The notes under the pieces were generated by a model, which was not told the DNA's origin, ran no database searches, and saw only the letters and a program-made list of their open reading frames with translations. This document shows positions 1 to 64,000 of a DNA stretch of 64,000 bases, one piece after another; position 1 is the first letter of the stretch, and every line of letters begins with the position of its first letter. The position numbers and the translations under genes are program-made. The stretch is taken from the NCBI GenBank assembly GCA_026770025.1, contig JAMXDE010000010.1, forward strand, positions 1,054,001 through 1,118,000. The letters are read 5' to 3'. This stretch comes from Craspedostauros australis (taxonomy: Eukaryota > Bacillariophyta > Bacillariophyceae > Mastogloiales > Achnanthaceae).

Positions 1-1
1 A

Positions 2-844
2 ACCTTCCATTCAGAGCAAGCCATCGAGTATGGCACCAACATGGTCGGTGGTGTGACACCAAAGAAGGGTGGGCAGACACACCTCGGACTACCAGTGTTC
101 AACACCGTTGAGGAGGCCAAGACCGAGGTCAAGCCAGATGCCTCAGTCATTTACGTTCCTCCGCCATTCTGCGCGCAGGCAATCATGGATGCCATCGAGG
201 CCGAGATTCCGTTGGTCGTTGCCATCACGGAGGGCGTCCCGCAGCAAGAAATGGCTCGCGTCAAGCACGCCCTCAACACCCAGACCGCAACCCGCCTCAT
301 CGGACCCAACTGCCCCGGAATCATCAAGCCCGGCGAATGCAAGATCGGCATCATGCCTGGATACATCCACCAGAAGGGCAAGATCGGCGTCGTCAGCCGC
401 AGCGGAACTCTGACCTACGAAGCAGTCCACCAGACCACCGTCGCTGGACTCGGACAATCCACGTGCGTCGGAATTGGCGGTGATCCATTCAACGGAACCA
501 ACTTCATCGACTGCCTCGAACGCTTCACGAACGACCCAGAGACAGAGGGCATCATCATGATCGGTGAGATCGGAGGATCGGCCGAAGAGGAAGCCGCGGA
601 ATGGATCAAGGAGTACGGAGATCCAAACAAACCAGTCGTCGGTTTCATCGCAGGAATGACAGCGCCTCCTGGTCGCCGAATGGGCCACGCTGGTGCCATC
701 GTCGCAGGTGGCAAGGGCGGAGCCGCCGAAAAGTTCGATGCCTTGGAGCGTGCAGGTGTCCACGTGTCGAGATCTCCAGCCCGCCTGGGTGTCACCATGC
801 TGGAGGCGATGGGTCTCCCCCCACCAACAGAAACCGCGGCCTGA
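2..844 (+). CDS. Succinyl-CoA ligase alpha subunit (3' part)
   Basis: Converts succinyl-CoA plus NDP and phosphate to succinate, CoA and NTP in the mitochondrial citric-acid cycle, acting with a beta subunit that is not in the window. The frame is already open at base 2 and reads [17 protein letters not shown], which matches the family upstream of the first visible Met at base 41, so the gene starts outside the window and that Met is internal. Further family signatures are [18 protein letters not shown], the CoA-site stretch [12 protein letters not shown], and [13 protein letters not shown]. The phosphorylated histidine sits in [10 protein letters not shown] at 686-688. The C-terminus is complete (stop TGA 842-844), with no intron in the visible part. 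N-terminal sequence including any transit peptide is missing. The identification is secure; whether it is the ATP or GTP form is set by the beta subunit and cannot be seen. Confidence 0.97.
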
Positions 845-1314
845 ACAGACAGCGAATGAGCCGGAGTTCACGAATGTGACTCATGGAACACAAAGCAGGA
901 GATCTGAGACTCATGCTCTGCTATGCTCCGCCCAACCATGCTCCTTTTCGCACTTCGAAGACTCCCACAAGTGGATACGCCATCAACCCATGCGCACATG
1001 ATAGCATAACACGAAGACTGATTCATTGAACACTTCCAACCCAAACTGTTCCATGGTCAGAGCCAGTCTATTTGGAATTCTTGCATGCTTCCCCCTTCTC
1101 CAACCGTATTTGAGTTACGTTGCGTTGCGTACAGTACTGCTGGTATTGCATTGCGATGTACAACGACTATTGACTCGAATAGAGTATCATTATGTTCATT
1201 TCAAACCATCCCCTGATGCTGTTTGTCTGTAGCTGTTCTCTTCCCACGACCACAATACGGGTAGTAGTACGAGTGTGCCACGCGCCTTCGCCTACTCGAA
1301 CGCACACACAGCGT
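845..1314. other. Intergenic, between convergent genes
   Basis: About 470 bp between the stop of the succinyl-CoA ligase gene and the stop of the minus-strand gene at 1315. It must hold both 3' UTRs. I see no further gene or repeat. Confidence 0.6.
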
Positions 1315-3511
1315 TCAGACGTGGTGCTGGATCCAATCCTCCAGGCGAAAGACCACAAGCCGCGCATGGATGGTGTTCGTGTCGTCTGCGACTGCTTCAG
1401 CATCCAATTTGCTTCCTGCATCACGCCCCAACGGATCGGATTGGCGACGAGACCGATCGTGGTGATACGATGGCTGCTGTAGTACGTCGCGTGATTGCGG
1501 ATCCTCCGGTGACAGCAACGGCATGCTCCCGAGGAAGATCGGCGGACACGACTGCCGATGAGCGGAACGAAGCGGCCGCCGAGACGGCGCGTTGGCCTGG
1601 ACGAGGCGCTGCTGGGCCACATCGTACAGCCGCGTCAAAATGGCATCGCACATGGCGCAGCATTCATCGTCCACCTTCGTTTCGTTCTGCGTTGCGGAGC
1701 CAGGCCCCTGCGAAATGATTGCACCTTGCGAGCCGACCTTGAGACACAGTTCGACGGCCCCTTGCTTGCACAGGGTCGCAAACGATTTCATGAGATCGGC
1801 TTCGCAGGTTCCTCCACGATTCCGAGAAGGAGATTTGCTTGCTGCGACGAAGCCAGTGTACAGGATGTGCACGCCGATGGATTGGATGTAGTCGTTGCAC
1901 GTGTGCTGATGCATGGAGCGACAAGTCACCGCGAGGATCTCGTGCATCAGAGAGGCTGACGGAGCGAAGTCAATGCCACAAGACAGGTGCGAATCATCCT
2001 GCACATGGCTTGCGCAATTCTCTAGGACGCTCGTGACGAACATCATCGCCGTCACCGAAATCTCTTCATTGCTGGCATAGATGTGCATGATTTTGTTGAG
2101 CAGCCGGAGGAGAGTTGTGAGGTTGCGATGATGATGTTTTTGATTGTGGCCACCACCGTCAACCATGAATGGCTCGATTATTTGAGCGATGATGTCGTGC
2201 CAGGCGGTCTCCAATCCCTGGACGTACTGCAAGACCTCTGCGGCAGACGACTGCGAGCGCGAGGTCCGATGCAAGATGATCCACCACCAGGTGCGAAAAT
2301 ATGGCCAGAAACGGCAGGAAAGTGAGAGTTGGTGATGACGATGACGATGACAATGACAATGACAATGAGAAGACGTGAGCTGAGACTTGGCGGAATGGTG
2401 CTCGAGGTAGAGCGGATAACATTGAGTTGTCGAGAACGAGGACCGGCGGTTGCAGCGCATCAGCCCGCAACACATGCTCCATCCGCCCACAACGACATGC
2501 GGTGCGACTGCATCACACTGAGAGCGAATCAAAGAGTTGGACGCTTACCTCGCGGATTTCTTCAAGATCTCGACGATCCGTCTCGCTCGTGCATTTGGAG
2601 GTCGGTGATTTGCGCCGCTTCATCGACATTCGCAACGAGAGGAGGCGCAGCTCCAACCGAGCGATCCAATCCTCCAAGACCTGCCATGCATGACATGTCG
2701 GCAATACGACAGTGCGAGACGGATTGCGCACACTCGGATGTGCGCCGTTCGCATCATGTCGGGTTCTGTCCCTTGGGCGATCGTCGTTGGGACCGACCGG
2801 ATGCAGCTCTTCCACGGCATCTGTGGGGACGTCTTCATCGCAGTCGTTCCAAAAACGGAGGAGAGTTTGGGAAGCGCGACCATCGGGCCGACGATCACCG
2901 TCGTCCTTGCGTTTCACGGTCGCGTACGACGATCCGAATGGCGAATCGCCGTCGTCATCCAACTCCGGCGCCGATAGATCCGGGTACAACCGACACGGGA
3001 CGTCCGGACAGGATTGGCGCAAAGTGCCAGCATTGCGAAGTTTCTGGCGCGGTTGCGCCGACAGGATCAGCGGCGGGCGCATGTCATCCTGCCACGATTT
3101 GGCGTGAAAGGAATCGTCAAGGGGGCACGAAAAGCGAGCGATGTCGCCTTGCAGCGTTTGGCGCCTGCTGGGTGTCCGAGGCGCCGAGGAACGCGAGGTC
3201 AAGTCACCAATCCAGATGGACTGATTGTGGCGCTGCCGCTCAAGCAACGCGTGCGCTTCGCTGCCGAGGGAAGAGCTGCTGGTGCTCCAGCACGAAGCGT
3301 CGCTGTGCGGGTTGTCCGCGCTGCCGCCGTTGTGATGATCATCAGAATCGATCAACGATTCGCTGCCGTCGTCGCCATCGTGCGGATCGTGAGTTCCTGC
3401 CGGACAGAGGCCTTTCTCATAGAGCGAGTGCCGTTGAATCGCGGGTGCTCGGACGAGCGTGGGCATCGCATGGGCGCCGCTGTCCTCGATGGTGTTCGCC
3501 TTCATGATCAT
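1315..3511 (-). CDS. Hypothetical two-exon protein, about 632 aa
   Basis: Exon 1 is 3511-2549 and exon 2 is 2250-1315. The intron (2548-2251, 298 bp) has donor GTAAGC and acceptor CTCGCAG and joins in phase 0, turning DLEEIRE into SSAAEVLQYVQG. I chose the start at the MIMKANTIED methionine (3509-3511; a second ATG is at 3503-3505) because the ORF upstream of it is low-complexity and not protein-like. The first half is Ser/Asp/Arg-rich and probably disordered (several SSSS and DDDGD stretches). The second half is alpha-helical in character, with alternating Leu/Ile (LETAWHDIIAQII, LLRLLNKIMHIYAS, CDAILTRLYDVAQQRL), possibly an armadillo-like repeat fold. I recognise no family. The splice sites and conserved phase make a real gene likely; function is unknown. 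Confidence 0.6.
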
Positions 3512-4186
3512 CGTTGCAGTTGCCGTAGCTGTTGGTGTTGCTTTTCTTTGTGGTGTACGATCTGCCAATGCTGCTGTGCAATACTCGAATGCGCGCTGGT
3601 GATATGCATGGCACAATGGACGTGACAGCAAGAATGTGGAAAAGACGATGAGGAAATCAAATGAGAATGATGTGCAAGGGTCAGTCCAAGAGAGCTGCAA
3701 GCGTGTCTTGCTTGGGTGCCTCCAACGCGATCGTGATCTTGCAACAGCCTGTCGAGCCTCGTCAAAGAGAGGCACCCACGCTGCGTGCTCCAATTCGGCC
3801 TGCGTTCGATCTGCTGGTGACACGGCCGCATGGCTCACTACCAACCCATTCATCTATCGATCTATCGATGGAAGCATCCGCAGTGAGCCATGCCACCGTG
3901 TCAATGCAACACTCAACACTGCCGTACCTGCTTGCAGCCCTTGCTCGCTTGACTGCGTCTCCTGTGGTGCAATCCCTGCCGATCACTTGGCTCTTTGATG
4001 CGACGGTTGATTTGTGGCTGCCGCAAGAACGGACGTGGAAACGATGTTGGAAGGGTGTTGGGCAGAGTGCGCTTGCGTTGCACAGCTTTTCCCACAGCAC
4101 CTGTGGAGATCGATCTGTTCGTACTTTTGCTGACAGGAGAGAGCCCACGCACACCAGCAAGTGGATACTCTAGTCGGAGTCAACGT

Positions 4187-4229
4187 ATCAATCAATCAAT
4201 CAACCAACCAACCAACCAACCAACCAACC
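4187..4229. repeat. (CAAT)n-(CCAA)n microsatellite
   Basis: Four CAAT-type units run directly into seven CCAA/ACCA units, giving a 43-bp compound tetranucleotide tract between genes. Confidence 0.9.
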
Positions 4230-4950
4230 GATCGACAGATGAACCAACCAATCCAACGCCGGACTGATGGACGCGTGTCTTCATGTTTATGCCTGGCAGC
4301 GTCTGTTCGCTTCTTCGCCCACGACATCGATCCTTTCTTGCCGCCACCATCATCTTCTTGCCCTGCGCGTCGTCACTCCGTTGGTGTGACAGGCAAGAAG
4401 AACAGAAGCAACGATACAATTCGAGACGCGCCAACATCCAACGAACTCCAGAAAGAGGCAAAAGCGCTTCGTGGCTCTTCCCCCCAAGATGATAGATATA
4501 TCGTACTCTGCATCGTAGAGCATCAGTATACGTAGTATGTGTGTCTGTGTGATCAGTCCCCCGCCGTTCCCATCTTGCTTGGTGGTCATCATTGCTCATA
4601 GCATGGTGACCATCGCCACTGGTCAAGTGTGAATGGGCGGCCGGCGCCCAACCTTCGTGATGACTGGCCACGCTCCACGATTCACAACGCATCAGCATTT
4701 TCGCTTCAAACTCTTTTGCCCTCTCTTTCGGCCATTGCGTCGCGCCAAAAATGTAACCGCCACGATCACGTCAGCCAATCACACACACACAATATCCATG
4801 ACTCGATCAACCAGTCAGCCACGAAATGGACAGACAGACACGGTGCTTCTCAATTTGACCAACGAGGCACGCATCCACGACCACATCATCATAGTCTAGT
4901 CTGCCCATTTTAGATACATGCGCAAGCAGGCAAGTCCAATCAATCTACTA

Positions 4951-4973
4951 TCTCCAGAGAGAGAGAGAGAGCG
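4951..4973. repeat. (GA)n tract preceded by TCTCC
   Basis: TCTCC is followed by eight AG units. The short CT block before the GA block can fold back on it. Similar tracts recur at 24785, 27365, 28553 and 57359. Confidence 0.85.
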
Positions 4974-5587
4974 TAGAGGACAACGCTACTTTCAGGGCAC
5001 CGTACGAATACGACCGACGGTGGAGACCATTGCCGATCTCTACCCATCGTAGGTATGGTGCTTGAGAGAGTGCACACATGAGGATGACCAGCAAGAAGAA
5101 GGAGCGGAGCTGATAATTCCAACATTCTTGCCGACGTGGTCGTTGTCCTGCGCGTATGGGTGTACCAACTATACGTAACACTTTGAGTACGCGTACCCAC
5201 AACTTCTATGCGTTTTATGATGCAACAGACGTTTGCCTCTTTCTTGGCGTCTTTGCAGTATGTGTGGGTCTATTGTTTCCTCTTGCTTCTCTGCAGGTTC
5301 AGTGGTTCGTTCGTGCGGAGGTGTGCTGTGGTAAGATTGTGTGCTGTGACACAGGAGCAGATACACTCGTGATGTAAATGCTGGTGTGATTGTTTATTCG
5401 TTTTGTATGGTGTTTCATTGTGCATTGCATGTCGTAGGTCGTATTTGTATGTATTGTACATCGCCATGCTTGCGCCTGCTTGTCTATTTCTGTCTCTTGT
5501 TCTGTTGTTAACCATATCTTCTTGACGGATCTTGCCGTTGGCTTGAATGCATACCGAAAGGTCGATGCCTTCGTGTTGACGCAGCGC

Positions 5588-8500
5588 TTAAGCAAACATG
5601 AAGGCGCCGCTGCCTTCGTTGATAGCGTACAGCAGCTTCTCTTTCAGCTCGTCTTCGCTCTTGTACTGGGGGAGGTCGAGGGAGTTGAAGCACGTGTGGG
5701 CGGACATCAGAGCCCCCTTCGGACCAGCCGTCGCCTTGTGGATGCTGAACTTTTGCACTCCACGCATGCCCGGCAGCTCCGAGAATCCAGCCAGCGGCAC
5801 CTTCGAACTGCCTGTGACGAACTGCAAGAAGGAAGCCTTTTCGTTGCGCGAAAGGGAGAAGAGGATGTTCCAGAACCATTGGATCTGCTCATCGGCTGGC
5901 TTCCACCCTTGATAGTCCGTGTTCTGCTTCAGGTCGTGAACATCGATGTCCGGAAGGCCCGAGATGAGCAGCTCCAGCTCCTTGGGAGTGAAGATGGAGA
6001 TGAGACCTGGGCTGACCAGCTCGTAGAAACCGTCGAGGTATGCCTTGATCTGGCTGGAAATCGCCGTTGTCATGCGGTGCTGACACACCAGACTGACGTA
6101 CTTCGATTTGGACTCCTCGGAGACCTTGATCTTGCGGCCATTGGGGATCAAGTCAATGATCTGATTTCGTCCGAAGGAGTAGTCCTCGATGGAGAATGTG
6201 AGTTCCAAACCCAAATCATCGAGGTCGTATTGCAAAATGGTTTTCAGGTTCTTGTAGTAATCCGGATCGATGGCCTCCATGTCGTGATGCGTTGGCTGTG
6301 GGCAAACGTTGTAGAGTATCGACGATTGAATAGGGTGATTGTATCGGTATGCAGTGATGCATTGGATGAGTGCATTGGTAAATGAATGGAAGAAAAAGCA
6401 ACACAGACATGCAAGTCATGATGGGCATTGCAATAAGAGGTTGTGAAAGCGTGAAGATGAGCCCGGGTGTCAGAATCATACGCGCGTAGAATCATGAACA
6501 AGAGCGAGCGACAAGCGCAGTCGTACCTTGATCCCAAGCATGTGCTTGTATAGGCTCCTCGTGAAATGAGCATCCAGAAGGTAACCATCTGCGACGGCCT
6601 TTCCGACTATGCGGCCAACGAAACGGAAGAAGCTCAGGTGATCGGGATTAATGGCGCTGTTTGGATTGGGCTGGAATGTGCTCCCGTCTTCCGTGGATGT
6701 GAAGAGAGCGTAGTTGGGGTTGAATATCTCCTTGGCGAGAATGCCGAAGAATTCTCGCGACAGACCACCGGCATCCACCCCCTCTTCGTTGCGGAAGGTG
6801 ATATGCAGCCTCCCTCTCATCTCGTCAGCGTTGCGAAGCAACAGCTGATGATACGCATCTTCAAAGACATGCTTGCGCCGGATCTGCAGCCGAAGGCTAC
6901 CAAATCTACGGTTCGCCTGTTGTCGCAAACGGCGGACTTGGGTCTTGAACCACTGGCGTTTCACATCAAAACTCAGAAGAACGCGGCACTGCGGGACCTG
7001 AATGAGCGTCCGAAGCCCCTTGTCGATGAGACTCGGGTTGTTGCGGATCAGTGCATTGACGAGCACCTTGTTGGCGCTGACAAAGTTCAGCACTCGGTCA
7101 CCCCCCACCAAATGTCCCAGGTTGACATTTCCACGAAGGGGACCATCCTGCGCTTGGTTGCTCTCATCTTCGTCGTCGTCGTCATCTTCGTCGCCTGACT
7201 TCTGTTTGGTCCTTGTCACGCTTGCATTGGCGACGAAGAACGCTTCAACCGATGGCAAGAAACGGGTGAGGAGCCCGGCGACACTGTTCTGCAACCTCTT
7301 GCTCCCATTGTCATCATCGTCATCAGCGTCGTTGGCATCTGCGTCGTTGTTGTCGGCATCGTCGCCGTCCCCCTCGCTGCCCGGCGTTGTTGACACGCCT
7401 TCGAGAACCTGGACGATCTTTAAGCATGAGGTCAGTTCATCCCACAATGAATCAAGATCCATGGCCTTCAGCAGGTGGACCATCTCGAATGTCACCACTG
7501 TGTTCCCCTCCAGCTTCTTGTATGCCCCGTCTTCACCAGGGTCAACGCACAACGCATGGAGCGTCTGCAGCACACGTAAGAGCTTGAGCTCACTGGTGCT
7601 TGTGGAGACAGCGATCGTATTCGATGCACTGCCGACGGGTGGCGATGCCGAAGCCTCTGCATCTTCTGGTGTTTTTGTTTCTTGCTGTCTTTGAGACAAC
7701 GCGGCGGACAGACGGATGTTCAGAGTTTTTAGATCTTTGATCGCATCGACTCCCAACGCGTGGGCCACGGAAGCCAGCTCGGCAAGGACATGACCTCTGT
7801 TGCCATGTAGGCGGCACAATCTTCTCACGATGGTGTTGACCCTTCCGAAGGAAGTGTCCCTGCAGCTCTCCAGTCGAAGAACGGAACACAGAATCTGGAG
7901 ACGGCGCTGTGATACTTCCACTCTTGGAACACTCACCCACTCCTTTCCTGATGCAGCCGCCGCCTCCGCTTCTGCAGGTGACACCTCCATTTCTTCGTCC
8001 ATATGTCTGGATATGCTGGACAATGGAGAGACGGCCGTTTCGAGGACCGTGAGCAAGTTCTCGAGATTCGCCGAGCTCTTCGTGTAGCGTCGCTTCTCCA
8101 GAAGATCCAACAGCAGGTCGAAACCGGTACTTGATCCAGAACCGTCCTTGTCCTTGAAGCTCTGATGAACCAGCAAATCCAGGCAGAACCTCGTGGAATT
8201 CTTGCAGAGGTACTGCAGAGAGTCAACGATACGATATGCCACCACGTACGGCAGGATTTCTTCCTTTGATGACCCTCTGGCTGTCACTGGTAAGTTGGCT
8301 GCGATTGAAGCCATGGTGTCATTCGTTGGTCGTCTCTGCAAGGTTGATGCTGGATACATGCGGTCGAGGCCCAGGATTTCTGGTGCTGCTCCAATTAGTG
8401 CACTCGGTGGGAATTCGACCGTGTTATCTGTCTGTGTTCCATCGGCGCTTCTGATCGCGCCGCCAATATCAGCACCACTGTTGCGGAGGGAAAGTTGGTC

Positions 8501-11500
8501 GATCGCGGCAAGGGCGCTGGTGCTGTCATCATGGAGCAAATTGATGAAGATGGACGTGAAGGCGCGACGAAGGTCCCGATCAACGATGATGTTGCTCAAA
8601 TTCTTTTGCATCAGACGGAAAGGCCGCACGGGAGAGAGCAAGAAGTACAGTCTCACGAAGGCTTGGACATCCAGTGCAGAGAATGGAGAGCTCAGAGCGA
8701 CAGGTCCACCATCTGGCATGCAGATGATCGAATTCTTGTCAAGTTCTGCTCGGATCTTCCCAGACCGTTGCCTGCGCCTGGATGACGTCGCCGCGACTTC
8801 ACCACCTTCGCCAGCATCACGAGCCGACGCGTTGCCACTCGTTCTCCCTGATGGTGGATTGGCGGTTGCGTTTGTCGCCGGTTGCTCTGGTGCAACCTGC
8901 CCTCCTCGCTGCACAAGATCGCCGTGATCTCGCCTAGCCGATGACGCTCGCTCGCGGAGAAGTTGTGCCTCTGCGATGATTTCAGGCGGGAGGCTCTGGA
9001 GGAAAGAATCCGCAGCAGTGGTGAGGATCTCGTGTCTGAGTTCCGGCGACAGTGACGCGATGAAGCTCGCGTTGTCCATTTCTTCCGCGTTCGCAGGATC
9101 AGCAGGTTCTTCGGGGAGAGCCGCGATGCCGCGTTCACGCCGATCTTGTTCAATGGCCTCACGCCGCATATCTTCGGGAAGCGCCGCAAGGACTCCTGGG
9201 TCCAGCGATGACCCTTCATCGAGCTGCAGCACAAGCTCGGCCTGGGCACGGGCATCATCGACAATGTCTTGTTGCATCTCGAGTGGGAGGCTGTTGAAAG
9301 CTTCAAGATCTATGCCTGCGGGACATTGCAGCTGTGCGGGAGATCCCGTGCCCTGTCCGCGGCTGGATTCCTCGTTTGCATTCGTAGCATTCGCGCCCTC
9401 GCTGTCGACGTCTCCATTTCCGTTGCTGGCCGTGGTGTCCACGGAAGCACCCGGGTCTTCCTGCTGTTGATCAGATGACTGGTCTACCTCGTCGGCTGGT
9501 GTCGTAGCTTCAAGTGTGCTTTCGTTCTCGTTTTGCGCACCTAGCTGGTGCCCCGTCGAGCTCTCTGTTGCTGGCGCAGTGCCAGAACTGTTGATCTCGT
9601 CATTCCCAGGAGATAGCCTCAGACCTTGAGCGAGCGAGGACGCGACTTCTGCATCTTCTTCATCATTGTTGTTCTCGGAAGGTTCGTTCGAGGGTGAGGT
9701 TGGTCCGCCATCGCTGGTGCCGCCAGCACCAAGCACATTCATGCCAGCTGTGGTGTCTGCCTCGGTTCCATTCTCGACCTGGTTCTCGTCTTCAGGCCGG
9801 CTCCCGTTTTGATCGGCAGCATCGGCGCTGGCCGAAACATTTGGTTGCGGTCGGCTTCCGGGTTCGCCGTCGTCACCACCATCCCTGCCATTCCCGGCGT
9901 CTACATCTGCATCGTCGCTGTTGCCTTGATCATTTGGACCAGTATTGTCGTCTGCGCTTGCATGTGCATCGCTTTCAACGTCCATGCTGACAGCTTCCTC
10001 TGGTTGTGATTCGTGAACAGGGGCTTCTGATGCCCCATCCATTCCTTGTGCCTCTGCATTTGATGCATTCGCCGCGGTACTTTCGTCGCGTCCCCCTTGT
10101 CCCTCAGGCTCGTTTTGTTCTTCGCCTGCACCTGCATCGGTGCTGGAAGCGGTGCCAGGACCTGAACTGCTTGCTCTGGGACCGCTTCTGGCAGTGGTTG
10201 GCAGTGATGACATGGAGAGCGCCAACGCCCCTTCGAAGACGGAAGCAAAATCTTGTGCGACGGCATCAAATGGCAATCCATCATCAGTCCAGCCAACTGA
10301 CGGCGCGTGTCTGCGTGGAGCGAATAAGGTGAGCGTGGGCGGCGCGATGCTTTGCGATGACACAATCCTCCCAGCTTGCGTTGCGACCAGCTGCAAGCTG
10401 TCGGAATAGGAGGCCGACCAGTCACTTGACCGCATGTCCTGGATCTGATCCAGCCGGGGGCCGCTGACAGTGTGCGGCAGCAAGTCCGACACAAGTGCGT
10501 TGATCGGTGGGAGGTTGGCCCCGCACAGCAGCGGGTGTTGGATGTGTTGGGTCCTCGGGTTGGTCGCATTCGATGCACCATTTGGAAAGAGCTGCCCGTC
10601 ATTTGCAAGGTATGGCGTCTCGGATGGCCGCGATGTAGGAAAAGGCGTGACGACGTCGTAATTTCGACTTCCTACAGTGATGGATGGCCCACCGTAGGCA
10701 TACTCCATCGAACTGATCTCGTTCCAGTTGTGACCACCGCCTATGGAAGTATATCCAACATCCGGCTGATTCCGTTGCTCCACAAAGGGTAGAATGCCAA
10801 GGGCACCTCTGCTTCTTCGTTCTCGGTTGAGACCCTCAGTGACGTTCCGAAGCTGGTTGCTGATATCTCCATCGGCGCGAGCCAATCCTGGAGCGTTCGC
10901 AGATAGTCTTGGGGCATTTTGGTGCACGACTCGCAACCCAAAAGACTCGCCGAACTGGGCCCACGTATCTCTATGGAATTCTGTGTTTTGCAGCAGCCTC
11001 TCGATCATAGCTTCTGCTGTGTTGATGGTTGTGACAGGAGAACGAACCGTCCAGTTGCCTCGCTGGCTGCCTCTGACATTCCCGCCATGCCGACCACCCA
11101 ACACCACGCCGTCAGATCCGGAGTTTTCGACCGACATCCAGCCTTCATCGAGAGCGGAATCGACGCGATCCGTTCCAGTCCCATCGTGCTCGATATCGTG
11201 ATTGTCGACGTTCGAACCGTCTCCGAAGTCCACCTGAAAAGCACCATCTGCGTCAACACCATGAACTCCACCGTACATGTTGGAGTCTTCGACCATGGAG
11301 TCTATGAAATCTTCGACATGACTTCTGTCATCCTCGATTCCGTCGTCCTCGATGTCATCGTCATCATTATCATCGTCGCCCTCCAGGAGAGAGTCGTCAT
11401 CGTCGTCGTCATCGTCTTCATCGTCATCCATGGAATCGCCGATGCTGGATGAATCCCCGAAGCTGTCGGATTCCTCGGACATTCCATCGTCGCTGCTTGA

Positions 11501-14500
11501 CATGTCATCGTCGTCATCTTCTTCATCATCAATATCGTCGATAATGTCGTCCTCGATGTGACCCAGATCGCCATGCCCCCCGGCGCTGGCAACATCCATT
11601 CCAATGCCATCGACATCGTCGGATTGATCGCTCTCGGATTCTGATTCCATTCCAAGGTCAGACCTGCGGTCTGGACGCGCATTGATGGCGTTGTGGACAA
11701 AACCTTCGTCCAGGCCTGCTGTGGGACCCCTCGAATCGTTCGGGGCGTCACTGAACGAGTTGCTCAAATTGACATCCGCGCCTGCTGCCTCGTTTCGCGA
11801 GGCGTTGGCTGTTTCAGGCGGACTGTTGCCTGCTGCGATTCGCTTCGTGTTCTTGCTATCCGACGATTTCTTGATCATGGTGGAAACGTTATCATTGACG
11901 CTTGTCCTGGTCAGAATCTCTAACGGAACAAGAAGCTTCCCGCATACTGTTGCCGTCATCGGGTGGTTCAACGGGACCCGTTGGATTGCTGTGAGTAGTG
12001 CATGGACCATGCCATACTCCAGCATGAGCTTGATAACGTCGAAGCTCAAGGCTCCGTTGCCACCGCTCCTTGGGGCGGCAAGTCCAGCACACAGCTCTCC
12101 CCATGCATTGAAGGCATGCATACCCGTCGCCCTGACCTCATCTTTCGAAAGCTTCGTGCTGTGCGAAGCGTTCGGCGAATGCCCAAGCGTTCCGCAACTC
12201 ATCGCAAAGACCAATTCGGCGATGGCCTTTCGCCGACCCTCTCCCGGCCTTGCGACCAAGGAAAGCACAACGCGGGCAGACGACTGCGCAACGCGAATTC
12301 TCTTGAAGGCGACCAGCTTTTTGCTTCGAGTTGCTTTCGCTTCTGGGCTTTCATCTGTCAGCTTTGGTTCCGGTAGTTGCCAGTGCTTCTTGCTCAGCCA
12401 TCGGTTGGTGGGAAGCAATACATGGAGAAGAAAGCAAAGGAAGGACTTCGATGGAGTGTGACCTCCCGGCAGCGCGTGGTGAAGGTTTGCAAATGCGCTT
12501 GATGTACGATTGCCGCTTTCTTTTGACCGGCTGTGCTTGTGCTTGCAAACTGCCACGATGCAGGCTGGGATGGCAATGATGAGGTCTGCCATCAACTCCA
12601 GCACGTCGGCCGTCCAAAGGAATGATTCGGAGTACGAGAAGTCGCACGGCGCGGCCTTCGTCGGTCGCTTGCGCCGCAGGTTCTTGGTCTGCTGGGCGAT
12701 TCGATTGATGAGCAAGGTGATGACGAACGTACTTGGGTTCTCCATCGCGTTGTTGGTTCGGGGACCATCGATGTCATCGGAGGTTCTGTCGCTCCTTTCG
12801 CGCTTGATCCGTTTCGGTGTGAGGCCACGTTTCGAGTCCTTGCGCGGAGTTTTACTTCGGTGACTCGCGCCAGAGTTTCTCCTGTGCCGAGATCCAATGG
12901 ACTGTCGGGAACGATCCCTGGCAGTTGGTCGAGGCATTTCGGACAGGATCTTCATTCGCTCTGTTCGTTCATTCATTGCCAATGGCGAGACGCGAACATC
13001 TGACTGATCCGACCCGGCCTGCTGGTGAAACTTGACAGAGACAAACAGCGCCTTAACGAAGCACAGCGAATTTCGGCATGCCATCTGTTTCGAATGTTGC
13101 ATCAGGGCATGGCTCGAGACTGGCGATCTCTCAACAAAACCAGACGAAACGTTCCTCTTCCTGCCTTGGAGCTTTGCGATCGTTCCCCGAATCTCGGTCT
13201 CCATGTTCGCTTGCAATGTGGATTCATCCTCCAAGAGTCGGCGGACGATCATGTTCACGACAGTCGTATGCCCAACGAATCGGCAAGCATTTGGGAGCGC
13301 GAGGATCTTCTCCACCACCCCTGCCCGTAGGCATTGTGATGCGTAGCCAGTGTTCCGAAGCAGCCGCATGAGTAGCAACAGAGTCGCATGGATTATTCCT
13401 GGGTTTGTGCAGGCCGAGCTTCGTCTGAGGATAGACAGACAAAGCCGCAATGCCGCGTCCGATGCCTCCTTTGACATCAAGGGCTGGTAGACTGGCAGAG
13501 CCTTGAACATGTCTGTGGTGGCGGATTCGGTATCCTTCTTGTGGCTGGCCTTGGTGTCCGTTGTGGTACTTTCGTCCACATCAGCGTTTGCATCATTGGC
13601 GTGATCGTTAGCACCGTTGGTCTGGAGAGTTGTGCCGGCGTCCTTGATGTGCTTTTTGTCATCGTTTTGCATGGCATTGTTGGGATCCTCCGTCGACGCC
13701 GTATCCTTGGTCGCATTCGATGCACTCTTGCTTTCGCCGTTGTCACCATGTTTTCGTTTCTGTGCGGAATTGAAGATGGCGTCAACCTTATCGACGAAGT
13801 CCTTCGAGTACGATCGGTGCTCTGCCTTGACTTGATCATATTCGCTGCATTCATTCGCCGTCTCTACGTGGGCGCCTGCATTCGCGTTCGCATTTGCGTT
13901 TGTGTGTGCGTTTGCATCTCCGCCTGTGGCTGCACCAGCGGCTGTGCTTGCGCTGGCCTCGCCGTGAGTACCAGACGTACTGCGAGTATCCGTCGTCTTG
14001 GCACCACCAGCGGTCCCATCACTTGCAGAAAAATCAAACGCCACCATCGGCTGAGCCATGACGTCAAGGAGAAGGATGCACGGGGAGAACCATGCTGGCC
14101 ATTTGTTGGTATGAGAGAGAAGCTCGTCTTCCTGGGTGTGGCCTTGTCCTTGTCCTGCATCTTTTTTGCAAGCCTTGAGGACACTCTGAACGGGGGAAAG
14201 GATTCGTGATACGAGCCCATGCTTGAGAACGAGGACCCTCGTTTTTGGCAAGGCTCTCAGCATGAGGACAGCTGCATGACACAAGGATCCAAATCTAGGA
14301 CCGGCGCCTGGGGCAATCTTCCAGCCAGTTTGATCGCCCACGTCAGAGGCAACGATGGTTGATTTGATATGCCTCAACAGCGTATCCATGATATGGATGT
14401 GCTCTTCAGGGTAGCGCTGGCAGAGATTGAGGAGGAAGGAGCTCAGGACTGTCGCCGATGCTTCCTTGTCTCCATCGATCGCTTCACCATGCCTTGCGTA

Positions 14501-17500
14501 CGGGACTGATGGCTCGTTTCGGGTCTGTGGATTGACCTCGTCTGAGTGGTTCTCAAGAATGTCGCAAGCTACAGTCACAGCGGAACTTTTCCACTCGGCG
14601 ATGTTCTGTTTCAAGACATCAACGTCGCGCTGCTCCGCACCGACTTTCTCATTTGTGGACTCGGCATCTACCTTCTCCCTTGACTCCGTATCACGGCTGG
14701 GTTGCGTCTCAGCCTCGGTCTCTGCCCCGGCATCGGCCGCAGTTCCTGTTCCTACTGATGCTGTAGTCGCATTCGTGCTTTCCGCCGCTCCTCCGTCAAC
14801 ATTCATGCTGTCGCCAGTATCCGCGCCAGTGTCTCGAGCATGGTTTGATGACGACTCCGCATCATTTGTGTCGATGGCAGCGTTAGCGTCTCCACTATCT
14901 GGGCTTGCGCTTGCGCCTGTGCCACCAGCCCCATCCTCGTTGTTTGACGTGCCTCCCGCACGACCATTGTCTGCAGTATCTGCATTTTCTGTTTGGTCTG
15001 AACCATTTGCGTTCTGGGTATTGTCAGCAGCGTCGGCAGTGTCACCATTTCCATCGTGTCCATCTGCCTGCCGTTGCCTTTCCATAACTTCGTTGTTTCT
15101 GCGGATGGTCGCTTCATCTGGCCGTGGATTGGCGAGGGCGAAATTCAGCGCAACTTCCGTATTGTTTGAACGTGCTCGGAGGATCGCGTTGAGAGCAGTG
15201 TCGTGATTGAATCCCATCGCCCCCAGACTCGTCAATGTCTCCGCGTCGGGGACAAACGGCGGTTCCTGTCGGGCGATTGCCCTGCTCGATCCAGCGAGGA
15301 GCCCACGGATGTTGTTCAAAAGGACGCTCTCTTGGAGCGGTGCAAACCTAGGTTCTGACGGCTTCGGTTTGGTAGACAGCTCCAAACCCTCCAGAGTCTG
15401 CGATATGAGCAGCACGAATGGGTTGAGGATGTATGATGGGACATGCTTCATGTTGCCATGCTTCCAGGCACGCAGCAGGCACTCCGATGTGCAGCAATGA
15501 AGCGTCCGTCTCATGCTGTCGAAAGAGAATTTTTCCTCTGGTTTGAAATCGGCCATGGTTGAAGGTGATTCCTGTTCGAACAACTCAGTGTGCCCCACCA
15601 AGATGGAAACGTCCTCCTGTTTCATACTTTCCAGCATCTGCACCGAGTGAGATGTGCTTATCGTAGGCGCCGCCAGGACTTGACGCACGAGATTCATCAA
15701 GGGTGGAAGGCTTGCTGCTGAGATCCTGCTTGAGAGCTGCATGGGCAACATGGTGGCGTTTCCTTGCTGACCGTGTGCTGCATCTGTCGATTGTCGCTCG
15801 CGACTTCGCTGGGCAAAATCATCCAGGCTCGTTTTGAGAATGTACTCCATCGCATCCAGGAAGGTGTACGTTTGCTCATCTTGTTCCTGTTGTTCTGATT
15901 TAGATTTCATGAGCGCAACGAGGAGGACATTGTTGAGTGTCCTGCGTTCTCTCTTTTCTTCCACCAAGCACGAATGCATCTGATCGAGCATGCAGCCCAG
16001 GTACATCCTCACGGTTCCAGGCGTGATAGTCTCGTTCTTTTCGTACGATCCACCCTCGTAGAAAGGAACGGTGAGGTCGGCCTCGAAGCCGTTGCGGATT
16101 TCGCAAGAGATCATCCTGATCAGTGTGGAGAGATAGCGTCCAACTGTTCCGTGATGGAAGGACATCTTGGATTGGGCTGGAAGTGACCGGAAGTCCGACA
16201 AGATGAGCTTCGCGAGCCACGAGAATATCTCAGAGTAACTGGACTGCATTCGGGCCAACACATTTGCACTGGATGTGCGTATGTCGGTGAGTCCAACCTC
16301 GAATCTAGGCTGTGCGGGAGTGTCTGAATCCGCAAGCGATTGCGTTCTGGGCGCTGTCCACACCGCAAGCACTTCTGCGATGGGTTCGCGACCGTGACCA
16401 CGTGTTTGCTCCGACACCCACCCCCGCGAGGTTCGATATCGTAGAACGCCACACTTGTTCACGCACCGGTCGAAGGCGTCTGTGATCTCGCTCATCTCCA
16501 TGTTCCCGACGCTGGCGCAGGAGTCTATTTCGATCCCATCTCGCACGACGGCTCCCTCCGAGCACACGATGCGAAGTCGATATCGCAGCTCTCGCTCGCC
16601 GTCGGCGTCTCCTTGCAACCTCCGCAACTCTCTCTCGTCAAACCCTGGTTGGGTGCGGACTCGGCATACCTCGAAGATGGCGGATCTCTGGAATCGTGAC
16701 AGCCTCACTATCAGCCGTTCGAAGCTTGGTGAGATGAGTTCCTTCTTCCATTTGCGATCTCGCGAACTCCATCCTGTACTGCTCTCCGATGTGGCGTGGA
16801 TTGCATGCCTGATCACATGGCAGAGCAGAGTGATTGTCCACTGCAGCGTGACGACGTGTCGCAAGTAGTCCGATAGAGCGACGGCCACAGGCGCGAAGCC
16901 CTTCAAATCGAGTTTGTGCAGGGGCAGGTCAGGCAGACCTTCCAACAGCATCAATGCAGTCCCCCTAAGTTGACGATCCTTCTCCGTGTCCTGCTGCTGC
17001 TCTTGCTGTTGTCGCTGGTGTGATGATCTTGCAAGTACATCCGAGAGATGCTTCTGCTTCAGCTCCAACGCGTCCAACTGCGCAGTCAGTCTGCCCACCA
17101 TGAGATGCAGTAGCTTTTGGGAATCATATCGCGTCGCGATACATTTGAAGGCCAGGGTCAAGGAGTCTTGGGTGGTTGAATGCGTCAGCGTGCTCATAGC
17201 AGGGCAGCTGAGGCAACTGATATGGGAGAGGAACTGGAGGCCGTTTGGCATGAGATCTCGGTGCAACCTCAGCATCGCTTCCAATCCACTTGCCTTCATG
17301 AAATGAACGTAGTGATCGTCATTGTGCAAGGTGTGTTCCAGCATCTGGCCAAAGTTGAGGGCGTATTGCATCAGACATGTGCGAGAATCCTCCAGGTGGG
17401 CCGGAGGGCGAATGCCGTCCTCGTAGTCATCAACCTGCAGAGCTTCCTTGTTGGCGAGCTCCCGGGCGAAGTCGGCGACCTTGTGTAACGCATCAGCCAC

Positions 17501-20500
17501 AGCCCGCATCACCAAAGGTTTTAGAACACTGATATGGCGCATGATCTCATCCAACCCAGTGCCCACGATGGCAGCTATGTCGTTCAGTAGACAGCGGCTC
17601 CTTGGCATGGCGTACTTGGGATGACGGAAAAGCCGCAGGAAGGCAGGGAATGGGTTGGCCGCCTTCACAGCTTTTGCACCATCTGTGGTCAACGACAACG
17701 CAGAGAGGATGTTGGGGATGGCCGCAATAAGCTCGGGAATGGCTGGCAGCTGCGGCTCGTCATCGATGTCCTCGCAGAGCATGGACAGAAACGACGTTGC
17801 CATCCCAGATGTGTGAACGTACTTGACGATGTGCGGATCGCTGTTCATGACTTCAGTTATCAGGCCTCCGGCCAACGAGACGATGAAACCTCCGTAGAGA
17901 TTGGCGTTTTCCATGATGTCAATCACCACCGCAGTCAGAGTCGGTTTGCGCAGTTCAGTTGCACCGGAGGGGGCCGCCGATGATGCGGAAGTCGACTCTT
18001 GGTGGAATACAACGGTGAGGGTGGTGATCACATTGAAAAGCAGCACGCGGTACGAAAATGGCATGACGGCACGATCTTCTGGTGCGACCGCGCGTGGATT
18101 CGCTGCTGTTGACATCGACACTCCTGCTTCTGTTGCATGTGGCTCCAACTCGTCTTTGATTTCGTTGGAAGCTGCACCATCGGAGGTTTCTGGTGGGTCG
18201 CAATCCATCGCGGCCACCCCGTCGTCTTCCTCAGCTGCTGGCACTTGTGCGGTGCTGTTGGTCGTAGTAGCAGTAGTACTTGCCGTTGCCCCCTCCAAGA
18301 GCTTGGTGGTCAGAATCTCAACGCCACGAAGATCGTTGAAGGCGTTGAACGCGTTGTTGTGATTGGCGATGGCGGTTTCCATGATGTGCACCGATTGCGC
18401 CGAAATGAATGCCAGCATCGACTTCACGCGCTGAAGCTGCGACGGTGTCAGTGTGCTGGACAGACGCTCCAGGCATGGTTTGGGGTCCACAGATATCGTC
18501 GTGAGCAGGGCTGGGATGAGTCCGCAGTCTGTCAATGCTGATGTTCCGTACGGTGTCAAAACGACGATCGAAGTCAAGCTGAGCACTGTGTCGACGAATC
18601 CCAGCGCCCGATCGAGGAGAGTGTCCCACGAGAGCTGCTCTTCTCTCGTCATTTGCATGAAGGCGAGGCCGAGCCCAAAGCCAAGGCTGTTGGATGAAGT
18701 GTCTTGCTCGGAGTGGGTTGCTCCGGCTGTGTCTGTCGAAGAAGACATGGACATGGGCACCGAGGCAGGTGCAGATGCAGAAGTAGACGTGGTCGCGCCC
18801 ATGGACGTGGCAGAAGTTTGGTTGGAAGAATCGAGGAGGAACGAGTTCAGCGTCGCTAGCGAGAAGCGAATGAGTGTGGGCAAGATACCCAGGTATCGGC
18901 CCTTGCCAACGCCAAGCTCGCTGAGAATGTTCGTGTGCCGTGCGACGCCTGTGAGAGAGCCGCCGATCCCTTCACGTCTCGCCACGAGCGCTGTGAGAGT
19001 TTCCACAGCCAGGACCCGCACTTCGTACGGGACCGTCGACGACTTGGCCAGGACGTGCAGCGCTCCTTTCTGAGACGTGGAATCCTTGTCCTCTTTGACG
19101 ATGGCTGATGGCGAAGTTGATATTGAGGCTGATGAGACGGTTGGGCGCAACACATCTATCAATTCAACACACAGCTCAGGCTGTGCATGGAAGTAGCCCG
19201 AGACGATCTCGTGCGACGGATGAGCATGGAGTATAGCAATCAGCGCACGCAGGCGCGTTTGGATGGCATCGACTCGCGTTGCTCGGGTGTGGAAGGATCG
19301 TGCGAGACGAAGTTCTGCCAGCAGAGCAAACAGCTGGTCTGCCGGGATGCTTGTGGATCTGCCCACCTTTTCCAGGCAGATGAAAAACAGCTCCGCTGTG
19401 GATCGAATACGTTTGTCCACAAGAGCGTGAGCTACTCTTCTTCGCTTCAACTTCTTCGCGGCACCGTCGTCGGAAGAGTCAGACTTGGCGCCTCCGTCTG
19501 AGGTGCTGCCGCCGCCCATGCCATGATTGCTGTCGTCACCACGGGCTGCGTCGTCGTCAGCGACGCCACTGGAGGTTGAGCTGGTAGTTCGTACCGCGAT
19601 CATTGATGATGAAAGCTGGATTCGGACCAGGCGTGACTCGTCTTGGATGCTGTCATCTTGCTCGCTCTCGTCGACAGTCAAGGTATTGCCTCCGCCTCCG
19701 GCTTTGCTTTTACTCATACTGTTCTCGTTGCCGTTGCCGTTGCCGTCGCCAACATCCATCATGCTGTCATCTTCGTCGTTGCAAAAGAAGCTGAAGTCAA
19801 GCTCGCCCGCCTGCACGGGAAGAGCGCCTTGGCCGAAATCGGAATCATCGGCAGAAACACACGTCATGAGGCCCAGGCCTGAGCCTCTGGACCCCCACCC
19901 TCTGGCGAGAGCCATCAATCGTTTGTGCGGAGGTCCCATTGCGCTATGCAGCACGGTTGAGTGTTGGTGGCTGTCGGGTGCTTCCTGCTTGTACATTGGT
20001 GGGAGGGTGGACAGGAAGCACAACGCCTCCGTCGCAGTTGCGGCGATTTCGTCGTTCGCTGCTGCCAGGAGATCAACGAGTTCATCGACAGAGTTGAAGG
20101 GATTTTTGTTGGATGCATTTTTTAACATGTTGATGAGAAAGCGAAGAACAGTGATAATGTCCTTTTGCACTGAGCTGGGCACAGAAGCGACATCCTCCAA
20201 TGTGGTCGCGGCCTTTGGCTGTAGCTGTGGCAGGCTGGTCTTGAACATGACCTTTTTGTGGCGCTTGATTGGTTTGATGAGGAGGAGCGCGGGGTAGGTG
20301 TGCAGGCAATGTATCAGGAAGGCATCGATGGCGTTGAGTGGGTGCACCCATTCCTGCAGGTCAAGCTGTGCACAGAATAGTATTTGCATGTGTTGATGTG
20401 CATGGTCGTTTTGGTCGGTGATGTTGGTGATTCATTTCATGGTACGAAAGCGCAGATGTGGACGCAATATGGGAAATATCAGGGTGTGAGAAGATGTTGT

Positions 20501-21010
20501 GTTGTGTTGTGCTGCGTTGTATTGGATACTGGATGCTCGGTGAGCGGCGCCGATGTACGAGTATGCAGGGCGCAGCACGTTTGCGGCGGGCTGGCAACAA
20601 GAATGCACATGTGCGAGTACGGAATGACAGCTGGAGGAGAGGCAGTTGCAGGAGATGTTGACCATGCCAAAAAAAAACGCACGACGGTGCAATCGTATCG
20701 AGTGGACGCAAGAATTTACCTGATCGTCGAAGGGCCACACCTGCCATTGCTCGCAGATGTTCACGAGCGCATCAATATCCAAAGGTGGTGGCACGACGGA
20801 TTTTTCGTCGCCAGGCTGTTGCGTTGCCTTGCCATCACTGGTTGCATTTGCGCTTGCATTTGCGCTTCTGTTTGCGCTCGCACCCGGCTGTTCATCGAAG
20901 TCAGCGTCGAATAGGGTGATGGATTCAAGTTCGTGCTTGAGCTTGCGGAGACGATCATCGTGAATGACCTGCGAGGTGGTGCAAACCGTTGTCCCGTTGA
21001 TCGGTGCCAT
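5588..21010 (-). CDS. HUWE1/TOM1-type HECT E3 ubiquitin ligase, 4,945 aa
   Basis: Transfers ubiquitin from an E2 to substrates through a catalytic cysteine thioester. Three exons: 21010-20720 (97 codons), 20365-6527 (4,613 codons) and 6295-5588 (235 codons plus TAA). Both introns (20719-20366, donor GTAAAT, acceptor GCACAG; 6526-6296, donor GTACGA, acceptor GCACAG... read as CCCACAG) are phase 0; the second joins HMLGIK to PTHHDMEAIDPDYYKNL, the expected HECT sequence. Domains, approximate residues: DUF913-like helical region near 900-1100; UBA with GAMGFNHDTALNAIL near 1800-1844; acidic Asp/Glu block about 3037-3115; UBM-like repeats (LPLEMQQDIV, LPEDMRREAIEQ, LSPELRHEIL, LPPEIIAEAQ) about 3770-3910; HECT about 4590-4945. 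The catalytic cysteine is C4912 in AHTCFNSLDLP (codon 5690-5692), 33 residues from the C-terminus as is usual for HECT ligases. Long Ser/Thr/Asn/Glu-rich linkers separate the domains. Identification is secure; intron-exon structure is good at the 3' end and likely at the 5' end. Confidence 0.95.
20366..20719 (-). other. First intron of the HECT ligase gene
   Basis: A 354-bp phase-0 intron with donor GTAAATTC and acceptor TGTGCACAG. It contains a short (TTGTG)n run at about 20491-20520, the same pentamer that makes the long array at 47295. Confidence 0.75.
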
Positions 21011-22800
21011 GATGAGTGGTCAAACGTGGTTCAGCGGGTATGGTACACGTGTGGATGGTCCGAGGAATAGTTGAGCGGGTCGGTGTGCAAATGGCTTGGC
21101 AGATGGCCGTCCGGCTGATGTATGGATGTCTCGTTGTTGAACGAGGTGTGCAGTTGAAGTTACGCTCGCAGTTCCGGTTACAGTTGTTTTGGTGCTGTTG
21201 ATCATGCGACTGGTAATCACGCTTGGGTCAATGGATGGATGGATGGATTGGATTCACTGGTATGGGTCCGTCACGGCTTCTGGTGAGGCGTACGAGTATC
21301 TGCTCGTATTTTCGCAACCAAACCCGAAAGCGAAAGTGCTTGGCAAAACTGAGGTTTGATGCGACCAACGAGACAGCGCCGTGCCTTGCTTCACGCACTT
21401 GTGTCGTTGATGATTCAAATACGGATGTCGCGATGGTTTTGCTGAGCGCAGTGGTCGTAATACAATCGTCGCAATGCAGTCGTTGCAGCGCAGTGTCCTG
21501 TCCTGGTCCCACGGACGTGTCGGATGGCGCAACTTGCCTCACAGGCTGTAGCTGTATCTGTGTCCAAATATAGTAGAGTCCCAGAATGGTGCGATAGAGT
21601 CGTTTGTGTGATTGCAGACACACCGTAAAGAAGAATGTCAAAGCGCTTCACTGGCGTGCAATGGCAGGCACTTTGTGGGCATGTACTATACCCGCAGGGT
21701 ATGCTGCGCTATGTCCCGGTGCGGATGCGAGCACTGCGTGTGTGTGGGTGCGTGAGTGAGTGCGTGAGCGAAACTTGGATCTTCCTTTTTTGTGCCTCTC
21801 AAACCCGCCTTGCCTTTTCGCAACTCTGTGCTACGACTACAGCTGTCACAAGAACGAAAGCAAAGACTCTCTGTGACTTTGTTGCACCCAAGTCGCTGCT
21901 TCTGTTGTGGCTGTCGGAGTGATGTTGTTGCTCTTGCGGCGCTCGATAGTTATCGTTGATGCTTCTTTTGCAGCTGATGCGGCTATCGTTGCTACACACT
22001 CTTCTTGTTTCGGTCGTTGTCTCTTTGCGATGTTCACGATTGTCGTCCGTGTGAAGAGAGGGGCAGAGAGGAACGAGAGTGTTGGCGACAACAAACTCCT
22101 GAGAGTCTCTGTGCGATCTGCGGCTGTTGCGAGCAACCTCGATTCTTCGCAGACGCTTCCTTTTTTTTGTGGTGAGATCTTCTTTTCTTTTCGTGTCTGT
22201 GTCCATCATCGTCTTGGCGGTCCTGTGACACGATCTGCATCTAATGGGCTGAAAATGTCCCATGCGACGTCAAGGCGACATCGAAAGAAGGCGTTTGGGA
22301 GTCAAGCGAGTCCCACTACATGGTTAGTCGAGCTTGTCGCCGCTGTCGTATTTCCAAACTATGGGGCCGTATCTAGAGAGAGAGTGAGAAGCCAAGTATG
22401 TTTGCTCCTTCTCACTTTCATTTCTTGGCGACAGGAACACATCATGAAGCAGTCGTTGGCACCAACACTGAGATCAGTCAGTACGAATGGTACATGCTCG
22501 CATACTCGCATACTCGCGCTCGTCTAACAGCACCCATCCATTTTTCCTCGACGTCCTGGCCCTGCTGCACCAACAAGTGAATGGAGCTATCGTCGTGTTG
22601 ATCGCGAATGCCGCAGTCACGTTGACTCGGGGAAGCCGACGTTCTTCGTGTTTCGTTGTTGGTCAGAGCATCGGCGAGATTGCGGAAACTGGGCGCAAAC
22701 CGCGTCTCTATCTCTGTCTCTGCCCTCGACAGCATCGACAGCATCGACAACATTGACAACATTGACAACATCGACAACATCGACAGTATCGGCCAAGACG
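21011..22800. other. Divergent intergenic region
   Basis: About 1.8 kb between the start of the HECT ligase (-) and the start of the glycosyltransferase-like gene (+), so it should hold both promoters. Overlapping ORFs of up to about 206 codons occur on both strands but look like chance reading. A (TGGA)n patch lies at 21232-21250 and a 9-bp GACAACATT/GACAACATC tandem run at 22728-22790, just before the chosen start of the next gene. Confidence 0.5.
22728..22790. repeat. 9-bp tandem repeat (GACAACATY)
   Basis: About seven units of ATCGACAGC/ATTGACAAC type directly upstream of the ATG at 22801. The upstream frame is open through it, so it is either 5' UTR or, less likely, a Thr/Ser-rich N-terminal extension of the next gene. 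Confidence 0.8.
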
Positions 22801-24672
22801 ATGGCGATACCAGATCGAGTGACAAGGCATGGTGCGACGGCCGCAGACGGTGATGGTCGTAATCGACGCCAACGGCGGAAGGGATGCTTCGGATCGCTGC
22901 AGATGCTCATTCGGGTGGGATTCCTCATCAGTTTTGTGCTGACGATCTTTCCTCTTCTATTTCTGCACAGCACTCTGTCACGTACGCAAGTCACATCGCA
23001 CATGCATCCAAACGCAAACGCTCACGCAAATGCCCAGGCCAATGGAAATCGGCGTCACGCACCGGCGGAGAGTCCGAGATCGCTTTCCCAGCCATCCCCA
23101 ACTGGGCACAACCACCACACCAATCCTCTCGGCGCAACAGCTTCCAAAGCACAGGATGCATCGCCTCTGAAAAGAACAAGCATAGCACGGGTGATACCGC
23201 GAGACCGCTCCAATGAGGACCAACAAGACATGCTGTCCAAGTCCGTAACTCCAAATGACTTGCTCAAACTGAGAAACGACAGCGGATGCGAGGTCTACTC
23301 CAACAGCAGTAGCAACAGTAGCAGTGGCGGTAGACATGACACTGGCACTGACACTGACGCTTCTGCTGCAGATCGACCATTGCATCCAAACAGCACTGAT
23401 GCTTCCAGATTGCCGACGGGGCTTGTCGTGACGCTGCTGGCTGCCCCGAAACAGAGACACCTGCATTCGCACTCCTTCCTGCTTGCCTGCTCAAACATTC
23501 CCAACCAGCTCACGTACTTCGTCGAGCCGCAGGGGATGGACATGCTGATCGTAGTCGGGGACGATGGTGGCGTGGATGACTTGTGGACGGTGCAAGGGTT
23601 CGCCAACTGCATGGGCTTGCAGGAACGAAAGACTTCGTCACGAGCGAGCGCCGCGGATGAAGCCCAATCATTGCAACGCACATGGACGAATATAGATGGG
23701 AGCACGATGTCGGCCACGGCGTACGGCCTCGACGGCTTCAGATCGACAGTCTGGATGACCCTGTCCGAGATGGCGTACCCGCAATATATCCTGCGCAACG
23801 TGACGCTGATGAGCGATCCCATCGAGCCGAAACACTGCCAGGCACCGTCTGAGTACATCCAATCCACCAGCTGGTACGCCAGGCAGATGCTGGAACTTGG
23901 CATACTGCAGGACTATGACTACTTCCTCAAGGTCGACAATGACATCATCTTCATCGCGCCGGTGCCATTCTACATACTCCAGGACATGCACATGAAGGGA
24001 GCCTATTTTGGGCATTCGGCAGAGTACTTCCCGGCAGGGTCAGGCACGTGCGGCCTGGGCATCATGGCAGCCACTGCGGACTTCTTGGATGATTGGTCCG
24101 AAGGTAAGCGGTTTCACATCCCTTCGTCCCACCAAGCCCATGCGGTGGCGAGAGAAAGATCCAGATCGGCGCAAACGCAACAAAAGTGGAAGGGAAAGTT
24201 CTGCTCGCCGACCAAAGACTTTGATCGCAACACGGACCTCTTCTACACCAACTTCATCATCGGGCGTGTCAGCTTCTGGCAATCCCCGATGGTGCTGCAG
24301 CTATCAAACTACCTCAGCGAGTACCCGAAAGGGTACTTCAAGCACCGTTGGACGGATCAGATATTCTGGCACCGCGCCATGGGGATGCTCCTGTACGATT
24401 ACCGCTCCTTCCTCGCCGATTATACCCGCCTGCGCTGCATGCCGAATCCCACCTGCTGGCTGTCCAGCATCCTCCGGAAGAAGTACGGCGAGAATTCCAC
24501 GCACCGATGCGACAGCGGCGGCATGTTCCTGCACCCCAAGGACTTCATGGTGGACAAGGCGATGTTTGCTCCACCGCCCGCTTCGCCGCGCACGGAGCAT
24601 CTGCTGTGGGATGATAACCAAGTCCTGTTCACGAAGACGTACACTCACAATTGCAAGGGTCCGACTGTATAG
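22801..24672 (+). CDS. Type II membrane glycosyltransferase-like protein (GT15-like), 623 aa
   Basis: Predicted Golgi sugar transferase. I start at MAIPDRVTRHG (22801) because it leaves a short basic cytosolic tail (RNRRQRRKG) before one membrane anchor (about residues 35-57, MLIRVGFLISFVLTIFPLLF); an upstream in-frame ATG at 22648 would add a repeat-coded extension. A Ser/Asn/His-rich stalk follows to about residue 200. The catalytic part contains YDYFLKVDNDIIF (residues 372-384), resembling the metal-site region of KRE2/MNT1-type alpha-1,2-mannosyltransferases (GT15), then FYTNFIIGRVSFWQSP and GYFKHRWTDQIFWHRAMG, similar in layout to the family's NFEIG and ERWGDAP-HS blocks. The C-terminal quarter is Cys-rich. 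Specificity and even the exact GT family are inference. A donor-like GTAAGC at about 24105 sits inside the frame, but the ORF is uninterrupted so I keep it as one exon. Confidence 0.7.
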   Translation: MAIPDRVTRHGATAADGDGRNRRQRRKGCFGSLQMLIRVGFLISFVLTIFPLLFLHSTLSRTQVTSHMHPNANAHANAQANGNRRHAPAESPRSLSQPSPTGHNHHTNPLGATASKAQDASPLKRTSIARVIPRDRSNEDQQDMLSKSVTPNDLLKLRNDSGCEVYSNSSSNSSSGGRHDTGTDTDASAADRPLHPNSTDASRLPTGLVVTLLAAPKQRHLHSHSFLLACSNIPNQLTYFVEPQGMDMLIVVGDDGGVDDLWTVQGFANCMGLQERKTSSRASAADEAQSLQRTWTNIDGSTMSATAYGLDGFRSTVWMTLSEMAYPQYILRNVTLMSDPIEPKHCQAPSEYIQSTSWYARQMLELGILQDYDYFLKVDNDIIFIAPVPFYILQDMHMKGAYFGHSAEYFPAGSGTCGLGIMAATADFLDDWSEGKRFHIPSSHQAHAVARERSRSAQTQQKWKGKFCSPTKDFDRNTDLFYTNFIIGRVSFWQSPMVLQLSNYLSEYPKGYFKHRWTDQIFWHRAMGMLLYDYRSFLADYTRLRCMPNPTCWLSSILRKKYGENSTHRCDSGGMFLHPKDFMVDKAMFAPPPASPRTEHLLWDDNQVLFTKTYTHNCKGPTV

Positions 24673-25190
24673 CCCAGGAAGACGTAGCTGTGGATGTATT
24701 CTTTCAAGAGAGTACGTACGTATTGCCGCACGTGCAAGTGCATGCATAGTCGTAGGCACCGACGTTATTCTATTCTCTCTCTTTCTCCAGAGAGAGAGAG
24801 AGAGAGAGAGTCGCATTTTTTAACTGCATATGCAGGCTACACAAATACAAAGACTGTATTGTCACGAATGCATCATCGCGTTGACCTTCACGTTCTATCG
24901 ATTATTTCTATTCTTTCATTGTGCGTGTCGGTCTTGCCTTCCATGGACACACGTTGTATTGCACACAGTCATGCCATGCTATCCAGGATTCCAAAGTACT
25001 CGTAGTTTGGTTCGCGCGTCTGCTGATCAGCACTCGCGGCGCATCTGCAAAGACGCTTGCGGTTTGCGTGCGACAAATCATAGGTTTGTACGAGCCATGA
25101 TGGAGCGAAGGCAAGAGTAGAGCACTCCAGAGCATTCTCACCCGATCGACGGAAAGCACGAGAGCCCACAGCAGAGCGCAACTACATACT
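24673..25190. other. Intergenic, between convergent genes
   Basis: 518 bp between two stops. It holds a CT/GA hairpin-like tract (24774-24810) about 110 bp after the glycosyltransferase stop. No gene seen. Confidence 0.6.
24774..24810. repeat. CTCTCTCTTTCTCC-(AG)n fold-back tract
   Basis: A CT-rich arm runs straight into ten AG units, so the two arms can pair as a near-loopless hairpin. It lies in the 3' flank of the glycosyltransferase-like gene. Confidence 0.8.
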
Positions 25191-28100
25191 CTAGTAGAAG
25201 CTCGCTGGGAAAGTCACCGTTTGCGGGGAGAAGGTTGGTGGGTGTGAGAATGCTGGATCCTCAATGCCACCGTCCTCCCGGATGATGACCGGCTCGTAGG
25301 ATCGCTGCGAGTGCACGTGTGGGGCGCCGCTGCTCGCTTCTTCTCCCATCCACTGCCCTGGTGTTAAGTAGCTTGGAGGTGGAATGTGGTAGATCTTGGG
25401 AGCGTCCATGTCGACCTGATTCTCGGACCATGACATTGATCCGTGGGTGTTGTGGCTCTGCTGATGATCGTAGGTGTACTGGTACTGGTAATGGTGCGAG
25501 TAATGCGCCTGATATTGGTTGTGCTGCTGCATCTTGTCGCCTCCATACGGTTGGCTTGGAAATCCCTGAGGCAGGCCAAAGTCTTTGTCGACGTACAGGG
25601 TCGTCTTTTCTTCCTCATGCTGCTGTCCCTTGTTGTCGGGTTTGGCAACGGGAAAGACGTCAGGATCTTGATAATGGACCGTCGTTCCGGTTCCAGCTCC
25701 TTTTGCAGCATCGCTGCCATTCGCAGTATCCGTCCTGGACCTGCCGTCGCTGCCATTGGTGTCGGAATACAAGACTTCGGTCGTCTGCTGCGGCACGTCG
25801 GCCTCGTCTGCGCTCACTTCACGTGCGGACATACCCTGGCCGACGGCTGGGTGCTGGCTGTCGTTAGGACGATGCTGCGGCGTATCGCGCGGTGCCGGAA
25901 AGTTGGTGTTGGGACCATCATCACGATAGGCGTACTGCGCATTGCTCCAGAGCTGTGAGCTTTCTATTTGATGCTGGTATTCAGCGCTGCGTCCCGCCAT
26001 GGAGTTCGGTGCTTCGTCATCCTCGCTGGAGCGGTAGATGTGGGCAGGGAACGAAGGTGGCATGACGTGCATGCTTCCCGATCGTGACCCTCTCGTTGGT
26101 TGGTCGTCGGTATCTTCGTATAGAGATTGGAAGTCGTCCAAGTTCTCCAACGGCATTGATCTGCCCTTTCCCCAGCACTGGTCACGACCAACGCGGTCTT
26201 GCGCGGCATGGTAATGCCTCTCTCCGCCGACAGAGGCTTCGGTGGCACTGATACCAGTGGCGTTGGCTGAATCAGCACGGTTGTGGTTCTTGTCATCACC
26301 GACGCTGTCGGCGACGCTTCGTGCAAAACCTCGTACACTCTGCAGATCCGCAGCCATCGTGATATCGTCGTCCAGATCGTAAAAGTCGCCAACCTCCACC
26401 GTCTGCCCCACCATGGACGGTGGGATGCCGTCATCTGCAGCATCGTCCTCGCCGCCTTCATTGTCACCGAACATCTCCATCTCGAGCTCCCTGTGGAAGT
26501 TCTCCATCTCTCTGACCGACGGCGTCGTCTTGTCTGTCATTGTTCGTCCGGCTGTGGACATGGCATCATTTTCTGGTGTGTTCATCGGCGATCGCACGCA
26601 CGAGTCCATCGGCGACGTTCGGACGAAATTGGAAACCTCCACCTTGACATCGAGCTGTTCCAGCTGATCATCGTTCTCCGGTTCGATCTCGACGCGACGC
26701 TTGGGCGATCGCATCTGCGACAGCGTGCGTTCCTCTACGAACTTGAGGCGGCTGAATGCCTCGGCCGCCATGTCCGCCTGCTCCCGCAGCTGCTTGACCT
26801 TGTCACCGGTGCTGCGTCTGAGGAGGAGGGTCCTCTTGAGCATCTTGGTCGCCGTCTCGAAGGCTTCTTCGATCTTCTCGAGTTTGCCCAGGTTGGTGAC
26901 CGTCTGACGTCGCTGGCTCTTGACCCTTATGTTGCTGCGGATGGCGTCGACGATGTCGTTGAAGGAGACACCCCATTGCGTGAGAATGAATTCTCGTTCC
27001 CCGCGAGACAGCACCAAATCACCCTGCACGCGCCGTTCCGGTTTCGTGCCTTCATACGTTTCGAGTGGGATGATGCGTGCTGGTGAGTAGGTCCATCCAA
27101 GTCTATCGTTGTTGTTGTCGTTGTCGTTGTGGGGCGGTGATGGCGATGAGCGTGCGCGATCCAATTTGGGGAAGGCACAGGTGTCAACAAGGGTGAACAC
27201 ATTGTGCACATCAGTATTAGTACGCACAGCGCAGGCATCGCGACCATGATGTCAGCAACAAGTTGGATGATATGTAAGGGGATAAGCAATGGTGAGAATG
27301 ATGTTGGTGCTGTATGGGTACGGCATGGAAAGAGCAAACAAGTGGAATACTCTCTACTAATAGGGAGAGAAGAGAGAGAGAGAGAGAGCAGCGTAGTCTG
27401 TATCGGTTGACGCAAGCGCATGCGCACAATGTGCGCAAACATGGTCACTTGTAGAGTCACCCCACGAAGAAACGGTCTTCGAAATCAGGAATGCCATCAA
27501 CAGCAGAGAACGCCATCAACCCGAAATCAAAGCAAGACGAGAGTGGAGAGGAAAACAGAGCTGCGGTGACAAGGGACGTACCCAATTGGCGGTCCAGCGC
27601 TGCAGCTGGGATTGTCTCCAACGATGCGATGGTAGTCTCTGAACTCCACATTGCCGAAGCGCACCGACTTCTTGGGAGCGTCCGGAGTTGCAACAGTCGA
27701 GGCGAGTGATTTTGACCTCCTCGGTGACACCTCCGACGAATCGGAGCTGGTGGAGACGCTGGGTTCTCCGTTGGAAGCGTCGGACCTGTCCACGCGCGCT
27801 GCTCGGCCGCCCCTTCTGCTGCCGGATCTGCTGGATTTGCTACTGAGCCCGGATCTCGTGCTGGAGTCCTGGTTGTTGCCCATGACCCACGGTCGCGGCG
27901 ATAGCTTGCGCGTGAGCTTGTGCAACACCGTCTGCTTCGAGGATCCCTTGCTTTCGCTGGTAGGCTGCGAGGCCGCCGTCGTTGCTTGCGGCTGCAGCGA
28001 GGCACCGCTGGATCTGCTGCTCTTGGAATCTGCGATGGAGGCGAGGTTAGAACCGGTGATGCTGCGATCCGAGGCGGATGTCCGCAGGCAGCTTCTGAGT

Positions 28101-28513
28101 CCTGAGTCCGCGTTCCGCGTGGGAGCGGCGCCCTTCTGCTGCCTCCATCGCTGCTTCCATCCCATCTTGATGCCGTTGCTGCCGTCGCTGTTGCGTCTTT
28201 GCTGTCTGCGGTCTGGTCTCAGCGATTGCATTGGTTTGTGGCCTTGCGCTGTTGCTTGCGCGTTCGTCTGCGATTGAGTCTGCGTCTGAGGAGTTACCGG
28301 AGCCAACGGTGACGTCTGTGCCTGGCTGTGCACCTGATCTTTCGCCCGTCGCTGTTGTCTTGCACCAACACTAGTACTCGTACTCGTACTCGCGCTCGTA
28401 TTTCTATTGGTATTCTGCGGAATGCTGGTGGATTGCGCTTTGCTCTTGTGCTGCCCCACCTGCCGCCTCCCGTTGTACATGTTCGTTCTGGAGAGCAGAT
28501 CAGTTGCCTTCAC
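25191..28513 (-). CDS. GDNP-motif protein of diatom type, function unknown, 947 aa
   Basis: Exon 1 is 28513-27582 and exon 2 is 27102-25191; the 479-bp intron (donor GTACGT, acceptor CGATAG) interrupts a glycine codon in phase 2. Splicing joins RFGNVEFRDYHRIVGDNP...GPPIG (residues about 284-311) to LGWTYSPARIIPLETYEG, which restores the continuous V-F-x-V-x-x-R-x-Y...GDNP...GPP(I/L)-x-LGW block I know from many stramenopile, mainly diatom, proteins. The block is followed by a conserved-looking helical stretch (RRVQGDLVLSRGEREFILTQWG, then KLEKIEEAFETATKMLKRTLLLRR, about residues 340-410). The N-terminal 280 residues are Ser/Gln/Arg-rich, and the C-terminal 500 are disordered, acidic then Tyr/His/Gln-rich. 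The first ATG (28513) is used; M12 is an alternative. No biochemical role is known to me. Confidence 0.8.
27362..27389. repeat. (GA)n tract inside an intron
   Basis: GGGAGAGAAG followed by about eight AG units, preceded at 27350 by ACTCTCTACTAATAG, so CT and GA arms are close. It lies within the intron of the GDNP-motif gene. Confidence 0.8.
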
Positions 28514-30153
28514 TCTCCACTCTTCGCTCTTGGTACCAACCAGTTGGAGTAATCTCTGGAGAGAGAAAGAGAAAGAGAGAGCAGGGTGATTGAAAGTGCG
28601 TCGTGTCGCTTGATTGCAGTTGCACTGCTTGAATCTGCTTCAGTCCGCCGCAGCCTGCTTCAGCTTCCTTGAATCTGCTTCAGTCCCCTCTCCCACGAAT
28701 GTGCTGATGCGAGTTTGATTGTGGATTGACACTCTATCGCGGTTTCGGTTATGATTGCGAAGGGTGGGACGATGACAGCTGATGTCTTCCAAATACTCTT
28801 CCTTGCAGCTCCTTCACTGCAGCGCGAAGTGGTGTGGCGCGTGTTGTGGATCGTAGATCGTGTTACCGCGTGCTCTGCACACTCTGTGAGCTCCTTGTTT
28901 TGTCTCCGCCCGGTTCTTTCCCTCCTCTCCATTCTTGGTGCTTGGTTTACCCGCACTCGCACGACCCAAGACTGCAGATCTCTTGTGCTCTCGTCTTCGG
29001 TTTCTGCTTTCTCGTGGTTCTTGTGCCACGCTCCGGACTTCGCAGCCACACGAGCCTTGGGGAAGAGGTGGTGGTTTTGGTTTATCGCGTCGATCGCCCC
29101 AGTTGCGTCTCCGCAAGCCCCCCCCCTGTCCAATCACGTCTATTCCTGTTGTGTGCATTTGCGTGGCAGGAGCCACAAGCGTCACGGTGATGGTGATGTC
29201 TCGCCGCCTGTATTTTCCCTGCTGGTGCTGTTTCTGTCTCTGTCCCTCTCGTCGCGCCTCCACACCCGTCCTTTCCGTGCCTGGGCGGTTCTGACTCCAA
29301 TTCTTTTGTCCGTGTGCGCCAATCCTTGCACAAACGAGAACTCTCGCGCACAACTCGCGGTTTCTTCACACCGTGCGCACAGCACCACGCTCTATTCCCG
29401 TCTTCATCTTCCGTCACTTTGTCGCAACGGAGAATCTCACTCCCGATCGCACAACTCCATTGAAACGCCGTATCGATCCCTCGTGACCCACACGCTTACC
29501 CCCATCTGTCCTTTCAATTCACAAGCCTATTTGCACTACACGACAGCGACACAGATGGGACGCCAGAAACACGCGAAAACGAACCGAGACACTGGCATGG
29601 AGGTACCGAACGTACTGTTTAGTCCATCACAGTTATGCGGAGAAGCAGGCGGACTATGTTTGGAGTCCGGGCAGAATTACAGCATTTATCATCGCTGACA
29701 CAATCCGTCACAATGTGGGAGATGATTGGCGGAGACGCCATCCAAACCTGACACGCTTCTCGCACGCACACACGCAAACAAATCTCAAGGGGGCATCTGG
29801 AACGAGTACCGCATGGTGAAGTCTCAGGCACTGGGCATATCAAAATGGCTTCGTTCGGCATGATTCTCCGTGATGTCACGAGATCGCCAGGAAGACAAGA
29901 CCAAACGTGTCAACTCGTGCGAACACGAAAAGTCACAAGCTTCCACGACTAGAACGAGCCCACGAGTCTAGAGAGCAAACTGCAACTTAGTCTGGTGATA
30001 CTCTACTACTATGCATGCGTGCCTGGCAACAATGTACTCCTTCGGCATGCACACTCGTAACATGTTGATTGTCAGTATGACTAGCCATGGGTAGAAACCT
30101 ATCTTTGGATATCCGTAAGGAAAACAAAAGAACTCGTGAGTCCGTTTAGCGCT
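28514..30153. other. Intergenic region with no supported gene
   Basis: About 1.6 kb upstream of the GDNP-motif gene. A GGAGAGAGAAAGAGAAAGAGAGAG tract at 28557-28580 abuts the gene start, and a TGAATCTGCTTCAGTCC repeat occurs twice around 28630-28687. A 315-codon plus-strand frame (28751-29698) is Ser/Leu/Arg/His-rich, matches nothing, and overlaps a 179-codon antisense frame, so I do not call it. Confidence 0.5.
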
Positions 30154-30201
30154 AAGTGGACGCACCAATCCACTTGCGTAACTGGATTGGTGAGTCCACT
30201 T
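30154..30201. repeat. 18-bp-stem hairpin (inverted repeat)
   Basis: Left arm AAGTGGAC-G-CACCAATCCA (30154-30172) pairs with right arm TGGATTGGTG-A-GTCCACTT (30183-30201), with one mismatch and a 10-nt loop. It stands at the left border of the transposon-rich block. It could be a transposon terminal structure or a foldback/MITE remnant. Confidence 0.8.
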
Positions 30202-30504
30202 ACGAGCACAAAACGACTAATTAGACTACCCTTCTTAGGAGATTGGATTAGTTCGACTTGCCCAACTCGAATATCTCCACCAATTCCTCATGATCTTGTG
30301 CTCACTGCGTGTTTTGTCGTGTTTTTCTTGGAACACAACAACACATGGTGCATTTCCCTCTCGCATTACCTGTGGGTGTCTTCTGCCCATCCGTTGGATT
30401 TCATCTTTCTCCATCTGAAACCCTTCCGATGTTCATTCCACACTGTCGTCCGCAGACATACGAACTATTACAGCATTTTGCATTCCGCATCACTCTGTTG
30501 TATC

Positions 30505-30960
30505 ATGAGTGCTTCAACATCCCTGTTATCCCTCGTGGAACAGAGCGTTGACTGGGCTGATGACAACAGCAACGACAACCACCTTGACCCCAACTGCATT
30601 GATGACGACTTTTACAGTGATCAAGTACTTCATGCTCTGGATGACTTCGAAAGTGATGAGGACACTCACAGCGTGTCAGGATCCAACACCATCAGCACCG
30701 ACAACATTGAGGCTGGTGTATATCGAAGTGGTGATTCCTACATTGCCAAGGGTGCATCATCTGAAACCCTCATTCCAACCATGGCAACACCAACTGCAGA
30801 TGATTCTACCAACAATACTAGCCAGACTACTGCAAGTGCTGCTGCATCCACAACAAATGCAAGCACTCCATGCATGGAGCAAAACCAACCAGAGGCAGAA
30901 CGGCTGGCAAGCATGGATCTTCGTTGGCTCCTTCTTGATCCCAATACCCTCTGTAAACTG
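30505..30960 (+). CDS. Possible first exon of an acidic Ser/Thr-rich protein
   Basis: The frame starts MSASTSLLSLVEQSVDWADD and is rich in Asp, Ser, Thr and Asn, ending ASMDLRWLLLDPNTLCKL just before a donor-like GTAATT at 30961, phase 0. Without splicing it ends eight codons later. Composition is more protein-like than the surrounding ORFs. I find no downstream exon that clearly completes it; the following kilobase is full of stops. It may be the N-terminal exon of a decayed transposon gene. No family recognised. Confidence 0.35.
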
Positions 30961-32587
30961 GTAATTTTACCATGCAAATGCTAGATGTGGGCCCACTGCG
31001 GGATTCTGTCGTGGTTTGCGGACAAATCAAGACTAATCACAACTCAAACTCCAAACCAGCCTCAGCAACCCCTTATGATGCTATATCTAAACACCAACTC
31101 AGTTAAACCATAAACTGAGCATACCATGTGAATACCTGAATGTCAGTGATAGTGAACATCGAACTTAACAATAAATAACTTTAGTCTTAATACCATTTCG
31201 GCCCGTGATATCGCGTGTTGTCACATCGAAAAACTCTGGGTGACACCCACCCACCCCCACTTCACGGTCCATGATCATGCCCTTCCTCATCATATCCATC
31301 GTATCTGAGCACCCCATCGCCTCTATATACTCCCATATCCATCGTCTGGGCACGCCTTCGACTCAGAAAGTCCATATCCATCTCCCCAGGTCGCGATTTC
31401 TGGAATTCAGGATTTCCAAAAATGGACGCAAACTCCGGTCCGCCTTTCTGCAACCAAGATATCTCATCCATCCGACCTTGTTCACCACCACCACGCAGCA
31501 TTCCGGATCCAGTAGGCTTCAGTCAACACACTGGTGCGTCCAAAAGGGCTCGCGAGTGGATACCCATGACGGGCGGCTTGGTTCTGCACTTGTCACCCTT
31601 GAGTTTTTCGATGTTCCAAAATTGACCATCTGTCTTCGGTGGCGAGAGCGACCGCATGTCGCAATGCTTCCGGCGCACACACATTGCTCAATCGACTCTC
31701 CAAGTGATTCTGAGTGCTTCTTGCATGGGAGAGTTGTCCATTTGGTGGATGCGTGGCGTGCCACTGGTGCCCAAAGGAAGGGCATCGGGCTCCGTCACCA
31801 ACCCCAAAAACTCTTGCGATCCACTTCTGCTTGTCGATGACGACCTTGCCACTGCTGGATGGACGCCAAACTTCGTGGGTACCTCCAATATGATCCACTT
31901 CGTGCATATTGCGCATCAATGGTGGCTGGAATGGTCTGTGTTGATCATGCCGCCTCTGTATCTTGTAAGGGCATGTTGAGCGCAAACGACCTTCCTGTTT
32001 CTTTTCACTATATCTCCCTCCATTGGCAGGGTATACATTTGAAACCTCACCCATCCACCATATGAAGCATGGCGGATCCACTGATGTGCTTGGATGCCTT
32101 CATGGAGGCGTGATAGTTGCGGCCCATTCAGCGGCCGTTGCTGAGTGTTGTTGTGGGACGCCATTGTTGTGTTGTTTTGTGTGTGTTTTGTTGTTCAGAT
32201 CGTTGGGGTTTGCGGAAGTTGACCATGTTTCAGACAAATACATGCACATCGACGACTTCGATTATGTTCTTCACGGTGGCGTCGGGTGCGTTAGAATGAC
32301 ATCAGGTTCTTGTTCCATCGTTCTTCACAGAACGTTGTTTGTGGTCACACGAATGATGAGGTTTGGACGACCAGCAGGGCAATTGGAACCGCTCCAACCT
32401 GCTCTCTTGTTGCTGCAATCGTTGATGCATTTTTGCGGCCATGTGCTGTGGGAACATGACCATCATGCTTCTACAGGCACTGTGTCCCTGCAATGTTCCT
32501 TTGTTGTTCACATCTCTGTCATTATCGAGAAAATCGTGTGCACACACACACCAACCCAAGCCATCATTCCATGTTTCGTTCGCCACC
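30961..32587. other. Decayed region, no supported gene
   Basis: About 1.6 kb with many short ORFs. On the minus strand, frames between 32081 and 31262 (for example one ending LEHRKTQG and one reading GGPEFASIFGNPEFQKS) look like fragments of broken coding sequence with frameshifts, but I cannot name them. Confidence 0.4.
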
Positions 32588-35128
32588 ATGATCCGTATTG
32601 GTATTGGCCAATACGTGGAGGTGGCTCCCCATGTCTCCAATGGCAAGTACTTTAATCTGGGCATGACCTTCATTGTCGGCCTGAGCAAGACGGTAAAGAA
32701 TAGGAATGATGAATACGCGGACAGAGGCGATGAACCCCTTGCAGCAGATGAAGAGGCCTTCGTGAAGGTGAATCCTGTTCTCTCGCGAGATCATTGCTAC
32801 GTCGTTCCGGAGTCAATGTGCAGGGTGTGCAACATGGAGGCTCCGGCAAGGGCAACCAAACAGGAACCCAGTGACGCCTTTCCATTACCGTCGTTGCTGT
32901 CTCCCGACCATCACTCTGCCGCCGAGCTCCGCAACCTCATGACTGCAGCTCCCAGCGCCACCCAGAAAGAAGCAGAGAAACCGGAAATAACGTCAATCCG
33001 ACGCCTTCTAATACGTTGTTTGGATGACAAGGCCGAAGTGCTGGCCGATTTGCAAAAGCATCACAACGACATGAACAAAAGGGGTTGGTTGCGGACGGTT
33101 GTAGGCAGCAGCGGGCAAACAGCACCAAAAGGAAAGAAGCATCTGGATGAGGAAGAGAAAGACAACATCGTCAAGCTTCGTCTCATCCTTGGCTCACCTC
33201 CCTTTCTCATCAGTTGCATTGCGCATGCATGGGGTGTAGACAGGAGCTGCGTTTCGCGCGTGTTGAAAGATTTCCGCGAAGGCAATATGGAACAGAAGAA
33301 GCGCGATGACGCTGGGCTTTCTGTGTTCACAAGCATGCGCATACAAGCTCAACACTTCACAGCTCGGAAAGCCTTCGAGAGGATGTTGCATGCAGACAAC
33401 ACTGGGCAGAAACTGAACAAAGAATACATCGACATGGCTTTCGCCAATGCGACAACGGACCAAAAGAAGGCTGCAGAGGACCTTGCGAAGGAGTGGCATG
33501 ACTGTGGTCCGCACCTCCTGAGCGATCTTCAATAGGTGTTGCAGAGGTCCAGAGGAGCCCTATCCTGGCGGGACATTGCAAGCGAAATCGCGGGAAGTGG
33601 AACAGTGCAGATTGTCAGTCCCATGTCCATCCGAAAGTTTGTACTGGGGCTCGAAGGCAGCAAGTACACATCCACCAGAATCCTCCCCTTCCTCAGCAAA
33701 GGTACAGTGCAGAAGCGCATCAATTGGGCCAACGAGTTCTGCATGTTCTGGGAGTCAGCGAAGCACTTCAAAAACATGCAAGTGATTGTTGTTCACATGG
33801 ATGAGAAGTGGTTCTGGTCGATCGTTGGACGAAAGCACATCAAGTCCATGAGAAATTGAAGGTGAAACCAGTTGTGCACCATTGTCAACATTGCAACCAC
33901 TTGGTCAAGACTATGGCCATTGCTTCTTCCGCCTTTGTGCCCAATAACAACTGTCTTGAGAAGGGCGGAACGGCGCACCTCTTGAACTTCGAACAAGTTG
34001 GTCATTGGAAGGTCGCGATGAAGGATTCGTTTGGCCGCGTCTACGACAGCAGGGGCAACTACAAATGCCCACCAACCCCAGAGAACCGCTTGAGGAAGAA
34101 AGGTGAGCGCAGGTGGCAAGCGCTGGAGATCACAGGGACCAAAGAAGAAGTGAACAGCAAGAAGAAGTTCAGTCTCAAAAAGTACTTCGAGACCTGGGAG
34201 ATCCCAGCCATCCATGATCTTGTTGCCAGAGTCCGCGGAGACAACAAAGAGATGCGAGTTGTTGTTCGCTACCAAATGGATGGTGCAGGGCCTCATCAAA
34301 ACCAGGAACTGCTGGAGTTCATCAACGAATGGTTCAAAGGCCTCGGTTGGCATCTCCGCATTCAACCTCCAAACTCCCCGATCACCAATGTCAATGAAAT
34401 GACAACTGCGTCTTCCCCGTATTGTCGCGTATTGTGTCATCATACCAATCCAGAAACCACGGAAGCAACATCATGTCGTCTGAAGAATTGTGGTAGGCTT
34501 CCCTGAAGTGCTGAGAGCACTTGTCACTCAAGACGCTTGCCACTGCCTACATTCGTCACCACCAAATTGCTTACGTGATCAGTGCCTGCAAAGGCAGCGA
34601 CAAGTTCGTGACAGAATCCAGAGGGCTCAGGATGAACGTGACCAAGAGGCAAGTCCCGATGAAAGATGAAGATGGACAAGTCATTGGCGTGGAGTACACC
34701 AACATGGAATTGGCGCGCCCAGTGCGGGATGAAACGAAGAGCGACAGCAACAAACTGAAATACAAGAAACCGAATGTGGAGGCCACTCGCGAGCAGATCC
34801 TTCAGAAGATGAGCGTGGCAGAATTGAGCTGCATCGAGCAACACCATGGGGAACTCTGTGACACTGAGAGAGAGAGGAACTGGCTGCCATGATCAAAAAG
34901 AACATTGAGCAACAGGATAAAGATAGTAAGCAACCTGCAAAGGCAACCAGCAAGAGGAAGGGCAAGGACGGAACGAAGACAACATCAAGGCCCTTGAAGA
35001 AGGCGAAGACCAGCAGCAACAAGATCACAGCAAAGGCAACTGCGAAGCCATGCAAGAGCGAGGGAGTAGTCACAAGAGCGCGAGCAACAGCCTTCCGGTT
35101 GAATGGCCACAAGAGAGTCAGCATGTAG
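32588..35128 (+). pseudogene. Tc1/mariner-like transposase, broken
   Basis: Cut-and-paste DDE transposase remnant. It starts at GCCACCATG (32588, good start context). A helix-turn-helix-like stretch reads SCIAHAWGVDRSCVSRVLKDF (about 33213-33275). After an in-frame TAG at 33533-33535 the same frame continues to VIVVHMDEKWFW (about 33785-33820), the first-Asp block of this superfamily. A frameshift near 33850 leads to VVVRYQMDGAGPHQNQ (second Asp, about 34257-34305) and IQPPNSPITNVNEM (about 34363-34400), where the Asp usual after NSP is Ile. A second shift near 34400-34520 leads to a frame (34521-34892) with SLKTLATAYIRHHQIAYVI, and a Lys-rich tail follows (34889-35128). With one nonsense codon, at least two frameshifts and a lost acidic residue it cannot encode an active enzyme. 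Terminal inverted repeats were not found by eye. Confidence 0.75.
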
Positions 35129-37239
35129 CCGCTGCATCCCGAAGAAGTAGAGTAATACGATACATTTATTTGCATTTCGTAGAACAACAACAGATCGCGC
35201 ATGCGCGCTGATGGTTGTATTAGCGCACGCTAAATCTCTAACAATAGCGACACCCGTCGACCAATCAGAAATCTCCACTTTTCTTACCTTTTCCGTTCCG
35301 AACGGAAATTTTGGTCAAAAATCCGTTGTGTCAGATTTGTGTCGCATTTCGCGTCGCAAGAATCGTTTTCCCTCAATCACAGATCCAAAAATGTCGCGGA
35401 AATTGATTTCTTGCCAAGATGAGCCAATCTGCCCAATCAGGACAGACTTGGATCTTGGGTGTGACACGTGCGAATCTTGCCATGACCTTCTCAAGTGAAT
35501 ACGATCAATCGTGTGATCGTACTACTAGCAACATCGTGAGAAGACGTAATTCGCAACACGGGCTATCGCGGTGTTTTGTTCATTGACTTTTGCACCTCAT
35601 CTTCACGCAGTAACACGCACATTTGCCGTGTTGTCTCCGTGTTAATTTCACTTGCAATTTGCATGAGACCTGTCATGTCTCTCTCATGCTCACAGTTCCA
35701 AGAAGACAATCTTGTGAGCTCGACAGCATTCCAACTACCATACGAATAATACAGTAAACAAACACTCTCCTCACCAACAACAACGACTTGATCACTCTAC
35801 GTTCTCGGTGCGGTATCCTTCACACCCATCTACGATTACGTTCTAACAGGTTGTGTGTGATGTCGATGTGCGTGGCTTGTGTGAATTTGGTTTGGGCGCG
35901 GAGTTCTGCGTGATGTTGACATGGATGTTGATGGTTTGTGTGTGTTTTTGTTGGTGATGGGTTGAGCGAGTTTGGGCGTGGGCATCGCGAGTTCTGCATG
36001 ATGCGGATGGCTTGTGTGTGTTTGTTGGAAATCCGGGGTGGTGTGATAGTAGAAAACTAATCGTTTGTTAGAATCTACTTCTCTGAACTGTGAGCTCTTC
36101 ATTGCTCTCAATCTCAAAGTTCGATCTCCTCCTGAGATCACCATGGGTCCCTCCGTTGGTCTAGCAGGCATTCATCTTGCATTCATTGCAAGTTCATCAT
36201 GGACATGCATGCACCACCGAGTACCCCATGTTCGTGCACAAAAGCACGTTGTCCTCCACTGATAGTTTCGATGCTTTAGACATCGCCAAGTCGTAGGCAT
36301 CACACAGGTCGGTCCATTCAACCAGATCACGGTCTCCCATTCGTCACGGGAACATCTCGGTTGGGAGCTCATTCAGCTCCTCGACCATCACACATCTCCG
36401 ATCATCTCCGATGTTTCGCCTGTCGTCTTCTCCGCTTACTTCGCCGATCACTTCACCGGCTTCCTGGAGGTTCCTCATACCAGGTTCGTTCATAGGCCAT
36501 CTCACACTTCGTGACATCGGTCTTCCTCCAGTACTCTTTTCTCATTGGTTGCGACATGGGGGCCGTAGTCGCTCGTATCGTGATGTTGGTCACGATTCCA
36601 ACATCCCTGCCCCCTGCGACATTCACGTGTGATTGGCATTCCTGTATTGAGGTCACGAACGCCAAGGTACGGTTCGCATTCGGCACGTGTCGTTCTCCAT
36701 CATCAGAACACGTGCAGCTCACATTTTTCTGTCACAAAGATCCAAAGGTGGGAGTTGCGGTAATGTAGCATATCATGACATTCGGCTCCTTACTCCTGGG
36801 AGGTGCGGCAATATGGTGTTTCAGAACACCCGATTCCTGACATGTGTTTTTGTTGGTGCTTGTGTGTGTGTGCTGTGGCTTGGTTGTGCGGGCTTTTGTA
36901 CGCGTGACCATAAAAATGCGCGCAACGCGCAGATTTGGGCATGAAAAGTGACTCTCTGTTCCGAGTGAATTCTCGGCAGATTTCGTCCAGGTTCGGAACA
37001 AAACCATTGATATGTACGAGGTTTGTTCCATGTTTCGAGCTCTGTATTCGTGACTGTTTTTCAAAACGGGAATCCAGGGAACAAATCTAGAAACAGCCTG
37101 TAGATAGCAATTGCCGCTACCCCCACTTGAGAAACAGGAGGAGGTAATCACGACCCAAAACAAGAGAAACCCCACTACTAGCTTTTGCGTGGTGAAATTA
37201 CCTGTTTACTGACTTGGTAATGAAGAGTTCACAGTTTCA
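35129..37239. other. Transposon debris, no supported gene
   Basis: About 2.1 kb. One frame near 36290-36500 reads TQVGPFNQITVSHSSREHLG and ADHFTGFLEVPHTRF and continues an adjacent frame (EYPMFVHKSTLSSTDSFDALDIAKS) after a shift, so it is probably broken coding sequence of unknown origin. The rest has frequent stops and TG-rich stretches (35850-36050, 36840-36890). Confidence 0.4.
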
Positions 37240-38495
37240 GTGGGAAATGCCCATCATTACACATACAAATTGCATTGTGATGAGGTTCATCAACTTAGAT
37301 GTACCACCTTGGATCTATGTGGTTCCCCAAACCCATCCATTGCCCAGTTGATTGACCTGATCTTTGGGCTTGGATCTCTGCTTTACATGTCAGCTTTTGC
37401 ATCCTCTCCCATCAGGATGTTGCAAATGGAGTACCTTCAATTCCTCCTTGGGTTTGCATATCAAGTATGACACAACTGCATGGTTTGGGACATGTTCGAT
37501 AACAATGAAGCATTGGATTCCATTGTTGGGTTTCCATCCTTGAAGCTGTACAATGCCTTGTGGCAGAGGATTGAGAAAGATGGCAAAATGAAGAAGGTTT
37601 TTCTGGAGCAAGCTGCAATGCAATGCAACTGCGGCTTGGAGAAATTGTATTGTGTGGAATGAACAAAGAGTGGGTAGTCACACTTGACAACAACAAGGTT
37701 CATTCCCATAGCAAGGGATCAACAAGCGGTCTGATCATAAAGCGGCACACCCAAGCAAACAGACCTGGGTAAGTACTCTCGCTTTTCCCGATCTTTTCCA
37801 TTCTTCACATTCTCATGATATCATGCTCAACGTCTTCCTCTCTCCTCTTTTTCGCAACTTCAGCCCTGTTGGCATCACTGGCGTTCTAACAGCTTCTGCT
37901 GTACCCTCCGCGATCGCATTTCTGAGAGAGCGCCACAAAGACAACTGCAAATCCACCATTGAGATCATCAAGGAGCAGTTTGCCAACAACAACACTGAAC
38001 TCAATGACACTCTCATGATGATGGATCGCGGTTTCATCAACCTCAAGCTGGTTCTGCAACTTCTTGAACTTGGTGCAGAGATCCAGGGCACCCATAAGAG
38101 GACCAGATATCTTCCGTTTGGATATGGTCCTCACAGTACCATCAATAAAAAGCAGATTAACATCCATCCATTTAGTCCCAAACGTCTCTGGGTTGCTATC
38201 TCCACCAAGATCTCTGGAAGGCTGTTCGAATGTGTTGCTTACCACAACAATGGCAAGTTTGTGCTTACGGTCTCTACCACGCCTCAGGGGTTTGCGTGAG
38301 ATCTGACACTCCAACACCCCACTGATGAAAAGAAGTGCAATGCTTGGTTGTCCGCACCACCCGACGCCGATTTCAAGTCTGACCGCTTCCACCAGCACTT
38401 CTCTCTCATGCTCTCGTGCCTGCACCGTTCTCCAAAGGTTGCAGCGGTGTATGTGAAAGAACACTATCGAAAAAGTCACGAGGGGAGAGCAAAAG
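37240..38495 (+). pseudogene. PiggyBac-like DDE transposase, 5' half, truncated
   Basis: Frames are broken but colinear with the minus-strand element at 41984-46316. Segments: MGNAHHYTYKLH... (37240-37470, stop), DMFDNNEALDSIVGFPSLKLYNALWQ (37480-37662, stop), EWVVTLDNNKVHSH...RHTQANRPG (about 37668-37768; D codon 37686-37688, candidate first catalytic Asp), a clean 95-bp intron (37769-37863, GTAAGT...TTCAG, phase 2), then PVGITGVLTASAVPSAIAFLR and MMMDRGF (D codon 38024-38026, candidate second Asp) with GTHKRTRYLPFGYG after it. Intact frame ends at 38299; frame-shifted residue-like sequence continues to about 38495, where a tRNA-like relic and then a copia fragment begin. The 3' half, including any nuclease module, is missing. 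Assignment to PiggyBac is by motif layout (MD-x-G...GT-x-KR) and not certain. Confidence 0.65.
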
Positions 38496-38500
38496 CAAAG

Positions 38501-38569
38501 TACCATGCTGGGATTCGAACCCGGAACCTCAGCGAGAATTATTGGTGCTCTACCGTTGAGCTGCAGGCA
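38501..38569 (-). tRNA. tRNA-like relic (pseudo-tRNA)
   Basis: Read on the minus strand, a perfect D-arm (GCTCAACGGTAGAGC, matching box A) and a T-arm with GGTTCGAATCC (box B) are spaced as in a tRNA, about 69 nt in total. The anticodon stem pairs poorly and the acceptor arms (TGCCTGC against CATGGTA) pair at only about four of seven positions, so it is not a functional tRNA as I read it. It may be a decayed tRNA or a tRNA-derived SINE head. It lies exactly between the truncated PiggyBac-like element and the copia fragment. Confidence 0.5.
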
Positions 38570-38573
38570 TTAC

Positions 38574-40876
38574 GATTGCTGATCCGAACACAAGTGAAAT
38601 TTATAGATAGTGGGGGCTACGGGAGTAACGTAATTTGCACTATACATATTTGTGCTGATACTGACGAAGCCAATGGTCAACTGATGGGGCCAAGGCGCAT
38701 CCATCCTGACCTCACACAGGCAGAGCAGGACCGTTTGCACACCATCCTTTCCCTTGATGCCAAGGCAGACAAAGTCGAGGCGATCGTGTACGGTCCATGC
38801 ATGGATAACACAATGCGAAGAGTCATCAGACATCATGACAACCAACTACTCATAGAATGGATGGACGGTTCCTACAGTTGGCACCATATGGACGAGGTCC
38901 GACTGCAACACCCCATATTCGTCATGCAATACATACAACGCAACCAGCTCATGACCACTCCGCCTTTTGTTTGGATCAATGCATTCAACACCATCAACAA
39001 GCAGGTCCTTGCTGCAACAAAGCCGCAATCCAAGGTGCGATACAAGTTCGGCATACAAGTGCCCAACAACATCCGACATGCGTTGTACTTGGACAAGGTC
39101 AACGGTGATTCACAATGGAAGGATGCAATTGCAAAGGAAATGGGACAAATCAATTTGTACCAGACGATTCGCAGCCCTACCAACGACGACGATCTCAACA
39201 CATACAAGTGCATTCCGTACCATATCGTCTTTGACGTCAAATTCGACCTGCGATGCAAAGCCCGATTGGTTGCAAATGGCAACATGTCTGATCCATCTGT
39301 CGAGGATGTATACTCCGGAGTCGTCACATTCAAAACAATGCGTATTGCATTCATCATCGCCGCGATGAACGGATTGCAGGTGTGTGCTGGAGACGTGGGG
39401 AAAGCATTCTTGTATGCGAAGACACAAGAACGGTGCAACGTCATTGCGGGACCAGAGTTTGGCAACAAGCAGGGGCAGCCGCTCATCATCCACAAGGGAT
39501 TGTATGGGCTCCGGACATCAAGCGCCCGCTTTCATGAGCACTTGGCTCAATCGTTCCATGAGATGGGGTTCCAACCAACACCATACGATGCGGACCTGTG
39601 GATATGTGCCCAGGAAGACCATTACGAGATGATCGCAACGTATGTTGACGATGTGCTGGTGTTCAGCCGACATTCCATGGATGTCATGAATGTGCTCAAG
39701 TCGAAATATGTGATGAAAGGCGTTGGTACCCCAATGTACTATCTTGGAGGCAACGTTGAGCAACTGGACGATGCATGGCAACAAGACGGAATCTTCACTG
39801 CATTGTCGGCGCGAACCTACATCGGGACAGCATGTGAAAAGATCGAATCGCTGACTCAGCAACAACTCCCACGATACAGAACTCCGATGGCGGAATCCTA
39901 CCATGCAGAGTTGGATGATTCACCCTTATTAGATTCAGGGGCGGCCAACAAATTTTGCACGATGATTGGATGCGCCAACTGGATCATCACATTGGGTCGG
40001 TTCGATATCCAATTTGCCACGATGACCTTATCAAGATTTTCCATGGTTCCTCGCGAAGGACACATGAAAGCCATGTTCCGTGTGTTTGGATACCTGAAGG
40101 GACATCGCAACAGCTGCATTCTATGTGATCCCACCATACCCGATCACAACAAACACACATCGCATGAGAGTGACAAATGAACCAAGTACTATCCATATGC
40201 TCATGAGGAGTTGCCCCACAAGATGCCCACTCCAAAGAGTAAGGAAGCACACATCACCGTTCATGTGGATGCCGACCATGCACATGATGCTGTTACTCGC
40301 CGTTCGGTTACAGGCATCATCGTCAAGATCAACGGGATGATCGTCCGTACCTACTGCAAGCGCCAAAGCACGGTAGAATCATCAACATATGGTTCTGAGC
40401 TCGTCGCTGCCCGTATTGCAACCGACATGATCATGGAGATTCGCACAGCCCTACGCGTCTTTGGGGTTCCTCTTGCTAGGCCTGATCTGCTCCTCGGTGA
40501 CAACAAATCGGTGGTGTTAAACACAACTATACCTTCCAGCGTCCTCAAAAAGAAACACTGTGGGATCGCGTATCACCGAATCCAGGAAGCCATTGCCGCC
40601 AAAGCCATTCGATTCATTCACATTTCATCGGATCAAAACGAAGCCGACATCCTCACAAAACCTGTGTCAAAGGCATCGTTCTACCGAGTCGTCAATGCCA
40701 CACTATTCAGAACTCCACATCATCTCTCGCAAATCAAGAAAGCCACGGCGAACCCACCAGCTGACCCTACCGCAATATACCTGGAGTCAACAAAGACCAT
40801 TCACTTTGTATACATCGATCAGCCCAACCAAGCTGAGTCCACCATGCATGTGCTGAAGGGGCATATTGGAGCCTGA
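38574..40876 (+). mobile_element. Ty1/copia retrotransposon fragment: reverse transcriptase and RNase H
   Basis: LTR-retrotransposon polyprotein remnant. The frame opens upstream at 38348 through unrelated sequence; element-like protein begins around 38640 with the integrase-RT linker. RT shows SQWKDAIAKEM, VFDVKFDLRCKARLVANG, AGDVGKAFLYAK, LIIHKGLYGLRTSSARFHEHL and the catalytic YVDD (39641-39652). A single in-frame TGA at 40178-40180 interrupts the protein; the same frame continues with RNase H: HVDADHAHD, the Glu in TVESSTYGSEL, LLGDNKSVV, and KKKHCGIAYHRIQEA...EADILTKPV, ending at 40876. Gag, protease and the integrase core are absent, and no LTR is recognisable. The RT and RNase H core residues are intact, so decay is modest. 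It resembles the copia elements abundant in diatoms. Confidence 0.9.
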
Positions 40877-41983
40877 GCAGCAGTCAGATCCAGGTAGTTG
40901 GAAAACACATCACAGAAACCGAACAGATCACAAGAAAGGAACAAAAACGCATCAACCAGATGGAATAGCCATAATCCTCACTCGAATTAACCATTACATC
41001 AAGTTACGTACCACTCTGACTATACCTATGCTTCAATACAGTCAGTGATCTTCTGGTGGCTGGACCAACAAACATGACAGCAGACAATGCAAATCTGGAC
41101 ATGACAGAGGCCCATTGCTCCACAGACTTCCAGAACCTGAAGAGCCTGAGATACAAACATGCCAAAACAACACTGATGCCATGGTTCATGAATCCACAGA
41201 ACAGTTGGACGAACAGGTACACCAATGTTGGAAATCCGGGAAACCCAGTCTCTAGTATAGTATCTGATTACCTATTCCTATTGTTGCATTGTTGGAACTA
41301 TGAGCACAACATCTCCATCTCTTTCAATGCCATTTGCCATAGCATGCAGAATCCACAGTAGCACACAGTCTTGCCCTTGCTCATGTAGTGCTGTCTCCTG
41401 CTTCATCATGTCATGCAGCATGTACTCCATGTACTTCATGTACATCTCATCATGCACATCATCATCTATTTCAGTAGTTTCATTTTGCTCTACATTCATG
41501 TCCTACATACTGCAGTCATGCATTCATTTTGTCACAGGTTTTGTCTCAATCCTGTGGCATCCTTGATTCCACCTGTTTTACAATTGATCGGTTCTGATTG
41601 TTTTCTGGATCTTTCTGATTGTTCAATCATATGATTGATCTTGTCCGTCAGGAGCACGGATTGCGTCCCTATATGTTGGTTTCTGTTTCTTCGGGTGGGA
41701 TACGACCCCTACCCACTGCCCCTGTGCCCCTTCTGGTTAGACATCACCGACCAGGTTGTTGGTTTGTAGGTTCATGTTGGGACATGTTTTTTCATTGTTA
41801 TGGTTCTCAGACCAAAGGAGGACAGGCTACATTGAGTTGCACAACTGGTTGTAGAATGAGGTGGGACACACTACAAGGTGGTCCGAGTGTGATCAACGAA
41901 AGATGATTCTATTGAGTCGTGATTGATACCATTGGGAAGTGCGGTAGTAATGGTTATTTTGACAAAGTCATACCCTCGATTCC
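40877..41983. other. 3' flank of the copia fragment, no gene seen
   Basis: About 1.1 kb, AT-richer than the host genes. It could include a copia 3' LTR, but no matching 5' copy is present to prove it. A minus-strand frame (41499-41278) is rich in Met, Glu and Asp but unassigned. Confidence 0.4.
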
Positions 41984-44900
41984 TCAAACCAATTCTGCAG
42001 GTTCCTCTGCAGTTTTTGCGTTCGTGATCGCCCTATTTGCGGCATGTCGCTTCTTTCTGATGTCTTCGGCTTTCTCCTGCATTGCCGCGTTGTCTCGATC
42101 CTTGTAGTTCAACCTGACCTTGCCACACCATTCCTGTGGATCTCCATGGAGTACATAATGGCATGTGTTTTCAACATCCACTGCCTCCCCCTTCACCACA
42201 AAGTTGCAAAGGGCAAATGAGGGTGAGAGTCCATCCATCTTCAGCCACTCACTCTTTTGCTTGCCAACAGTGGAGCACACAAACATGTGACATCCAGGGT
42301 AAAGCCAATGGATTGCGCCTCCACAGACCACACAGGTACCTTGCTTGTTTATACAACTCAATGGGACATGGTTGCCACAACCCATGTTTGCTTGGATATT
42401 GCTGTCTTGAGGGATTTCTGCTGTCATCTTCACGTTCAGAAGCTCTTGCACTTTCTCAGGGGTCACTGGATTCTGGGAGGTTGGTGGATTGCCTATGAAT
42501 AGGTGTGGCAAACCTTGGGGATCTTTCTGCAGTATTCTGAGACTTGGCAAGCATGTGATGATGATCTCCTTGCTTGGACATTCTCATTCTACTCACAGTG
42601 TCTAGCCAACATGTTATGAAGGCACGCATTGATCTTGAGCATGGACCCTTGGAAGCTCCACCTTTGGTTCACTCTGTTGCAGTAGTGGCCCAGGGTGGGG
42701 CACGTGACTACATCAGAGTTTTCCATGTGTCTGTTGGGGGTCGACATGCTGATTGAGCTTGTGGATTACAATGAACATGACTTTCAGCAGATGTGCCACT
42801 GCAGAACAGCCCATTGTTGGGTATGGAAGTAGCGATGTTTGTGACTGCATCATCCTTGACATAATGTCAGACCCACTCTTCAGAGCATTCCACAGCAAGA
42901 AGGTTTTGGGGATGAATGTTTTGACTTGGGGTACAGGGAAGCTCAAGGTCTTGTGACAGGCCTTTCAGATGCACACTTCATGCATGAGATTGTCTTCTGT
43001 GAGGTTTGCCAGGACTTCGTTGCATCCACAGAAATGTGCACGTCCGGATGTTGCATGAAGAAACCTTGTCATGAGAGTATAGGATGGTGTAGCAATTGCT
43101 CCTTCTGTTGGTATTGGCTGGTACGCATACTCCAACAGCATTCTGTACATGACCTTCAACACCATGCCATATGCAGTAAGAAGTCGGCTTCCGAATGTAG
43201 TTGGTGACTGTCAAAATGACGGTGAGGGATGCGTTCATCGTGGTGCTCACCAATCACAAGGAGGGCATCGGGTACACCGTAGACAAACGAATCGTGAAGA
43301 AACTAGATCGACTCTTCACATCTGGAGAATGTAGCCCTGAAGTGCATATCCTGAGACGACAAGTATGCATGCTTCTCCAGTTGGCAACCCCGTGCTTGTC
43401 TCTCTTTTTGGAACTCCTCTTCCTTCTGCTTGGTCGTCAGGGAAGCTCTTGTCTTCATTTCCACGACGATCACTCTCTCTCTCTCTGCAGCGTTGTCGTC
43501 TTCCCTCCCAATCACTCCAAGGAAGTCCACTGATGCAAGAGCATACGTCTGGACCTTCTTGCAAACCAGCCCCACTTGGTATGCTGCTCTGACCCATGTG
43601 TTTGGTCCAAACATGTTACTGCATTCCATGGCTACCTCCATGATGGGATCCTCATTGTCAAGACCAAGTTGGATGGGTTCTCCTGCCTCTCCTTTACATG
43701 GTTTCATGTACCAGGAAGTGAGGCATTGCTTCATCAACTTCATTTGTAGTGCCAACAAGGATTGGTTCCCACCTGCAGTCTCATGACTGCAGCTGGCTTG
43801 TGCTTCTCTCCTGACCTCATCTGCTAATTTGATCCCATCATCCTTGATTAGGAGCTTTCTAATTCTCTCTGCAGTACCTTTTCCTTCTTTGTCTGCAGAA
43901 ATCGACAACCAAACGCCATCCTCGGCCCAACTGATGTCATGATTGCATACCTCTGTTCGAATTTACACTCCGCCTCCAGAATTTCTTTCAGCTTTGAAAA
44001 CGAGCCTATCAAATGCTCAAGCAGCCTTGTTGCCATACAACAGTTGAAGCAGTGAGCAAACCTCGTCTTCTGTTTGGGTCTTGGACTGCACACTGCAGCC
44101 ACAGACGATTGCATGAAGCAATGCCTGCTCATCTGACAGTGTCTGTTGGTGTCCCATCGTCTCTTTGCCATGATACTGATCCCCATTGCTTCCACCATGA
44201 TTGTTGGGAGCTACTTCACATGCAGTTGTCCTCCCAGAAGTATCAATCTGCTTCTTCAATTCATTCTGAATGTTGCTTTCCAGTGGGGTTGCATCAAGTG
44301 TGGATGAGTCAGAGCCTTGTAGAAGGACAGTGCTTTCTTGCTCTTGCTCTGTGCTCTCTTGGTGCTGCTGGGATCTCTGCACTTCTGCTCAAGGTCAATA
44401 TCTGTGTACTCTGCAAAAATCCCCCATGATGGTCCATCAAAGCTGTTCTTGTTTGCCTTGTCCACCCATTCCTCAGACTGAAAGACTTCCCATGGCAAGT
44501 TGTAGATGAATGAGCTTGTGAATGAAAACTAGTGAAGCAAGAACCAGATTGGGTCTCTCTGAACACTGGTCAGTCCGTCCACATCCAGCTGGTGAATCGT
44601 GGTGGCCCATTGTTTGAAAGCTTCCTGTTTCTTCTGGTTGATGTTGTGTTGGATTGATTTGATGCTCGTTGTGGCAGTCTCTCTGTCCTTGTATGTGTCA
44701 GTGGAAAGAGGCAGATTGTCTGCTTCAACCAAGTTGTGCTCTGCTGTGTTGACAGCCACACATGTTGAATGGTTTGAAGCAAAGTGAGAGAAGCACTGCG
44801 GGAAAGAGTCTGTCATTACGTCTGCATCTTCTGATGCATTTTGAAGATTGATGTTCCTCATCTCGTCCCGACAATAAACCAGTGCAAAGTCCCAATCAAA

Positions 44901-46316
44901 CCCACCACTGGCTGTGTCGACCCCCCATGACAACTTTGCCATTTTCATAGAAGGCATAGCATGTGAACTGGCCTTGCCGCATACTTTCTGTTGTGGCCAC
45001 CCACACATGCCGAATCCCAACCTCAGGAATGTTCATCTGGCCCTCAGGCCGTTTGTCTCTGTTTCCAAACTTGAATGGCATGTGCCCTTCACGCTTCTGT
45101 GTGCCCATGACTTTGGCTCCAAGTGTGAGCAGTTGCTCCACAATCTCCTGGCACATGCAACCACAATTGATGAGGACTGTCACATCTTCCAACCACAGTA
45201 TGTCCTTCCCCAGATGCTGCTTCATTGTCTCTATGTTGAAGGTGTTGTCATGGCCTCTTGACTTTCGCACCCAGAATATGCCACATGGCATTCCTGATGA
45301 GGTGAATGCCATGGTGTTGGCAATGGTTCTTTGGTAGGTAGTGAAGTGAAGTTGCATGTGGAGGAAATCAAAGCAAGAGAAGCGTGAGCTGGATGATGGG
45401 TTTGGGGTTGGAGAGAGTGTTGAGCACATATTCAATAGACCACTTACCCATATCAGTTGGCCTGTATGTGGCGCACCCTTTGCAGATTGCTGGTATGTGC
45501 GCGCCTGTAACATTTGACCTTGTCATTGTCCAATGTGACATACTTTGCTGCTGTCATGTTTCGCAACACAAAGAGCTTGAGCACCTCATTGACGCTGCTC
45601 TCAAGATTTTACCGCAGATAGGTTGGCTGATCACTCTCTGGTCAAACAGCATTCACATAGATGAGCTCCCATACTTGTTGGTATTCCTGTTGTGTTGGAA
45701 GCCCATTGCCACATGTGAGAATTGCAGTATTGTAGAGGTCTTTCACTGATAGCTGAAAGCACTCTTGGGTGGTAAATCCCACCATGAATTAAAGGAAGTT
45801 CTTGTACCCCATTCCCAAGCCTGAGGGACCAAATGCAGATGTGAAGATGTGAGAATGCTCCCCAAAAACAAATGTAACAATGTCCAAAGTGCATGGTTGC
45901 AGCTTCTTTGTGTTGAGGGAAGTTCTTGATCAGATTTGGATGGCTTCTGACACCATGTGCTTTCGAGACTGCTGTGTCCCAGCACTGACAGAGATGGCAA
46001 CCCTGCTTATTTGCCAGTTTTGAAGAACCCAGGACATCTTCATTTGTTTCACACCTGCAGCATCAAGGTTGTGTTGCTTCTGTGATGGGAGGTTGACAAT
46101 GCTTGGTGTGTGGATGTTGCTGGCTTTGTTGATGACATGAGATCCTGCTGATGAAGTTCTCAGGTTTCCATTTTTGTGCAGCCCAGCAAATTCTGGAGGA
46201 CTTTGAGACACCTCATTGGGTTCCAACTGCATTCCAAAGTTGGCAGCAAGTTTTGACACTGATGTGGCTGCATTACATGAGAGGTGGCTTGTGGCTTGTG
46301 GCATGGGAAAGCGCAC
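41984..46316 (-). pseudogene. PiggyBac-like transposase with embedded YqaJ-like nuclease, decayed
   Basis: Reading 5' to 3' on the minus strand: an N-terminal stretch (46316-45930); fragments around 45890-45640; KYVTLDNDKVK (about 45540, equivalent of the VVTLDNNKVH block at 37.7 kb) then HIQAN; an intron (45447-45329, GTAAGT...AAAG, phase 2) at the same codon as in the plus-strand copy; TIANTMAFTSSGMPCGIFWVRKS and GAKVMGTQKREGHMPFKFG (45513-44896), where the second Asp position reads as INCGC instead of MDRGF; a long helical linker (45020-44017); a PD-(D/E)XK module (43908-43303); a tail with WNALKSGSDIMSRMMQ (about 42880), which I read as the counterpart of the third-Asp region; and a C-terminal Cys-rich block with CVVCGG (42550-41984). 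Several stops and frameshifts show it is dead. Confidence 0.65.
43303..43908 (-). other. YqaJ-like PD-(D/E)XK nuclease module within the transposase
   Basis: A 201-codon open frame. Order and spacing match YqaJ/lambda-exonuclease-like nucleases: LGLDNEDPIMEVA (Glu 43651-43653), then QVGLVCKK, then LASVDFLGVI (Asp 43525-43527, normally S-P-D-G), then VIVVEMKTRASL (Glu 43459-43461, Lys 43453-43455). Known family members are recombination exonucleases. It lies between the GTQKR block and the GSD block of the host transposase rather than at an end. Whether the intact element used it for excision, end processing or something else is unknown. Confidence 0.6.
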
Positions 46317-47294
46317 TGCTTGCTTCCTCAGAACATCTGTGGCTGGTCATGTGATGGTATGCATAGTTGCTGTGATTGTTGATGTTTGAACTGCTGGAAG
46401 GTGGAAGTCATGTGTTGAACGACTAGAAGTGCTGATGCCCATCCTGACAGTTTGGTGGGCATTTGCATGTAGCTATGCGAAGCAGGGAAAATGTTTGGCG
46501 CAATTGCAAGTAGTGCAAGCCATCATGTGCGGAAGAACACAACAACGTTGATGGGTGCGAGAACAAGCCACCCGAAGGACGGAAAACAGCGTGCAAAATC
46601 CCGAAACGTTGCACACATGCCAATTTTGTTTCGCGATGTTGGTGTGCACAATCGCAGGAAGTGGCTGCTGGAGCGAAGCTGCAAGAGGGCAACGGTGACC
46701 GAACATGAAGATAACGAGCAACGAAGGAAAGCAACGACAGAGTATTCAAATTGAAAACGCATTTTCCCACGGCTTAAGTAAAACAGCATAAATAAATAAA
46801 TTGTGTATGTCAAGACCGTGTGTCAAGGCCGGCACGCGACAGACGGAGGATCACCAACACCAAATTCACCCGGATATGAAAAAGGAAGGAGTGCTGGGCC
46901 TAGTCGGTTTAGTCGTCAAACGACCATACAGTCGAACGAGGTTCAATTTGACTCTCCAGTCGTTTCAAAGCACAGTTAACTGTGTAGCTGAGCTATGTAG
47001 AGGTTGACTCCACAGTCGAGCAAAACCTCAGCATGGATATCTGAACGTTGTCGCTTTGGTTGGATCAATCAATACGCGCTTCTGTTTTGAATGCAAACAC
47101 GTCGGCACGCAACGAAGCTCAAGTCCTTGGTTTCCTCCTCAGCTCGCATTGTCTGGGCATTCTTCATGGTGTGGGATCCAACCCCAAATGCGACGCAGAC
47201 ACTCGCGTGCTCTTTGTCTTGATCCGCTTGGTGGTTCATGGTTCTTGCTAAATTCGGCGATGGAGGATTCGACACTGTTGTTGATATTGGTATC
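46317..47294. other. Transposon flank, no gene seen
   Basis: About 1 kb of mixed sequence with short ORFs on both strands and no recognisable product. Confidence 0.4.
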
Positions 47295-47528
47295 TGTTGT
47301 ATTGTGTTGTATTGTGTTGTATTGTGTTGTATTGTGTTGTGTTGTATTGTGTTGTATTGTGTTGTATTGTGTTGTATTGTGTTGTATTGTGTTGTATTGT
47401 GTTGTATTGTGTTGTATTGTGTTGTATTGTGTTGTGTTGTGTTGTGTTGTGTTGTGTTGTGTTGTGTTGTGTTGTGTTGTGTTGTGTTGTGTTGTGCTGT
47501 GTTGTGTTGTGTTGTGTTGTGTTGTGTT
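47295..47528. repeat. Pentanucleotide array (TTGTG/TTGTA)n, 234 bp
   Basis: The left part is a 10-bp higher-order unit (TTGTGTTGTA); the right part is nearly pure TTGTG. It is open in several frames, which produces long artificial Cys/Val/Leu or Asn/Thr/Gln 'ORFs' that are not genes. Confidence 0.98.
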
Positions 47529-48310
47529 ATTGTTGTGGTTGTTGGTGCATGATCCCATCTCTTTCTTTGGTTGCATTCAAAGATAGAGAGAGGATGATCC
47601 AACTTGCTGCATTCTGTTCTTGGGAGTGTTGTCAAGAAGCAGCAATCCAGAGTGGCCACAACATGTGCAGGTCTATATGGGAGTCCCGAGAAACAATTCA
47701 AAACAGGATCAACGGCTGGGTCTCGTTTTCATTCACGATCGATGTATTTTCTGTTTTGAACCAAAACGGGAAAATGAAAACAGCAAAGGAGGAAACTTGT
47801 TTCTGGAACGTGAATAGAGGTGATTCTGCCGTTTTCACTCATTTGGGAGAAACTGTGCTCATAAGTTACAAAATAAAGCACAAAAAGTAGAACTGCACGA
47901 AAATGCCCAACAAAGAACAAGACGTCGTTTCAATGTCATGAAGGGATACGCTAAGTCCACACACTTCGACCTTTCCGATCGAGAATGAAGTCGTACTCGT
48001 CATTGATAGAACCCCCAGACGCCATGGAGTGCCATGCCTATTCGTATGCAGTTGTCGTAAAGCTACTATAGGGGAGAATTGAGTTGAACACCCTTCCCTT
48101 CATTGGGGAGACAACCCACAGTTGATTTTCCCAACTTCAACGTCTCCATACCGAGTATTGCAGTCAAGCGTGATGTCGATGAGCTCATGCAGCATGCTGA
48201 TTCAAATGCTGCACAAGCTACTCTTTCAGTCCTTGTCGCCACACACCAGCTAGTTTTATCGTTGTGTGCTTTTGTTTTTCTTCTTTGCCGTCACTGTGGC
48301 AGAGCGAAGC
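47529..48310. other. Intergenic, no gene seen
   Basis: About 780 bp to the stop of the sulfotransferase gene, with short overlapping ORFs only. Part is antisense or 3' flank of the next gene. Confidence 0.5.
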
Positions 48311-49537
48311 TCAAGACTTCGTCGTCTCCTCAGCCACCACCGCTCGGCAATACTCGATGTTCCTGTGGTAGCTCTTTTCAAACGATCGCAGTGCAGGATC
48401 CAACCTTGGTGGGACGAATGCGTGTGCTTTATCTTGGTCCTCGGGTCGCTTGTAGAATTTGCCCATGAAGTCGTCAACGCTGACATTCTCGGGCCAGCCA
48501 AAGAGTCCTTGGACAACCTTGAAGTCGTTGGCAACGCTCCCTTCATCGGCAAAGAAATTCATGCACCCAAGCGTTCGATCCGAGTAGGCACTGAGCTGCG
48601 CGTACATGATGTCCAGCAAACTCGTGTATCCGTGAATGGCATCCAAGACGGACGGCTGGAATTTCCGTTTCACCGTCGTGGAGTACAACACTTCTCTGGG
48701 ATCGCGGTACAGGTAGACATGATTGCATTCAACCCCAGCAGCGCCGCATGCATCGTAGAAGAGGTCGATATTGGGATACATGAGATTCTGGCAGAAATTG
48801 CCTCCATAGTTTGGGTATGACATCTCGCCCACAAATCGAACTCCCCAAGTGTTGATCGGTATGTTCAACATTGTGTCATCTGGTGCGGATTGCCCTTTGC
48901 GCACGATCTCCTGCAGCTTGGCAACGATGCTTTGTCGATTTTGGGCCAAGTCGACGTTTTCGTTCATGTTCACCTCCTTCCCTTCCAGAGAGCGCATGCC
49001 CTTCAGGCACATACTGCTGAACAACCCAATTCGCCTCTGCTTTTCGTTGAAGAAGAGCAGCGAAAGCTCTTCAGTGTCCGCAGGATGAACCCGGATGTTT
49101 CTGAGCACCTGCGTCGTGGGTGATTGTCGAACGACCTTCGAGAGCAGATGATGACCTGTCCCTTCCAATCCCATGACGAAGACGAATCGAATTCTCTTGA
49201 ATCCCGCTGCAGCTGCAGCTGATGGTGATTCTCCATTCCCACGCCTATGGCTCGACTCAGCCCCTTGATGCAACTGCCGGCTGCGCCCGTCCACGCCATC
49301 GAGAACGGTTGGCTGCATGGCTTGTGTGTGCTTATCATCCTGCAGCGCTGCAGTGGCACATTCGTTGCCTCCATACATGAGCAGACCGACGTTCATGCCC
49401 AGGGTGAAGCTTGTGGCTACGATGGCGACCCACACCCGGAAGCCCCTTGCCTTTGGCGTTCTCTGTCCCATCGCGTTGGTCATCGTGGCGAGCATAACTC
49501 TCGCAACTGCGAACTCTTGTGGGATGAAGAACAGCAC
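48311..49537 (-). CDS. Golgi-type sulfotransferase-like protein, 408 aa
   Basis: Predicted to move sulfate from PAPS to a glycan or other acceptor in the secretory pathway. A single membrane anchor lies at about residues 33-55 (FRVWVAIVATSFTLGMNVGLLMY) behind a basic N-terminus, giving type II topology. The 5'-phosphosulfate-binding loop is FVFVMGLEGTGHH (residues 118-130) and the 3'-phosphate-binding region is HVYLYRDPREVLYS (residues 273-286, RDP and Ser in the expected places). The frame is uninterrupted. The first ATG (49537) is used; M15 and M19 are possible starts, since the anchor follows all of them. Acceptor specificity cannot be told. It is followed upstream by a pentamer array and a 190-bp repeat array rather than by another gene of the same pathway. 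Confidence 0.85.
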   Translation of the reverse strand: MLFFIPQEFAVARVMLATMTNAMGQRTPKARGFRVWVAIVATSFTLGMNVGLLMYGGNECATAALQDDKHTQAMQPTVLDGVDGRSRQLHQGAESSHRRGNGESPSAAAAAGFKRIRFVFVMGLEGTGHHLLSKVVRQSPTTQVLRNIRVHPADTEELSLLFFNEKQRRIGLFSSMCLKGMRSLEGKEVNMNENVDLAQNRQSIVAKLQEIVRKGQSAPDDTMLNIPINTWGVRFVGEMSYPNYGGNFCQNLMYPNIDLFYDACGAAGVECNHVYLYRDPREVLYSTTVKRKFQPSVLDAIHGYTSLLDIMYAQLSAYSDRTLGCMNFFADEGSVANDFKVVQGLFGWPENVSVDDFMGKFYKRPEDQDKAHAFVPPRLDPALRSFEKSYHRNIEYCRAVVAEETTKS

Positions 49538-49985
49538 GTCGATTCACTCTGTGCGCGGACTGGCAGGTGAATCCAAGTTCCTGATGATGCTGTCTTCCGT
49601 TTTGATGAACAAAGTATGGTAGTGGTGATGGTGGTGTAAGCATCGTCGGCGGTTGGGTGCGTATTCGTCCAATGCGATCGTTGTTCTCGAGGCGTGGCGC
49701 AGTGTTTGTTGTTGATTGTGTTGGCATTCGTACGCAGGACAGACGTCCGCAGCCTCCGCCTCTGAAGAGCGACAACGCAGACAGTCTCCTCCCATGAATC
49801 CATCATTAGCACACACACACGCATCCTCCCGTAGTAGTACAGACACTGACAGATTCAGCAAATTTACTCACCAGGTCGTTTTGGTGCCTGACCAATCACA
49901 ATGGCCGGACCGTTGACAGGCGCGTCCTTGCGACAACGACGAAACTACTAATTTAGCCGCGAAATACACACGTCAACTGTTTCCC
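49538..49985. other. 5' flank of the sulfotransferase gene
   Basis: About 450 bp with overlapping short ORFs only; expected to contain the promoter and 5' UTR. Confidence 0.5.
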
Positions 49986-50046
49986 AGTAGAGTAGAGTAG
50001 AGTAGAGTAGAGTAGAGTAGAGTAGAGTAGAGTAGAGTAGAGTAGA
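49986..50046. repeat. (AGTAG)n pentanucleotide microsatellite
   Basis: About twelve perfect GTAGA units in 61 bp. Confidence 0.97.
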
Positions 50047-50049
50047 CAA

Positions 50050-51290
50050 GTGTATAATGTTGGTGATGAATCCTGTTCTGTGGAATACGAGTAGAGGGTT
50101 AAACCAACTATATTGCATACTGACATCAGCCATTGGCATGTACCTGCTTTGTGATGGTCCAGACCCAACTGCGAGGAGTTTCAGATTGCATGTGGTCCAA
50201 TCCTGCAATACCGTTCAGTCACTGTGTGTACTGTGCATACAAAAGGTCAAGCATATTTCATGATACCAACCGCACCGCTCCAAGCACACTCCAAACAGTA
50301 CGGCCATGGAGCCTGCAGTGTTCGATCTATCTGGAAGGGATCGAAATCTACGGATGCTGATATCACACAGTACTGCGTTGGACGCGACTGCACGGTACGC
50401 ATTGCCTTGTGCAGTATTGTGTATATCGATGCATTGCACAGGCCGTTTTCAGAGATCCAATCAACTGGACAACTCCAAGCGCACTCCAAAGAGTACGATC
50501 ACCGAGTTTGAAGTCCTAGATCCGTTTAGAAGGGATCCAATTCTACGGATGCTGATACCAAGTAGTACGGAATGGTACGCATCGCGCTGTACAGCATTCT
50601 GAGCATGTATGCAGACAAAATGTCAACCATATTCCAATCCAACACTTCGATGACTCCAAACCTCCTCCAAAGGTTACGGATATAGAGGTTGAAGTGATAG
50701 ATCCATGTGGAAAGGGTCGAAATCTACGGATCAGGATGCCATGTGATGCTGTGAGGGCGGTACTGTGAGCTACGCATCAAACTGCACAGTAACTTGCCCA
50801 TCTGTGCATATAAAATGTCAGTCTCGATCCAATCCAACACTACCACCACTCCAAGCACACTCCAAAGGTTACGGCTATGGAGTTTAAGGTCTTGGATCCG
50901 TCAGAAAGGGGTATTGGCATGCGCGCAGATGAGCCCTATGTAACGACGCCAGTCATTTCCATTCGATATCTGCATCCGTAGATTTCGATCCTTTCCAACC
51001 TGATTCTAGACTTCAAACTCCATAGCCGTACTCTTTGGAGTGTGCTTGGAGTGGTGGGGTTGTAATAATCAAGTCTGCTTGACCTTTTGTATGAACATAT
51101 GACCAACACAGTACACACAGTGACCGAAGGGCATCACAGGAACTGACTTCATGTGATCTGAATCTTCTTCCAGTTGGATGTAGAACGTTCCAAGGTAGAT
51201 ACATGCCAATGGTTGATGTCAGTATGCAATCGATAATAGCTGGTTCGACCCTCTGCTCAACAGGATTCATCAACAACATCATGAACTAGG
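50050..51290. repeat. ~190-bp tandem array ending in an inverted copy
   Basis: A diverged unit with the core CTCCAAGCACACTCCAAA...TACGG...ATGGAG...GGATCGAAATCTACGGATGCTGAT starts at about 50279, 50475, 50651 and 50848 in direct orientation. Its reverse complement is at about 51052-50965, and the flank of the first unit (ATACTGACATCAGCCATTGGCATGTACCT, 50118 on) is mirrored near 51190-51230. The whole block is therefore a large imperfect inverted repeat with internal tandem units. Translations of the two arms share ILTS-IGMYL and SLCVLC, but stops and divergence argue against a real gene. It could be a foldback element or satellite seed. Confidence 0.8.
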
Positions 51291-51673
51291 GTACTCTACG
51301 CTGTCCAACAGGGAAATAGTTGATGTGTTGGCTCCGTGGCTAAATTATTATTTTCGAGTCTGTTGCAGTGATACGCCGGCCATTTCATTGATCCAATCAT
51401 CGTACCAGACACCAAAACGACCTGGCTAGTGAACTTTGGCCTCAAAAACGATCTGGTTAGTGAATTTGCTCGTTGTTGATTGGAGCGAGTCGTGGATACT
51501 CTATGTTGGTGGGATTGTCAAGTCGCAAGTGCCATGATTGCAGCCAACTTGCGCCACACCACAGCTCCGGCGTGTGGATCGTAATCCTCATGTCCACCAC
51601 AGCACAGCAGGAAGGACTCCCGCTCTACCTGCACGTCTTTGTGCCAACCTCTGACCGCACATGCATCCCTGGC
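51291..51673. other. Intergenic, no gene seen
   Basis: About 380 bp between the repeat array and the stop of the next minus-strand gene. Confidence 0.5.
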
Positions 51674-52789
51674 TCATGCGATGCTTGGATTGGCGATGCA
51701 CAATTGATCCCATGCCTTGTTGACGTCGGCCTTTTCAACGTAGAGAGGCATCGCAACCCAAGTATCGGCGAAGCACTTGTCTGGCATCGGCCCTCGGTAT
51801 GCGAATGTTCTGTTCCAAATTTGCACGCGGTGCTTCGTCTTGGAAGAAGTTCCTGTCTTGCTGTGCCATTGCCAATCACCCAGTTGCTTGGGCGTCTCAT
51901 TCACGGGCTGATCCCACGCAATTTCATGCTTTCCCTTCCACAGGATGTTATTCAAAATGACCTGGTCGTCGCAGTAGCATTTGCAATCGACCTGCTTGAG
52001 GCAGTTGCATTGGTTCAGCAACGTCCCGGCGAACTGCCGAACCTTGGGACTTGCGCGGTACCAGCCCATGCCACCGCATACGGTGAATCCCATCTCAAAG
52101 AATACATCTTCGGGGTACGACGTGGAGTACGCGTGGATGACATCGAATTCCGATTGCTCGAACTCTGACATGGGAACGTACGTCGCGAACACGTTGTCAA
52201 CATCCGTCAGGAGGACATGCGAGCCATTCTTCAGAGTGTCCACGAGGTACTTCCACCGACGACCGAACAGTTGCCTGCGATATCGTCTCTTGTCATCTTC
52301 CAGCGACACGCACGTGTCGTAGGGCGAACGCTCGAAGCGCTGTATCCCCTGACTCCGAAAGTGAGACGCTGCTCCATCATCGGTTGCGACAATCACGTGT
52401 TCGTCGTAACCGAGCTTCGTCAAGCGATGATACCAACGAACGGCATGCTCCTTGTAGTTGACGTCCGCAAAACCCAGAATCTTCGTGCGATGTGCGAGCG
52501 GCTCTGTGTTCGAATCCGTGAGATCGATGGCATGACCATCCCGCTGAGCATTGGACCCGTGCGTCGATGGGGTTTTGGCATTTGCAATCACATTCACATC
52601 CATATTTCCATGCATGGTGTCATCCATTGCTGTACGCGCCGCCGTGGATACATCCGCATCTGGCATCGGAAGGACTGCGTCGGCCGTTTCTTCATTCGAA
52701 GGCTGACGAAGAGAGAAAATGATCGACCCCACGCTGATGGCAACCGCCGCCAGAAGGAGGAAGACCAGCGGCCGTTGTCTCGATGTCAT
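51674..52789 (-). CDS. Type II nucleotide-diphospho-sugar glycosyltransferase, 371 aa
   Basis: Predicted Golgi glycosyltransferase of the broad Nucleotid_trans (PF03407-like, GT77-type) fold. The start is placed at MTSRQRPLVFLLLAAVAI (52787-52789), which gives a short basic tail and a membrane anchor at residues about 7-26; the frame extends 94 codons further upstream but that part is His/Arg-rich and unlike a leader. The catalytic core runs from ILGFADVNYKEHAVRWYHRL (residue 104 on), through VIVATDD, to HVLLTDVDNVFATYVP with the metal-binding DVD at residues 196-198, then FTVCGGMGWYRASPKV and a Cys-rich CNCLKQVDCKCYCDDQVILNN loop. It ends with WNRTFAYRGPMPDKCFADTWVAMPLYVEKAD, typical of the family's closing block. 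Sugar and acceptor are unknown. Confidence 0.8.
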   Translation of the reverse strand: MTSRQRPLVFLLLAAVAISVGSIIFSLRQPSNEETADAVLPMPDADVSTAARTAMDDTMHGNMDVNVIANAKTPSTHGSNAQRDGHAIDLTDSNTEPLAHRTKILGFADVNYKEHAVRWYHRLTKLGYDEHVIVATDDGAASHFRSQGIQRFERSPYDTCVSLEDDKRRYRRQLFGRRWKYLVDTLKNGSHVLLTDVDNVFATYVPMSEFEQSEFDVIHAYSTSYPEDVFFEMGFTVCGGMGWYRASPKVRQFAGTLLNQCNCLKQVDCKCYCDDQVILNNILWKGKHEIAWDQPVNETPKQLGDWQWHSKTGTSSKTKHRVQIWNRTFAYRGPMPDKCFADTWVAMPLYVEKADVNKAWDQLCIANPSIA

Positions 52790-53525
52790 CTTGTTCCACC
52801 AGCGTCTTCGCCAGTGTCGTCGAAGCTCATTGGTTCCATCCAAGGGTGGCGTGTTGAGTCGGTGGTGGTGATGATCGGGTCGGGTCGGAATGTGTGATGT
52901 CTCTGCGCTTGACAGTTGTGTGTGAGAGTGTCGGTCACAATGCTTGATGGAGGCAGAGGAAAAAACATGTTGTGTGACGGAAACGGGATCCAGAGATGCG
53001 TGAGTGGAATGGGCGGTCCGCGTACAGACGTCCAAGCCAGGAGGAACAGGTGTTCGCATCAAGGACATCACAAGACACGAAGTTGTGCGGTATCTTCTTT
53101 CAGAGAAGAAAGGAAGATTTTCCGAACTTCGCAGACTTCCTTGCGCTGATGGCCTTGTTCTTCGTCACTGTCCTCTTCTCCTGTTGCGCAAAGTTCCATG
53201 GCCTCCTCTTGGGCAGCGCCGCGTGCACTCGCGGCACGTATCTGCGCGTTTGTGTTGTGTCGATGGTGGTGCCTGTGCGTGCGACGACGATCTCTGTGGT
53301 GGTGGTTGTTCTGTGACAACAGTTCGCATCTTTGGGCAAGCAAAACAGATCGCAACACAACACAAAACGACACAGACGAAAGAAGAGAACGCATCGCACA
53401 GCACACGCTTGCGCCATACCAATACGCACGAACCAGATCCAAAGAGAAAGGATCGACGGAAGTTCGCGTTGTCACACAGAATCGAGAGCTGAAGAGGTTG
53501 ACTGAGAAGTGAACAAAACGGAAAG
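52790..53525. other. Divergent intergenic region
   Basis: About 740 bp between the glycosyltransferase start (-) and the small spliced gene (+). Several overlapping ORFs (up to about 176 codons) are Cys/Arg/His-rich shadows. Confidence 0.45.
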
Positions 53526-54228
53526 ATGACAGTTGCTGGTACGTTCGTCCTGCTCGTTGGCGGCGTTTCATTTTGGCGCAAGGATCCAGCGGCGACAACG
53601 ATGGCGACGACGATGGCGATGCTGGTGCCGGTGTGCTGCTTGGGGGATGTTTGGCTGCGACCGCCAGCAGTGTTTTCGTTGATACCTGCCGTGGATGCCT
53701 TCGACTGTCACTCCTTGGTTGTCGTTTCTTTTTTCATCTCACGCAGCAGCATGATAGACCGACACATCACGAGATGGTGTGCTGCACCATCTGGCTGCTG
53801 AATCTCACACTCGTCACTGTTCGTCTCACTGTCGCTGTCACTATCATGTACCTGTATCTGCCTCTGCATCTGCGCTGGCAGGAGTTGTTTCCCGAGACGA
53901 GTGCTTGCACTTGAATGATATCCTTGGCGTCAAGACCCTCGCGGCTTGCCACAATCTCAAGCACGAGATGCCGGACCGAGATGACCGCTTCACGACTTCT
54001 CAGGACTCGCCATTCCAGCAGGATGAAACGAAGCACCGTTCCAGCTGGCTCATGCCCCGCTTCGCGCGTCGCATGACGAAGCACAGCAAGCACCACGTGT
54101 CCCAATGGCGAACGGAGGTCACCGTCGACGATTCCGAGTGCGCCAACCTCCGCAAGTTGCTGACTGAGCGCATGGGATCCGCCATGGATGCCAATGACCA
54201 TCTCCCGGCGGTGTGCAAGAAATTGTAA
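53526..54228 (+). CDS. Possible small two-exon protein, 119 aa
   Basis: The second exon (53882-54228) looks coding: SRDECLHLNDILGVKTLAACHNLKHEMPDRD...VTVDDSECANLRKLLTERMG, ending with TAA at 54226-54228. A canonical acceptor (GCTGGCAG) precedes it. Upstream, ATGACAGTTGCTG followed by donor GTACGT (53526-53538) gives a 13-nt first coding exon in the matching phase, with a 343-bp intron, producing MTVAGVVSRDEC. The 13-nt exon is inferred from splice signals and frame alone; an unspliced start at 53779 is the alternative but has a His/Ser-rich, unlikely N-terminus. No family recognised; the product is basic and probably soluble. Confidence 0.4.
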
Positions 54229-54814
54229 AGGTGATACGAACGCCTCCGCGTGCTTGACGGTATTATGCGTGCTGCCACTGCGGTTGATACTCTTGACGGT
54301 TCTGATCATCATCATCGACGTACTAGTATGGTGGACTACATTGCATTGCACTTCGTGCAACAGCGCCATTCGAGCTACATACATTCCACGTCGGGTGTTA
54401 GCTCGAGGAACGGCATCCGGAATTCCATCAGCGGTAATGGAGAGGAGTATTTAGGTCCTCCAAACAGCACAAAGTAATAATAAGCCGTCCATCGAAAGAT
54501 GCCAACAAACTGTTCCTGCAATTACTCTAGCTCGTATCCAATTGCGCCCGCAGAGTAGTGCTCGTGCCTTCTTGGCTGGTTGGGTTCATCGTGGCCTCCA
54601 AACGAGCAGCGTGTTGGCAGATCTGGTGTTGTATCGATCGTACCAGTAGCGGCGCCTCGCTGCCAAAACAGAGGCAGCAACCGAACGACACTCTCGCACA
54701 TGCTAACAACGCCCACAACCCCTCTCTGCATCGGGTGAGAACCATCTACTCTGCCATACAGCAATCTATTATGCGACACTTGCCTCAACTTGACATGATG
54801 AATCAAAATCCGGT
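54229..54814. other. Intergenic, between convergent genes
   Basis: About 590 bp with short overlapping ORFs only. Confidence 0.5.
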
Positions 54815-56317
54815 TTATGATTTGCCGTTCGATTTTGCCTCGTAATAACGTTCCAGAAGCAGGTGATGCGACCGCACTTTCTCCCCAACCTTTTTCAGCT
54901 TCTCATTGACAACCGCCTCGAGCATCATCTCCATGATGGGGAACGCAACGGCGATGAAGATCGCAATGAATGCTTCCAGACCAATGACGATGGCGTAGTT
55001 CCAAAACTTGCCGCGGAACCAAAGTGCAGCAAGGAAGGCGAAGATGCAAATCCCAATCAGCAGCGGCTTCGACGGTTCCAACGCTCCGGATGAGTTGTAT
55101 GCGAACATGCCAATGACCATGCTTTCGCCCACGAGGTAGTAAAACCAACGACCCTGTGCCGAATACATTATGCAGATGCCAGCACCGAGCACGAACGGTG
55201 ATGAGAAGTCCGCCAGGCTGAGAGCGGGCGATCCCGAAGGCGTCGTTGCTGAGTATATCCGAAATGCGATGAAGCAAAGAAAGCCGAGCGCTGGTATCAC
55301 TGTCCATATGTACCGCACAACGACCACCGAGACGACGGCCATCATGACTGCGAGGATGGGATACGTATGATGTTCATGTTTGATGATGTTTGATGAAGGC
55401 AAGTTGTGAGTATGTGCAAAACATGGCAGGGAAGTGCATGCATGATGGTTGCGCTGGTGGTTGTCCCAGGACTTTCGTTGCTGACGAGCAGAGGGTATCA
55501 ACCGGCTATTGCAACATAAATGAGATGCAACCCGAGAGCCCAGCGGCCACGCTCTGGGGTTTCCGGTGAGGATGGCTCCAAAGAACCGCATCAGACACGA
55601 ATGGTCGCGCCTGCAACTCACCTGTCCGGAGTCCAATTTGAAGCACACCCGTCAACGCCAATGACGCGATCTCGTGAATGATGCCCTGGTTGGCGGGTTG
55701 CTCTTCGTCATCATTCGCGTCGTCCAGCTTGTGATCTTCGTCATCGTCCAAATCCAATCCCAACACATCGTATTGCTGACGCAGCTTGGGATTCGACAGC
55801 ACCTTCTTCGCGCGTCCAAGCACCTTGAACGTCTCCCCATCACCGCCGGGCTTGTCGGGATGATGCTGCGTGGTGAATGGAGTGAAATCGAATCGAATAG
55901 ACCACAGTGCGGCATCGAAGAGTTGTGGAATGAGACGAAAAAGAAAAATGTGTTTGGTGAGAAATTGTCGAACCAATGACGACGAGATAGCGCTCGAAGA
56001 TGTGAGAAAATGAGGCGAGAAAGGGCAGACGTTGCAGGGTCGGATGGTCTGAACATGGCTGAATCAGCATGGCCCAATTGAACATTGTATTCAATTCCAC
56101 AGCTTCTGTGCCATTCCTGCAGCATCGGTTTCGCATGGCATATATCTTGCAGGGAGTATGTAGGTACCTTCAATGACAGCTTGCGGTATGCTTTCTTCAC
56201 TGCATCCTCGTCCACTTCGCTCGCTTTGTGGATGCCCAGATAGTCGTAGTAACCATCGGGGGCCAGCATTTCGATCATCGCCGCCGTCGGCGGGGTAGAC
56301 GAGGAGGAAGACGACAT
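54815..56317 (-). CDS. J-domain protein with multi-pass membrane tail, 308 aa
   Basis: DnaJ-type co-chaperone that would stimulate an Hsp70 at a membrane. Three exons: 56317-56168 (50 codons), 55865-55622 and 55347-54815. Intron 1 (56167-55866, GTACCT...CACGCAG) is phase 0 and joins AYRKLSLK to HHPDKPGG, restoring the HPD loop (residues 52-54); intron 2 (55621-55348, GTGAGT...CTCGCAG) is phase 1. The J-domain spans about residues 22-90 (YYDYLGIHKASEVDEDAVKKAYRKLS to LSNPKLRQQYDVLGLDL), followed by an acidic linker (DDDEDHKLDDANDDEEQ). The third exon encodes about five hydrophobic segments (roughly residues 144-162, 181-195, 199-214, 225-241, 246-270) and a basic, charged C-terminus. No signal peptide precedes the J-domain, so it probably faces the cytosol. 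The partner compartment is unknown. Confidence 0.85.
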
Positions 56318-58906
56318 TTTCTTGGATGGTCGTCTAGCTTGTATTGACTATAGTAGCGTCTAGCGTTTGTGGAGAGAATGGGTGTGGAGTACGAGTACTT
56401 GTGCGAGTTGGTATGTATGTATGTACTTATGGTACTGGTTGAGCAACTGGAACTTGACTGTTCCAGGTGTTGCAATGCGATGCGACGCGATGGCTGATTT
56501 GGATGCTCGAATAAGAAGGATAGTTCGTATCTGGTGCGGATACGGACGCTGTTGCAGGTGCTGTCTCCGCTGCGTCAATCGATGGTCTGTTGCGTCTCCT
56601 TGTTCGCCTGTCGCGTCACACTCGTATGTAAATGCCGGTGGATGTGTCGAGGGGGAGAGTGAGAGAGCCAAAGGTGTGGCAACACCGCTGCCATGCAGAA
56701 TCGCCACCATCGCCATCGTCGCCATCGTCGTCATCGCCATCGTTCGTTGTCATGTCCAAGGAACAAACAGAGAGAGGGTTTGGAATGCCGTCTTTGGCGA
56801 TTGGGCACAATCCAGGACCCAAAGACGCGATCGTGGCAGGTTGTTCTCCACACTGACGAAGTACGGACATGATCAACACAGGTGTTGACTGAAGTACTTT
56901 CATAGACGCTCGATCCAGTGCATCTACCCAAACTAAAATAGAAAGCATGGGTGGTTCTACAAAAGCGATGCAACAAACAAGCGACCACAAACTCCAACTA
57001 CTATGATGATGACCACCTCTGTTTCTCTTCCACCCAGGGTGACGCTTGGTAGCGACATTGCTTGGAGCAAGATCATCATCCCTGGTGATGAGTTCCAGAC
57101 AAGACACAGGCAGCCCGCACACGCAGCTTGAAAGTATCGATCCCTGTACCGTATCCCTGTGGGAAGAAGCAGGACAGATTGGTAGAGAGAACATGGCCAT
57201 GGACATCCTCGCTTGGTGATGTGAAGAGACGAAGGTTGTTTTCCATCTCTTTGCACGTGCGTGTTCCCGCAGAGTGGAAACAAGAGTGGTTCATGACGGC
57301 CCCTTGGGAGGACCACTGGATGACGAATGAAGGCGGTCAAGAGTTTCATAGAGAAGGCAGAGAGAGAGAGAGAGAGAGAGAGTCGACGTTTCTGGCTTCT
57401 GTGCTTTGTTCCGCGTCTGAAGTGCTTCCCACTATCGACCAACAGTGCTCGGTCGTGCAATCCTCCCATCCCTACGAGCTACCCTCAGAGTCGTCATGGT
57501 CGCTGTTCTGGTAGGGTGCCAGTATCTCCACCAGTCTTGCGAGGTCTCACGCGTATTCTTGCTTCTCGCCAGATGGCCCCATTCTCTCGCTTGCATCCTC
57601 GCTGGACAACGAGGATGAGAAAGGAGCGAGGTTCACACGCAGCAACGTGGACACCATCACGCGTACGCGTAAACGTACGATTAAAGCCACACCCAGAGCC
57701 CGCGTTTCCGTCGTCATTCCCGTTCCCGTTGTTGTTCCCGCGTATCGTTCACTTCAAGGGTCTCCTTCCTCAATACGTTGCGAGTAAGTGCGAACGATTC
57801 TTCTACTTGCCGGTTCAGTCCTGCTCCAACGCACCGTACCAGCACAGTTGCATGCATCTACAAATGCGTAACTCGTATGGTAGCTCGTAGAGTGCCGCCA
57901 GTGGGAGGGTAGAGGCCGGTTCATTCATTCGTCCGTTCGTTCCTTCATTCTCTTGCGTGTTCGTCTTTCGCTCTTCTGGATCACACGATCAATTCTTGAG
58001 GGTCTCACTGTGATCCTTGCTGGACCGTGTCATTTATCTACTCCCATGATGATGGTCGTTGAAGGGAGCGACATCTCTGGGATGATGGTGTCGTTTTGAC
58101 TTGCAACGGTGACAAACACGGAATGCTTGGTCGATTGGAGCAGGAAGACGCAGAGTGCAGAACAGACGAGCTGAGCGGAGAATGAGGCCAGCACACAGAC
58201 AGAGATTGTGCATGATGGTCACCAAATTGACCTGCCGTATTGTTTCATTTGATTTCATATGATTTGATTTGCCTGGGCGCGTTGGTACAACCGCAGAAAT
58301 ATATGGTCAGTGCTGTCCACTATGGGACAAAACATATGGGAAGACGAAATGCTCACAGGCACGGGCATGTCTGTATAGTAGGCATCGAAGGATTTCGGAG
58401 GAATAGTTCCTGATGCATTGTCGAAGCCCATGCGTGAACGAATGGTAGTCTCTGACAAACTGGATGGACGAGTTGTTGCGCTTGCACTGCTGGACGCCAT
58501 GGGATATGCTACGAGCTAGCTCGTCAAGTAGCTTGTAGCTTGTACGACCATGGGTCTGGCAACAGAGAGAAGAGGAACTGTGCTCCATCTTGGTTGGGTC
58601 GAATCCACCCGAGCGTCCCTGGGCTGTTCCGCTTCCAATACTCTGACTCGTATCGTGTGGACGAGTTGTGATCCATTCCGTCTCGCAGAGTTGCGAGCAG
58701 GTCGTAAACCTATCTTGGTTCTCACGGACGAGCCCGAACGCAACAGCAGTCTCCACCCTCGTCACGGAATCATCACGACAGGGTGGTGATGATGATGGTG
58801 GTAATGATGATGATGTTTGTGACAGTTTGTGCGCCTAATTGTAAGCTGCCCACAAAACAGGGGGTGCCATGCTTGGTACCTTTTGATACTCGCGCGTTGG
58901 ATTGCA
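56318..58906. other. Long region without a supported gene
   Basis: About 2.6 kb. ORFs such as 57206-56616 (-), 57327-57890 (+) and 58765-58307 (-) are low-confidence. A minus-strand frame 58500-58255 starting MASSSASATTRPSSLSETT and reaching PPKSFDAYYTDMPVP just before a donor-like GTGAGC (about 58350) could be a short first exon, but I found no second exon. A (GA)n tract lies at 57359-57382. Confidence 0.4.
57359..57382. repeat. (GA)n tract
   Basis: About twelve AG units in an intergenic region. Confidence 0.9.
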
Positions 58907-59590
58907 ATGGCGTCGTCTCCATGCCACAAACCCCAATCTCGCAACGGTCTTCACCAAACTCTTATTACGATCTTTCAGCCATCAGCGATTCAGCTCAGGC
59001 CCACAAGAGGTGTCTTGGTTCTTCCGGAGAGTGAACACGACCTCCTCCCCGACAAGCTGTTGGCTCCCTCCGACCCAGGAACGCCTCCATACTCCATGTT
59101 CGTGCCTCGCACGGCTTTCATCGCTGGGAGCAAAAGGACGAGCCGCGCGACAGAAAGGTTGGCCCAGGAAACATCGAGCTCCGCAAATGGATGTCTCTAC
59201 CATTTTGTCACCGCTACCCAGCAGATGTCAAAGCAATTCCAGACGGGAGAGATCAAACCAGGAACGTTAAAAGCAAACGCTTTGCAGTGCGAACTGGTCG
59301 AAGACAATGCCAAGAAGGGTAGGCGATGAAGGCCCCTTCGAGTGCGGCGCGCTGTACGCGGACACCAACAGCGGCTGCGACAACCACAACAACAGCAGCA
59401 ACGGCAAGATGAGAGACATGCGGCGAACACCTACGGTGAAACAATCACGGATGAAGTGTCTATCGGAACTTCGGAAGGATCGATCACGAGTGCGGGCGTT
59501 GATTCGGTTAAGTGTGGTCGTGGTTCAGACTTTGGCTCAGTTCTTCGTTGCCTCCGAAAGTGCCGCTGCGTGGCTTCACGCCTGACATAG
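58907..59590 (+). CDS. Possible spliced hypothetical gene, 5' end unresolved
   Basis: From about 58990 the frame reads GVLVLPESEHDLLPDKLLAPSDPGTPPY...FVPRTAFIAGSK...LVEDNAKK with ordinary codon use, then meets a donor-like GGTAGG (intron from 59319). An acceptor at 59407-59408 (GGCAAG) returns to the same frame and gives DERHAANTYGETITDEVS...RKCRCVASRLT ending at 59590. The 90-bp intron removes an in-frame TGA at 59327. The 5' end is uncertain: 58907 is the nearest plausible ATG, but a different frame over 58850-59020 (MPQTPISQRSSPNSYYDLSAIS) also looks coding, so an exon boundary may lie near 59000. No family recognised. Confidence 0.3.
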
Positions 59591-61090
59591 CTGCGTCACG
59601 TCATTCCCGCTCACACGCAATGTTCGGCAGAGTGATTGTGTTGCGCTTGCATCTGTGGGGTGTTGTGATGGACATGGAAGTTGGAGCGTCCGAGTGCTGT
59701 ATGGAAATCCTTGCCTCAGAGAGTGTGCTGAGAGTATAGCAGAGAAAGCAGTTGTGTGTGTGTCTGCGTGCAACATTCTGCACGGAGATTTGCAAGGAGG
59801 AGAGCGTCGCAATGTGCGCGGTATCGTGCAGAATGCCATTGTGACCGCCAATGGTCGATGTTGTGGCTGTGCCGACTCTGACTGACATTGCTGGAGAGGA
59901 TGTTCGGGCTCTCTCGTCTGCCTCCTCGAGATTGGAATGGAATTGAGAGTACTGCGAGTAGTCGTAAGGGTATGAGGACTTTGCGCACTCTCCGGTTGAA
60001 CCTGTTTTTACGAATCCGGCTTTGGGTTTGTGGAGAGGGAGGGAGGTCCATGGAACACAAGGGAGATTGGTGGGGAGGCAACTGGATCAGTCGATTAGAT
60101 GATCGTCGGACGTGTCGGAGGGTCGCAGACAAAGGCATTAAACAGACAGCACAACACGGTGGTGCGGCATAAATAAAATGAAATTCTACGACCAGACCAA
60201 CGAACAATGCTCCCGCCAACCCAGACGCGGCGAAAAGGAAAAATACAGCAAACAGAAATGGAGGGAAGCACGGAAAGGAGAACTACGTGCGCCACCTGCC
60301 GGAGGCCCCCAACACTAAAACCACGACAAACACACAACACTCACCGAACTGCCCAGCCAACGAGTTGAACAAGGTACCGCCGTGTTCGAGACAGCAAGAC
60401 AACAGAGGCACCAGCGACCACCACGTCCACGTTCGCGTTCACGTCCACGTCCACACCCACCGCCATTGCAGTCACATGGTCGCCTGTTGCACCCGTTGCT
60501 CTTGGTCGTTATTGGTGGCTGGATCGATTAGATCGTAATTGGTTGCTCTTCCTGGGTTCCTTCCCCTGAAGGATCTCCGCTGGCCTTGGCCCCTTCTTTC
60601 GGATGAACTGATCCTTGATCATTTCACTTTCTTCATCCCATCCGTGCAAGTATCTGTACTTCTGCCATACCCATCCGGCCTCATTGGAGTGATCGCAACC
60701 ACAAGAGAGTGAAGCAGAGAGTGAACTTGAACTTGAGTGTAAGCGTGAACGTGAACGTGAGTGTGAGTGTGAGTACCATTACAGAGTACCATTACAACAA
60801 TCGCAAGACCATCATCTGCAACAACAGCAACAACAGCAACAGCAACAACATCCTCACGGGAAGCAGCATAGACCAACCACTCAGAGAGGCATCCATCTGA
60901 CCACACCAACAACAACATTCTCTACCGTGCAAACAATCGTATAATAGCATTGTGCCCAAGCAAAGAGCGAAGGGAGCTTCTGCAGTCCGACGATAGAGTA
61001 GCACAATAGCAGAGTATCAGAGTAGCAGAGTATCAGAGTAGCAGAATAACGTGCACTTACCCCAACGACACAGCAGCAGCACAGAGCAGT

Positions 61091-61156
61091 ACAGGACAGG
61101 ACAGGACAGGACAGGACAGGACAGGACAGGACAGGACAGGACAGGACAGAACAGGA
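61091..61156. repeat. (ACAGG)n pentanucleotide microsatellite
   Basis: About twelve ACAGG units in 66 bp, with one late A/G change (ACAGA) and a final ACGGG. Confidence 0.97.
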
Positions 61157-61796
61157 CGGGAGCTATCAACAGCAAACGAAGGAGGCCATCCTCGGAGTCG
61201 TTGCCGACAAAACACACATGCGCTCGCCTTTGCATCTCCCGCCAACGTCGTTACGCAACTCTGCAACAGAGTCTTCGTTCTCTCTCTGGAGACGATACTG
61301 TTTCTCCCATCCACCCACACTCACGAACAGAGACACCGGACGCCTGCTTGCGACTGCTTCCATCAGACACTTTGCGTTCTCAAAGGGACAAGTAACAGCA
61401 GCTTCCATCCCCAGGCAACACCAATAGAACAGCGTCAGCACCACAAGCATCATCAGTGGCAGCAGCATCCACGCTCGTTAGGAGACAAAGCACGTCCTGG
61501 ACACATCAACCAAGTGCCAAACACTTCGCTTGGCTCTTGAATCAGAACCGTGGAGGGCAGAAACGGAGAGGGCTATGCCTCGAAGCTGTTTCGCCCGATC
61601 GTAGATTTATCGAACTGCGCACCTCAGCCTCTCCTCAAGAAAGGAACGGCTACAAGTAGGGCTTCGGGCATTGCGAAACGGAGAGAGGCAGACAATCAAA
61701 CCAAGCTGCGCTGCTACGTTTCCGGCTTCTGCTTTGAGACTCTGGGTTCAACACCGAATCGAAGGCGCGAAAGAGATAGAGGCAACGGCACCAACA

Positions 61797-61843
61797 GTCA
61801 CAACAACAGCCACAACAACAGCCACAACAACAGCCACAGCGAG
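61797..61843. repeat. 12-bp tandem repeat (CACAACAACAGC)
   Basis: Nearly four units of CACAACAACAGC in the 5' flank of the gene at 62137. Confidence 0.85.
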
Positions 61844-62136
61844 GGTGTGTGTGCGAGAGAAGCATCTCCATCTCTTGTCGACGCTCGCTTCCGCTCGTAG
61901 CGTTGGCCTCGTTGTCGATCTCATTGTGATCTGCCTTGCAGCAGTTCAGTCAGAGTGCATACAGCAAGAGTACATACTGTACGAATGCCATTCGAGCATC
62001 AACAACACTCCCAAGAAGCTTCGTTCACACAATCGTACTCCCCAAAGACGAGAGGACGATCAACAGCAATCGAAGCGCCAACAGCAGCAGTCGCAGCACG
62101 TATCGACGTCTGCCATCCCTACGCACGCAGTCCACA

Positions 62137-64000
62137 ATGAACTTGCTTGCGATGGATGACGAACTCAATGACAGCAACTGCGGCTTCTCGCCATGTGCAC
62201 AAACCTCCACTGATGGTGTCAGCAACAGCAACAGCAACAGCACCGGCAACCACAGCAGCAACACAACCACCGTCACAACTGCTATCCAGAGCGACACCAA
62301 CCCGACCTTCAAGACCAGAAGGCGTCCTCACCAATCGTTGGATGTTGCGATTGGCAGACCCCGACGCGTTGGTAGCTTTGATGGTGACGACATGGATGTT
62401 GCGATGCACGGCTCTCGCAATGCAACAGCCAACTCCACCAGCGATGCCAACAATGGCGCCGACAATGATGCGACAGATGTCAAGATCCAGCCTCAAACGA
62501 CGCAGTCGACATCCGATGTAGTCCGGACGGTGCCACCGACAGCATCGACGAAGAGGAATCGAAGCAGACGCAACCTCATCAAAGGAGGAGGCGACGACCC
62601 TCTCTCACCTCAGCTACACGTCAGCACGTCTCGAACGAAGAAACCGGCATCGATGTCGTCGTTACCAACGGCGAGGACCACAGCATCGAAATCAAGATCA
62701 CGGACAACATCTTCATCACCTTCGCCCAGCAACAGAAGTGAGCGAAAGCCGAGAAGTCACAGATCGCTGGCCAAGTCGGAACTTGCGGGAACGCACCATC
62801 CCAGAGCTCGCAACACCAGCAGCCGACAGAAGCAGCCGCCGGAACGAGCGAGTCCCCGCCGCACGCAATCAGATTCGGTGCGACAAACGTTCCTGCAACG
62901 GCAGAAGAACCGGTCCATCTGGGAAGATGATGAGAACGATGAGCTTCCTGACGGCAACGACAGCAACAACAGCAACAACCAGTATTACCGTTCCGCTAGA
63001 CCGCATCTGCATGCGATGCGCAGTTTCGATGAAGAGGAACAGGACAGCGACAATGATGACATGCCATCGTTGATCCCCATGTCGGCGCTGCTCTTGGAGG
63101 AGCGCGTCGAAACATTGACCGAGCAGGAGAAGAATCGTTCGCGTGGAGGGCCGACCCGCGTCGTCTCTCAGTCCAACTCCCTCAGAGCATCAGCCAGGAG
63201 TACTCGAACTACGGGCAGCACGTCCTCCAGCAGTGTCAGCATCAGTAGCTCCAGCACGGGCAGCACTGGCACCACTGGCAAACAGAGACCCAGGCAGACT
63301 CGTGAACTGGCGACATCTGCAATAGCAACTGCGACTGGCGGCGTCGTGGTCACTTCCATGGCACCGTCCAAGCCTCCAAGGGAGCTGCGCGACAGCCCCC
63401 CAATGCCAGCACGCAAGCCTCCAGCGAGCCCCGATTCAAGCCCGGACGATGACAATCCTCGATCATCGTTGAGATCGAGCTCGAGGCGGCAGGAACGCAA
63501 AGAGCGGCATCACTCCTCGTCCCCGCACACATCGGGTCGTCGCAAGAAGAACCACGATGCCAGCACCAAAGGCGCGCCTGCGATCCCCGAACGCAAGATG
63601 GGCGCGAAGAAGCCGTTGAAGCGAATACTGCGCAGCATGTCGGAAAGCAAGCTGCAAACCGACATGGCGGCGCAACCACCGCTGCAGACTCCTCACGTGG
63701 GCCAGCGCAAGGGGTACAGGAACGGTAAGCCCAGCAGCAGCAGCAGTTTGGGCAAGACATCGGCAAAGGACGTCAACGACGATGCGCCTGCCTCGGCCCC
63801 AGCTCCTGACACAGCGAAGTCATCATCGTCTTCCTCCTCGATGAAGTTCCTGCGAAAGAAGGGTCGTCTGCCCCCGCAGCCTCAGTCATCCTTCGGATCG
63901 CGCTTTTCCAGAAAGACTCTGAGCCGGAACAAGTCCGACCTTGGTGCTATGACATCAACAAGCCGTGGCAAGTCGAGAGATGCGACAAGGACGCAGCAGC
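62137..64000 (+). CDS. Ser/Arg-rich disordered protein, 5' part (at least 621 aa)
   Basis: An uninterrupted frame from ATG 62137 (MNLLAMDDELNDSNCGFSPC; a second ATG follows at 62152) to the right edge with no stop, so the gene is cut by the window. Composition is strongly Ser, Arg, Thr, Pro and Lys, with acidic patches (WEDDENDELPDGND, FDEEEQDSDNDDMPSL) and many basic Ser-rich stretches (SRSRTTSSSPSPSNRSERK, RSSLRSSSRRQERKERHH). No transmembrane segment or folded domain is evident so far. Such tails accompany scaffold, nuclear or cytoskeletal proteins, and the N-terminal halves of the GDNP-motif family look similar, so a GDNP block beyond the edge is possible but unproven. The length and the lack of stops in this repeat-prone region make a real gene very likely. 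Confidence 0.75.
   Translation, partial: MNLLAMDDELNDSNCGFSPCAQTSTDGVSNSNSNSTGNHSSNTTTVTTAIQSDTNPTFKTRRRPHQSLDVAIGRPRRVGSFDGDDMDVAMHGSRNATANSTSDANNGADNDATDVKIQPQTTQSTSDVVRTVPPTASTKRNRSRRNLIKGGGDDPLSPQLHVSTSRTKKPASMSSLPTARTTASKSRSRTTSSSPSPSNRSERKPRSHRSLAKSELAGTHHPRARNTSSRQKQPPERASPRRTQSDSVRQTFLQRQKNRSIWEDDENDELPDGNDSNNSNNQYYRSARPHLHAMRSFDEEEQDSDNDDMPSLIPMSALLLEERVETLTEQEKNRSRGGPTRVVSQSNSLRASARSTRTTGSTSSSSVSISSSSTGSTGTTGKQRPRQTRELATSAIATATGGVVVTSMAPSKPPRELRDSPPMPARKPPASPDSSPDDDNPRSSLRSSSRRQERKERHHSSSPHTSGRRKKNHDASTKGAPAIPERKMGAKKPLKRILRSMSESKLQTDMAAQPPLQTPHVGQRKGYRNGKPSSSSSLGKTSAKDVNDDAPASAPAPDTAKSSSSSSSMKFLRKKGRLPPQPQSSFGSRFSRKTLSRNKSDLGAMTSTSRGKSRDATRTQQ

Follow-up and report, generated by a model that had tools for sequence, protein, structure and literature searches.

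The window, the whole stretch of 64,000 nucleotides of Craspedostauros australis DNA analysed here, holds on its minus strand, at 46.1-42.0 kb, a decayed copy of a multi-copy, piggyBac-like DNA transposon. The copy was mapped by tblastn with an intact relative (L012) as query; the exons of the two are collinear at 39-56% identity, and the window copy is broken by stops and frame changes. The first-pass annotation of this DNA had described a DDE-type layout of LDNDK, GTQKR and GSDIMSR blocks with a Cys-rich end on the minus strand, and the order of these blocks was confirmed by the mapping. The parts are as follows.

40965-47040, minus strand: whole decayed element, probable extent, with degenerate and tentative ends
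45447-46100, minus strand: exon 1 remnant carrying LDNDK, the first-Asp block, whose first D is at about 45528-45530; 55% identity to L012
44923-45324, minus strand: start of exon 2, with the second-Asp block (about 45166-45168) and the GTQKR block (tblastn, alignments)
44307-44936, minus strand: middle of exon 2, with the last stretch of the DDE part and the YqaJ-like N-terminal motif (tblastn, profile comparison)
43303-43908, minus strand: frame of 201 codons, nuclease core (open reading frame, alignment, profile comparison)
43246-43302, minus strand: remainder of the nuclease core to the end of exon 2 (FLHDSFVYGVPDALLVIG), past one stop (tblastn)
41996-43201, minus strand: exon 3 remnant with the third-Asp block KSGSDIMSR (D at about 42866-42868) and the Cys-rich C-terminus (tblastn, alignments)

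Overall, the exon 2 remnant runs from 45324 to 43246 on the minus strand, first the GTQKR block and then the nuclease. The second catalytic Asp has been lost, with NCGC where intact copies have DRGY, and the N-terminal YqaJ-like motif (DxLWFxxRKFxLTSS in intact copies), which reads from about 44555 downwards, has a stop inside it. The YqaJ-like series NE...SVD...EMK was found where it had first been placed, alignment numbering putting its motif residues at 43651-43653 (E), 43525-43527 (D), 43459-43461 (E) and 43453-43455 (K). At 47040 and 40965 lie degenerate ends, ATATCCATGCTGA and GATTATGGCTAT respectively, which are similar to the intact termini of the family; these read ATAT-CCATAATGA...TCATTATGG-ATAT with their flanks. 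Each of the two degenerate ends has two mismatches, and both are tentative because chance alone would give about three matches of this quality to the 12-base pattern in the window. The interval first given for the element, 41984-46316, does hold the exon remnants, but the element probably extends further, to these tentative ends.

Searching the genome with the 201-residue frame returned 91 matches, itself included, far beyond chance, which bears out a nuclease frame of about 200 codons inside the DDE layout; the best other matches (48% identity, E ~4e-46) lie within open frames of about 720 codons. The nuclease of L024 as query gave 106 rows, which merged into 91 places. Among 20 fetched loci, the D1 and D3 blocks were each present in 19, and the SVD/SID and Q-LHH motifs of the nuclease in all 20. 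Exon 2 is a single open frame containing both DRG and the nuclease in 13 of the 20, that is, in all 13 spliced copies. These span several diverged groups (~30-36% identity to L012 across exon 2), conserve DDDK, DRG and KGGSD without exception, and share a largely invariant C-terminal Cys/His pattern, C-x2-C ... C-x2-C ... C ... N-x-C-x4-H (13 rows). Two introns, both readable as GT-AG in phases 2 and 1 with acceptors picked to fit, link exon 2 to the D1 and D3 exons, and the three exons would be spliced into one protein. The order of the parts, with D2 and the nuclease in one open exon, is evident at the level of sequence.

Across the genome, the nuclease lies on the same strand, 0.72-2.33 kb downstream of D2, at 62 of 70 D2 places. 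Two of the eight exceptions were read: at L058 an apparent frame of 2220 codons runs into a stretch of N, and the other is the truncated second copy in the window. Conversely, 28 of the 91 nuclease places have no upstream D2 match; two of these were read, and L059 proved to be a copy with an internal deletion and neither a D1 nor a D2 match, L029 a decayed copy. Since D2 and the nuclease share an open exon in 13 of 13 intact, spliced copies and co-occur at 62 of 70 places, a separate or nested nuclease gene was rejected. The claim that the nuclease is part of the transposase, between the second and third Asp blocks, thus holds for the intact relatives, with profile support for both parts. A YqaJ-like nuclease in the D2-D3 interval of a piggyBac-like DDE protein is very probably the architecture of the family, as judged from sequence.

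Profiles were compared with hhalign, and significance was assessed by column shuffles. The nuclease core matched a phage YqaJ/RecE profile (E 5.3e-6, score 46.0, reached by 0 of 50 shuffles) with all catalytic residues aligned to the phage proteins, and the N-terminal motif gave a separate match (E 2.7e-4, reached by 0 of 100 shuffles). An earlier comparison with a YqaJ profile of two rows gave no significant match (P 0.2); the later profile consisted of 10 phage proteins, chosen among 40 listed out of 83 records, and L036, with L037 omitted. The catalytic series E, D, ExK, Q and the N-terminal W-R-TxS motif are present in the family nuclease, in the order W-R-TxS, G-x-x-E, D, E-x-K, Q that it shares with the YqaJ/RecE/lambda-type exonucleases (PF09588; phage proteins L039-L048). 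Unlike these exonucleases, it is embedded in a transposase and has no PF09588 hit, and unlike L039 it has about 25 extra residues between ExK and Q. A genome-wide PF09588 search listed two other genes and none of the family copies, and no relatives were found in the viral contigs and prokaryote genomes searched. The nuclease residues E, D, E and K are invariant in 15 of 15 aligned rows, one of them the window copy, to which the others are 36-55% identical. In the intact families, the N-terminal motif, E, D, ExK and Q are kept with synonymous sites at or near saturation. For dN/dS of the core, two pairs that include L016 gave 0.30-0.34, two that include L028 gave 0.14, and the pair L009/L012 gave 1.15 from very few changes; as judged from such comparisons, the nuclease core is under purifying selection.

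The D1-D2 part matched a piggyBac profile (E 6.8e-5, score 44.6, reached by 0 of 50 shuffles). This match is collinear over 270 columns, pairs the first D of DDDK with D268 and the D of DRGY with D346, also brings the GT(x)R block into register, and stops at piggyBac residue 420. On the family side the profile held all spliced copies but L009, which is near L012, making 12 of 13, and the later piggyBac profile was built from group A (two copies), piggyBac and piggyBat, the second canonical group being left out. Canonical group A alone was matched at P 0.004, compared with 0.024 for the two PF13843-positive groups of the same genome against each other, and D1-D2 showed no significant match to the second of these groups (P 0.29). 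The D3 block (KGGSD) aligned to the GVD block of piggyBac (D447) as a weak match: with a long profile, 2 of 50 shuffles scored as high, equal to the YqaJ control, and with a short profile 0 of 100 shuffles reached the score (E 0.048). By alignment mapping, the nuclease sits at about piggyBac residues 421-432, adjoining the target-touching strands; in the published description of piggyBac, the strands around this region contact the target tetranucleotide.

Domain searches gave little. PF13843 (DDE_Tnp_1_7) had no hit in 13 exon-2 and 13 exon-3 members, in single scans or in the consensus. In a Pfam scan of the family proteins, no model scored above its cut-off and PF13843 and PF09588 were absent entirely, and the consensus had weak sub-cut-off hits to DDE_Tnp_1 and DDE_Tnp_1_3. 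A PDB search with the family proteins matched no solved structure convincingly and none above cut-off. L029 (C22:46301-51300), with a PF13843 hit upstream of a nuclease copy, was considered as a direct link between the two and was dropped because the frame that gives the hit belongs to a canonical piggyBac fragment adjoining a decayed copy.

Complete copies are 6.5-7.6 kb long in the four measured, and their ends read CC(A/G)TAA, beginning CCATAATGA or CCGTAAGGA, with the end sequences of family elements being CCGTAAGG or CCATAATG. PiggyBac elements have short TIRs beginning CC(C/Y). ATAT flanks both ends of four complete copies, which were found with a search pattern that contained ATAT. When the two flanks of L022 are put together with one ATAT between them, the resulting sequence is found without interruption at 10 places, with identities of 93-100% and a full 100% at one of them; the filled site aligns to this empty site as 1-114 and 111-224, which is a 4-bp ATAT target duplication. 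At the right flank of L013, the first base was included in 2 of 33 rows, one being L013 itself. The TTAA duplications that the first-pass annotation had proposed to look for were not supported. Its name for the element needs a qualifier: the D1-D2 profile match supports it, but because the duplication is ATAT and not TTAA the family is labelled piggyBac-like rather than canonical piggyBac.

Taken against T. ni piggyBac, piggyBat and the PF13843-positive copies of the same genome, the family shares the equivalents of D268 and D346, the GT(x)R block, the weakly matching KGGxD block, a Cys-rich C-terminus that resembles theirs by eye, a self-complementary 4-bp target duplication and ends starting CC. 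It differs in that a YqaJ-like nuclease replaces the 421-432 loop, in its ATAT, in its two introns, in a protein of roughly 580-1000 residues and in scoring below every Pfam cut-off.

The best explanation overall, and a probable one, is a piggyBac-like transposon with an inserted YqaJ-like nuclease that acts at transposon or donor ends. The encoded chain would run from an N-terminal region through a piggyBac-related DDD catalytic domain to a Cys-rich C-terminus, and in place of the short loop of piggyBac between D2 and D3 it would have an inserted YqaJ/lambda-exonuclease-like PD-(D/E)XK domain. The DDD part would cut and join the ends at ATAT by piggyBac-like chemistry, with a self-complementary target of 4 nt and probably with hairpin ends. 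From a position next to the terminal DNA and the target channel, the nuclease might cut or resect one strand at the ends of the transposon or donor, a role proposed here with caution; the first-pass annotation had suggested that it could process ends or target DNA. Labour would then be divided as in Tn7, where TnsA (PD-(D/E)XK) and TnsB (DDE) are separate bacterial proteins working together; the analogy is functional only, and in the family both parts belong to one chain. More tentatively, I suggest that a piggyBac-like lineage gained a whole exonuclease in the loop by its target-contacting strands, giving two active sites per chain and an ATAT target, and that the second site may perform a step of transposition such as second-strand cleavage or hairpin opening. 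Eukaryotic DDE transposases are in general regarded as enzymes with one active site. In this family, a second nuclease site apparently lies within the catalytic domain, next to the strands with which piggyBac recognises its target, and the target also differs. The family would be a natural experiment on how piggyBac-like enzymes pick a 4-bp site and excise seamlessly, and its many intact copies make the proposal testable.

With the same architecture, the nuclease might instead act after excision as a 5'-3' exonuclease on the donor break or on unwanted joining products, favouring repair that restores or copies the element. This is possible if somewhat doubtful, and it would fit both the profile relatives, which are phage recombination exonucleases, and the one subgroup with many closely similar copies. 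Like the family, ISL2EU is a eukaryotic DDE transposon carrying a YqaJ exonuclease domain; it has a PHIS-type DDE and an AT duplication, and the domain lies in a second ORF whose function the 2015 paper calls unknown (PMC4482050). In KolobokE transposons, the nuclease is described downstream of the transposase domain, and Kolobok makes TTAA duplications (PMC9587614). As far as these descriptions go, both nucleases lie outside the transposase core, and a role apart from end chemistry is therefore possible. The same descriptions set the family apart, with D2 and the nuclease sharing an exon unlike ISL2EU (PMC4482050), the nuclease between D2 and D3 unlike KolobokE (PMC9587614), and an ATAT duplication unlike either; its in-frame domain insertion joins the few links, ISL2EU and KolobokE among them, between eukaryotic transposons and phage-type recombination exonucleases. 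Against a post-excision role, the position within the catalytic domain, between strands that touch the target tetranucleotide in piggyBac, suggests action in the transpososome.

It is unlikely that the DDE part belongs to another or a new DDE superfamily that resembles piggyBac, in which case the insertion would lie outside piggyBac. ATAT in place of TTAA, the lack of PF13843 hits to the family proteins, the weak DDE_Tnp_1 and DDE_Tnp_1_3 hits, the weak D3 match and the unmatched second canonical group would all suit such an origin, but the collinear match, in which D268, D346 and the GT(x)R block all find their counterparts, and a better P value against group A than that between two PF13843-positive groups, argue for piggyBac.

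DDE enzymes commonly have an insertion domain between D2 and the final acidic residue, and piggyBac itself is described as having one. The inserted domain could then be a structural or DNA-binding substitute for that of piggyBac, with nuclease activity lost or unimportant. This seems improbable, given the four invariant catalytic residues and the retention of the N-terminal motif, E, D, ExK and Q despite saturated or nearly saturated synonymous sites. Chance insertion of a nuclease gene or second element into a piggyBac-like copy is hardly credible: nested insertions do occur in the window, for instance at 30949-37221, but the downstream, same-strand nuclease at most D2 places and the one open exon for both parts in copies from several diverged groups speak against it.

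A second, broken relative lies on the plus strand of the window at 30109-38455. Its nuclease and exon 3 were looked for on the plus strand of the window, and neither matched. Two parts were recognised, separated by the nested insertion at 30949-37221.

30109-30948, plus strand: 5' terminus ATATCCGTAAGGA (0 mismatches) and first part of exon 1 (terminus pattern, homology)
37222-38455, plus strand: remainder of exon 1, intron 1 and start of exon 2 (DRGF, GTHKR)

The main point, that intact relatives of the decayed transposon copy in the window appear to encode a piggyBac-like DDE transposase with a YqaJ-like nuclease between the second and third catalytic Asp blocks (D2 and D3), is carried by a single exon shared by D2 and the nuclease. 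Searching the host genome (74.8 Mb in 90 contigs, window included) with the window's 201-aa frame gave 91 matches, and among 20 fetched loci of 10 kb each, the first-Asp block (D1) was present in 19/20, the D and Q-LHH motifs of the nuclease each in 20/20, and D3 in 19/20. Thirteen of the 20 loci were spliced, leaving out L010, L011, L014, L015, and L017 (near L009, L012, or L016) as well as L013 and L018, which were without a D1 or D3 block. Exon 2 was a single open frame containing the DRG block and the nuclease in 13/13 spliced copies, and both therefore lie in one protein without splicing. The D2 region of locus L024, used as a query, matched 70 places in the host genome, 62 of which had the nuclease on the same strand 0.72-2.33 kb downstream. 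The nuclease thus sits within the DDE layout of intact relatives, as the first-pass annotation had proposed, and is not a separate gene.

Intron 1 (94-179 bases, phase 2) lies between D1 and D2, and intron 2 (113-153 bases, phase 1) falls at the C-terminal boundary of the nuclease core; the YqaJ match extends a few residues into exon 3 (...GALMVIG/D...). Both introns can be read as GT-AG, with donors whose position is shared by every group. Acceptors were chosen by hand among AGs that keep the frame (by eye in four loci), which accounts in part for the constant phase. A 72-base tandem repeat (STSTPVTDSIINANNSPNQR-like unit) of differing length occupies the 5' part of L009, L010, L012, and L015-L017; in L012 the exon 1 frame continues into it in frame, and the repeat may encode protein or form a terminal array of binding sites. 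Locus L059 (C12:501773) keeps the nuclease and D3 region with no D1 or D2 match, and together with nine similar places (C16:1397463, C17:104108, C28:473790, C32:644872, C39:176466, C62:99362, C64:69701, C2:36727, and C14:1519602) it is apparently an amplified deletion derivative, the deletion being read in L059 alone.

The window copy retains all three exons in collinear order, with several stops and frame changes (tblastn, intact relative as query):

46100-45447, minus strand: exon 1 remnant, first-Asp block LDNDK (tblastn, intact relative as query)
45324-43246, minus strand: exon 2 remnant (same search)
43303-43908, minus strand: 201-codon frame with the NE, SVD, and EMK series (frame reading and numbering of the nuclease-core alignment)
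43201-41996, minus strand: exon 3 remnant (same search)
47040 and 40965, minus strand: candidate element ends, two mismatches each to intact termini; tentative, because ~3 chance matches to the shorter end pattern are expected in the window

Numbering in the nuclease-core alignment placed the NE, SVD, and EMK residues where they had initially been reported. Judged from its sequence, this copy should not be active, because its second-Asp block reads NCGC in place of the DRGY of intact copies.

The inserted frame, initially read as YqaJ-like from its residue series, was compared with YqaJ sequence profiles. Against a reference of ten phage YqaJ/RecE proteins and the host YqaJ gene L036, the nuclease core scored 46.0 (E 5.3e-6; 0/50 shuffles as high, largest 20.8) with its G-x-x-E, D, E-x-K, and Q motifs all aligned. 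The upstream DxLWFxxRKFxLTSS block separately matched the YqaJ N-terminal W-R-TxS block (E 2.7e-4, 0/100 shuffles). Control pairs scored much as their shuffles did (nuclease with piggyBac, 6/50 as high; D1-D2 with YqaJ, 37/50; D3 part with YqaJ, 2/50). An initial comparison of the nuclease with a YqaJ profile of two rows was not significant (P 0.2), PF09588 found no family member in protein scans or genome-wide, and a PDB search gave no convincing match of family proteins to solved structures. The only PF09588 matches listed for the genome, L036 (C25:34761) and L037 (C37:237978), both lie outside the transposon family, and L036 has the appearance of an ordinary single gene.

The assignment of the DDE part to piggyBac was supported for D1-D2, whereas the D3 match was weak and the target sequence differs. 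A 12-row family profile (190 residues before D1 to the nuclease start) was compared by hhalign with a piggyBac profile of two canonical host copies and stretches of piggyBac and piggyBat. They aligned over 270 columns (E 6.8e-5, score 44.6; 0/50 column shuffles as high, largest 21.3; reversed profile 19.0), with D268 opposite the first D of DDDK, D346 opposite the D of DRGY, and 420 the last piggyBac residue aligned. The two canonical host copies alone gave P 0.004 and a second PF13843-positive host group a non-significant P 0.29, while the two PF13843-positive groups matched each other at only P 0.024. Canonical piggyBac is represented in the host genome by 160 PF13843 matches, which are pieces and not copies (best E 1.8e-42). 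The D3 block matched weakly: the long profile gave 2/50 shuffles as high, the same as its YqaJ control, and the short profile 0/100 at E 0.048, with KGGSD on the piggyBac GVD block. Pfam found only sub-threshold DDE_Tnp_1 and DDE_Tnp_1_3 matches in the DDE part.

Selection appears to have preserved the nuclease to about the same degree as the transposase. Where dS of a pair was measurable, dN/dS in the nuclease core and in D1-D2 was 0.34 and 0.26 (L009/L016), 0.30 and 0.29 (L012/L016), 0.14 and 0.31 (L025/L028), and 0.14 and 0.33 (L026/L028). In three distant pairs with dS saturated or nearly so, nuclease dN (0.24-0.32) fell within the D1-D2 range (0.20-0.42). L009/L012, with nuclease dN/dS of 1.15 (dN 0.010, dS 0.008) versus 0.03 in D1-D2, rests on few changes, yet counts against purifying selection.

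Alignment of close copies placed the 3' limit at ...GGATAT. Complete copies (L011, L014, L020, and L022; 6.5-7.6 kb, ends CCATAATGA or CCGTAAGGA) were found by a pattern search that included ATAT, so the ATAT flanking them is not independent evidence. An independent test came from L022, whose flanks joined by one ATAT matched 10 sites without an interruption (identity 93-100%, in one case 100%), and whose filled site gave two matching pieces overlapping by exactly ATAT. The target duplication is thus ATAT instead of the TTAA initially suggested. At the L020 left flank, 39/40 rows (L020 included) extended through ATAT; at the L013 right flank, only 2/33 rows, one being L013 itself, included the first base. 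Elements of related types directly adjoin the ends of L011, L014, and L020, and in L011 and L020 the neighbour starts directly after the same, single ATAT, as though target duplications already present had served again as targets.

The first-pass annotation was mostly right on what the element is; what the nuclease does can only be proposed. In piggyBac, V414, L416, Y439, and N440 contact hairpin bases. The nuclease would fill the stretch between piggyBac equivalents ~420 and 433, between the hairpin-contacting strands, the 433 limit depending on the weak D3 match. Keeping a 4-bp self-complementary target would still permit seamless excision, though its sequence is ATAT. The main rival is that the nuclease serves in resection of donor DNA. 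I favour a nuclease that works within the complex on the terminal DNA or that of the donor, because of the position between strands and the 4-bp self-complementary target, while giving it somewhat less than an even chance. Intact copies and a testable mechanism make the element of real interest.

YqaJ occupies a separate ORF in ISL2EU (PMC4482050) and the nuclease is described as downstream of the transposase domain in KolobokE (PMC9587614), whereas here it is inserted into the catalytic domain and the duplication is ATAT. Literature listings showed no piggyBac-type element of this kind; Repbase lay outside this scope, so a database-only or unpublished description may exist. Viral and prokaryote collections held no detected relative of the family.

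In the window, a second relative from the same family (30109-38455, plus strand) is split by a ~6.3 kb insertion at 30949-37221, within which frames 32441-33535 and 33808-34506 look transposase-like by eye. Frames resembling a Copia-type polyprotein by eye (38348-40876, plus strand) directly adjoin the element, and a long simple array with 10-base periodicity (47240-47584) lies just upstream of its tentative 5' end. GC is 0.45-0.51 at 30 to 48 kb versus 0.52-0.57 to the left, marking a transposon-rich island. Elsewhere in the host genome, which is probably that of a diatom judging by its silicon transporters, a search for this family (PF03842) gave 88 rows down to E 4e-249 over many contigs. 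Of these, 32 were near full length (4 with internal stops), a seemingly very large number for a single genome.
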